64,000 bases of DNA from Lepidurus packardi (taxonomy: Eukaryota; Arthropoda; Branchiopoda; Notostraca; Triopsidae), in contig JAKZAN010000004.1 of the NCBI GenBank assembly GCA_023053545.1, forward strand, positions 4,464,001 to 4,528,000. The letters run 5' to 3'. Below the pieces are notes generated by a model that was not told where the DNA came from, ran no database searches, and worked only from the letters and a program-made list of their open reading frames with translations. A program made the position numbers and the translations under genes. Shown piece after piece: positions 1 to 64,000 of this stretch; the first letter of the stretch is position 1, and the number at the start of each line of letters is the position of its first letter.

Positions 1-325
1 TAAAAGTCATAATAGAAATAATAATAATAATAATGACAGTCCGCGGCCTGTTGGGCACTGTGCAGAGGTGAGCTGGGGGGTGAGTAAGCACACCACCCAA
101 ATTTACAGCCGCTCCGCAACCAATGGTCACTTTTTAGTAGGGCATTTTTTCGGTTCTTTGCCAATTTCTGTCCGTTACTAGAGGAAGGTAGGGAGCCAGG
201 ACTAACGTTGGCAGAGGAGTGGGAAAATATCGTTCCCGAAATGTGACCCACTGAAATGTGAAACACTGTCCGCAACACAAGCATCAGTCCCTGGACTTCT
301 CCACAATTGAGCCTATGGAAGGTGA

Positions 326-2649
326 TTGGCGAACTGCACTTCACCCGCGCCTACTTTCGCGAACCATATGCTGGTCGCAGTGACTGTTTTGGATAGCACA
401 TGGTTTGAAAACAGGCAAACAGGATCGAAAATGAGTGATAAACAAAAGACGTTGGAGAACTTTTTTAAGAGACAACGGACCAAAGATAACGAAGCCCAAG
501 AGTCTAAAAAAACTAAAGTAAAAAATAGAAAATATCAGGAGTCGTACCTAAGCTTCGGATTCATTTCAACGGGCGATCCTCTTTGTCCTCACCCACTGTG
601 TGTAGTTTGTGGCGAACAACTTGCAAATGAAGCTATGCAACCTTCAAAACTGCTTCGCCACATTGAAACTAAGCACCCTGCGTTGAAAGACAAGCTTTTG
701 GAATTTTTTTGAAAGAAAAAAAAAACGAGAATATCAAGGACAAAAGCAATTCTTAAAGGCCAGCACTACGCTAAATGTATCCTCAATGAGAGCGTCCTTT
801 TTAGTAGCAAACTGTATTGCTAAGGCGAAGAAGCCCTTCACTATTGGTGAAGAATTAATTTTACCTGCTGCGAAGGACATGTGCCGTGAAATTTTAGGAG
901 AGGCTGCTGCTCAAAAGATCGCTAACGTTCCTCTTTCCGCTAGTACAGTTACTAGACGAATTGAAGAAATTGCAGGGGATGTTGAATCTCAGTTGTTAGA
1001 AAGGATTGTAATGAAGTACTAAGAGTTACCTTAGTGAAAAGAGTCCTGCGTTGTGTTTGATTGTTTTACTACAGGATGGCTACCAGTTTAGGAGAAAGTA
1101 AGAAACGCAACACAGAAATTACTATTAAAGTAATCTTTATTGATCAGAAGCAACTTGCATTTCACTGGGTTAACACGTAAGAAAGAAAGAAAGATCAGGA
1201 GTCTCAATGTATTAGAATTTAGGTTGTACTCGTAACTGTGTCTGAGTTGAGACTGATTTGTCAGCATTAAGTAATGTCCGAGAACAGTTCGGTTTTCTAC
1301 ATGTTTACAGAGAGGGGGTAGAAGGTTTAAAGAGCCTCACCTAAAAGGGGGTGAGTACGTATTACAGCTGGACAGTTATTTAGATAGATTATTCCCTCAG
1401 TTCGTGGGAAACAGACTGAGACCCGTTAGCTAGTAGTAATACGAGAGGTGGGGTAACATAAATGTCAATGGGAAGGAAACCAGGCCTACGAATTGCAAGG
1501 GAAACGTCTTGAAGATACGAGGTAACTTGCTAAGTAAATTAGGCTAGGGTTAAAAGACACATAACAGCTTTAGCTATAGAGTGGCCAGTACAACTATTGA
1601 ATCCCATCTATGAATTAGGAGTTCAGATCTTCATGACAAAGATTGATAAATCCCCTTGGTACGCAATCCAGGTTGACGAGTCCACCGATGTGGACAACAA
1701 GGCAATAATGCTTGTTTTCGTGCGTTATATTTTCGGCCAAGATGTGCATGAAGATTTACTTTGTTCACTATCATTGCCAACCAATACCACTGCTGCAGAG
1801 TTATTCAAATCTTTGAATAACTACATGTCGGGAAAACTGAACTGGTCATTTTGTGTTAGAATTTCTACGGATGGAGCAGTTGATATGACCGGAAGGATTT
1901 CTGGCTTTACTACTCGGGTCAAAGAGGTCGCCCCTGAATGCGAGTCCACGCACTGTGTCATCCATCGAGAGATGTTGGCTAGTCGTAAAATGTCGCCTGA
2001 GCTTAACACCGTTTTGCAAAATGTAGTTAAGATTATCAATTACGTCAAAGCCAATGCCCTTAATTCTCGATTGTTCGCTCAGCTCTGTGGGGAGATGGAT
2101 GCAGACTACACACGTCTACTCTTGCACACCGAAGTGAGATGACTTTTGAGAGGTAGGTCTACGACCTGAGTTTACGAGCTACGGGAGCCAATCCAGAGAT
2201 TTCTTACAGAGAAAGATTCTCAGCTGGCGGAATATTTCAATGAAAGCGAATGGGTTGCGAAACTTGCCTACCTTGCCGACATTTTCAGCCTACTTAATGA
2301 GCTCAATGTTTCACTGCAGGGTAGGACGACAACCACGTTCAAATCGGCAGATAAAGTGGCCGCATTTAAACCGAAACTTGAGTTATGGGGGGGCCGGGTT
2401 AGCATCGCGATCTTTGATATGTTCCAAACCTTAGCTGAGGTCACGAAAGATTCTGAGCCGAGTCCTTCTTTCTCTCAGTTGGTGCGAGGTCATCTGTCTC
2501 ATCTTTCGCAAGAATTTGAACGTTACTTCCCCGTGACAAAAGATCCACGATCAGGGAAAGAATGGATCCGCGACCCGTTTATTAATAGGCCAGGTGAATC
2601 GGGCTTATCACTCAAAGCAGGCTCAAGGCTCCCATTGATCATTTGTTAA
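326..2649 (+). pseudogene. Degenerate ZBED/Buster-like hAT transposase
   Basis: This is a broken transposase of the hAT superfamily, of the ZBED5/Buster-like type often found in animal genomes. An open segment beginning at the ATG at 431 ends near 712 and carries a BED-type zinc finger (CVVC, then HIETKH). A second segment (786-1022) has the N-terminal hAT region. A third (about 1646-2142) has the catalytic-core landmarks PWYAIQVDESTD and THCVIHREML, and a fourth (2356-2649) the later part. The frames are separated by a shift in an A-run near 714-726, a premature stop at about 2140 where the family has Trp, further stops near 2165, and about 640 bp of unrelated DNA at 1010-1645. No terminal inverted repeats could be delimited. 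It cannot be active. The family call is confident; the exact subfamily is not. Confidence 0.85.
1010..1645. mobile_element. Segment interrupting the transposase relic
   Basis: About 640 bp with no transposase-like translation splits the relic between the N-terminal region and the PWYAIQVDEST core. The edges carry similar short words, GATTGTAA at the left and GATTGATAA at the right. These could be a decayed target-site duplication of a nested insertion. No open frame or terminal repeat was seen inside. It could instead be diverged transposase sequence. Confidence 0.35.
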
Positions 2650-2829
2650 TTTTGTAATTATTCGTTTTATTTTGCAATGTAATAATAAATGGACTTTTAG
2701 ATCTTTATAACTGTGTATCACATTTCACCCACCAACCCAGTCGCAAAGCTTGTGCCGCAAGAAAATTTCATCCGTGGAAGTGGTCCGCCATACCGAAAAG
2801 ATTGGGGACCGCTGCTTTAGACCATTCAT

Positions 2830-3757
2830 ACCTTTTATCCTGGCTGACCGCCATCTTGTATTGTGAGGGGAAAATTGTAATTTAGATAAATGGGTAAACG
2901 TTCGAAACGAAAAACGCCTGGCAGTAGGCTGGTTCGTATTAATCCAATTTAATTATATTACTCACTCTAAACTTCATGTAAAACACTGCAATAATCAATC
3001 TTCCCGCTACAACTCGCCCAACTTCCGTTACACGCTACTGCTCGAGACCGACTACTCCCATGATTTTACTCTCACTACTCTCTAGAATACACCAAACGCC
3101 ATCTAGTAAACCTTGGGAATATTAACGTACATATAATTTAAGCATTACAATTTGTACAGATGTTTGCGCGAGTTCGAATTTCTGTTTTTGTTAGCCTTTT
3201 AATAAAAATCATAATATACACGCGGAAAGTACACATCTTGTTTTGACTGGCGTCTAAATTGTATCTTTTAATTAAAATATCCACTTCAATTAGAAAACGA
3301 TCACTTCGAACCACGCAAGACTAAAATTTCTCTCACGCAGAACTCGTACTGTGAGCTCGAAATTGGTATCCAGTTAATTTTTATTGTAAATGACTCTATG
3401 GATTTTTCCCCAAGCTCATAGATGCCATTTGTGCTTTGATATGGTATGATATTTGATATGATATGATTTGCTTTGATATGTGTAATTAAAAGCCGTAACA
3501 TGATAGGTGAGGGCGTTTTTTATGCACACTCCGCCGGTCCTCCAAACATTGGGAATATGGTACCGATATCCACCCTAGCAATCTTGTGTATGACTCATCT
3601 AAATATTTGTCTCGCAAGTCGTAGCTTCCACTAGCTCTAGCTAAATTCTGTGCGTCATTCGCAAAGCAGTAAAGCTACTATTGAGGTGCATTTAGTTATA
3701 CTCTTACATACAGTTTTAATTTGCAAATTCCTTTAGTTAATCAAAGAATCAGTGGAG
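2830..3757. other. Intergenic, no gene seen
   Basis: AT-rich DNA between the transposon relic and the cystatin. There is a short run of variants of TTTGATATG near 3435-3480. It presumably contains the cystatin promoter and 5' UTR, but I could not fix a TATA box or an upstream exon. Confidence 0.5.
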
Positions 3758-4107
3758 ATGATGGTAGGCGGAATTCAACATGAAGTCAAGGAGGCGACTC
3801 AGGAAGTTCAGGCTCTGCTTGATCAAGTAAAGGCGGAAGTAGAGAGCCGTCTCAACAAGAAATTTGAAAGGTTTGAAGCCCGTCATTATAAAACCCAAGT
3901 GGTTGCTGGCATTAATTACTTCATCAAGGTAATTTTACTTCTTGTGAAGCAAATATCTCATAAACTGAAATATTGCCCTATTAGGTCATTGTTGGAGAAG
4001 ACGAATTTGTACATGTTCGCATCTATCGCGATTTGCAGCGAAACGTCAGCTTGACAGCAGTCCAGGAAGGCAAGAAACATGAAGACGAGATTCAGTACTT
4101 TCAATAA
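3758..4107 (+). CDS. CSTB: Type-1 cystatin (stefin/cystatin-B-like)
   Basis: Predicted cytosolic inhibitor of papain-like cysteine proteases (cathepsins B, L, H), 97 residues with no signal peptide, the usual stefin length. Exon 1 is 3758-3928 and exon 2 is 3985-4107, joined in phase 0. The start MMVGG resembles the MMCGA start of vertebrate cystatin B, including the N-terminal Gly that enters the protease cleft. The first hairpin motif QVVAG is intact, followed by INYFIK. Exon 2 begins VIVGEDEFVHVRIY, the family core, and ends EIQYFQ, like the usual C-terminus. The ATG at 3758 was chosen because the in-frame codon upstream is GTG. The stop codon lies inside an AATAAA hexamer. No cystatin-type disulfides are present, as expected for stefins. 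Confidence 0.9.
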
Positions 4108-4108
4108 A
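4103..4108 (+). terminator. AATAAA overlapping the cystatin stop codon
   Basis: The hexamer AATAAA overlaps the TAA stop of the cystatin reading frame (TTT CAA TAA A). If it is used as the polyadenylation signal, the 3' UTR would be only about 10-30 nt. A later signal could be used instead. Confidence 0.4.
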
Positions 4109-5091
4109 TCGAAAGTGACGGCTTCTTTGGAAAAAGGCTGTCAATTCCTATACATTTATAGCTTGAGCACCTGTCAGGTCTTTAAGGCCAGTCCTTGTTA
4201 TGTTTGGTAGTTTCTTTATCTTTTTACAGGGTTTAAAAGGTGGGATTTTGTCTTTCTCTTTTCCATAATACAGTTGACTTCACGGAAGTTTATTGAATTA
4301 TTCGAGGCCTTTCAAATTCACAAGTGTGTCTTTGTTATCTGTTTTAAGATTTTCTAAAGATGGTAAGAAGGTCGGGGGCCAGTTATGGTTCACTTTAGCT
4401 TCCGAGATATCTTTTTGTTTACCAGTTCCCATTCAGGACGAAGTACGGAATAGAGAGCGCAAAAAAGCTATTTAGTCAGTCCGCCGGTTTTGCTTTGCTG
4501 ATTTCTTCAGTGTTATAATAAACTTTTTAAACGAGTTTGTTCCGTTATTTGTGCCTTTGCCAAGAATGCTTCTGTTTTTCCGCAATTTCGATACTTGACA
4601 ACTTCGTAGGTCCGAAGAAACGAAAAACAAAGACAAGAATTCGCAAGGACAAGTTAACCAAAAGAAAATTGAAACAAGAAGAATGGGAAGAAAACATACA
4701 ATCAATCAAATTTCGCAGGTCACCAGTACTACATTAGCAAATATTTTCCCCTTTCCCCATCCTTTTTCGATCATTTCGTGATGTTTTGCATTAAGAAGGG
4801 TGGGATCAGATCTAAGTTATTTTCCGCCAGATAAAGATAAGTTTTGTCACCCCCAAAATATTAGTTTTTAAAGCCGATTACTGATTTGTTTCCTAACTGT
4901 TTTGTTTTTTCTTTCGTTTAAGTACGTTGAGGATTCGCGTCTCTTCAAGACAAAGTAAACATTCATCACCAAAACCAAAAAGCGGTCGAAGATTGCCACC
5001 AAAAAATCGACGGTCCAACTTCATTCTTGTGAAAATCCACGACAAATGTAAGTCTTCCCGTTCAACTTTTTTTTTCCCAGCGTAGTTTTGT
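4109..5091. other. Intergenic between cystatin and macoilin
   Basis: No confident gene. Around 4609-4735 on the + strand there is a Lys/Arg-rich open stretch (starts PKKRKTKTRIRKDK) behind an acceptor-like TTCGTAG. I could not connect it to a start codon or a recognised family. Confidence 0.4.
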
Positions 5092-8000
5092 CTAGTTCGA
5101 GTCTCCATTTCCCATCGTCTTGGGCGTATAAGCAGTAGCATTGGGGTCCAGGTTAGAGCCTTTCATATCGTGATCTTGTGCTAGAGCGTTGACGTTGCGC
5201 GATACGTTGGACAGGTGCGCATGCGTCAAACCCAGCGAGGTGGGCAGCAGCAATTTGGACGTGTAGGGCCTCCCCGTTTCCAAGTCGGTCAATTGCTGCA
5301 TGGAATTAAGTCCAAAATCGGCTAAATCCGCTAGATCCGAGAGTCTCAAGCCCACATCCAGGCGCAGATCTAAGCCGCCGTGGTTTTGGTTGTGCGCAGG
5401 CGTTGTAGGCATGACAGCAAGCACCTCAGCCACTTTCGACTTTAATTCCACGATTTCCCTTTCCCGAGCTAATAAGATATCTGTCAAAGCAAACAAAGCT
5501 TACGTTAGCTAAACACGAAGGAAAGAGAAAGACATATCGATTATGCGTTTACTTTCTCGCATTTCCAACTGACGCCGCGCTTCACCCAATGCTGAAAACA
5601 AGTCCAGTTTGAGTCTCGTTTCGGCGCTCAGAGACGTTTCCAGACGCTCAGTCTTGTCCTGAAGATTATGCAAAGCACTTAGCAGCATTTCCGTTTCAGC
5701 AGAAGCCACATTAGCCTGGTTGGCAGCACTACGGGCTGTACTGGCTTGCAATGCACGTAAACTCTGGGAAACGAGCGAAAAAATCCAACTGTTAAATCTA
5801 GTCTAGGTGTCGCTTGAGAAAAGGGCATCGTTAGAATGAACTGGTCTCTAAAAGCTTCAAAGGGTATTACAAACGTACTTGAGCTTCCTGTTCAGCTTGT
5901 CGAGCACGCTCTTCACTTAACTTAACTTCGCGTCTCAGTTGTTTTACTTCAGCTTCCAACTCGCGTTTACGGTTCTTGCAGGCGTCGCCGCATTCGTTTC
6001 TCGTCGGAGCGGGAGGCTGCGGAGGGGCGACTACTCTTGTTTCTTCGCTTTTCTTGGCCCTTCTTTCAGTATTTAGCAATGCCTCGACGTGTACGCGCGC
6101 TTTCCGTTCTTCCGACAGTTTTTTCTCCAAAGAAGCGATGGTTTGCTTGTCATTTTGTCTCGCAGACACCAAGTTATGCAACCTAAAAATCCACGACAAA
6201 AAGTAAATTCATCTAAAAGCCTACCCAGAGCTAGAAGAAGCAAGGAAAAAGAAGGTTACTTTGCTTGGAGGCTATCATTGTCTTGTTGAGATTGAGCCAG
6301 CTCGGATCGTGCAGTTCGTTCACCGGAAGTCAACTGCTGGATCTGAGCTCGCACTTCTTGCTCCATGGCCCGCGATGCTTGTAAATCCGCTTTTAGTCGT
6401 TTAATATCACATTCCAACCTGCTTAAAATTTGGAATCAGATTAGAAAAGAAAAGGGTTTAAACAAACACATACGAGGGAAATTAAAAATAAAATAAAATT
6501 GCATTTACCTCAAGCAATGTTCGTCTTTCACGTTGTTATTATTGGCACTGTTGACATTACTCTGCTGGTTGTTCAGTTTCGTCTTCTTCTCTTTCAAGTT
6601 ACTCAAAACGGGCGTGTCTTTAACTCCCACGGACGCCTTTACCGGCGTTTGATTGCTAGGCCCATTCACTTGCTGCTTGTACGCTTTATCTGACTCTGAT
6701 CCTTCGTGGTAGTCATTCACGGATCTAAAAATTTGAAAATAAAAATACAATATATTTAGATAACACATAAAAAATGCTAATGCCGTACTCTTTGTGGTCA
6801 TAAAAGTCAATATCTTTGACAGCGCCGTTGCTGAGCTTGGCTACTTTATCGCTTGTCTTCAAATCCTTGTCTTTGTCGGCAGCTTTTTTGCCATTCCAAC
6901 TAGGGGCTGGCAGTTTGACGGGCCCTTGAACAGGAACCGGACTTGCGGGTCTGGAAGTCGTCGACATTGCAGCTATCGGCGACGCTGCGGTTGAAGACGG
7001 TGAAGTAGAATTGGGTGTCGAACAAAAACCCCACGCTAAGGAAGCATTGGCGCTCGGAGGGGCCAAGCTCTCTTCTTCTTTGCTCCACCCTATATATTAT
7101 ATTATATATATATATATCTATATATATAGAGATAGATAGATATAGATATAGTTATATATAATTGAATACCGAAGATATTTTTAATAGAGTTTAGAAAGGA
7201 CAAGCCAGCCTCCTTTTTCTTACCTCGCGTCTTATCTGGACTAGTGGGCAAATGTTGCTGTTGTTGCTGCTGAAGGTACAATTGCTGTTGCTCGGGCGGC
7301 AACGCTTCTAATAATAACTGAGTGTAGAACTCGTTCTCTTTGGCAACCTCACGTTGCTTTCGCTGTCGGATGCGGTAGCCGACATAACTCTTTATGCCGA
7401 AGCCCAGCGTTACCACGGGATATCCAATACTGGAACGCACCCAAGAAAAACGTTTCTCGTCAAAAATTAATTGACACACGACCCAAGAACTCGGTCTCTG
7501 TCTCTTACCAATGCGCAGCAAAGGGGCGACACAGATCGAGGTGGGCTGGCAAGTGCTTCAGATCCTTGAGGCGTACGGAGGCTTCAATGTAAATGAAAAG
7601 AAGCCATAAGCACACGGTCGGGAGACAAACACCTCGGTCCGTGTGCCAAACATACTGGACCCACACGTAGGTGCTGGCTGCGAAAAAGAGCCAATGGATG
7701 GGAATGAACAGAAAGCAGATCATGTCCGATGTGAGGGCGACACAGACGAAAAATACCGAGAATGCCTAAGAAAACCGTCAGTAGCCGGGATCGACTTCAG
7801 AAAATATGTATTTTAACGAAGGTAATTTACTTACCAATCCTTGGTATTTGAATGAATCGTAAACCGAGCGTAAGAGGAGCCAAAAAGGCCACAGAAATTC
7901 GAACCGGAATTCGAGCAGGAAATCGGCCAACAAAACCAGGGCCCAGAATGACAGAAACTTGATGTACAAGAAGGTACTAAGTAAGACGATTAAATAGTTG

Positions 8001-8131
8001 ATATGTAAGTTTAAGCAGGAATGTAAAGATTTTGACATTTCATTGACATACCTTCCATAGAGGCCTTCAGCTAATTTGCTTCGTTTGAGGGGCCGCCGTA
8101 GCTTCCCACAGTCCACATTTCTCCTCTTCAT
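5092..8131 (-). CDS. MACO1: Macoilin (TMEM57 family)
   Basis: Macoilin is a conserved ER-membrane/coiled-coil protein expressed in neurons and needed for normal neuronal excitability in worms. Ten exons run 8131-8052, 7976-7835, 7765-7509, 7429-7224, 7089-6789, 6724-6509, 6418-6260, 6182-5879, 5763-5553 and 5480-5092. They total 2265 nt and encode 754 residues. The N-terminus MKRRNVDCGKLRRPLKRSK is nearly identical to the vertebrate protein as I remember it. Several membrane segments follow (for example FLSFWALVLLADF and DMICFLFIPIHWLFFAAS), with the landmark STYVWVQYVWHTDRGVCLP. The middle is low-complexity (Gln, Ser, Pro, Asn). The C-terminal half is coiled coil with RLECDIKRLKADLQAS and LSAETRLKLDLFSALGEA. 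The C-terminus contains LDPNATAY, matching the LDPNASVY end of the family. Confidence 0.96.
7088..7160. repeat. AT/GATA microsatellite in a macoilin intron
   Basis: A TA-rich run grading into GATA/TATC units fills the start of the intron between macoilin exons 4 and 5. It touches the acceptor side of exon 5, so length variation here could affect splicing. Confidence 0.8.
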
Positions 8132-8675
8132 AGTCTCCACACTTGGGAAGTAAAGAGAAACCAAAAGCAGTAACAATCACGATCCTATTGGGTTTCAGAA
8201 AGCGTTTATAAATTGCTACACGGTATTGAGCAAAAGCCGAAGTTTATATCACGGTATAACTACACCAACTGTTTATATAAGTACTTAATTATTTTTAACA
8301 ACAATACATCACTTATTGTCCACTCAATTAACAAAATCAATGCGTTAATAATTACGTCTTGTTGTCAACAATTTGCCATAAACGGCCATCTTTATATTTT
8401 GATCAACGATAAGGTTTGTTTGTGAGGAGAGGACAACGACGATGGCGCAATCCTGGCTCTACTTTTCACACTGTCCCGCCATCTCTTGACAAATTAGGAT
8501 AAGTGATTGGATCAAAAATGGGATTAAAATAGTTTCTTATATAAATAACACAAAACTGATACTAAAAAAAGAAATAAAGGATAAATTTGGATGCTGCAAC
8601 TAAATTCTATGAATTCCCCAGGTTAATTTGTATAAAAAGAACTTTGGCAGATAAAAAAAACCGCAAATTTGGCAA

Positions 8676-9704
8676 TTAGCAAGACAAAACTTCCAGTAAA
8701 GCTCCGGGACAAGGTTTTTGACACTCGGCAAGAACTTTCAAATTGCTTTTGAGAAGGGCAGAGGTTGTAGAAGGACCCAAGCTGATTATCTATGGTAGAA
8801 AATCCAAAAAGATTTAAATTTATTATAATTTCTTAAAGGATTAAATTACTTTCACTTCACTCCAGGGACATTTTAGGTGGTCAAGAACGGGTTTGGCATA
8901 TTGTACTCCTGAAGGGCTAAAGAAAACCAGAAAATCGGGCCATTGCTTAGATTCAATGGGAGAGAGAAAAAATAATCGTTAGCCATAAAAATTCAGTACT
9001 CTTTTCTCACTCCTACATCCGTAGCTTGAGCCGAGCTCATTAAGCGTTCTAAATCCGGATGTGGGGTGGTATTATATGCTTGAATTTCAACCAAACTAAT
9101 GTGACTTTGAGCCAGAATCGCAGGCAAAACATCTCGTCGCATTGAGCTGCAAGGAAAAAGATAGGGTAATCCGATATTGCTCGTTTCTAGTAAAAAAAGA
9201 CGTCCTTAGTTAGTCTGCGACACATCTATAAACAAAGTGTTTAAACAAACCTTGTTGAATTAAGTAGGCGAGATTCTCAGCATTACCACAATCTGCTCCC
9301 TCGCAAGTCAATCCGAGCAGAGTTTGGGCTGCATCAAACGTTTTGGCACCTACACAGTAAGATCTTTTCCCTTTCCAAGATTCTAGCAACGTCCCTTCTT
9401 TTGTAGCTTGGTGCAGAGCTTCTACAGACCGAGGACTAGTAAAGATGATGCCTATACAAGAACAACCAAATACTTTTGCTGTAAAATGCAAATCTTTGAA
9501 AATACCTGCAAAAGACTCAGGAGTTTGTGCCATATCTCTTAGACCGTTCAAATTTTGAAACACGAAAGAAAGCACAGGAAAAAGCTGAGTAGTATAGCCA
9601 TGATGATTGAGCAGGTGCACATACGAATCTTCCAGTTCCACAGATTCCGTATTGTGTTCAGCTTTTAAGAGCCATATGGAAGCTTTGAAGGAAGTTTCCG
9701 CCAT
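8676..9704 (-). CDS. UROS: Uroporphyrinogen-III synthase
   Basis: Fourth enzyme of haem biosynthesis, which closes hydroxymethylbilane to uroporphyrinogen III with inversion of ring D; cytosolic. Five exons (9704-9506, 9451-9251, 9186-9017, 8945-8850, 8789-8676) give 780 nt and 259 residues, close to the 265 of the human enzyme. The protein is weakly conserved, but landmarks appear in the right order: IIFTSPRSVEAL, the CVGAKTFDAA segment, GNAENLAYLIQQ, LPYLFPCSSMRRDVLP, VEIQAYNTTPHPDL, FLVFFSPSGVQYA and the final ISLGPSTTSALL. The start codon sits just after a short divergent intergenic region shared with KDM8. Exon 4 uses the acceptor CTAAG, the least certain junction, but it keeps frame and gives the expected FFSPSG block. 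Confidence 0.93.
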
Positions 9705-10716
9705 AACCTACGTTATGACATCTACTGTTACACAGTTACATATATTAGTATTAATACATCCAATAGAACGGAAATTAAAAAAGTTGAAGTGAATTTACTG
9801 ACTTAGGTTCCTATATTATCGAATATTATGATGTCAATCGTGGGAGTCGCATGGGCTTGTTTATTTACAAATTACGCTAGAAAATAATAGCAAGAGATGG
9901 CGTTTAGTTTGTTATCATTAAAGAAGGCCGGAAACGGGAATTACAGAACGTATTTGGCACGTTCTCGGGTCTGGGATGTTGCTCATCAGTTAATTGCTTA
10001 ATTAATCAATTTACTGGGCTCTGCTAGGCGAGACTATAAACTTGGCCATAACTGATTGCAAGACATTCCTCCTGTATTAACTATGCTTACAAACAACTGG
10101 GACAAATTTGTGTAACAGCCAGAAGTCGTCATACGTATTATTTGGTACGAACCCATTATATCCTTTTCCATCGACGAACTGTAAGTAAAGATTTTTATTA
10201 TGTTAGCTGGTCATTTCTGCCGCAGCGTATAACATTTTTCAACTAAAAGTTTAACGTTAGTGAAATTCATAAAGAAGGAAAATGCAGTTCGCTGTTACTT
10301 ACAAATTCAAGATTGCATTGTTTTTCTAAACCAGGGGTTCTGAAACTTTTTCGTTCGTGGCGCACACTTTGGGAAACGCTGTATCTAAACGATTAATTTT
10401 CAAACGTTGGCATAAGTTCTAGCCTACACTGCCAGCGTCGGGTAATTTACACTGCGAGAAATGTAACAAATAGGCAAATGGTTCTTGGTATTAAAAGCAA
10501 ATTAACTATATCAACAAATGTACGCTAAATAATGTATTTTAGTTTTTGCAAATTCTTCTATCAGAGATCATCGGCCTGGAGCAACTTTGGACATATTATG
10601 TTGTCTTATCCAGGAAATAATTACCTGTATTTTTTCACAAATATTCTTCAAAGTCTATAACTATAATTCAACTTGTAGTTTCAAGCGCGAGCAAAGTCCC
10701 TATTCCATTGCAAGGA
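9705..10716. promoter_or_regulatory. Divergent intergenic region UROS / KDM8
   Basis: About 1 kb separates two head-to-head start codons, so it should hold both promoters and possibly a 5' non-coding exon of KDM8. No clear TATA box was seen for either gene. A hAT-terminus-like word near 10335-10380 (see separate entry) is the only repeat noticed. Confidence 0.5.
10335..10385 (+). mobile_element. hAT-terminus-like fragment
   Basis: The words GGGGTTCTGAAACTTTTTCG and TTTGGGAAACGCTG resemble the start of non-autonomous hAT elements (CAGNGGTTCTCAAACT). The complete element at 56285 begins the same way. No matching opposite end was found nearby, so this is a solo or truncated end. Confidence 0.4.
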
Positions 10717-11979
10717 ATGAAGGAAAATCACATGTTCCTTTCACTGTTGGCCTTATTGCCCCCCGACCCTTCTTATTGGCCCATTGAAGCTCTAAAAGAC
10801 ACTGAAGGAGCCGTCATATTATACTTGAAGCAGTGCATTCGCGCAGTTTATGATCCTTTCGAAAGAACCACAAACCCGCAACAATACTTGGACTTGGCCC
10901 AAGATGTTATCGACAGGACGTGGGAAGATCTCAACACGGGTCACTGGAAGGACGTAAGCATTCATTTCAGACACGCATATTCTTACGCTTCCATTTGCAA
11001 AGCGCTATTTCTAGCCCTGGTATCTAATTCGTCCTCAAGTCTGCCAGAAAGAGCGCAAAATATCGTTTCAGCCTGCGATATTGGTTTAATTATGGGTGCA
11101 CCGGTTTTGGACCATGTGCTCACCCATATGGCGAGCCAAATTGCTCTCGGATATTTGTCTCCTACGCCAAATTCCAAACATGATGAATGTGAGGAGGAAC
11201 CGGGCCCTGTAGCCAAGAAACCCTACTTGGAACCACCACTTTCGAACAACAGCCTAGCCAAACCCATCCCGAAATTCGGCGACGTTGACCTGGCAGCTTT
11301 TGTGGCACTTATGCGAACGAGTGACTCGCCTGCCCTCATTCCTCATGCCATGGACCATTGGCCAGCGCGACAATTCAATGGTCCGAGAAAGTGGAGCGTG
11401 GCCTATTTAACGCAATTAGCAGGCGCTCGCACTGTTCCCGTCGAAATCGGCTCCAAGTACACCGACGACTCTTGGACGCAGAAACTCATGACCCTTAACG
11501 AATTTGTCAGCCAGTACATCGAGAAATCTCCTAAAATTGTAGGCTATCTCGCTCAGTACCAGTTATTCGATCAAATCCCGGAATTAAAGAACGATATTGT
11601 AATCCCGGATTATTGCTACTTGGGAGAGGGAGACGTGGAAGAAATTCAAATCAACGCGTGGTTTGGACCCGCAGGGACGATCTCGCCGGTTCATTTCGAC
11701 CCCGATCACAACATTTTATGCCAAGTCGTTGGCTCGAAGTATTTACGACTCTACGCGCAGAAAGATTCGGATGGTATGTATCCTTACGAAGGTTTGTTGG
11801 CCAACACAAGTCAAGTCGATGTGGAAAACCCCGATTTTGAACGATTTCCTTTGCTCGCGAGTACACCGTACTGGGAAGGAATCCTGGAGGAAGGTATGGC
11901 CTTGTATATCCCCCCCAAAATGTGGCATTACGTGCGTTCATTGAGTACGAGCTTCTCGGTCAGCTTTTGGTTTCGCTAA
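10717..11979 (+). CDS. KDM8: JmjC oxygenase KDM8/JMJD5
   Basis: A single-exon gene of 420 residues, matching the roughly 416 of human KDM8/JMJD5. It is a 2-oxoglutarate/Fe(II) oxygenase reported as an arginyl 3-hydroxylase and proposed as an H3K36 demethylase or tail protease. The N-terminal half is helical ([15 protein letters not shown]). The C-terminal JmjC cupin holds the iron triad His326-x-Asp328 in PVHFDPDHN and His404 in MWHYVRS. Family blocks [34 protein letters not shown] and the terminal FSVSFWF are present. The ATG at 10717 was chosen because the only upstream in-frame start-like codon is TTG. Intronless structure is unusual among its multi-exon neighbours, but the reading frame is perfect, so a recent retrocopy is possible but not needed. 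The AATAAA at 11985-11990 probably ends the transcript. Confidence 0.96.
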
Positions 11980-11984
11980 GAATC

Positions 11985-11990
11985 AATAAA
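11985..11990 (+). terminator. KDM8 polyadenylation signal
   Basis: A canonical AATAAA lies 6 nt beyond the KDM8 stop codon, implying a very short 3' UTR. Confidence 0.5.
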
Positions 11991-12426
11991 ATAGTTATGA
12001 CTTTTTATAGTAAGAATCTTTTTATTAATTAAGACTAACCCTTTAGACCTTTGGTAAGGAAGAAGAAGGTTCAGAGCATAAACGAGGGTACGTTCTCAGT
12101 TTGGTTTAGTTTATTAAAATGTTCTTTTTTATGTCGACTAAAAGACTAGCAAATATCAGCGAGCAAGCCAGCAACTAACAAAAAACCCATTTAATATTTT
12201 TTTTTTAAACTTCCAAGTCACCGGGTTTCCAAATTGTAGACGGAATAAGTTAAGAAAAAGCGGAAAAGCCTAGGGTCTAAAAACACATAAAAAAAGACGG
12301 CAACAAGACTGGGTTAATTTTTTTTTTCGGTTTCAATTCAAAAGGCAAGACTTTTTTCTTTTGCTTTGTTCTTTTTGGCTGTTTTTGAACGTTAATCGAG
12401 TTCTCTAATAGAGAAATTAATTCAAT
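11991..12426. other. 3' flanks of KDM8 and the convergent repeat-protein gene
   Basis: AT-rich DNA with several homopolymer T and A runs and no open frame of note. It is the shared 3' region of two convergent genes. Confidence 0.5.
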
Positions 12427-15400
12427 TCACATGATAACACAAGGCATTGCACAGCACACGGGCAGACAAATTGGCACTACGGCAGCTCCGCCTGCAGCCC
12501 CGCCTGCTCCGGCCCCGCCCTTTCCTCCACTTTGGGATTCTCCTTTCTTCCCTTTCTTCTTTTCCATTGTACGGGACTAGAAATGAAGAACACAAATAAA
12601 ATTAGTGCCGGTAATATTACATTGTGTACACAATAATTCAGTCTAAATTGATTGAATATTAGTACCTGCATCGGTTCATCCTTCTTGCTAAACATGTCTT
12701 GACCAGGCGGGTAGTAAATGGGCGGGCCCGGAGTGCTCTTTTGGGGCGTGCGTTTGTCTAGTACGGGCTCTGGCTCTTTCACGGGTTGAACCGATATGGG
12801 TGCTCCGTTCGCTGCTGGCGTTACGGATATCATAGGCTTTTTGGGTACTGGCGCTGGAGTCGAAGTGACCGTCAGAGGCTAGAAAGTAAAAATCGTTAAA
12901 AAGTGTCAGAAAGCGATGAAAAAGACAAAGAAATTTACTTGTGGGACGCCTGAGAAGGAGGCCATTAAATCGTCGAGCTTTTTGGGCGGAGCTTGCTGCT
13001 CCGGTCCGTTGCTAGGACCACGACGGGCTGGAAGCGGAGAGGCGGGGCCTCCAGCAGGGGTGTAGAGCTTGGGTTTGACCGTGAGGGGATGACTGGGAAC
13101 ATTACAGAAGGGCTCATTAGGCGGAGCGTCTTTTGTGAGACGAGGGTAGTCCGGGTGGTTTGGAAAGTTACAGATTAACTGCGGATGGGAGAAAATGGTG
13201 CATTTAGGGGGTGAATCGGGCCCCACTTCACCCGCGTAGGCGGGAAAATCCGGATGGCGATTAATGTTGCAAATCAGTGGAGGGTGGTTGGGGATCGTGC
13301 AGATCGGGGCTGAAAGTGGAGTGCTTTTGCCTAGCAAGTGCGGGTAGTTGGGATGATCTCCCAAATTGCACATGGGGGGCTGCAAATGAGAAGGTACGTT
13401 GCAATAAGGATCAGCATTCGGCGGGGCATCTTGCGCCAATTTGGGGTAATCGGGATGGGCAGGAATATTGCACAAATGCGGATGGGAATTGACGTTGCAT
13501 TTCGGAGGTGTATTTGGCGGATCGTTGCCGGCATAGAGCGGGTACTCGGGATGTTTCTTGATGTTGCAGACCACGGTAGGGTGCGTCGGCAGGGTGCAAA
13601 TGGGTGGGGCAGAAGGTGTATTCCGGGTCATCAAACTAGGGAAATCTGGATGATCCGCAATGTTACACATGGGCTGATTGTGTTTGGGGACGTTGCAACA
13701 AGGGTCTTTTACATTCGGTCCCAGTTCTTTGGCCAGCTTGGGATAGTCGGGGTGCACAGGGATGTTGCAGATGGAAGGGTGAGTCTTGACACTGCAAGTA
13801 GGAGGTGATTTATGTCCCAAATTCCCCATGAAAACAGGATACTCTGGATGTTTGGGGATATTGCAGAGTAAAGAAGGGTGCGTAGGGACCGTGCATATTG
13901 GAGGAGCCAAGGGGGTAGTTTTGGTCATTAAATTGGGGTAATCTGGATGTTCGTCCATGTTGCAAATGGGCTGATAGTGAGTTGGGACATTGCACGAAGG
14001 TTCGGCATTTGGAGGGGCATCCCGAGCCAGTTTGGGGTAATCAGGGTGCAACGGAATGTTGCATAGGTAAGGGTGAGATTTCATGTTGCAAGTGGGGGGT
14101 GATCTAGGACCAAGTTTGACGGAAAACTCGGGGAAGCCGGGATGTTTGGGGATATTGCAAAGTAAAGGTGGATGATTCAACACCGAGCAAATCGGAGGAG
14201 CCAGAGGGGTGCTCTTTGTCATAAGATTGGGGTAGTCAGGGTGATCTTGTACGTTGCAGATCGGTTGGGCTGTATCGTGACCTGGCACGTTGCAAGAAGG
14301 TTCTGAATTGGGAGGAGCATCTTGGGCCAGTTTGGGGTAGTTGGGGTGTACTGGTATGTTACAAAGGTAAGGGTGAGCTTTGATATTACAAGTAGGCGGG
14401 GCATGGGGAGACAACTTGTGTCCAAAGTCTGGAAAGTGAGGGTGTTTGGGAATATTGCAGAGCAGACTGGGATGATTGGGAACGCTGCATATCGGCGGAG
14501 CTAATGGCGTATTCTTCGACATTAAATTGGGGTAATCCGGGTGATCGTCCACGTTGCAGGCCATTTGGGCGTGTTTGGGTAAGTTGCAGTAAGGTTCTAC
14601 CCCTGGAGGCAAATCCTGAGCCAATTTGGGGTAATCCGGGTGAGCGGGAATGGTGCACACTTGCGGATGAGCCGAAATGTTGCAGACGGGAGGGGAACGA
14701 GGTCCCAGGTTCTTGGTGGCAAACTCGGGATAGTTGGCATGTTTAGGGATGTTGCAGAGCAGCGGAGGATGGTCAGAAATGGTGCAGACTGGGTTTGGCG
14801 AATTTTGACTTTTGCCTAGCAATTTAGGGTAGTTTGGATGCTCGGGGATATTGCAGGCCGGCAACGGACTATGATTGGGGATGTTGCAGACGTATCCAAC
14901 GCTGGGCGGCAAGTCCGGTACGTGGAATCTTGGGAACTCCTCGTGGGTGTCGCAGTTGCAGATTAAGCGCGGGTGGCTTTGCACATGACAGCTCAGAGTG
15001 TTATATTTCTCACCGGGTGGGCGCAGGCCATCCATGTACCCTGGATAGTTTTCGTGGGTCGAAACGTTGCAAAAAGGTTTGGGAGTTCCCCCCGAATGTA
15101 CCGACTCGTTGTTGCCGGAAGATAGGGAAGATTCCGTGCGACTGTGTAGCACAAGTCTGGAGTTGTCGGTCGAAGGGGCTCCTTCTAAATACTGGTGTCC
15201 TTCAACGGAACTACCAAAGTGCTGCTGTTGTTGTTGTTGGGTCCGGTAGCTGTATGCGAACTTGGAGCGCGTAGCGTACGAAGAGGAAGAAGAACCTGTG
15301 TTCTCCGTACCCTCCCAGCGTTGCTCGGAATCGGGTTCCGTGACAATTGGCTCTCTTTCGTGGTACATTTCTTGTTCCTTGTGGCCATATGTCTGCATTT

Positions 15401-16903
15401 GCTGCTGTTGGTTCAGTTGCTGGTGGTGTATTTGGTACTGCTTTTGCTGTTGTTCATGTTGTCGCTGTTGCTGTTGTTCGTGTTGTCGTTGTTGCTCTTC
15501 ATTTTCTCGTTTTTGCTGTTGCTGTTGTTCATGTTGGTGGTGGATTTGGTACTGCTGTTGCTGTTTTTCATTCTCTTGCTGATGTTGTTGTTGCTGTTGT
15601 TGTGTCGTCCGATAACTGTAAGCGTATTGCCTTGCATTTCCGCTTTCGCGGGTACCGTCGGTTCGCTGTTCTTCAGGAAGATTCTGAGCAACCTGGCCCG
15701 TTGTTACGATGCTTTTGGTAACGACTGCTTGGTGGGTGTGGCCGGAATTAACGTTTCGGTTGGCGGCACTAGCGATTAGGTCTTCCAGTGCTAAATCTAT
15801 TTCATTCGGAGAAGAATCCAAAGAGGTAGCCTCTGGAGGTCTAGGCGTACTTTGGTGGAGCGGTAAGGTCGGGGTATCCCTTAACCTACTCGCTTGGGTG
15901 CGTTCAGGTTTTAAAGGTGGCTCACCTGAAATTGCATTAATTGATAGTGATTTTTTTATTATTTTTTTTTATTTATTTTCGTCTATATTACTTTGGTCGG
16001 GCGATCGTACTCGGTTTTGGCGATCAGTGGTACTGACTATTGATTGTACAGGGGAATCAACGTCAGATCTTTGCCCAGAACCGGTGCTATTGTACCGGTA
16101 GGTCGTCACGGTGCGTTTTTCGAAGGATCGCCCACGCTAAAGTTTCCAATGAAACCCATTTTAATGTTCTAAACTTTTGTAATAGGTTGAAAGTTTACGT
16201 CGGAATTGGTGCGAGAGATGGTACTCAAATGCGGGGCAGGTTCTCCTAATTCAACAGGTTCAAGTACAGGATCAGGGGTCGCCATTCCAACCAGTAAAGT
16301 ACCACCTCCACTTTCCCCGTATGTGTGATACTCCCGGTACTCGCGTTGAGCGCTACGAGAGCGAGTTGTGGCTAAGGCGGACTGAAAACTAGGGCTCGTA
16401 CTTTCCTGGTAACAAAAACGCCAAAGATTATGGCAATCATTTAAGATCCTTATTTATTATTCCAAAGATTAGCACATTTCAAAGAATAAACCTGATTTTA
16501 GATCATTTTTATTTTTTAATTACCTGTACTTCGGTACGGGCATATCGCTGGGCCGAGGCGCTTCGACTTCGCTGATTACTCCCTGGAGCAAGGCCGGGGA
16601 TGGGGCTGGTCGAAGCTTGTTGGCCGTAACTCCGATTCACGTAATTCTGCTGTTCCTGGAAGAGTCTGCGGTTGACGTGGTCGCGTTGTGGTGAAATGCT
16701 GGTTTGCAAATCATCCAGCATCCGATCTATGACGGCATTTTTAAGTTTGTTAGTTGAGTTTCTCGTAAAACTTAGGTCATCTTTTCTTATTGCGAAGCAT
16801 AGAACAATGAATTACCTAAACGGTTGTCCCATTCGGTGGGACGAAACGATGTCTCCACTGCCTGTTGCTGCAACGAGTACGACTCCATGTGGTTGGATGA
16901 CAT
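12427..16903 (-). CDS. LD-motif, Cys-x4-His repeat protein with CVIM tail (unnamed)
   Basis: I do not recognise this protein. Seven exons (16903-16816, 16726-16524, 16405-16199, 16136-15992, 15925-12939, 12878-12666, 12576-12427) total 3993 nt and encode 1330 residues. Order of parts: an LD-type motif (LDRMLDDL) about 30 residues from the start; a Ser/Arg/Tyr-rich region with repeated YSYRT; a second LD-like motif (IDLALEDL); Gln/His-rich tracts; about 700 residues with 40 Cys-x4-His units, mostly CN[IV]PxHPxYP; a third LD-like motif (LDDLMASF); a Pro-rich linker with GPPIYYPPGQDMF; then a basic KKKGKKGE stretch, a Gly/Ala run and the C-terminus CCAMPCVIM. LD motifs bind FAT- and CH-type domains in adhesion and muscle scaffolds. 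CVIM is a classical farnesylation box. I infer a membrane-attached cytoskeletal or adhesion scaffold. The start is the first ATG of the first exon found; an earlier exon is possible. Confidence 0.8.
12950..15080 (-). repeat. Cys-x4-His tandem protein repeats, six A-B-C triplets
   Basis: Within the large exon, 19 complete two-unit modules (C-x4-H, 3-6 residues, C-x4-H, then a 15-25-residue spacer) are flanked by one half module at each end. From the third module on they fall into three alternating types. Type A spacers end like NLMTKxTPLAPPI, type B contain CNIPKH and end near SPPT, and type C contain HPYLCNIPVHP and end KLAQDAPPNAEP. The A-B-C order repeats six times with a period of about 98 residues (about 295 nt), so the array grew by duplication of a three-module block. 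Confidence 0.9.
15395..15605 (-). repeat. Gln-coding CAG/CAA-rich tract
   Basis: An imperfect CAG/CAA/CAT tract encodes Gln/His/Glu-rich sequence such as QQQQQQHQQ and HEQQQQRQHEQQQ in the repeat-protein gene. The mix of codons suggests an old, fairly stable tract. Its complement gives long spurious frames on the + strand. Confidence 0.85.
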
Positions 16904-18449
16904 GTCGCCAATAAAAAGAAGTGAAGAGTTTTCAACGTTTTGCCTCACTTCCTAAATAGGGGAAGAAAAAGAGCATGAGCGTAGGTTGGAAGACTTGTTT
17001 GCGTAGGCATTCCACGCGCATTGGAGGAATATGCCCTTTTTAGGACAAAAGGTGCGAGTATGGGTCCATCTATGATCTCCCTCCCGTGTGCCCAAACCAG
17101 TTTGTGTTTCTTCACATCACCTTTTTTGGGGCGGAACCCACGTTTGGACTGCAATTTCTGTTGCCTTTATGGGTGTTACGCTATCTTCTCTTTCTTTTAA
17201 AAAAAATAATAAGTAAATAATTCCATTTATTTAAAAAAAGAAAAGAATATTTGTAAAAATAAAGAAATAAAGACAGGAAAAGCTTATATTAGTTTCTTAC
17301 ATGGAACAGACAGTAATGAGAATGAAGGATGAGAAGATGAGATTTTTCGCAGTGTGTAACAATTTCCTGGATAGCTATTTGTCCGTCAGTCGAGTTTTAT
17401 TTCCGTCTGCGTTGACTCAGGCGCAAAAGATCACATTCGCTTGCTTCCTCCGCACACACACACTCTTGGCAAGGTGCCCCCACCTTTTATTTAAGTTGTT
17501 TAATGTATAAGTGTATCGCTTTCGCCGCCTCGGTTTTTCTCTCTTATCTTTTACACTAGTTTTTTTCTGGCATGAAAAATGGGGAAACTTACCTTAAATG
17601 GTAATTCTCAGTGGTTCGAGATTGACAGCGTAAATGGGCTACACTGACGGGCGCAATTAGCGCATGATTGAGCGCAATTAAGTGTCAGATGTTTTGCAGT
17701 GTTGGACACCGTCAACCACTTTCACTTTCCTTAGACTCGTTCCAAGACGAATAGGCGAAGAGGGAAGCGACTATAGCCACTAACGTCTGCTGTGGGTCAC
17801 TGCCTTCATGAAAGTGAAGAAAGTTGGCAGAGAGTAGCCCAGAGAGGAGACCGGTGGAGTCAGGGCAAGTCCAAAGCTTTCGAGAGAACCAGGTATATAC
17901 GCAAGTAGGCGAATAGCTCAAACAGCGCTGGCGGGTTTTATGCTAAAAACTCCTCGGGAAATGCCCACGTTGCAAACACGCGATTACCGAGCGCTTTTTG
18001 CATATTGCGCTAAACCGGATTTTTTTTGGTGTGGTGGTTGGATTTCTTAAGCAATGGGGTGGGAGATACGTGGATTTTTTTTATTATTCAAGTATGAGAA
18101 ACGTTGCGAAGACCTTTGTGAGAATACATGAAAGTGTAAAAAAAGAGCCAGAGGAGCGGTTAGTAAGCATGTAATTTTAGACGCGGCAGTGCCGGTCGTT
18201 TTGCGGCATGCAGCCAGCTAAATTTAGAATGGATTTTGCGTCCTGGAAGGTATATACGAGATTGTGTATACACACATACACACACCCCGAAGAAAGTAGG
18301 CCAAGGCGTTTGGGTTTCCAGCAAGTCTTGTGTACGCGAAACAGTGGCTGTTTTGTTAATGAATTATACAAATTAGCGAAATTGGTTTAAACTCAAGACG
18401 GCGTTTCGTCAAAGACGTTCTACCCCCGATTTTTTTTTCTTCTTTTTAG
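16904..18449. other. Upstream region, no confident gene
   Basis: This holds the probable promoter of the LD/Cys-His protein. Only short unlinked open frames were seen. CA-rich words near 17450-17465 and 18265-18285 are the only repeats noticed. No recognisable protein was found. Confidence 0.4.
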
Positions 18450-18642
18450 GAAGTCTCATGGAGACTTGTATTGCGTACTCGGCTTACAAAGCCAGTGGGC
18501 CTTTAGTGAAAGAGGGGGCAGCTAACCTACTAGAAGGGGAGAACACAACAAATAAGACATTTGAATTTGTATCGAGCAAATACTCGAACGTTTTCGGGTT
18601 TGTTGTAAAAGGACTGGAGGACGTTCTAGATGACACTCGAGG
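18450..18642 (+). CDS. Possible orphan internal exon
   Basis: A stop-free stretch sits between a strong acceptor (long T run then TTTTTAG at about 18449) and a donor-like CGAG|GTACAG near 18642. It would encode about 63 residues including METCIAYSAYKASGPLVKEG and NVFGFVVKGLEDVLDDTR. It is not low-complexity and its composition is protein-like, but I do not recognise a family and found no neighbouring exons. It could be a chance open frame. Confidence 0.25.
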
Positions 18643-18659
18643 TACAGTAGGGCAATAGC

Positions 18660-19258
18660 ATTGAAAGTACTGCCGCGTGATTGTCACCGGTTGCGTCGCC
18701 GGCTGTTTGTCAAATGGATAAATGGTCCTCAAGAGGGCGCTAAGTGGGTCTTGCAATTGCGTAAGGATTCTATGAGTGTTAACTTGAATATTATACTAGG
18801 AAAAGCTTCCTGTTGCTTTATTGTGCGGACAGCTAATTAAATAGCTCTATACTTCTTTCGTAAACCACGCATAACCTTAATATACACCTTAATATACTCT
18901 ACTAATTCTTGGAAAAGACATTAAACACGATAGTAAACACGACACATTTTTAAAGTAACATTTCAAAATTCAAGCTCAAGCTTCAGTATGTGAAGTACTT
19001 GTGTATTGTAACTTAACTACTCTGAAAGGTGCAAGTGCAAAATGCTCTAAATAGTACCAACACTAACTGTTAGAAAGGGGTCTATAGGTTTTTATGCCTA
19101 TTTTACTTCCAGATGATAAGAAGGAAATTTATCAGATTAAAAGGGTTACTAGAATTCCAATAATAATTTTTCCGAACAGTCAATACTTTTCCCGCTTCCC
19201 GTCTTTAGGAATATAATGTTAAAATAGTCTGTGATTTAATTCAGCGTCTTTAGTTGTC
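18660..19258. other. Intergenic, no gene seen
   Basis: AT-rich DNA with no supported feature, presumably the 3' flank of the first member of the secreted-protein array. Confidence 0.4.
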
Positions 19259-20146
19259 TCATGGCGATGCATTCCCGGCTAAGAGATCCACGATTGCAGT
19301 TACAGCTGCTTCCGCCGCGGGCTGTAAAATCACCACGGATTCTGCAATATTTGGATTCAAATTGGCAAGAGCTGCTTCCGTCGAGTTCGGTAAAGTAAAT
19401 TTCCACACTCGTGGTGCTGCTGGAAGTCGAAGTTGAACCACCTTGTCAGAGCCATCTGGCGATGAATCAGATCTCGTGTTCGAATTGGGATTTCCTAGGT
19501 GCATAGCTATGGCTGCCACGTTGGAAATTACTGGTAAAACGCTTTCCGGAATGGCGTGGTACAAACCCAGAATAGCCATGTTCGCCAAGTTTTCGGCACC
19601 ATTCGATAGAATAACTTCTGTTTTTCGTAATGCAGCTGGATGTCCATCTTGAGGATTCGAATCAGCTGGCCGCTTAGGGGTTTTGAACCATTTCCCGAAA
19701 GTTTCCTGTAGAGTTGTCTCCACAGAGGCCGGTAGTGGAATATTAAACTTTTCCAATACGTCTGGAAACTCAAGTTGAGCCGCTTCGTCAGAACTTCGTA
19801 GCAACTCGTCAGTTTTCTGGTTACTATTGGGCAAATTTGATGTTACTATGTGTGCAACTATTGCTGCTATGTCGGGAAGTATTGGCATAACGGAATGCGG
19901 AATTAGGTTGGGCACATTTTCGATAGCAGTGTTTAAAGATAACACCATTGGTTGTGATACTGTTATTTCGCGGTCTGTGTCTGTCAATAGTCAAGAAAAA
20001 GAAGAAATTCAAACAATTTTAATTTTCGATACGACTTTTTAAAAGAGAAGTGAGCGTTTACCGGTATTTTGATGGTTGGAAGCGACAGTTTTAGCTTGCG
20101 AGGCAGCCAAGCAGCAAGTAACTAGGAGAGCAATGACAAGTTTCAT
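19259..20146 (-). CDS. Secreted array protein A (internally duplicated)
   Basis: Unknown secreted protein of 268 residues. Exon 1 (20146-20062, 85 nt) encodes the signal peptide MKLVIALLVTCCLAASQA plus a short linker; exon 2 (19980-19259) encodes the rest, with a phase-1 junction. The mature part contains two related halves, each with a block like IPHSVMPILPDIAAIVAHI / IPESVLPVISNVAAIAMHL, an NPNSN or NLPNSN linker and an acidic stretch, so it arose by internal duplication. There are no cysteines outside the leader. The leader exon is very like those of the other array members, but the mature sequence is quite different. I infer common descent through the leader and gene structure. Function unknown. 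Confidence 0.75.
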
Positions 20147-20205
20147 CTTGGATTACTAGGATTGCTATGGCAGTCGAAGATACCTGTAAGCCAATACTGG
20201 TCCCG

Positions 20206-20213
20206 TATTTATA
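20206..20213 (-). promoter_or_regulatory. TATA box of array gene A
   Basis: TATAAATA on the minus strand, about 60 bp upstream of the start codon. The transcribed leader that follows shares the word ATCTTCGACTG with gene B, pointing to a shared 5' UTR ancestry. Confidence 0.6.
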
Positions 20214-20219
20214 CTCAGT

Positions 20220-21633
20220 GGTCAGCATTGTTTCGTCGGTGTGGTCGTCACCCGTGTTTAAATGACAGTATAATTAATGGGAGATATTCTTATTCGGTGG
20301 AGTACTTGCTTACCTAACGTATTTTGTTTAAAAACCTGTATTACACAATTCTCTTTAAGAGTGATGGATGCGGAGACATGACAGGCGTTGTCTTTATGTT
20401 TCTGTTTCGAGGGTACTTCAAAAGGAATTTGGGGCTGTTAGGAAGGTAGAGTAACGTAATGATTGTATGTTGTATTGAAAAGAATTGGGTGCGGATTGAA
20501 AAGAATTGGAAACGGATTTCCAGGTTTTCACCGTGTCAGGCGCTGGTTTATCTCGAGGCAGTTTTTTTATTTATTTTACTTCCCGGAATATTGTTCTCCA
20601 AGATGTGCATCACAGTTTGCTGATGTGTAGTACTGTATCTACTGAAAGATGTCTCTGTGATTTTTGTTTAAGATGACGTAGATGCTTTCTTCTGCTGCAC
20701 TTCATATATTGTACAAGTTTTTAGATTTTGAGACTCGATGATTTCGTATCTTTAATTTTAGGTTCTGCATTTGCAGGTATGCTTTCTGGTTTTTATATAA
20801 TTACAGTGGAAACATGTCACGTTTTTATCCTTTAGTGTTAGTGTCCATTCGGATTCTCGTAATTACACTGTAAAAAATGCCAGTAATTTGTAGGGAAATA
20901 AATGTAATTAATAAATGTATAGTTAATCCCCTGGTGTCATTTCCTTTGTAACACTTTTCGCAGGATTTTGTCATTAATTTTTGTAATTTTGGTAAATTGC
21001 TTGGAAGTTTCGAATTTTGTATTGTAATATTAGAATTTGATTTCTATTTACTATTTTTATGGGCATAAAAGTCACCAGACAATTACCAGCAACTTTTTAC
21101 AGTCTGTATGACACCAACAGGTATAGTTTTAGACCTAGTACAACTTCAGATCAGCTTTAAGAGCAGTTTAAGATCAATTTAAGATCAGCTCGTTCCTGCT
21201 GGAAATTGTTGCTAATTTTGGCGAGCAGATAAGTTGTAGTTGCAAGTTGGACAATGTGTGAATATAAGTTACAAGAATTTTACTCCCGCATCAGTTTTAC
21301 TCCAGCCCGCTGTCTGTTCATATAAAAGACGTGTTTCAAGACAGTATGTAAGTACTCTTGGAACGAAATCTATAGCGTAATTGCAGATAAGTTTTCTTAA
21401 AAAAATCGATTTAAAAACAAAGACGGTTTGTTAACGGTTTGGATTTAATTCAACGAGAAGCGAATGTCTACACAAAAACGTGACGGATTTAGAGTTCAGA
21501 GGCGTGGAGTTTATTTATTTCTGGCCACAACTATACAGTAAAAACGGTACACTTGTAAGCCGAATAGGAAATGTGGGGAGAAAGGAAAAAGGATTTAAAA
21601 ATTCATAATCCAAAATCATCGAGTAATACAACA
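20220..21633. other. Intergenic between array genes A and B
   Basis: About 1.4 kb, AT-rich, with no open frame of interest. A local imperfect repeat of AGATCAG/AAGATCA words occurs near 21150-21190. Confidence 0.4.
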
Positions 21634-22248
21634 CTAGTTGGCATTAGTAGTTTGGGCTGGGTTAGCCAACCCAAGGATCTGCTGGACGAAGTCTTGAACA
21701 CCCTTTGCAACTTCTGCTACTTGTTCCGGTAGACTAATTGTTAACGGTTTGCCTGCTTCTGTAAATTGGACATTAAGTATACATACAGTATTAGAAATAC
21801 ATAGATAGTTGATCTCTTCTCTAATAATTTTTTTTGTTAAATACCGGCGCGGATTTGAACCGAGTTATCTGTGGCAGTCTCAATATTTGTGTTTTTCAGT
21901 ATGTCGGCTACAACCGTTTGCACTAAAGTGATGAAGTAGTCTAGTCCTTGTCTTTCGCTTGGAGCCGAGTTGTCGCTATTAGGTGAAAGCTGTGCAACAA
22001 TCTGTTCAACGATATTGGCTAATGTCTGGGGAACCGCTTCCAACAGAGCCGATACATCAACTTGGCGTTCATTCCCTGCTTCTGAAACAAGCCGTGGAAA
22101 ACGGAATGATTAGAAGAGTTAAAGTACCAAAATGGTTTACTACAATGAAAAAATTGAACGTACCGGCAGCTTGATTCTTGGGATCGATAACTTTGGCTTG
22201 CGAGGCAACCAAGCAGAAAGTGGCGAGTAAAGTAACAACGAGTTTCAT
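21634..22248 (-). CDS. Secreted array protein B
   Basis: Unknown secreted protein of 148 residues with three exons: 22248-22164 (85 nt leader), 22081-21845 and 21758-21634, both introns in phase 1. The signal peptide is MKLVVTLLATFCLVASQA. The mature part contains VSALLEAVPQTLANIVEQIV and a second similar helix-like block (LPEQVAEVAKGVQDFVQQIL), so it also looks internally repetitive. Both exon 2 and exon 3 begin with the residues EAG, suggesting exon duplication. Reading through the second donor would give a slightly different end at about 21838. Function unknown. Confidence 0.72.
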
Positions 22249-22306
22249 CTTGAAAATCTGGGATTGTTATGTCAGTCGAAGATGTCTCTAAGTCGGTATT
22301 GGTCTC

Positions 22307-22315
22307 CTTTTTATA
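22307..22315 (-). promoter_or_regulatory. TATA box of array gene B
   Basis: TATAAAAAG on the minus strand about 60 bp upstream of the start codon, the same spacing as in the other array members. Confidence 0.6.
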
Positions 22316-22985
22316 TTCAAACGGTCGGCACTTGAAACTGGTTACGGAACATGTGTTCCAGGCACCTGAATTTGGTGACTAAATAATTGGACGCGAAGGC
22401 TATAATCATAAAAAATGATTCAACTTCTTTATGGATTTTTTAGCCTATGTATGAACAACGTTTATATGTTACAATGAAACGTGGAACGTAACAGACCTTG
22501 TCCTCGTAGAAAGAAAAGACACTTGCTTTTTCTTCTGGAGAAGGATATTTTAATTATATGAGCTGGATAAGCTGTAATTCTCAAGGTGGAACATATCCTT
22601 AGTTTACAATTGTAAGAAAATGTGCCGCGTCATCATGGCTCATATCTTCCTTAATCACTCCATTCCCTTTCTTCCACGTTCTTTTATAGCAGGTGTTCTT
22701 CCGGTTTTGCTGTAGCAATACATCTCGAATTATATGCTATTTAGAGTGACGTGGAACCTACCAGTTCCTTACGTGTGTACAATCTGTAATTTTAAACTTG
22801 GTTTTCAATCATATTTGTATAGTGAAAAGTAGCTTTACGGCAGAACACTTCCGAACAAGTATATAGAATAACACCACAATAGTGACTGTGGTGTTAGAAA
22901 CTATATATTGTGTTTCTAACTTTTAATTCAGAAATAAGGTACTGAAAGTGTAGAGATCGAGCTTAGCTATACAAGGAGCCATAAT

Positions 22986-23270
22986 TTAAGCAATGAAACA
23001 TATGTGGCAGGAAGAATTGAAACGATTACCTGCTGAAGAAATGATGTAACCCACGACGGCGTTAACGGAGGCGGATATAGAGCTGCTGAATAGCGTTGGG
23101 AGCACTAAGCTGGAAAGAAGCTTGCATCCGACGATCACCTTGATAAGACAATTGGAAACGGAATACAAAGCAACAGACGAATTAATGTGTCACAGCGCGT
23201 GTCTGCAGCGCTAATTTGGTGCTTTAGAATTGGTCGAAAAGCTTACGAACGTTTTTTGCATTTTCTTATT
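22986..23270 (-). pseudogene. Truncated secreted-family copy C
   Basis: A decayed 3' part of a family member. A readable piece has LVLPTLFSSSISASVNAVVG and ends in a different way from intact copies, and an upstream frame has RKLFDQF. The leader exon and the first half of the mature part are missing and stops interrupt the frame. It lies directly downstream of intact copy D, just as fragment E lies downstream of copy F. Confidence 0.65.
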
Positions 23271-23720
23271 TCTCTTACAGTTTTTTAGCTGCCTAGGTTA
23301 TTACTTAGTTTTGTAACTCATAAAGCAAATTTTCAGCAATAACCTTTTTCAGTGAAGATGAATTGTTGCGTAATTATTATGCTACACACAAAGAAAAGAA
23401 AACAATTAAGGATATAGTTTGTATAGTTTTGACCAGTTTTTAATAAAACACGTGAATCTGAATAACCCATGCTTTATGATACAGCTTTAGCCTAACAAGC
23501 TTGTATACATGCGCAACTTGGTCTCAACATGTTATCATAAACAAAACTTAATACAGAAACTAAGAAATCTTACAAGGACAAAAACGGATTTGAGACAGAT
23601 CTACTGCTGAACCTGTAAAATATGTGACCTGTTGCAATGTGCGTAACAAGATTTATTAATTTTATATAGGCGTGAGTTCCCTGCAGGTTTGTAGCATTGC
23701 TCTATACAGGAAGGCCTAAT

Positions 23721-24267
23721 TTAACCAAAAAAGAACGTGTTGAGGAAGCTAATGAAAGGGTTGTAGATAGAATTAATGGCGTAACCCACGGCTCCGTCAA
23801 CGGTGGTAGCGCCGCCAAATAGCGTTGGGAGCAGCGCGATAGGGATGAGACTGAAAATTTTTACCAAAATGGGTCCAATGATACTATTGATCAGGACATT
23901 GGAAATAGGGTACAAAATAATGGCCCAGTCAATTAGACGTAATTCCTCTAGCGTCTCCGCGGTTTCAAGTTTGTCGAGAAGCGTGCGAACGTTTCTGGCT
24001 ATTTCTGTAGCGTTGGTGGAAGGTTTTGGAAAAGCGAGAAAAGTGGTTGCAGGCGCTGGAATGAAGGGTATGTCTCTGATAAGTTCGTTGGAAAGTCCTT
24101 CCAGGTTGGCCAGTAACTTGGGGTCTGATCCTGAAAAAATAAACTGTATCAGAAACTTTTTTTCGTAAGTGAAATATTTTACCAGTAGATACATGGGCGA
24201 AAGTATTGACTTCGGCTTGTGACACTGCCAGGCCGCAAGTGAAGAGCAAAGCGACCACGAGTTTCAT
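23721..24267 (-). CDS. Secreted array protein D
   Basis: Unknown secreted protein of 164 residues. Exon 1 (24267-24183, 85 nt) encodes MKLVVALLFTCGLAVSQA and a linker; exon 2 is 24130-23721. The mature part begins GSDPKLLANLEGLSNELI and includes a NATEIARNVRTLLDKLE helix and the family signature LPTLFGGATTVDGAVGY, followed by the hydrophobic C-terminal stretch NPFISFLNTFFFG. There are no disulfide-forming cysteines in the mature chain. The long hydrophobic C-terminal half (ILINSIIGPIL-like and the signature) could associate with membranes or lipids. D and F are very similar over the whole gene and both flanks, so the duplication is recent. Function unknown. Confidence 0.82.
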
Positions 24268-24327
24268 CTTCGGAATCAGTGAAGTTTCTGACAATTTCGA
24301 ATATGTAGTTCTGAAACCAGGTCTTTC

Positions 24328-24336
24328 CTTTTTATG
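24328..24336 (-). promoter_or_regulatory. TATA-like box of array gene D
   Basis: CATAAAAAG on the minus strand, about 60 bp upstream of the start codon. The same variant occurs at the same place upstream of gene F. Confidence 0.5.
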
Positions 24337-24795
24337 CAGAATTCGTGGTAATTACAAATCTTACCTAAACAGGAACACGAACAGCTGTACGACTTATATC
24401 CGGTAATTACAACATGAGAAAAAAAGTCCCTCAGAATCGCTTCTAATTCCGTTTTCAAGAGTAGTTAAAAAATTTAATTTATAGATTTCAAGTTAATTGG
24501 AATGCTTCTTTTTAATTGGGTTTAATTGACATAATATGAAACGTGTCATTATTTTACTGACATTCCGTGCCTAAGATTTTTTATTTTCTAAGTAGTAAAC
24601 ATGTGTCTCGCATACTGGGTTTCAAGATTGAACAGCACCTTAGCTTAGTTTTTGATGCAAAACAATCACAAATGGCACTGGTGTCCTTTGTCAAGAGAAT
24701 GTATCAGAGCAAGAAGTAAAAGTAAAAGGGTTAGCTTGCAGAGGCAGAAATTCCCGTGTATTTGTAACATACCGTACCATATAGAAAACCATAGT

Positions 24796-25120
24796 TTAAC
24801 CAATGAGATATGTGTTGAGGACATAGATGAATGGATTGTATATGGAATAAATTATGTAATCCACAGAGGCATCAACGGTGGTAGACCCGCCAAATAGTGT
24901 TGGCAGCGCCGCAGCGGGGATGAGACTGACAACCTGGACCAATATTGGTCCGGCTATCAGGTTGATCAAGATGTTAAAAATGGGGAACGAAGTTGTAGCC
25001 CAATCTATTTGTCGCAAATCTTGCAGGGTTTCCGCGCTTCTGACTTAATTGTAGAACGTGCGAACGCTTGTAGCGAAATTTTTGTGTGCGAAAGCGTGCG
25101 AAATTTTTGCATTTTCATAT
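24796..25120 (-). pseudogene. Truncated secreted-family copy E with nonsense codon
   Basis: A near-copy of the 3' half of gene H (RQIDWATTSFPIFNILINL, LPTLFGGSTTVDASV). Where H has a GAA codon in TLYNEVKSAE, this copy has TAA. Upstream of that the similarity dissolves into short repeats and there is no leader exon. The rest of the frame is well kept, so the loss is recent. Confidence 0.8.
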
Positions 25121-25489
25121 CTCTGTTCCAGTTTTTTTATTGACTGAGGCGGGAACTGGGCTTGTTGCCTTTTATTCGTCAGTGGATGAATCTTTGTAAT
25201 TCCGGTTAAATCTATTAGATTCTAATCAAATCAATTCTCTTCCAATTATTTCACAATTTTGTCAAGAAATTCATTAACCAAATAGAGTTATATGCGGTTC
25301 GTTTACAGGAATTTGCTATACGGTAGTTTTCATATGATTTTAACTTCGCATAATTTCACACTACTTTCTTATCGCTTAGTTTTGTAACTGCTAAAGCAAG
25401 TTTTCAGCAATAACCTTTTGCAGTGAAATAGAAATGTTGCGTAATTATTATGCCGCATAAAAAGAAAATAAAACAATTAAGAATATTGT

Positions 25490-25580
25490 TCGAGAAACTA
25501 TAAAAACAATATCAAGTTGAACTTGATAGTTGAACTATAGTTTGAACTATAGTTAGTTGAACTATAGTTTTTATTGTTTT
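25490..25580. repeat. Palindromic AACTATAGTT cluster
   Basis: Three closely spaced copies of the palindrome AACTATAGTT or of TTGAACTATAG, flanked by arms related to AAACTATAAAAACAAT in inverse orientation. The matching position downstream of gene D lacks this block, so it is specific to the F-side copy of the duplication. Confidence 0.7.
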
Positions 25581-25874
25581 TGACCAGATTTTAATAAAAA
25601 CGCGTGAAGCTGAATAACCCATGCTTTATGATACAGCTTTAGCTTAACAAGCTTTTATACGTTCGCAACTTGTTCTCTAGATATTATCGTAAACAAAACT
25701 TAATACAGAAACTAAGAAATCTTAGAAGGACAAAAACGGATTTGGGTCAGATCTACTGTTGAACCTGTAAAATATAATAACCTGTTGTAATGTGTGTAAC
25801 AAGATTTATTAATTTTATATAGGAGTGAGTTCCCTGCAGGTTTGTAGCATTGTCTGTATACAGGAAGGCCTAAT

Positions 25875-26420
25875 TTAACCAAAAAAGAACGTGTTGAGGA
25901 AGCTAATGAAAGGGTTGTAGATAGAATTAATGGCGTAACCCACGGCTCCGTCAACGGTGGTAGCGCCGCCAAATAACGTTGGGAGCAGCGCAATAGGGAT
26001 GAGACTGAAAATTTGTACCAATATGGGTCCAATGATACTATTGATCAGGACATTGAAAATAGGGTACAAAGTAGTGGCCCAGTCAATTTGCCGTAATTCC
26101 TCTAGTGTCTCCACGTTTTCAAGTTTGGCGAGAAGCGTGCGAACGTTTCTGGCTATTTCTGTAGCGTTGGTGGAAGGTTTTGGAAAAGCGAGAAAAGTGG
26201 TTGCAGGCGCTGGAATGTAGGGCATGTTTCTAATAAGTTCTTTGAAGAGTCCTTCCAGGTTGGCCAGTAACTTGGGGCCTGATCCTGAAAAAATAAACTG
26301 AATCAGATTTTTTTTTTGTAAATGAAATATTTTACCAGTAGATACATGGGTGAAAGTATTGACTTCGGCTTGTGACACTGCCAGGCAGCAAGTGAAGAGC
26401 AAAACGACCACGAGTTTCAT
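25875..26420 (-). CDS. Secreted array protein F
   Basis: Unknown secreted protein of 164 residues, close paralogue of D. Exon 1 is 26420-26336 (85 nt, MKLVVVLLFTCCLAVSQA) and exon 2 is 26284-25875. It keeps the family signature LPTLFGGATTVDGAVGY and the C-terminus SFLNTFFFG. The short intron happens to be open in frame, so retention would add about 17 residues rather than stop translation. Differences from D are mainly substitutions in the first half (GSGPKLL, NMPYIPAP). Function unknown. Confidence 0.82.
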   Translation of the reverse strand: MKLVVVLLFTCCLAVSQAEVNTFTHVSTGKIFHLQKKNLIQFIFSGSGPKLLANLEGLFKELIRNMPYIPAPATTFLAFPKPSTNATEIARNVRTLLAKLENVETLEELRQIDWATTLYPIFNVLINSIIGPILVQIFSLIPIALLPTLFGGATTVDGAVGYAINSIYNPFISFLNTFFFG

Positions 26421-26480
26421 CTTTGGAGTCAGTGAAGTTTCTGACAATTGCACAATTGTAGTTCTGGAACCAAGGCTTTC

Positions 26481-26489
26481 CTTTTTATG
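26481..26489 (-). promoter_or_regulatory. TATA-like box of array gene F
   Basis: CATAAAAAG on the minus strand, same spacing and sequence as in gene D. Confidence 0.5.
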
Positions 26490-26499
26490 CAGAATTCGT

Positions 26500-27555
26500 G
26501 GTAATTACAAATTTCACCTAAACACGAACACGAACAGCTGTACGGCTTATATCCGGTGGTTTTGTTGGCTTGTAATTTATTATAATAACTTATTATTCTT
26601 ATATAATTTATTATTACTTGTTATTATAAATTGCAAGCAGATAAAATTGCTTGCGTTTCATTTTATATATGTAATTGTATGAACTATGTTGTCATTGTTT
26701 TTCAAAAGATTCGCTTGTTTTACCACCAGAAACGTTTCTTCGTTTCTGTTAATTTCGAATTTTCTTTTTCTGAAACAACAAACAGAATAACACGTTTCCT
26801 TCTGGCGTAAGCGGTAAAATATAAGAAAGGAGAAACGGAAGGAAAAGGAATTATACAGAATGAGACTGATATAGAACTAGATTGTTGTAACTGTTACGTC
26901 CAGGGAGGCAGTATCGCCAAGTAGTATCTGTTGTTACTAACTTTAGTGAACCCGCAACACAACCTTCGTACTATAAGGAACTTAGACTCTATTCGAGTAA
27001 CGTGAAAGGAAGACTAAACATAGAGACTTACGTTACAAACAAAGGGTACGAGGGGAAAAATGGGTGGTACAACAAAAAACTGAAACTCTAGTCATTTCCG
27101 AATTTCGGACTCAATACATCAGTATCGGCAGCAGCCCTCTTTATTTTATGTTTAATTCACTTCCGTTTTCTTGTTCCGTTTTGTTTTCCTTAATTTCAGA
27201 TCTACATTTGAAGAGAAGAACAGTAATGTATTCAATGACGCAAATTTATTGGTCTTTACTTCATGTAAGTTTTTAACTTGTTAGCCAATACAATTAGGTA
27301 CAGCATCTAATGCCTTGTGGTGTATTGCGTAACAAGCTTACACGCAACTTGTTGTCTACTCGCCATGGTCGAATCAAATTCACACATAACATGATAGAGA
27401 AACTAAGAAGCCTTAAAAGAAATAGACGAGTCGAGTTAATTTGGTAACGTGATGCATCAGTAGCTGCAGAACATAATCTATTAACTCTAAAGGCGAGTAA
27501 TGCTTGTATATTTGTAGCATTATTGTATACAGGAAACTGAAACTTAAACAAACAC
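26500..27555. other. Intergenic between array loci F and G
   Basis: AT-rich DNA with a TTATTATAA-rich stretch near 26570-26630. No gene is supported; the small open frame at 27064-27276 has no recognisable content. Confidence 0.4.
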
Positions 27556-28089
27556 CTACGCGATGAGAAAGTCAACGAAGGCATAGTAGAGAGTGGAAAT
27601 TATGTAACTGCCAGCGGCGGCAACGGTGGTAGCACCGCCAAATAGTGTTGGGAGCAGTGCGATAGGGATAAGAGTGACAATTTGACCAAAATGGGTCCAA
27701 CAGTCGCTTTGAACACGGCAGTAAAAGGAGGGTAGATGATCATTGCCCAGTAAGTTTGTCGCAAATTGTTTAACGTTTCTGTATTTTTATATTTGTCGAG
27801 AAGTGGGTGAAGGTTTCGGGCGATTTCTGCGTCATTGGTGTAAAGATTGGGATCATCGAGAAAGGTGGGTGAGGGCATCGGAAACTTGGGTATGTTTTTG
27901 ATAAGATCACTGAGAAGTTCGTCAAGTAGGGCTCGAGACTGTATGAGTTATCCTTACAAAAGAAAATGCCATAGAAACTTTTTTTTGTTTAATGAGATAC
28001 TTTACTGGTAGACGCATCGCCGGAGCAATGACTTCGGCTTGCAACACTGCCAGGCAGCAAGTGAAGAGCAAAGCGGCAACGAGTTTCAT
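27556..28089 (-). pseudogene. Secreted array copy G, one-base frameshift
   Basis: A family member with an apparent frameshift. Exon 1 (28089-28006) is 84 nt, one shorter than the 85 nt of all intact members, and encodes MKLVAALLFTCCLAVLQA. Frame is kept if exon 2 uses a shifted acceptor at about 27938 (CATACAG). The body is readable to GPILVK at about 27690. One base is then missing relative to D and F, so the conserved LPTLFGG signature continues only in another frame, which ends at 27556-27558. Either the gene is freshly dead, the protein has a changed C-terminus, or the base is a sequencing error. Confidence 0.7.
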
Positions 28090-28175
28090 GATGGAAATCT
28101 ACAGTGTTTATATCGATTGCATGACACACTCCACAGCCCATATACATATTTTTATATAAGAAATCTTGATAATTA

Positions 28176-28460
28176 CAATATGAGAAAAAAAGTCCCTTAT
28201 AATCGCTTCCTTCAGAAACTTTATTCAGGTTTTAAGAGTAATAACAAAATTTAATGAATAGATTTCAAGTTAATTGGAATGCTTCTTTTTAGTAGGTTTA
28301 AGTGACATAGTATGAAACCTGTCATCATTTTACTGACATTCCGTCCCTAAGATTTTTTATTTCCTAAGTAGAAACCAAGTTTTTCATACACTGGGTTTCA
28401 AGACTGAACAGCACCTTATCTTAATTACTGATGTGACACAATCACAGATGGCCCTGGTGT
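28176..28460. repeat. Duplicated upstream flank (matches 24411-24690)
   Basis: The region upstream of G is clearly homologous to the region upstream of D. Shared blocks include GAGAAAAAAAGTCCCT, AGATTTCAAGTTAATTGGAA and ACTGGGTTTCAAGA. The similarity resumes near 29150, where the downstream flank of H matches that of E. Confidence 0.85.
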
Positions 28461-28463
28461 TTG

Positions 28464-29150
28464 TTATTGTGTTGTGAAAGCCTTGCGTAAGAAAGTAAAA
28501 GAAAGAAACATAGCTAATTGCAGGCAAAATTCCTACGCATGTTTTGCTTCTGAAAAGTACAACTTATCACTACAGTTTGATGTAGAAGCACAATGTCAAA
28601 AATCGAGTCGTCGAACTTTGGGAGCAAGATTTTTCGAAAGCGGCTTGTCGGATTTGAAAGTAATCTAACACAAAAGTTTTTTTTATCAACTAGTGCACAA
28701 TCAAAGGACATTTTCCGGCTATTTTTTAGGCATTTTTAGATGTTTAGGCATTTTTAGGCGTTTAGTCATTTTTAGTCATTTTTAGACATTTTTAGGCTTT
28801 TTCACATAGTTGCAAGCTTGAGTTGCATGTCACTAATTTATTATTTATTGGAAAAGAAGGTGTATTGGTTATGTACTATCTGTTCGTATGTTCAAGTTTA
28901 CTGTCAAATAATTTTTTCACGAAATGTGCTGGTTTTAACGAAAAGTTTTTCTGAAATTCCCCATGCTAAACCGCGCCCATACCGAGCAAAGGTATACGGA
29001 GCCTTATAAGGCCTTATGACAGTGTAGAATAATTACTTTTAATTATAATAGGCTAATTCGCTATCGTCAAGACGGAATACTTCATTTATATTTTCTCTTA
29101 TTGAGATAGACAGTATTTAGTTTTTTCGTAATCGGTTATAAGTGACTGTC
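28464..29150. other. About 690 bp present only in the G-H spacer
   Basis: The D-E spacer runs straight from CTGGTGT to TTTGTCAAGAGAAT, whereas the G-H spacer has about 690 bp between the same words. The block contains a run of degenerate GGCATTTTTAG units at 28728-28800. No coding sequence or terminal repeats were recognised. It is either an insertion here or a deletion in the other copy. Confidence 0.6.
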
Positions 29151-29261
29151 ATTTGTCAAGAGAATATATCAGAGCAAGAAGTAAAAGTAAAAGGGTTAGC
29201 TTGCAGAGGCAGAAATTTCCCTTGTATTTGTAGCATACCGTACCATGTAGAAAACCATAGT

Positions 29262-29811
29262 TTAACCAAAGAGATATGTGTTGAGGACATAGATGAATGG
29301 ATTGTATACGGAATAAATTATGTAACCCACAGAGGCATCAACGGTGGTAGACCCACCAAATAGTGTTGGCAGCGCCGCAGCGGGGATGAGACTGACAATC
29401 TGGACCAATATGGGTCCGGCAATCAGGTTGATCAAGATGTTAAAAATGGGGAACAAGGTTGTAGCCCAATCGATTTGTCGCAAATCGTGCAGGGTTTCCG
29501 CGCTTTTGACTTCATTGTAAAGCGTGCGAACGTTTCTAGCTAGATCAGTGGCGTTTGTGCAAGGAACGATGGGTTTGGCGAAGTCAGGCACCGGAAACGT
29601 GTGATTGGAGATTAGTCCATTGAAAAATCCTTCCAGATCGAATGGAAACTTTTGTCTTGCTTCTTCTATACAAAGGATACAAACTGTAATTCTTAGCTGT
29701 TTTTTTTTTTTTAAAACAACGGATACCTTTAGACTCATTGTTGGTAGGGACGACTTTGGCCTGTGAAACTACCACGCAATAGGCGACGAGCAAAATGGCA
29801 AGAATATTCAT
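29262..29811 (-). CDS. Secreted array protein H
   Basis: Unknown secreted protein of 162 residues. Exon 1 (29811-29727, 85 nt) encodes the signal peptide MNILAILLVAYCVVVSQA; exon 2 is 29665-29262, again phase 1. The mature part begins EEARQKFPFDLEGFFNGLI, contains NATDLARNVRTLYNEVKSAE and the signature LPTLFGGSTTVDASVGY, and ends IYVLNTYLFG. It is an older branch of the D/F type and the parent-like relative of fragment E. Function unknown. Confidence 0.8.
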
Positions 29812-29871
29812 CTTAGAAATCTCAGATTGCTAGTGCACTTTAAGATACGTTTTACTAGCCATTACTACTCC

Positions 29872-29879
29872 CTTTTATA
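29872..29879 (-). promoter_or_regulatory. TATA box of array gene H
   Basis: TATAAAAG on the minus strand about 60 bp upstream of the start codon. Confidence 0.6.
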
Positions 29880-30204
29880 CTTAATTTTGCCTTTGCACGA
29901 AGCGCATGAACATCTGCGTTATTCGCCTGACTGAGGTAAACAAAAACTAATGAATGATCGCAACTTCCTTTGGATTGTGCAGCTTAGAAAATATGATGAA
30001 TTCTTTGTTTTTTGTGTGGTCTCGGGTCTGGACGGATTTTCTTGTATTACAAAGATGCATTCATTGGATAAAGTTAATCTAAGCCAAAGCAAGAAATGAA
30101 AACAGACCTTGCAAATAATTTGGTTTCAAGACAGTATTACTTCAATTTCTATGTTAATTGGAAGCGTAATTCATTTAAGCTTAATTGTGCGAAAATTTTA
30201 TTAT

Positions 30205-30208
30205 TTTC

Positions 30209-30246
<38 letters not shown>

Positions 30247-30260
30247 TATTATTATTATAG
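30205..30260. repeat. ATT trinucleotide microsatellite
   Basis: Some 17 near-perfect ATT units with one interruption (ACT), between the secreted array and the acyltransferase. Confidence 0.95.
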
Positions 30261-30664
30261 TAAAGTACTGAATTCTTTAAAAGTTCTGTTCCATGTGGGA
30301 TTTTCCGTGGAAATTATATGGACACTCTTAAAAGTTTGCTTTTCGTTGTCTAATGTTTGAACTTGGCGGGGGTTTTTTAGCCTCGCCTCTGTAGACTTTG
30401 ATCGTCATAGAGTTGTTTGTGTGCTTCTTGTTCGAAGCAAGTCAATGTGAGAAATTGGAAATCCGTAAGTATTTGCTTAGCAAGCAAATCTTTTTAAACT
30501 GCTATCTCTCATCGAATAAGATAACAGCTGCACCTCTGAATCAATGTCTATGTCTCTGGTGTGCTTTAGTCAAGAAAAGAGAGTATAATAGAAAGTTCCG
30601 GTGTTTCAAGGCTAAAGAAGCTGATTAATTAAAATCTATTCATTAACTCTGTAGGGAATTTGTC

Positions 30665-32261
30665 ATGTCTTTAATGCGTTATGCTCAGCTGACAGCCTCC
30701 TTGCCAGTAGCCGTGAGTTTCTTCATCTCAGGATTATGTATGAATGTAGTCCAGGGAATGCTGTGGCTGTGTCTCCGGCCTGTTAACAAATGGCTCTTCC
30801 GCAAGCTCAATTATTATTGCCTCTACACTATTTGGATTCGTAAGTTTTTGTATATATATTAATTATTATATATACCATACATATTTATAACTGTTAAGTG
30901 CTTTTTTTTTATAGAACTCGTATTTGTGGCCGAGTATTGGTCTGGTTCAGAATTGGTTGTCCACTGTAACGCAGAGCTATGGGAATTAATGGGCAAAGAA
31001 AACGCGCTTATGGTTATGAATCACTCGTATGAACTGGATTGGCTCATGGCCTGGGTTTGCTGCGAACAAGCTCGAATTCTAGGTGTATGTAGTTTGTCCA
31101 GCTTTGATTGGAATTTTTATGGCCTGTTATCTTTATATTCTAAACCGGTCTTTCTTTACTAGCATGCCAAAGCCATGATCAAAAAGACGCTGCAGATTGT
31201 CCCCATTTTAGGCTGGTCCTGGAAATTTGCCGAAGCAGTCTTCCTTGAAAGGAACTGGGACAAAGATAAGCTAGCGTTGGAAAATCAGTTGCATGAGTTA
31301 GCCACATACCCTGACCCTACCTGGGTAATTCACTTTTTTTTTTTATAAAAGTCAAAGTTTTAATGTAATGAATTGTCTTTATTTTAGTTGTTACTATTCG
31401 CAGAAGGCACGAGATACAGTCGCACTAAACATGAAGCTTCTGTAGAATTTGCCAAGAAAAATAGTCTCCCGATTTACGCCAATGTCTTGCTGCCTCGCAC
31501 CAAAGGTTTTGTTACAGTTTGTCGTGTCTTGCGGCATGATTTCGCGGCTATTTACAGCTGTACTATGGTCTTCAACACGTAATATACCTTTGCTAATCCT
31601 TTTAACTTCCCATAGTAATACTTTAAAGTAATCTTAATAATCTTGTAGGAAAGAGGGAGCTGAGCCTACGCTTTTGAACATGTTAATGGGTCGAAAAGTG
31701 TTGGCAGAAGTGTACATAAAGCGATCGCCAATGGTTAGTGTGCCCGAGGAGGAGGAGAAAGCCACCGGCTGGCTTTACGACGACTTCCGAGAAAAGGTTT
31801 ACAAGTCCTCTTTTGTTTTAATGTTTCAGGGAGTTGCAAAAGCAAAACTAATGGGTTTCTGGTAGGACGATTTGATCGGTGTCTACTCCAAAGAATGTCG
31901 GTTTCGATTTGACGACCCAGATATTGTCCCACATCACAAACCCAAGCGTGTGGCCTCCTTTGTACATACCACAATGTGGGCTAGCATAACCTTACCACCT
32001 GTGACAAGAGCTTTAACTAATCTGGTTGTGTCGGGCGGAGTCTGGGGCAATGTTCTTGGCGTGTCACTACTCTCTTCGGGTAATTTATTTGAAAAAGGAT
32101 TCTACTGCAGAAAATTACCTAAGTATTTTTCTCCTTTTTTCCCCATTTACGATGTGTGGTTGGGTTTATTCAACATAGCTGCATTTGCCATGTACAAGTT
32201 GGTGGGCTTGTCCAAGATTTCCGGAGCTTCTGCCTACGGCAAAACTGCCAAGACGGAATGA
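30665..32261 (+). CDS. AGPAT3: 1-acylglycerol-3-phosphate acyltransferase (AGPAT3/4-like)
   Basis: Membrane enzyme that acylates lysophosphatidic acid to phosphatidic acid in ER/Golgi glycerolipid synthesis. Six exons (30665-30839, 30915-31084, 31163-31324, 31388-31578, 31649-31796, 31866-32261) give 1242 nt and 413 residues. The catalytic HX4D box is NHSYELD in exon 2; the glycerophosphate-binding box is FAEGTRYSRTKHE in exon 4, followed by LPRTKGFVTV. Membrane segments lie at the N-terminus (PVAVSFFISGLCMNVVQGML) and near the C-terminus. The YGKTAKTE tail resembles the short polar tail of AGPAT3. AGPAT4 is an alternative name; the sequence alone does not separate the two. The junction at 31084 was placed at GGT|GTATGT to keep frame. 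Confidence 0.93.
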
Positions 32262-32637
32262 TTAAGAGAAAAGTCACCCAAGTTTCAACTAAAAAGCTGG
32301 GCTCAAATCCATAGTCGGAAATTCTGTCGGTTTTGTTAACAAAAAAGGACTGTCAGATGCACAACCTAAATTAAAAGCCTTGTGAGAGAAGAGGATAAGG
32401 CAAGAGAACTGTTTTCTCCTGTTTTTTTCGTATTGTGTGTTTTGTTTCTTAAGCAAAAACTTTGTGAAGTCAAGTTTACAAATGTTGTTAAACGGTAGCC
32501 AAGGAAAGTTTTTTTTTTGCAACGGGTTGTTTATTGTTTTCTTCCCATTACGCGGAGACAAAATGATACACAATGCCAAGTGCCTGCCTTAGCAAAACTT
32601 TCGTTCTTTTTTTTAACAAACGTAGGATCAATAACGT

Positions 32638-33505
32638 TTAGTACTTGGGGGATTCGTACTTGGGAGCTTCGTACTTGGGCTGAAAGAGCAAAAGTTAACG
32701 TTGGTCAGTAATTTTTCTTTATTATTCTAGTTCAGATTTGTACCTTGTAAACGGGGGCAGCGTAGGAAGGAGGTTGTGGTTTGTACTCTTGCTTGTATTC
32801 GGGCTCTTGATAACCGCCATGGTTGTATTCGAAATAGTGCTCACCTTGTCCACCATAAGCGTCACCCCATTTGACCTAGAATTTCAATAAGTTAAAGCTA
32901 ACTACATGAATAGTCATATTAATTACAAGACATAGCACACAGTATAGAAGTTTGCCTCTATATCTAGGCGATATATAAGCAAACCTGTATATCGTGTGAC
33001 ATAGTGTACAAATGATCCTTGGATCTCAAAAATAACAAAGGAATTAATACTAAATTAATTCAGTACCGAAGAAGGTACGGATAGATAGTTGTAATGTATC
33101 AATCAATGAAATCAAGCAATTAATTTACCTTAGTACGGAAACGCGAGTCCTTGGCTTGTTCGAACCGGGAAGTGAAGTGGCTCGGATTTCCGCGGTTGTA
33201 CCCAAATTCATACTCGTGCTCGTTGGGAATGTTAGCGTACTGGAAGTAACCTTCCGGTTTCTTTTCGTAATTACTGTTGCTCTTCCAGTTCTCTCCGTCA
33301 GCCCAAACAGTGGCCAGTACAGCCACTAAAACGATTCCGCTCTAAACAAAAGATTGTTCATTTAATAAAACAAGTTTTCTAGAATTATCACTTTCAAAGT
33401 TAGTTCACACAATTTTTCACTCTATTGCGGATAAGTATTTAAGTCACGTTAATGTAAAAAGGCAATGTATGTGTAAAAAGCACAACTTACCAAGAAGATT
33501 TTCAT
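32638..33505 (-). CDS. Cuticle-like secreted protein 1
   Basis: Secreted structural protein of 133 residues, probably of the exoskeleton. Four exons: 33505-33491 (five codons, MKIFL), 33341-33129, 32875-32744 and 32679-32638. The first intron cutting the signal peptide after a few codons is typical of arthropod cuticle protein genes. The mature core has HEYEFGYNRGNPSHF, FEQAKDSRFRTK and VKWGDAYGGQGEHYFEYNHG, an arthropod cuticle domain that is aromatic, Gly-rich and cysteine-free. It ends in two PKYE-type units. It is the tandem paralogue of the next gene. The domain differs from the classical Rebers-Riddiford consensus, so I leave it unnamed. Confidence 0.82.
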
Positions 33506-33559
33506 GGTAGGACTGTTGGATGAACAATGCTGACTTGCTATCGAGTAAGCCGGCCTTAA

Positions 33560-34417
33560 GTACCCAGTCAGGTCTGTCCATATTCCGCATAATCCAGTCA
33601 TACGAGGAAGGTGCACCTATTTAGCGCTACTGCGGTAATGAGCCTCTAACCCATCAGAAAGTCGTAGGGGGGAAAAAATAAGCAGGTCACTTTCAGGCAA
33701 ATCCCTCAAGCATGCTATAATTTGACATACAGTTGGAGTTAGGAAGCAGAAAAACATGTAGACGTAACCACATCTGTTGGTCCTTCGTAGGTAACCCACA
33801 CGCAGGAGAGTAAGAAGCTTACGGCATTTTAGGGCAAAGAAAGAGAAAGAGAAACAAAAATACACAAAGAGTTGCATGAAAAAAGTGTTCGTTGAACTTG
33901 AATTGACATCCTTTTTCCCTCTGGCGTGTGCGAATCTTTGCCATTCTCATGTTTCACTTTACCGTGATTGAGTGACAGAACGTGCTTTATAGAGTAAGGT
34001 AAAAAGAAGAAGAATCCAATGAAGTGAGAGCAAAAGCGACTACTATTAGCAAAAGGGGCAATAAGGAAGTTGTTGAAACAAAAGGAGTCAAATAGAGGGC
34101 ACATAAACACTAGATTTTCATGGCTCAGCAACAAAACCATTTAGTCTCCTCGAGGGTAGCAAAGTTAAGTGACCTGCTTTTCCCGTTTTCTCCAAACGAA
34201 CCTGTCATGAGCATCTGCCGTGGCCTATATGATCTGTTGGCTTACTTTGAATCTATAGTACGAGATAAAAATCGAGACGTTGTAATTGAGGACACAGCAA
34301 ACTGAGAAAATTGGGGTTGAAAATTGGTCTTTATTTATCTCTCCACATGAATACAACTGACCAGCAGGAATACAATTCATACCATAACTTAGAATATTTC
34401 TAATCGTTCTAAGCGTT
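33560..34417. other. Intergenic between the two cuticle-like genes
   Basis: Promoter of cuticle-like gene 1 on its left side (a weak TACTTAAG near 33550) and no gene that I can support. Short frames on both strands here have no recognisable content. Confidence 0.4.
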
Positions 34418-35205
34418 TTAATATTTGGGGGCTTCGTATTTGGGGGCTTCGTATTTAGGGTACTCATATTTAGGAGCCTCATATTTAGGAGCCTCGTATT
34501 TAGGAGCCTCGTATTTAGGAGCTTCGTATTTGGGGGCTTCATACTTCGGGTACTCGTACTTTGGAGTTTCGTATTTGGGAGCCTCGTATTTAGGTGTTTC
34601 GTACTTGGGTTGCTGTGTTTTAGAATTAAAGTTACATGTTTGAAACACAATTTGAATTATGTTAAGCTTACGTGGTAAGCGGGGGCAGAGTAAGGAGCAG
34701 GAGCGTATTCTTGGGCAGGGGCGTGGTATTCGGGGGCTTTTTCACCGTGGTTGTATTCCCAATATTGCTCGCCCTGGTTGCCGTAATCGTCTCCCCACTT
34801 CACCTAATTCATTATTTAGAAAATAGTTAGTTCCAAGGTTTGAGAATGGAGATGTACAGTTACCTTGGTGCGGAAACGCGAGTCTTTTGCTTGCTCGAAC
34901 CGGGAAGTAAAGTGACTGGGGTTGCCGCGGTTGTAGCCAAACTCGTACTCGTGTTCGGCGGGTACATTGGCGTACTGGAAGTAACCTTCTGGTTTCTTGC
35001 CATCGTAAGAAGGTCCGCTGTAAGCTACAGGTTTCTTGGCATCGTACGAAGGTTTGTTATAGCTTTCATCGGCCAATACGGCTACGCTGGCCATCGCTAA
35101 AAGAACCTGAAATTTGTACAAAGTTGAGATTTGTTTGCAGGTTCAAGACTAAAACGAAAATTTTTAATATTTTGGTAAAAATTTTCTTTTTACCAGAATC
35201 TTCAT
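34418..35205 (-). CDS. Cuticle-like secreted protein 2 with PKYE repeat tail
   Basis: Secreted structural protein of 193 residues with the same four-exon plan as its neighbour: 35205-35194 (four codons), 35106-34864, 34803-34672 and 34612-34418. The core blocks HEYEFGYNRGNPSHF, FEQAKDSRFRTK and VKWGDDYGNQGEQYWEYNHG match protein 1. The N-terminus has an extra Tyr/Pro repeat (KPSYDAKKP, GPSYDGKKP). The last exon is almost wholly a 15-nt repeat coding for PKYE followed by A, T or Y, about 13 times, ending PKY. Tyr-rich tails of this kind are candidates for cross-linking or hydrogel behaviour. Protein 1 has only two such units, so the tail expanded after duplication. Confidence 0.85.
34420..34612 (-). 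repeat. 15-nt minisatellite coding PKYEA
   Basis: About 13 imperfect 15-nt units in the final exon of cuticle-like gene 2. The antisense strand is also open and reads YLGAS repeats, a shadow of the repeat. Confidence 0.95.
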
Positions 35206-35261
35206 GTTGCTGCAGGTCAGTTTGGTGATGGACTGATGGAGCTTAAGGATTCAACGAAGCT

Positions 35262-35269
35262 CTTATATA
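35262..35269 (-). promoter_or_regulatory. TATA box of cuticle-like gene 2
   Basis: TATATAAG on the minus strand, about 57 bp upstream of the start codon. Confidence 0.6.
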
Positions 35270-35747
35270 GTGGGACCGACTACTAACATTTATCGCTGCA
35301 AAGTACAATTACCTCCTCGCCTAAGGTATTGAGGGCAAGACATACAGTACAATACAGACCACATTGCTCTTATAATTGATGTGTTCGTTCATGAGAGGGG
35401 CATGACGGACACATTGTGGCCAACCATCCATCACGAACAGGTCGAATTTTATTTTTAGTCCTCTTTTTGCCTCCTAGGCTGAGGTTCGTCCGCCTCTTTG
35501 AACTTATTGTGCTACTTCAGAGCGTTCTGAGGCTTTTCATAGTATTTTCGTGATTACTTGTGGCTACATTTGCATAAAAAACCGTATTTGAAAAGGAGCA
35601 AAGCCCTCTAAGATATCGAACGACGAAAAATGGGGGAAAATTGTGAATCGCTATTCACTGACCTGGAAAGCTTTTGACTATTCGCCGGTTAACATTCGTG
35701 TTGTTTTCACGTTTCCGCTGGAAAGTATTTTTCTCTACAATTAAAAA
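35270..35747. other. Intergenic, divergent cuticle gene / NDUFB2
   Basis: Upstream of both a TATA-driven cuticle gene and a housekeeping gene. No other feature seen. Confidence 0.4.
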
Positions 35748-36159
35748 ATGGTGCTATCGCGTTCGTTAGCTTACTTGGTGCGAAATGCAAGCATTACGAA
35801 GACATCTGTTCAGAAGCTGAGTACATCTGTTCCGAAACAGAGCGGTGGACAGTAATAATTAGAATAAAACATTTGGACGAGTTAATTTTATATTTTGTTT
35901 TGAATAGATGGAATTATCGACAGAGTTCAACACCTTCCAGAATCACTTTTATTAAGGCAGAGACTTTTGGGGGCATAATGTGGTTTTGGATACTGTACCA
36001 TATCTACCATGAGCCTGAGCATCTGTTGGTAAACTCGGCTAGACTGGTCTTCTTTTATTCCAATTCTGCTATTTTCTTTTTTCTTTGTAGGGCGATTTCC
36101 CTTACCCCGATGCTACGAAATGGACAGATGAAGAATTAGGAATTACAGATCCTCAATAG
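35748..36159 (+). CDS. NDUFB2: Complex I subunit NDUFB2 (AGGG)
   Basis: Accessory subunit of mitochondrial NADH:ubiquinone oxidoreductase, single membrane span, 97 residues. Exons 35748-35851, 35908-36028 and 36091-36159. The N-terminus (MVLSRSLAYLVRNAS) is Arg/Ser-rich like a mitochondrial presequence. Exon 2 has the signature GGIMWFWILYHIYHEPEHLL and exon 3 the C-terminal DFPYPDATKWTDEELGI, both close to the vertebrate protein as remembered. It converges on TMEM138, with about 70 bp between stop codons, so the 3' UTRs probably overlap. Confidence 0.94.
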
Positions 36160-36229
36160 AATGCTCGTGTATTGTACATTTTCAGTCCAGATGTTGAATA
36201 TTTGCCAGCGTAGCCATAAGCGCTCTCCG

Positions 36230-36828
36230 TTAAATACCGAGCAGCAAGAACACTGTCTTGTTGTAAGAAAAGTAGTACAGGAATGAACCTACATAGCCCA
36301 AACATGGAATTATTCGCTTGGCGAAAGAAAACCTTTTGCTTACTTGCTCTCTGGAGCACATATAAAGCACGCAAGCCTTCAGTCCAGTCAATTTGAGCTG
36401 TTTGATCCCAACGGAGTTGCAAGATTAGTATTTGGAAAGCAATAGTCATGGCTACATATTCCAAAAATAAAAAAATGGGGAGCACAAAGCCTCTGCTAAT
36501 AATTCGGCTCTGCCCTAGCTAAAAGGGTGAAAAAAATTATTCCAAATGTTCTGTAGGATTCAAGCGTTTCAACTGACTTGGTACTGGTATTTGGAAAGAA
36601 GGCCAATGAAGATCAGAATAACCGAAAAAATTAGCATCAGATCTTGTGCTCTATGAAAATAAAGCAAGGCTTAGATTACTCAAATCATCATGGGGCTATG
36701 GGAGCTTACAGGAATAAGACAAGCAAAATGATGAATTCTATGTTACAAGCTGCAACAACACAGTTGATGGTGAGATCTGCGGCTAAAAAGAATTGTTGTA
36801 AAGTTATAACTAGTTTGGAAGAAAACAT
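36230..36828 (-). CDS. TMEM138: Transmembrane protein 138
   Basis: Small multi-pass membrane protein needed for ciliary trafficking in vertebrates (a Joubert syndrome gene). Four exons (36828-36710, 36650-36578, 36518-36344, 36288-36230) give 426 nt and 141 residues, about 20 shorter than human at the C-terminus. The N-terminus MFSSKLVITLQQFFLAADL parallels the family start; LVLFLAQDLMLIFSVILIF, then QLRWDQTAQIDWTEGLRALY and VLQRASSFLYYFSYNKT match the most conserved stretches. The start ATG directly follows a perfect inverted repeat, and only 18 nt separates it from the stop codon of an upstream open stretch on the same strand. Confidence 0.9.
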
Positions 36829-36830
36829 TA

Positions 36831-36857
36831 TCTCAAACTAGCAATTCTAGTTTGAGA
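36831..36857 (-). repeat. Perfect inverted repeat just before TMEM138
   Basis: Arms TCTCAAACTAG and CTAGTTTGAGA with a 5-nt spacer lie 2 nt before the TMEM138 start codon. In the transcript this would form an 11-bp hairpin next to the AUG. Confidence 0.85.
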
Positions 36858-37035
36858 ACATTTGAATTAAATTATTAACTATTCTTTCACGCAATTCTTT
36901 ATCAAAATCAGCTTCATCTGGAGCAATAATCGATGAATATTCTTTCAGTATGAAATTAGGCGTTTTACAGTTTCTGCGAATTTCCCGGTTGCCCGTAGTA
37001 ACGAGCGTTTCCTTGTCAAGCTACAGTAGGCACTT
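36847..37035 (-). CDS. Possible 3' exon upstream of TMEM138
   Basis: A stop-free stretch preceded by an acceptor-like CTACTGTAG at about 37021 encodes about 58 residues with good protein-like composition (LDKETLVTTGNREIR, then PDEADFDKELRERIVNNLIQ) and ends with TAG at 36847-36849, 18 nt before the TMEM138 ATG. I do not recognise the protein. An upstream exon near 37210-37245 is possible but its donor would be weak. It could be the end of a gene sharing a transcript with TMEM138, or chance. Confidence 0.35.
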
Positions 37036-37249
37036 CCTAGATGGCGTTTAATGTAATATTGTTGGCTGAAATCCGTTGCGGCCATAGGGAGGTTTGTGTA
37101 TCTTTTTGTTGCTGCATGTTTGGTGGGCCACATTCAGTGTCCTAATCAAATTCTTGTGATTCCCATCATTGCAGACTCTTTAAACCAGTCAGTAAGTAAA
37201 TATACACGTCTATCTTCCGTATAAATAAGTCTTTTCTATAATGGGGTAA

Positions 37250-39880
37250 AACCTTAGCTACCTATACATATTGCTTGGTGTGTTGTAAGATAGATGAAAC
37301 GAGTCTACATGTTACTCGGTTTGGCCTTGAAGGAATTTTCTGTAGGTTTTGGCGTATCTTTACTTTTCTGGGGAATGGGTGATCTCATCCTGTGCTGTAG
37401 CCTTGCTTAATTAATCAGGTACAACCCAACTAAACCGGAGCTTAGGAAACATATGTCTATATATTACCAAAATGACAGCCAAGTATTACCTAGTGGCAAT
37501 TGAAAAATCGATAAAAAAAACTACTTGTTTGCCGAGTACCCAAGACAGAAAGCTAAAACACCAACTGTACTTCTTCAAAAAAGACTTCAAGTAAACTAGC
37601 AAAAAAAGATCCTTTCCCAAAAAGGTAACAGGCTGGATCACACGCCCTTCACGTTTTCTGCCTTCGTTTTGTAGAGTAATGGTGTGCAAGTATTAGAACA
37701 CAAGCTCCCTCAAGTTCGAATTTTCATCTGCAGCAATTCCCACCCCTTGAGCAGGTAAAGGTTACCTATTCAACAATTATAGTATTCTTGGCCCCCTCCG
37801 ACTCTCAGCTTGTCATGACATCGGCAAAACGGATCAGCGCAACACGACGAAGCCTCCAAATGAACGAACATCCGGGTTCCACTCCAGAATCCCAAGTTTC
37901 CAAACCAGTGTCTTGCCTCATGCATTGCCTATCCATGTGGACCTTTTTGCCTCCGTCAGCTTCTATAGCCTATGTGATTTGCTTGAAACACTCAATCTGG
38001 CCGAAAAAGCTAAAGGAGTCTTTTCACGGCCGCTATCTTTACTATCGTCTGATTAGAAAGGAAACGATACACGTTTACCAAACCTGCTCCGTATCAGCCT
38101 TTTGTCACTTTTTATCAGAGCCCGTGCCGTACCGAAGGTGGAAGTTAATATAGCAATTGTCGACCCGCAGTTGATTCTTTGTTGTCTTGCATCTCCCTTG
38201 CTTTGAAGTCCTAGTTCCGGGTGGTGGGGAAAAAAACAATTTAAATGTCAAACTGGGCCTGTTTAGAGGTTTGTAGCATTGTGTCCTAGAAAGACGAGGC
38301 CATTCCTGTTAACCCTGACCTATCTCGTTTTCGTCATTTTTTTCCTTTTTTATATTTATAATTCCCAAGACGTGTTACAAAGCTTGTAACAAGAGTTAAA
38401 AGTCATGTTTGCAATCCACAAGGCCTTGTGGGGGGAGGGGGAGTCATGTGGTCGCTTGTGTTGGAAAACCTGAAAAATGACTTTGACGTCGTGAAAAGCA
38501 CCTGCAGCCACAGTTTGGACGTCATGGTGCATATACTAGTAGATCTAGGGCTGGGTCTTTTGAGCTTTGGGGCATGGAGAATAGAAGTATAGAATGCCTC
38601 GGAGCTGGTGTCCCCATTCACAACTGTCCAAATCCTGGTTCGCGCCGCATCCTTGATTCTTACTTCGCCTTCTAGTCAAGAATCTTGCCTTATAGATGCT
38701 TTTCAGGCCGGGCTTTCCCCTCAGCGTGAATGGAGCGCGTTTTCCTTTTGTAGAATTCCCGAGAGTTTGACTAGGGCTCAAGCACGCATTCACGCACGAC
38801 ACACAGATCCGCCTGCTTCGTGACGTGGACGGGAAAATCTTAAAAAGGGTGACGTTTCCTTCGTATAAAATGCTTTGCTTCCTATATAGGATCGTTTTTC
38901 CTTACGCGTTTATTCCGGCTTCCCTTGTTTTCTCTGCCCCAAAATCTCTCATTAATGAAAGTTGACAAAACCGCCTTTCAACAATGAGAGTTACAAGTAA
39001 AAAAAAGAAAGAAAGTTCAGTGTTGAAGCACTTAGCCAGACCAACAAAAAAAAGCTATGATTTTGAACTAAAAAACGATTCTAAGAATTAATTTTCGTTT
39101 TTTTGGGACACTGTCTGGCGTCTCAAATTGGAAAACGGATCTGGGCGCAAAACATTCATTGTTGCTTCCTGGTGCCATTATGTATCCAGAGTGGGTTACC
39201 AGACTCAGAACTGGCCTGTTTCGGGACGTGTCAATAGATTGCATAATTGACAAGGTTCCCTTGCACCCGCGGAAGGTAGAAAAAAATTCTTGGCGAAAGG
39301 AGTAGCGTACCAGGATGTTGTGCGGATGGATCTGGTGGCTAGCTGAACGCAGCGAACGCAGAAGAGACGAAACCGAAAAAAGGGGCTATTGAGGGGGAGA
39401 GAGAAGAGAGGGGGTGGAGATTGGGTTATTTGGCTATTATGTGGCTCTTCGTATTGTAGGTAGGGAATGAAGGGGAAAAGGAGGGGGGAGGGGGCTTTAT
39501 TCGTCGCACAGCTTCTCTTGTTGCCTCTCTTTCCTTACCGCCCACTTTCTCTCCTTGAAGCCAGAGCTTTTGGCTTGCGCACCTGGGGAGGCTCTTCGGC
39601 TACAAAACTACATCCGGCATCTTTCTCGTCGCTGGCGTTTGCCTTGCTTAGACCTCCTTTGCTCCTTCTCCACCTGTCACACATACACCATACCCATTTA
39701 CACATTCGGATCCCGTGCTTCTGTCCTGCTAGTTGGGTTTACATTAGCTCGCACGTTGTCATGTGCCTGTTATAGTGAGGGTGACAGTTGTAACTTCTCC
39801 AATTGTACTCTTTCCTCGCGGTGGTGAAAGTGCCTTTTCTGGGCTGGATTCGCGGAATATTCTGATTAATCGAGTTTTGC
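37250..39880. other. Gene-poor interval
   Basis: No supported coding sequence in 2.6 kb. Several unlinked short frames exist on both strands, none with a recognisable motif. The part from about 39300 on is less AT-rich and probably holds the promoter and first non-coding sequence of the Regnase gene. Confidence 0.4.
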
Positions 39881-42800
39881 ATGGCCCAGGTAAGCGAGTT
39901 TCACTCCTTTGGTGGATTAGTTGGAGTTGTTTGAGTCATTGTGGATTACAAGAGTAAGAAAGTAACTTTCAGTACGGTGGAATGCTTTAACCAATGAAAT
40001 TATTGTTTTTTTTCTGCAAATGTGACATAGAAAGATAGTTGGAATAGGTCTCGCACAGGTGCATGACTGGACGGTTCCTTATTTTGACTCCTGGTTCCTT
40101 TCGTACTGGCCGTGGGCGAAGCACGACTTGCCATCAACGAACGCTTTTATGTTGCTTTTGGACTTCTATTTTAGTGGCTTTTTTAATTTGCTGGGCCTGG
40201 TTGGCAGGAAAGCAACGCTGAAAAAAGCTACCCAATATGGTGTGTTCATTGACAGTTCCGGGTGCGGTTGTTTGAAAAAGCCGCACAGTTACCGTCTTTT
40301 TCGGGTTGTTAGGGCTTTTTTGATTATATAAGACTGCGAATAAAAGGAGGAACGGGGAACAAAACATTGTTTGGGGTTAACAACTCATTGTGTTTTTTTT
40401 TCTTGTTTGGTTACAGTGCGCCGACTATGGATCATGGCTGCTCCAGGAACGGTTTAGTCCATTAAAAGCAGAAACCATGGCAACGGAGGACAGTCATCCG
40501 CCCCTGCTTCACAAGTATTCGCAATTGGCCCACATTAACGTGACACGGTGCCCGGATGCCACCGCCCTGCTTCTGTCCTCGCCCTTGCCGCCTGAGTTGG
40601 TCGTGGCGCTCAAATCGTGTTCCTCCTCCTCTTTAACACCAGCGACCAGCTCGGCCTCTTCCGCGGCAGCTTTATTGCGGTCTTCGAGTTCGGAAACGGA
40701 TGTGCAGCTACAACAGCATCCCGCCAGTTCTCACAAGACAGTATTTCATGCTGAGAGCGCGGGTATTTCGGGCCACCAGGTGGTCAAAGTCCCCTTGACG
40801 CGCACTTGCAGCGAAGGACTGCACGTGACGTACCGTTCCAGTAGCAACAGCAAGCCGAGAAGGAAGTTGGAATCAGAGGACTCGAGCTACGACTCGGATT
40901 ATGAATGCTCGACCGAATCTCAGTCCAAGTTGGCTCTGGGGGCACTCACGACCAGCATGGGAAACATTACCCCGACTTCAGCAACACCTAGCGAGCACGA
41001 CGACGTTTCCAGGACTGTTTCGGATACCTTGGGCCAAGAGTTTAGCGAGTACGTGTCTTTAAACCAGCTGCAGAGCCAAATACCTGTTTTGGACTTGAGC
41101 GAGGAGCCGAATAAAGAAGACAGTGACGAGGACGATGTAGAAGAATACGAGGAGGAAGAGGGTGAATCATTAGCCGGTCCCGATCCTTCCTATACGAGTA
41201 AAGTGGAATTTGCCTTGAAATTAGGCTATACGGAACAACAAGTGCGCACAGTTCTAAATAAGATCGGCTCCCAACCCAGTCAGAATGAATTATTGGCAGA
41301 ACTCATTAGAATTGCATCGCTGGCCCCTGCTGCGCATGGGCCAACTTCCCCAGCGACGCTTAACGAGCAGCGTTTGCTAGTCGCCGAAGAAGGGGATAAC
41401 AAACCGACCCGAGAAGGTGGTACTTTACGACATATTGTCATTGATGGATCCAACGTCGCTATGAGGTACTTAAAGAACTTGACTCTCATCTAAAGTTCAC
41501 TTGAGGGCTAACTTCTACTTGGTCTGTACTTATTTGTCCAGTCATGGAAACAAGGAGCGTTTTTCTTGCCGTGGGATTCAAATTTGCGTCGATTGGTTCC
41601 GCGCGAGAGGACATAAGGACATTACCGTCTTTGTACCCAAGTGGCGAAAGGAAGCCTCGAGACCCGAAGCCCCTATCAGTGGTAAGTTTTATGTGCTCAC
41701 GGACTGAAGACGCTGCTTGTCTCTTTCATCCTTGGGAATCCTGAGAACTAAAAAGATGTTATATTCTTGTTTTTAAGCTTTGCTTATTTCTTCCAAAACA
41801 CAGATCAGGAAGTCCTGTTGGAGCTCGAGAAATGTGGGATTTTGGTGTTTACACCTTCGAGACTTGTAGGCGGAAGGCGGCTAGTTTGTTATGATGATCG
41901 TTACATTCTACGCTTGGCGCTGGACGTGGATGGCGTTGTAGTATCCAATGACAATTACCGTGATTTGTCGGCCGAGAACCCGGACTTTCGTCGCTTGGTC
42001 CAAGACCGTATTCTCATGTATTCATTTGTCAATGACCGTTTTATGCCGCCAGAGGATCCGCTAGGACGAAATGGACCGTCTTTGGACCAGTTTTTGAATA
42101 AAAAGAGCAGTTTGATCAGCTGCTGTAACCCACACCATCCTCCCTGTCCATATGGGAAGAAATGTACGTACGGCAACAAGTGCAAATATTTCCATCCCGA
42201 ACGAGGCAGCCAGCCACAGAAATCAGTGACGGAACGCTTGGCCGAACAGTCGCAAAAACACATGCAGGAACTCAAGCTGCGATCCAATGCGCATGCTCGA
42301 GTCGTCGATGATCATAAGAAATCGTTGAGTGTGCCGTTAACCCAGCAGGAACCTAGCGGAAGCAGAAGCAAAACCCCCTTAACGCGGACGCGTTCCGTAG
42401 CGGCTCAGCAAGCTCCACCTCCGCCCATTTATGCTGATTTGGCCCCGCCCATGGCGAAGTCGAAAAGCGTGGAAAATATGGCTATGGCGGCAAGACTGTC
42501 GCCTCTGAAATCGCTTCCTAATCATACAAATCAGCAGCCTTTGCTTTCCATGTGGCTAGAGAGCGGCAGTTGCCATGGAAATCATAATGTAGCCATTAGC
42601 AGTGAACATGGACACTCAACAGTCAACCCACGGCTATCGGACCCTCCACAACAAGAACCTAATGCGCACCGCAAGGTTCAACGGCAGTTAACTTTAAATC
42701 CCAGCTACGACCCGCGGTTGTACCGGTACCACCACCCGCTTCATTACTGTAATGACTATTCAGCAGTAGCACCGCCTCCATACCCGCCCCCAGCTTCCAT

Positions 42801-43323
42801 TCCGCCACCGCTCTCTCACCCGAACCGCTTTGAGCATGCGCACGTCACCCGGAATGCTTCAGCTCCGGATGCTTTCTGGTCCGCGGATCGTAGCAGTGGC
42901 AATCAACCAACGGGAGTGGCTTATTTACCCAGGTTTGTGCCTGCGGTTCCGCCGATTCAACGTCTGAACAGTACTTCAGATACGCAGTTGAATCGGTACT
43001 GTGGCGGCTCCAGCTCGGGATCCACTTCCAGTATGGCTAGTGATGTCTTCCAAGCGGATTGGAACACAGCTGTCCCTTGGCAACAACAGCATCAACAACA
43101 GCAACAAGCTTGCCGAACTTCGAGTGTTCCCTTAGGACCGCCGCCGTCTTATATCGATTCTCGAGCGAAACTGTACTACCATTTAGCCGCCATTTTCCCC
43201 CCTGAAGAAGTTCGTCAAGCTTTGCTCATGTTCCCCGATGAATGCAATCCGCAAAAGATTTGCGCCGCTATCTTGAATCTTTTCCCGCCCAAAACTGTCT
43301 TAACAGAATTTAAGGATAAATAA
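39881..43323 (+). CDS. ZC3H12: Regnase-type endoribonuclease (ZC3H12 family)
   Basis: Cytoplasmic endoribonuclease that destroys specific mRNAs through stem-loops; in vertebrates it limits inflammatory transcripts. Exons 39881-39889, 40417-41465, 41542-41681 and 41804-43323 give 2718 nt and 905 residues. The three-codon first exon (MAQ) is tentative; the ATG at 40477 (MATEDSH) is the alternative start. Order: Ser-rich region, acidic stretch, ubiquitin-associated-like helices ([20 protein letters not shown]), the PIN/NYN nuclease with its Asp residues in [23 protein letters not shown] and SNDNYRDL, a CCCH finger [17 protein letters not shown] (C-x5-C-x5-C-x3-H), a Pro/Gln-rich region and the family's C-terminal helical domain ([16 protein letters not shown]). 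Which vertebrate paralogue it matches cannot be decided. Confidence 0.94.
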
Positions 43324-44131
43324 CTATTCGAGCTCTTTGTAATTTTGAAAAATGCCAAGGAGGGACATAACCTGAGAGAGAGAGAGAAAACAGAATCAGT
43401 ATTCTTTGCTTTCTTTGTCAATATCAATTATTCTCTTTGAGAAAAGAGTTAATTTAAGGCTACAGTGAAATTTCGTCTTAATCGTTCTGTATCCCCCTAA
43501 CTGTACCCTTTCCCCCCATAACCGCCTGGATGGAGGAGGGGCCAGTTGAACTGAGCGCAAGATATGTTAGGCTTGGCTTCCAGAAACAAGGATTGTTCTG
43601 AAAAGAGGAGCTAGTCGATGACCAAGCGAAGGAATTGTTTTGTTTTTCATTCTTCAATAGTTGTGGTTTTATTTGAGTGTTGTTTACCAATTAGCGCTTG
43701 CGTTGTGCCTCCTATGGTGGCCGGACAGATATTTGGACTATTTTCGTATATTGGAGATAGCACAAAAAAAATTGCGTTTTCCCCCTTGTCTTTTTTTCAG
43801 TATATGAAAAAAATCATGAAGGGTGAAAAAAAAAGAATCCTGTGGCAAAGACAAGAAATTTTCTTAAAAGTTGCAAGTTTAAACCCAAACAATACTGTGT
43901 ATTGTGGTAAATGTGTAAGGCAATGGATTTTGTCCATCTTTTTTCAAACCGTCACCCCGTTTCCTTTGTCGTATGTGTGCTATAGCGGTATATATTTTCT
44001 TTTCTTGTATATTGACCCCATCTTTTTTTCAAGTGTCGCCCAATGCTGCAACACAAACCAGGTGAAGGCAACAAAATGGTGTACTATGTTGTATTTTCCG
44101 GTCGTCGTAAAAGACACATATTGTTGGAATT
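43324..44131. other. Convergent 3' flanks of Regnase and LAS1L
   Basis: Contains an AG dinucleotide run at 43375-43388 and homopolymer tracts. A 201-codon open frame on the + strand (43618-44223) has T-rich, hydrophobic low-complexity composition and overlaps the last LAS1L exon antisense; I do not accept it as a gene. Confidence 0.5.
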
Positions 44132-46185
44132 TCAAGTTGAAGTCATTTCTTGCCAACTCATTTCAGTCCAATCCGGAAATACCGAGTAGGATGTGCCTGG
44201 CGTGCAGCACAAAGGAACGTTAGACCAGTCGCCGTGTTCTTTTTAAGGGAAAGAGAAGAATTAATTTAGAATTGTGGCTTACCCCCCCCCAAAAAAAAAT
44301 AACAAAGAGTAATGTAATTTACCATAGCAGGTGGTCCACATTCCGGCTTCCTGCGGGAGAAGAGCGTCTGGCTCTAAAACTATGGGCGTGGCTTCACATG
44401 GGGCAAGGTTAGCTTTCCAAGTAACTGGCTTGCCCGTTTCCAAGCTTTCCAGACCATAAATTGGCCTCTCTGGCTCATCTCGAACTGAAATAGGAGCTAT
44501 TTTGTCCGGCGTCATGGCCATGATAGTCATCAGCTCTTGCAATTGATTTTCATGTGCAGAGTGGGAACTGGAATCACTTTTGAAGCTGAGCAACCTTTTA
44601 CATTTCCATAAAAAATTCCGATATGTAAACAAAACAAAGTTTCTAAAATAGAATTGTTACTTACAAAGCAGCACACTGGAACGCTTGGTAGGAAGAATTG
44701 CGGAGGAGAAGCCACCGTGCTAGGGATGACCAGTCGTAATGCTTTTCGAAATCGGTAGCTAATAAAGTGTTGGGGTTCGCGCCTTTTTCGTTAACTATTT
44801 TTATCTGAAGGCACAAGTAAGCTAGCCATGCGACTGCGTAGGCTGCGTCCGGATTCCGGTCAATGTCTTGAATTAGACATTTGATAAAGTGCACTAAAGC
44901 TTTCGATTGTTGCAACATGCGAAAAAAAGGACAAAAGCTATCCCAATGCTCAGCAATTGTTGACTCGTAATCTTGGGTTGTCAGGGGCCGAAAAAGAACA
45001 CGCAAGCGGATCAAAGTGTCACTTAAAGTCCCCGGTTCCGAACCTTGCCCTATCAACCGACGTACTTCGTTCAGTAAGAGTTTGCTGGCGGCTTTCGCGG
45101 ACAAATTTTGCACCTCACTAAAATAGTTTAAAACGTATTAGACCGTACGTTTACTCAAAGACTTTTTTTTAGCATTATACTTGGTTTTGCCGTGTGCTTC
45201 CAAAAGCTCCGCAATGGTACTGATTGCCTTTTGATCCTTAAGGTGAACCAATTGCTGACGATTTGGATCTTTGAGTTCCTAGTACAAAATAATTTAGCCA
45301 ATCTTTACTTTTAAAAAGCGGGATATGGTAAAACCTACTTGAACAGCCAAATATGTGTTAATTAGAAGAGCCAAAATTTCTTTCGTTTTTTTATGGTTTA
45401 CATTCACAACCTTGGTTTTGGTGGGACTTTTTACACTAATCGCTTTTTCCTCAATAACGTAGTCTCGGGTTCGGTGCTCTTCAGCTTTCCAGTAATTCTC
45501 CTGCTCCGCAAAAGACACAAGTATTTTTATGTTGCTTTATAAGTCGAGATCGTTTGAAAGCACCTTAAGCCAATTGAGTGCTATTTGGGCCGCAGAACGA
45601 AGTAACTCCAATGAAGGCAAGGAACCGTGCACGGCTTCGTGGCGTAGAGAAACTAACCAATCAGGAATACCAATGTTTTGCACCACTTTCTGCAGATTTT
45701 GGTGGTAGGCGAGGTCTTGGCCCAAATGCGAAATCAAATTGATAAACCTAACCATAGTATTCGTAACTGCTTTTTTCCTAAGTTTATATTATAAAAGATA
45801 CCTCGTTAGCGCTGTACCGTACGTAAGCTGCAATTGTAGAATATCCGTATGCTGGCGTTGTCGAACTGTTTTCTTATCAATAAGCGTGGTATACATCAAA
45901 TGTAGCGTACATTCCACACCTGCAGCTAATCGAGGCACTCTAGTTTGGGAGAATCATAAAAATAATGAATTCTTCTTGGGTAGACATAGAAAGCTACCGA
46001 GATTTCCATAAGAAAAGTCGTTGCAGCCCTCGCTCTTGCGCTTCTAAAGTATCAGCGTACAGATCTTCATAAACAAGTCGCCACTCAGCCCTAGTTACAT
46101 TAATAGTTTCATTAAGTAAAATATAAACTGTATTATTTTACTTGGATAACCATGGCACAAACATAATCTCTTCTCGATCATTCAT
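44132..46185 (-). CDS. LAS1L: LAS1-like ribosome biogenesis nuclease
   Basis: HEPN endoribonuclease that cuts the ITS2 spacer of pre-rRNA, acting in the nucleolus with the NOL9/Grc3 kinase. Nine exons (46185-46142, 46090-45998, 45939-45802, 45747-45564, 45500-45339, 45278-45181, 45117-44665, 44594-44323, 44238-44132) total 1551 nt and 516 residues. The N-terminus has VPWLSKAEWRLVYEDL; exon 4 has RFINLISH and IPDWLVSLRHEAVHG, carrying the catalytic RHxxxH of the HEPN fold. A long helical middle region follows. The last exon (EHGDWSNVPLCC) is short, with an acceptor in AAAAAG; it is supported by frame and by the Trp/Cys-rich end seen in relatives. The start lies about 1 kb from the divergent warts gene. 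Confidence 0.9.
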
Positions 46186-47162
46186 TTTCTAAGAATACTG
46201 TACTTAAAATTTCCAAATATTCTGCTTCGGAATGCACGTGCCTGGGTTCACGTGGTGTTTACGTTCTCCATGGCTCGATGATCAAATGCGAAATACGAAC
46301 TACAAAATTAAGCCTCGCCTTTTAGGCTGGCTCTTGCTATAAATCGATGTAATTACTATATCGAATCGCTTTTTTATCGAAATATCGATTTTGAACGTAA
46401 CGGCTGGGGAAGGAAGGGAGTGGAATGTCGGGGTCTTTTGTGCAGCTTTTCCAGCGTGTGTGCCTGGATTAATTCATTTCAACTTGTGATATTAGCACGT
46501 GAAACTGATACCTTTAAAGATAATTAGGTAAGAAGTCAGTGTTGTTTGTTGATTTTTCAGCATTGGAATGCAAGGTTTTGAAGAGTTGTGGGCCAAGGTT
46601 AGCCTGAGCTATGTCAAGATGGCGGCCGTCTACAACAAAATAACATTTGACCTTCTCGTTATTCTGGGCTTTTGCTAATGTATTTAAACACCTTAAACTT
46701 CGCAACCGAGCCAGCTGATGCAGGTTGATTGAGCTGTGGTCGGACTTAGCTGACAAACTTCACAGATTTCAAGTGTCTGGAATTCAAAACTCATTCTTTC
46801 TTGTCTTTTTTTTGTTGCAGGCGGTATTGGAATGTATACAAGTCAAATAGGACGGATATGCTGGTTCGTCGCACGTTTTTGAAGCAAGACAGAAGACTGG
46901 TTGTTGCCTGCTAAACTCGTTGAAAAGCCTTTGCCGAAAAAAGTTTCAAGTGCCTTGTTTTCCTCGCCTTGGACTTGGATGGTGTGATTCTTGAATTGGC
47001 CTTCTCTCTTGGATTGGGTTAAGCCTTTCAGTTAGTGCTGCCAAAGACAAACATGGCTTAAACAAGAAAATAGTGTTTTTCGCCTGCCTTAGAGTACATA
47101 AAACTGAAGAAGTGAGAAGCTGAAGCTCTTCTTTTCCCACCCAGCTCCCAGCTGGATGGACT
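46186..47162. promoter_or_regulatory. Divergent region LAS1L / warts
   Basis: Holds both promoters and the warts 5' UTR. Around 46340-46400 there are clustered ATCGAT/TCGAAA words (ATATCGA, AATCGAT), which resemble DREF/DRE-type sites used by arthropod housekeeping promoters; this is inference from the word alone. Confidence 0.4.
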
Positions 47163-53340
<6,178 letters not shown>

Positions 53341-54829
53341 AAACAAAAAGAATCTCTTAATTTTTTACTCGCACTTGGCTCCAATTTTCTGAAACAAACA
53401 GGCTTCAGTGTCAGAGGTAAGAAAATTGGTGCGAGTGCGAAGGGTTTGTCTTGTGTTGCAAAAGAAGGCAAGAGACTTGGAATTTGGAAAGTTTGACTGA
53501 TTTTCTTGTGTCCTTTTTGGGAAGGAGAGACAACAAGAAAAGGCAAAGTTCATTTCCTGTCGTTCACCAAAGATAGCGTGGAGTTAAATGGTTTTTATCA
53601 TGGGTTTTTTAGGATTTATTTAATTTTCCAAACGTATAAGCTTAAAAAGATGTTTCAAAAATACGAAACGGGGGTCTTACAAAAGTTTACAAAAGTTGGG
53701 GTTTGGATGGTATTAACACAAAACAAAAGTGCCTTGGTGTATGGATTTGTGTTTCTTGTCCTAAATTCGTGACTGTTTGAAGCCTTGGCGCTTAGACAAC
53801 CCAAGTTGTGTATATAGAATTTGTGGTATAGAGTTTGGCCAATTTATGAAAATTGCTTTGAGCTGGAAATTGTTACTATTTCATTTGTCTAGATCCTTTT
53901 TTATATTTTTATTAATTCCCCTCGGTAGAAATGACGAAGCAAGGAACAGAATGGGTAACGGCAGATCGGCTTTTTCTCCAGAGACTCATAAGAAAAGCCG
54001 GGATAAGCAGATCAATGGGTGGGTGAGAAGACCATGTGTTGCTCATTGCCAGGATGATATGAGGAACTGACCCTCCCTGATGGTCTTTTGCTTGCTACTT
54101 GCTCGCCTGGTTCTCCCTCAGGCTGAGTCATGGCATTACACGTGGGATTCCCATGCAAATTCAAGAAGGGTGGGGGGAGGGGGGCCACGGGGTCAAAAGG
54201 CACTGATTGGCCTTATAGTCTATGGAAAAGGGAGGATCACAACACCCTGGTAATCCAAGAGGGTGAATGTTAGGGGTGAGTGACAGAATTTCCATCAAAG
54301 CCCCATACGGCGCGCTAGATATTGCTTTCGATTACATGACTCATAATTGTTTAGTATGGGCCGTGTGGGGTTCTTCTCGGTCCTCTTTTTTTTAGGTATA
54401 GGGGTGGGGGCGAAGAAATACTTCATGAGCTTGAGTTCTTTTTGTATCTTGTTTTTTTTTTTTTTTTTACCAAACCTGATAAGAGTAAATGCGCTATTGT
54501 TAGTACACAGTGGATTCTTTTAAGGGAATAGTTTTTTTCCGGTTAGGCTTGAGGAATTCCAGAATACTTTCTGAATAGATCCGGCTAGGAAAATGTCTTT
54601 GCTACAGGAAGAATTAAGGGAGACGCATGCGCCAAAGATTCTTTTCGACGGAATGTAGTTCCTTGGAAGAAGTCCGGTAGGGAAGAAAAGGCGAGGAGTG
54701 GTATAGTTGGGGAGCATTGTCGGCTAAGGACGTCGAGTGGGCAGATTATTACAACATGGGACCATGATTTTTAAATCTAGGAGCAGTAATAAGTGGTCAA
54801 CGACAGCAGCATGGAGGACGACTTTGGTG
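53341..54829. other. Warts 3' flank and spacer
   Basis: No gene supported. Contains a T-run near 54450-54468 and a G-rich stretch near 54168-54185. Confidence 0.4.
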
Positions 54830-55707
54830 ATGGAAGTGCAGCGAGTGACGTGTTGGACAGCCTACATGGCCTGGACGTTGATTAGCTTGTTGGTAGCTTT
54901 GGGCACGTGCCTTTGTTGTCAAAGTTCGCGATGGTTGAGTCGCAAAGTGGTTCACGCGTGTACACTCCGGCACGTGCAAACTGTCGACGTGGGATTGATG
55001 AATGTTTGTACTTTGAATCGCACTTTACCCTTTCAAGTGTCTTGCAGTCAGATTTCTACCAACTCCATATTTCTGGTATTTATTTTAACTTCCCGCTTTC
55101 TTATTTAGATATTCTTTATTTTCATGCAATTAAAAGAATCGTGACTTGATGTTATAAGGAAGCGTAATTTAATTGTAATTAAACAACAATTGAATACGGC
55201 ATAGGTGGCATTGATACTGGAAAGCATAGCAAGTGCACTATTTTGGATTGCGGCAGCATTAGCCTTAATTTTGTATCGATTTAAACCAGACAAGCAGAAG
55301 AAATGGGCCAAGTCTGTTGCTCGCTTGCAATTTACAGCAGGTAAAGATGGATTTAACTAACAAGCATTACACGATTTCATTAAGCTAATGCGTACCTTTT
55401 GTGACTTTTTTCTATGTTTGGCCTTTTCGTTTCTGTTATTAAAACAGCGGTGGGGCTGGTACTGGCAGGCAGCGTTTGGGTGGCGAGTTTAAAGGAAAAT
55501 AAGTGGATTCATCACCTTTGCTTCCCGTATGAATGGTCCAGCAATTATGTTTTAAATGACGGATATGCTTGGTGGGGTGAATGCAGTCCAGGTTGGGCGG
55601 CTTTAGGACACGTGCTGTGCACCCTAGCTGGATTATTATGTCCTTTATTCGTGACTTTTATCACGGAACGGATTTACGACGCTCCCAGCACTCACATTCC
55701 TATTTGA
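54830..55707 (+). CDS. Four-TM protein, claudin/PMP22-like
   Basis: A predicted tetraspan membrane protein of 213 residues, exons 54830-55075, 55205-55340 and 55448-55707. Hydrophobic segments: TAYMAWTLISLLVALGTCL near the N-terminus, then IFLVALILESIASALFWIAA joined across intron 1, VGLVLAGSVWVASL at the start of exon 3, and a last one around HVLCTLAGLLCPLFVTFI. The first loop contains a Trp, then GLMNVC and a second Cys, reminiscent of the W-GLW-C-C signature of the claudin/PMP22/EMP superfamily, which forms septate or tight junctions. The match is loose (GLM for GLW), so the family is a suggestion only. The start was chosen in frame with the TM1 region; an overlapping ATG at 54811 is in another frame. 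Confidence 0.65.
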
Positions 55708-56284
55708 AAGCTAGTAAAATTGCTCAAAGACTGATGGAAATATGTTTTTAGCATGACATGCTGTATAACTTGGAAACAGACAACGAACTTTTTGGTGTAT
55801 CGATTCATCTGTCCCCTTTTCTTACTGACACTATACATCATCCGCTAACGAATATACATAATATATGCACCGACTGTTTTCCTTTGTGGGAACATTTGAT
55901 AGCAACGGCAGTACTTGACTGATGTAAGAAAGAGAAGAGAGAGAAACTTGTTTATTCGTAGTTTAGTGGATGCCCAGAACCACGGAGGAAGTCAGTGGAG
56001 TAGAAGACGCTTGATTAAGCAGGAACCCGTCCTGTGTGACGCGCCCAGAAGTATACGATGCAGAATATATACCCATTACCCAAGTAGTTTTCCTTGGCAG
56101 CGATTTTCTACGGTCTTGACAAAGAGTACGGGCTGAAACAAGCCGGAAGTCGTGTAGCAACGGAAGCCTTTTCACGAAGACGAAGATGGAAGAGGACATA
56201 TTTAAGTATAACAAATGCCAAGTAGACTTATTGATTGTAAAAAAATCAAAGTAAACTTCGTTTTGAGGCTTGTTTGCGCGTACC
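55708..56284. other. Intergenic, no gene seen
   Basis: Short open frames at 55915-56214 on both strands lack a recognisable motif. No RNA gene noticed. Confidence 0.4.
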
Positions 56285-56492
56285 CAGCGGTTCTCAAACT
56301 ATGCGCCCTGGTGCGACGCGGTGGCCTTGCAGGGGCGCCGCGAAAGATTCCTATAATTTCACAGATGCACCACTTTGATAGGCCTGTGTTCTGAAGGGCA
56401 CCGCGGCGAATTGAGAATATGATCTAAGGGGCGCCGTGGTGAATTGGGGATATTGGTAGTACGTCGTGAACGAGAAAGTTTGAGAACCACTG
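56285..56492. mobile_element. 208-bp hAT MITE
   Basis: A complete non-autonomous element. The left end CAGCGGTTCTCAAACT and right end AGTTTGAGAACCACTG are inverted repeats matching at 15 of 16 positions. The flanks cgcgtacc and gcgtaacc look like an 8-bp target duplication of GCGTAACC with one base lost on the left, as expected for hAT. The inside is G/C-rich with two related GGGGCGCCG units. No coding capacity. Confidence 0.85.
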
Positions 56493-56757
56493 GCGTAACC
56501 TATTGTTAAGGCGCCCGTCCACATTGTAAGTTTTTGCGAAAGTTCCTTCCCGGTCTGGTCTTCACTGAAAATCCAATGCGTAAGCGCTGTCAGGACCGGC
56601 AAAAAACGCTTCCTCTGGAGCTTCCTGGAAGATGAAAATATTTTTCTTCTACTGGGCAGTTTTTAGTCCGCTGGTTAAAGGTCCCAACGACTTGCGATCT
56701 GTAAGCTTGACTTTCCCATCTACTAGGAAGTTTCTAAATCGTCAGCCAGTCCGAATC

Positions 56758-56823
56758 GACCTTTACTTTTACCTAGGGTGACCTTTACTTTTACCTAGGG
56801 TGACCTTTACTTTTACCTAGGGT
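56758..56823. repeat. Three 22-bp tandem repeats at a transposon edge
   Basis: The unit GACCTTTACTTTTACCTAGGGT occurs three times without change, running directly into the left end of the next element. The repeat includes the first bases of that end (TAGGGTGACC). Confidence 0.95.
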
Positions 56824-57452
56824 GACCAAACGTCCCGTTTTAGCCGGGACGGTTCCGTTTTTTGGCTTTTTTTGGCCGTCTCGTTTTTTTCCAAAATGCC
56901 GGTTTTATCCCGTTTTTCCAAAGAAAATTAATTTACTTCCACTTTCATTAATAATAAATTACTATTACTGTACTGAAGTCCTTTTGTCGAAGTCATGAAT
57001 TGCAGTAGTAGACCGACTGTTAAACACCGCACCTTCCTTGCGGATTGAACTCACCGTTTGGGCTCGTAAGACGTTTTTTTCGCAGCAGTTCTCGAGGTTG
57101 AGAAAGAGTAAAAGCTAAAAACTGGGGAAAAAACGTCTCGGACTCCCCCTCCCCACTTGCCAGTTGGTTTCGCAACACTTGTGTATGTGAAGCGCAACGG
57201 TTGCTAGCCAAAGCGTTTGCTTGGTTTCCTGTTCCTAACTTGCTAGTTTCTGATCAATTGGCGGTGTCAGTGTTTTGACGCATTAAGTGTATACAAAACG
57301 AAGCTGTATTTTTAATGACGATTTCCAAAAGGAGTTTAAGTTCATTAAAGTGGTAAGTTCAGTACATTTTCCGTTCTCTTTTCTGAAAAAAGATGTGTCC
57401 AGTTTTGAGATTCAAATGTCCCGTTTTGGACTCGAGGATATTTGGTCACCTA
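56818..57452. mobile_element. 635-bp non-autonomous hAT-like element
   Basis: The left end TAGGGTGACCAAACGTCCCG and the right end TATTTGGTCACCTA are inverted copies with small gaps, and both subterminal regions contain CCCGTTTT words. Ends of this kind (GGGTGACCAAA...CCCG) occur in ZBED-related hAT elements. No transposase frame is present; the 62-codon minus frame at 57020-57211 has no recognised domain. Confidence 0.65.
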
Positions 57453-59915
57453 CTTCTACCGCGTTCTGTTCAAAAGTAAAATGACTTCTAGAAGCGCTCC
57501 CTTGACTAAGGGGTTAGGGTCTCAGATAACAAAATGCCTGCACACATTAATTTTTTTTTTGTTTTTATATATTTTGTTCATATAGACATTACATTTTTCT
57601 TTCTCGAGGTGAATACAAGTTTTTCCAAGTTTAAAAAGGGAGCTTCAACACAAATTGACGCGGTAAACGCTAATACCATGGAAAAGACTAAATGCCGGAG
57701 AAATGCGAAGGTCTGGAAATATAAATATTATTTTTGAAGACTTTTAACTTCGGAATGATTTATAATAGGGTACGTGATTTAAAGGGTGATTTAAATAACA
57801 CCTTAGGTATAGTAAGGTGCTATTCTCATACAAGCTAAATTGACCTGTATCTTGAATTAATTCTTGTCACTGCCCCAAGCATGGAGAAATTATATATTGC
57901 AATTAAGCAAACCACAGTGAACTTCATAATAAAAACGTACAGAACTGATCAGTAAAGAATACAACTTACAGACTGAAATGAGCTGTATTTTGTTTGGATA
58001 CTTATAGTGCTTCACAAGAATCAACTTCGAAGTAGAAAAACGAAATTTGATCAGAATTTCCGTCCACTCACTATAGTATCTCCGTGAAAATTCGATAATA
58101 CGCAAAACAAAAGCTCAGTGAGTAATGAAGTGTAAGATCTTTTCCTCTGTTGTTTCCTGCGTCTTAATGATAATATGTCGAATTTACCACTTATCAATTT
58201 TGATTACTGACCTAAGCTAATTATGATCTTTAACATTGGAAAATACTATATTTTCAAAATATGTTTCCGCAGTTGATGAGTCGCAATATATTCAGCGGTC
58301 CCAATAGAAACTATTTAAAACAAACAAAAACTTTGTTTTGTGATATTTACAGAAAATCCTCGTTACGCACGAAATGGAGAAATGGATATATTGGCTTCTG
58401 CTTCATTTATTCAGGTAACTTCAGGAAACAGGGCTTGATTGGGGAACTAGGAGCCAAATGTTTTGTAATAATTTTGCGAAGTTTAAAGGGTATTTTTTTC
58501 AAATGCATTTTAGTCATTTGAAGTAGTGCGGCCGAACCTTATACAGTTCATTATGTTTCGTAATAAGACTGCGAATGAGTCCAAATGTGTAAATAGTTTA
58601 GAGCTGTTGACTCGCGCTATATAGGCCAATTCTAATACGAAAAGAACACGGTAAAGTTGAATAGACCATAAGCTATGCTATAAGAACGTAAGCAACAAGA
58701 ATTAAATACAAGTGAAAAAGAGTGGTTTTGTACAGTGTGTACTACTTAAACATTTATGACTCAGTTATCAAGAAATAACAGAAAATCTTTTTAAAAATAA
58801 AAATAATATTTCACGATGAATACAGAACTTATTTTCTTACACCATAGTACCCCTTATAAGATCATTGCAAAGCGTTCAGAGGTAGATTACCTAAATTGTA
58901 TAGCGTTCGAAAACTAAATTATACGGAAAATTCCTAAACTTATTACTTGATTAAGTGTTGCTTTAACCATTATGGCCGCTAGATGGTGATCGCATTGACA
59001 TTCTTGGAATAAATCAAATGAAGCCCTTTTATTGTTTACATATCTTTTAAGCTACCCTTTTTGTTTTCTATACTAACGGCAATATCTGAGACTTAATGCA
59101 GATAAAATTTACGTTACGTTCTAACTCAAATTAAGCATTAAAGGAAGATACATAACTAAAACATACACAGTACACGTAAAATTGTTTTGAGAATCTAAAT
59201 TCTTGAACTGCGACCTACGAAAACTTGTAAACTTCGTTTCTGTTTCAAGGAGGGGGAGGGGCTCCTTGTTTGTTAATGGAGCAAAAGCAGCAAAAGTGAA
59301 AGTTTTTGTTGCTCTGCATATCCCAAGACATAATAGATATATTACCCGCCGGGTGCTAATCAAGGCTTATCACCTGTACTAATGCTATCTGTATACACTT
59401 AGGTCCCGATATCTGGGTGTTGACGTGTCGTTTCCGGTAATTTTTTCACTCTTGTTGATTTGCATTTATCTCAACCTTCAGTTAAATGCCAGACGCTTTC
59501 TAGCTCTCCTGTATTATTCTACATCCTCAGGCGTTTTCCAAAGTTGTAACATTCCTCAACCTTCTGCGTGTAAACATACATCCAATCCGGAAATTTTTAA
59601 TGGAAAAGTGCCTATTTGTTGTTGTTTTTTAGATTCATCCCATTCATCTCGGTAGAGCAAGCATCTCCCCAGCATCCATGGGGCGCACCTGTTGATTTGA
59701 TCTGCCACACTTTTTTTCGTCTTATCGTTGGGGAAAAAAGTTTTCGCCCGGATTCCTCTCTTTAGTGTCACTGATCATAGCTGCGTTCACATAAAACACC
59801 CCTCCCCCCCAAAAAAAAACAAACAAACAAAAAAAAAAACAAGATCCTTTGGTGAATTTAAGCCTTTTTGAAGAATAACTTCATACTGGGTTCCATATCG
59901 CCTACCATAACCATT
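57453..59915. other. Gene-poor interval before RSK
   Basis: About 2.5 kb of AT-rich DNA with no recognised gene, repeat family or RNA. A C-run/A-run with AAAC units lies at 59800-59842. The last few hundred bases should hold the RSK promoter and 5' UTR. Confidence 0.45.
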
Positions 59916-63943
<4,028 letters not shown>

Positions 63944-64000
63944 GTAAAATAAGAAAAAAATAAAACAATCATAAATGAAAGTAAAATGGAAGTAAAAAGT

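What the first reader, a model, noticed from the sequence alone, without database searches (positions are those of the whole stretch)
12427..16903. An unnamed 1330-residue scaffold combining LD motifs, 40 Cys-x4-His units and a CVIM tail
I know no described family with this combination. The gene model is consistent (all seven exons keep frame and sum to a multiple of three). LD motifs point to FAT- or parvin-type partners, the tail to a membrane, and the repeats to an unknown binding activity. This is the best candidate in the window for an undescribed protein system.
Basis: partly seen in the sequence, partly recalled or inferred. Interest (0 to 1): 0.85.

Follow-up and report, generated by a model that had tools for sequence, protein, structure and literature searches.

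The report
Paxillin-like lipid-tailed protein with Cys-His repeats
An arthropod gene appears to encode a large relative of the cell-adhesion adaptor paxillin that has no LIM zinc domains and instead carries forty regularly spaced cysteine-histidine pairs and a predicted lipid anchor, an arrangement I could not match to any described protein.

Summary
Minus-strand exons at 16903-12427 splice into a 1330-aa frame with 40 Cys-x4-His units (500 shuffles: mean 2.4, maximum 7) and a CVIM end. The units form 20 long-short pairs of about 33 aa in an A-B-C order, with pN/pS 0.22-0.43 between copies. Introns are AT-rich (GC 0.17-0.33; exons 0.52-0.56). No second copy was found in the 108.6-Mb genome. 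Repeats match no Pfam or PDB entry beyond chance.

New: the LD part points to paxillin. The first motif matches LD1 of this genome's own paxillin (z 6.7; 0 of 500 shuffles), and an intron splits both 4 nt into the motif, phase 1. The last motif is most like LD4 and its exon ends one codon off, same phase; that likeness alone is weak. The Pfam Paxillin model does not match, and no LIM domain was found. I read it as a LIM-less, paxillin-derived LD adaptor with a probable metal-binding array and a predicted farnesyl anchor. Partners, metal, lipid and transcript are untested.

The parts
12427..16903 (-). Whole coding region, seven exons, 1330 aa
   Evidence: frame kept across six introns, 3993 nt; codon usage favours this frame in exons 1-6, not in exon 7; intron GC 0.17-0.33 against exon GC 0.52-0.56
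16707..16819 (-). First LD motif (aa 29-36, LDRMLDDL), split by intron 1 after the first base of the Asp codon
   Evidence: strict LD pattern; best match is LD1 of own paxillin; same intron offset (+4 nt) and phase 1
15777..15800 (-). Middle LD-like motif (aa 257-264, IDLALEDL)
   Evidence: relaxed pattern only; highest score with paxillin LD2 (28, z 2.2, 17 of 500 shuffles), LD5 close behind (25, z 2.5)
15190..15630 (-). Gln/His-rich low-complexity stretch with an AYSYRT copy at each end (approximate limits)
13077..15071 (-). Array of 40 C-x4-H units as 20 long-short pairs in an A-B-C order of about 99 aa
12954..12977 (-). Last LD motif (aa 1198-1205, LDDLMASF), paxillin LD4-like, near the end of exon 5
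   Evidence: exon ends 39 nt from motif start against 36 nt in paxillin, both phase 0; similarity beyond the core is weak
12541..12567 (-). Basic cluster MEKKKGKKG before the tail
   Evidence: read from the translation
12430..12441 (-). C-terminal CVIM (CaaX box), with Cys 1318, 1322 and 1323 just before it
   Evidence: farnesylation is inferred from the motif, not tested

Best explanation
This is an arthropod gene for a membrane-anchored adhesion adaptor that descends, at least in its LD part, from paxillin. Shown by sequence here: an open seven-exon gene model, the repeat array, the LD motifs, and the LD1 sequence and intron position shared with paxillin. Inferred: its LD motifs bind the same helical partners as paxillin (FAT of FAK, GIT, parvin, vinculin or talin rod domains). 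Inferred: the Cys-His pairs bind metal, most likely zinc, with two pairs per ion, giving up to 20 small modules that replace the four LIM domains of paxillin as spacer and docking surface. Inferred: CVIM is farnesylated, with neighbouring Cys and Lys giving a second membrane signal, so the protein holds LD partners at the membrane without LIM-dependent targeting.
For: Candidate LD1 and paxillin LD1 of the same genome align LDRMLDDLQTSISP / LDALLADLRTTLSP, z 6.7, 0 of 500 shuffles; of five paxillin LD motifs LD1 is its best match, and LD4 is the best match of the last motif (z 3.4, 4 of 500). With the candidate's core letters fixed, P of such an LD1 score is 0.00095 in 20000 draws. Both genes split LD1 4 nt into the motif, phase 1; uniform placement of 6 introns gives this with P 0.0016. 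Copies of the repeat are strongly diverged at synonymous sites (pS 0.65-0.85) and much less at others (pN 0.14-0.31). FAT and GIT1_C domains are encoded in the genome. A 19-row model of one pair plus the next unit reaches mean pLDDT 73 with no helix of four or more residues and no strand of three or more, as a small metal-held module might.
Against: The Pfam Paxillin model finds own paxillin (2.4e-10) but not this protein at E up to 10. LD4 similarity beyond the core is not significant (P 0.08) and its exon end is one codon off. The chance that some candidate LD motif shares some paxillin LD-junction offset exactly is 0.023. Splice points in both genes were placed by eye, and the acceptor of intron 1 lacks a pyrimidine tract. 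The other intron phases differ (1,0,0,1,0,0 here; 1,0,1,2,0,0,0 in paxillin). The LD pattern alone is common: it retrieves over 6000 human sequences (PMC7703752). The A-B-C triplet model is poor (pLDDT 42.5), and the five models of the 43-aa piece range from 54 to 73. No metal, lipid or binding data exist.
Confidence: 0.5

Rival explanations
1. The LD motifs arose independently, as many non-paxillin LD motifs did, for example from nuclear export signals. The protein is an unrelated cytoskeletal scaffold that uses LD docking by convergence, and the shared intron is a coincidence.
For: LD motifs appear and disappear often among species (PMC7703752 section 3.6). Pfam Paxillin does not match. Of LD1 and LD4, the two tested, only LD1 is similar beyond the core. 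Any exact junction match has P 0.023.
Against: LD1 sequence, its exact intron and the collinear highest scores LD1-LD2-LD4 (the LD2 one weak) point the same way.
Confidence: 0.35
2. The Cys-His array is a metal store or sensor (metallothionein-like, or a redox switch) and not a structural scaffold; the LD motifs and tail only place it near the membrane.
For: 40 Cys-His pairs in about 660 aa, little predicted regular structure.
Against: Strict spacing (long unit 23 aa in 15 of 20), conserved Pro and Tyr/Phe near the ligands and a class-specific A-B-C order suggest defined modules and not a loose chelator.
Confidence: 0.15
3. The gene model is a composite: exon 7 with the CVIM tail, or exons 1-4, belong to other transcripts, or intron 6 is often retained.
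For: Codon usage does not support exon 7; an antisense frame scores better there. Intron 6 has a weak GTACTA donor, and the retained-intron frame is open, with a hydrophobic stretch (ORF 12477-12878).
Against: Intron 6 GC 0.27 against 0.56 in both neighbours and a good branch and acceptor region. The exon 1-2 junction rebuilds an LD motif as in paxillin.
Confidence: 0.12

Closest known systems
Paxillin family (paxillin, Hic-5, leupaxin; Pfam PF03535 plus four LIM domains)
   Same: LD motifs whose best scores run in the order LD1, LD2, LD4 (LD2 weak); LD1 sequence and intron position
   Different: No LIM domain and no PF03535 match found, no LD5 seen in the LD scan; has the 40-unit Cys-His array, a Gln-rich stretch and a CVIM tail
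Non-paxillin LD proteins (DLC1, RoXaN, LPP, EPB41L5 and others in PMC7703752, parts read)
   Same: LD motifs outside the paxillin architecture
   Different: In the passages I read none is described with Cys-x4-His repeats or a CaaX tail; figures and supplement were not seen
Zinc modules with Cys/His ligands (LIM, CCHC knuckles, C2H2 fingers; spacings recalled)
   Same: Regular Cys and His pairs, repeated as modules
   Different: The usual spacing C-x4-H-x17-C-x4-H-x3-6 fits none of them as I recall them; no Pfam, PDB-profile or Foldseek match beyond chance
Farnesylated and palmitoylated adaptors such as paralemmin (recalled, from no call)
   Same: Cys-rich end closing in a CaaX box with Met
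   Different: No other likeness known; not compared here

Membership tests
Paxillin family | LD motifs of consensus LDxLLxxL | tested here: met
   One strict match; three to a relaxed, post-hoc pattern; LD1 and LD4 best match their paxillin counterparts
Paxillin family | Four C-terminal LIM domains | tested here: not met
   Pfam scans of the exon 5 frame (E up to 1) and of aa 1-322 and the C-terminal 169 aa (E up to 10) gave no LIM hit
Paxillin family | Match to Pfam PF03535 | tested here: not met
   No hit at E up to 10 in the N- and C-terminal parts, while own paxillin scores 2.4e-10; none in exon 5 at E up to 1
Paxillin family | Shared gene structure at LD1 | tested here: met
   Intron at +4 nt, phase 1, in both genes; splice sites placed by eye
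Paxillin family | Shared gene structure at the end of LD4 | tested here: inconclusive
   Phase 0 in both, +39 against +36 nt
LD-motif proteins (broad sense) | LD motif binds an LD-binding domain | not testable with these tools
   Needs peptide binding assays; the published LDMF predictor was not run
Known zinc-binding repeat families | Profile or fold match to a curated zinc module | tested here: not met
Known zinc-binding repeat families | Binds zinc | not testable with these tools
   No metal data
Farnesylated CaaX proteins | C-terminal Cys-aliphatic-aliphatic-Met | tested here: met
   CVIM then stop, given that exon 7 belongs to the gene; lipidation itself not tested

The most novel reading that the evidence does not exclude
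A second branch of the paxillin family exists in arthropods, in which the LIM domains were lost and replaced by an undescribed zinc module, C-x4-H-x17-C-x4-H, in 20 copies, and integrin-complex targeting was replaced by a lipid anchor.
Probability: 0.35. Interest if true: 0.8.

Novelty: new variant of a known kind. Interest (0 to 1): 0.6.

Why it matters
Two surveys give one paxillin gene for the invertebrates they name (PMC3305314 and PMC5091871, passages). The first looked for LIM proteins, so a LIM-less relative would have been missed by design; such blind spots may be general. A LIM-less, lipid-tailed relative would separate LD docking from LIM targeting in nature. The repeat itself would be a new Cys-His module with no curated family.

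Tried and rejected
Relatives of the repeats in prokaryote genomes (10 pattern hits, none confirmed) and viral contigs (no pattern hit). Literature search by repeat strings and by CX4H with zinc and tandem repeats: 0 papers each. PDB search with the two LD peptides: one chance hit at E 0.88 and none. The only two PDB profile hits of the repeats, Gemin5 at E 2.6 and 2.7, are chance. Foldseek on the 43-aa model gave no match. The first repeat alignment (A1) was shifted by overlapping rows and was dropped; A2 and A3 replaced it. The triplet fold was too poor to use. I considered an LD2 homologue in the middle motif, but the support is weak. Intron phases are 1,0,0,1,0,0 here and 1,0,1,2,0,0,0 over the seven paxillin exons read, so beyond LD1, the next intron's phase and the LD4 exon end there is no clear agreement.

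The species was not identified. (TTAGG)n at the very end of contig C3 (also at inner sites, 79 exact matches in all) and cuticle-type YEAPK repeats (label recalled) fit an arthropod; a water flea is a guess from genome size and intron length.

Full report
What is there. Seven minus-strand exons keep one frame over 3993 nt and give 1330 aa. An in-frame stop lies 48 nt before the ATG. By codon usage (table from 2012 codons of six other open frames of the window) the proposed frame is the best of six in each of exons 1-6; in exon 7 it is not, and an antisense frame scores higher. The six introns have GC 0.17-0.33 and the exons 0.52-0.56, exon 7 included. Two weak points are the acceptor of intron 1, which has no pyrimidine tract, and the GTACTA donor of intron 6. 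I take the model as sound, with exon 7 the least certain piece.

The repeats. There are 40 C-x4-H units; shuffles of the protein give a mean of 2.35 and a maximum of 7 in 500. They alternate between a long unit (22-27 aa from Cys to Cys, 23 in 15 of 20) and a short one (9-12 aa in the 19 that are followed by another unit), so the basic module is a pair of about 33 aa. Pairs follow an A-B-C order of about 99 aa, seen also as a 300-base tandem period. In the alignment of 19 copies the invariant columns are three Cys, three His and two Pro; the copies were cut at the pattern, so the invariance of Cys and His is partly by construction. An independent count: of the Cys in the array only two (539 and 957) lie outside the units. 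Per site, copies differ less at nonsynonymous than at synonymous positions: pN/pS 0.30 for the 10-aa long core and 0.37 for the 6-aa short core (all 20 each), and 0.22, 0.22 and 0.43 for whole long units of classes A, B and C (proportions without correction; the class figures use pairs 5-19 only, n = 4, 5 and 5, one 24-aa unit dropped). This is what selection on the protein would leave. It does not say which metal, if any, is bound.

No known family. Pfam gave one chance match for the exon 5 frame (E 0.62), none for aa 1-322 and the C-terminal 169 aa, and for the 19 single repeats two families, each in one member, best E 0.12. PDB profile search gave two chance hits, and Foldseek none. The prokaryote and viral collections gave no confirmed relative. 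No second copy was found in the genome: all 4 matches, all 2 (C-terminal part), all 8 (a triplet) and all 5 (N-terminal part) lie in this locus; the tool scores only its best candidates. No animal protein database could be searched, so orthologues in other arthropods remain unknown.

The link to paxillin. The genome has a paxillin gene on contig C5. I read its exons by eye: MDDL is on a separate first exon, chosen from three pattern candidates, and the LD region follows, with LD1 to LD5 and the first LIM residues. That exon 2 opens in phase 1 follows from its own frame and acceptor and not from the choice of exon 1. The first LD motif of the window protein is most like paxillin LD1 (score 43, z 6.7, 0 of 500 shuffles; LD5 is next with 34, 3 of 500). 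The last is most like LD4 (score 31, z 3.4, 4 of 500; LD5 27, 11 of 500). The middle one scores highest with LD2, weakly (28, 17 of 500; LD5 25, 15 of 500). With the core letters held fixed, LD1 still stands out (P 0.00095, 20000 draws) and LD4 does not (P 0.080). Both genes have an intron 4 nt into LD1, phase 1. The LD4 exon ends 36 nt after the motif start in paxillin and 39 nt in the window gene, both phase 0. With six introns placed uniformly, P is 0.0016 for the first and 0.0044 for the second within one codon; both came up in 1 of 200000 draws. The wider question, any exact shared junction at any LD motif, has P 0.023. Uniform placement is a simple null. Against this, PF03535 does not match, no LIM domain was found, and the other introns differ. 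My reading is common descent of the LD part, at about 60-65%.

How it may work. LD motifs are short helices in disordered regions that dock on FAT, parvin, GIT, vinculin and talin (PMC7703752, sections 1 and 3.1-3.3 read; section 3.6). The same paper says that the LD pattern alone is too common to be proof. FAT and GIT1_C domains are encoded in this genome. In paxillin the LIM domains, themselves zinc modules, take the protein to integrin complexes (PMC5091871 and PMC3305314, passages). Here a Cys-His array sits between the LD2-like and LD4-like motifs, and a CVIM end with three nearby Cys and a basic cluster offers another route to a membrane. The step from these parts to a membrane-held LD adaptor is inference. 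A model of one repeat pair plus the next unit, built on 19 rows, has mean pLDDT 73 (the five models range from 54 to 73), about 81 over its first 20 residues, with no helix of four or more residues and no strand of three or more; a triplet on 6 rows failed (pLDDT 42.5).

Verdict. It is best filed as a new variant near the paxillin family, not as a member: two defining features, LIM domains and the family profile, were tested and not met.

Noticed in passing
window 12577-12665: If intron 6 is retained the frame stays open into a hydrophobic stretch (VHNVILPALILFVFFISS), so a second C-terminus without CVIM is possible.
   Followed up: partly
window 10621-11979, + strand: KDM8-type JmjC gene with ARM_KDM8_N and Cupin_8 hits, convergent with the finding.
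   Followed up: partly
window 9213-9707, - strand: Exon with a uroporphyrinogen-III synthase (HEM4) hit.
   Followed up: no
window 23721-24263, 25875-26504, 29262-29768, - strand: Three related open frames ending in a shared hydrophobic segment, a local duplicated family; the two that were scanned had no Pfam hit at E up to 0.001.
   Followed up: partly
window 34421-34594, - strand: 15-base repeats coding YEAPK-type units, cuticle-type by recall.
   Followed up: no
window 40381-43323, + strand: Regnase/Zc3h12-type ribonuclease gene (only the frame 41752-43320 was scanned).
   Followed up: no
window 49435-53340, + strand: Protein kinase gene with a long Pro-rich N-terminal part; LATS/Warts type by recall, Pkinase (two of its frames scanned).
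   Followed up: no
window 47533-47577: Uninterrupted run of 45 C, possibly an assembly weak point.
   Followed up: no
window 1543-2649, + strand: Two adjacent open frames that look like a hAT-type transposase by recall; Pfam gave nothing at E up to 0.001.
   Followed up: no
G000 contig C3 end, 12866170-12866234: (TTAGG)n at the contig end, an arthropod-type telomere.
   Followed up: partly
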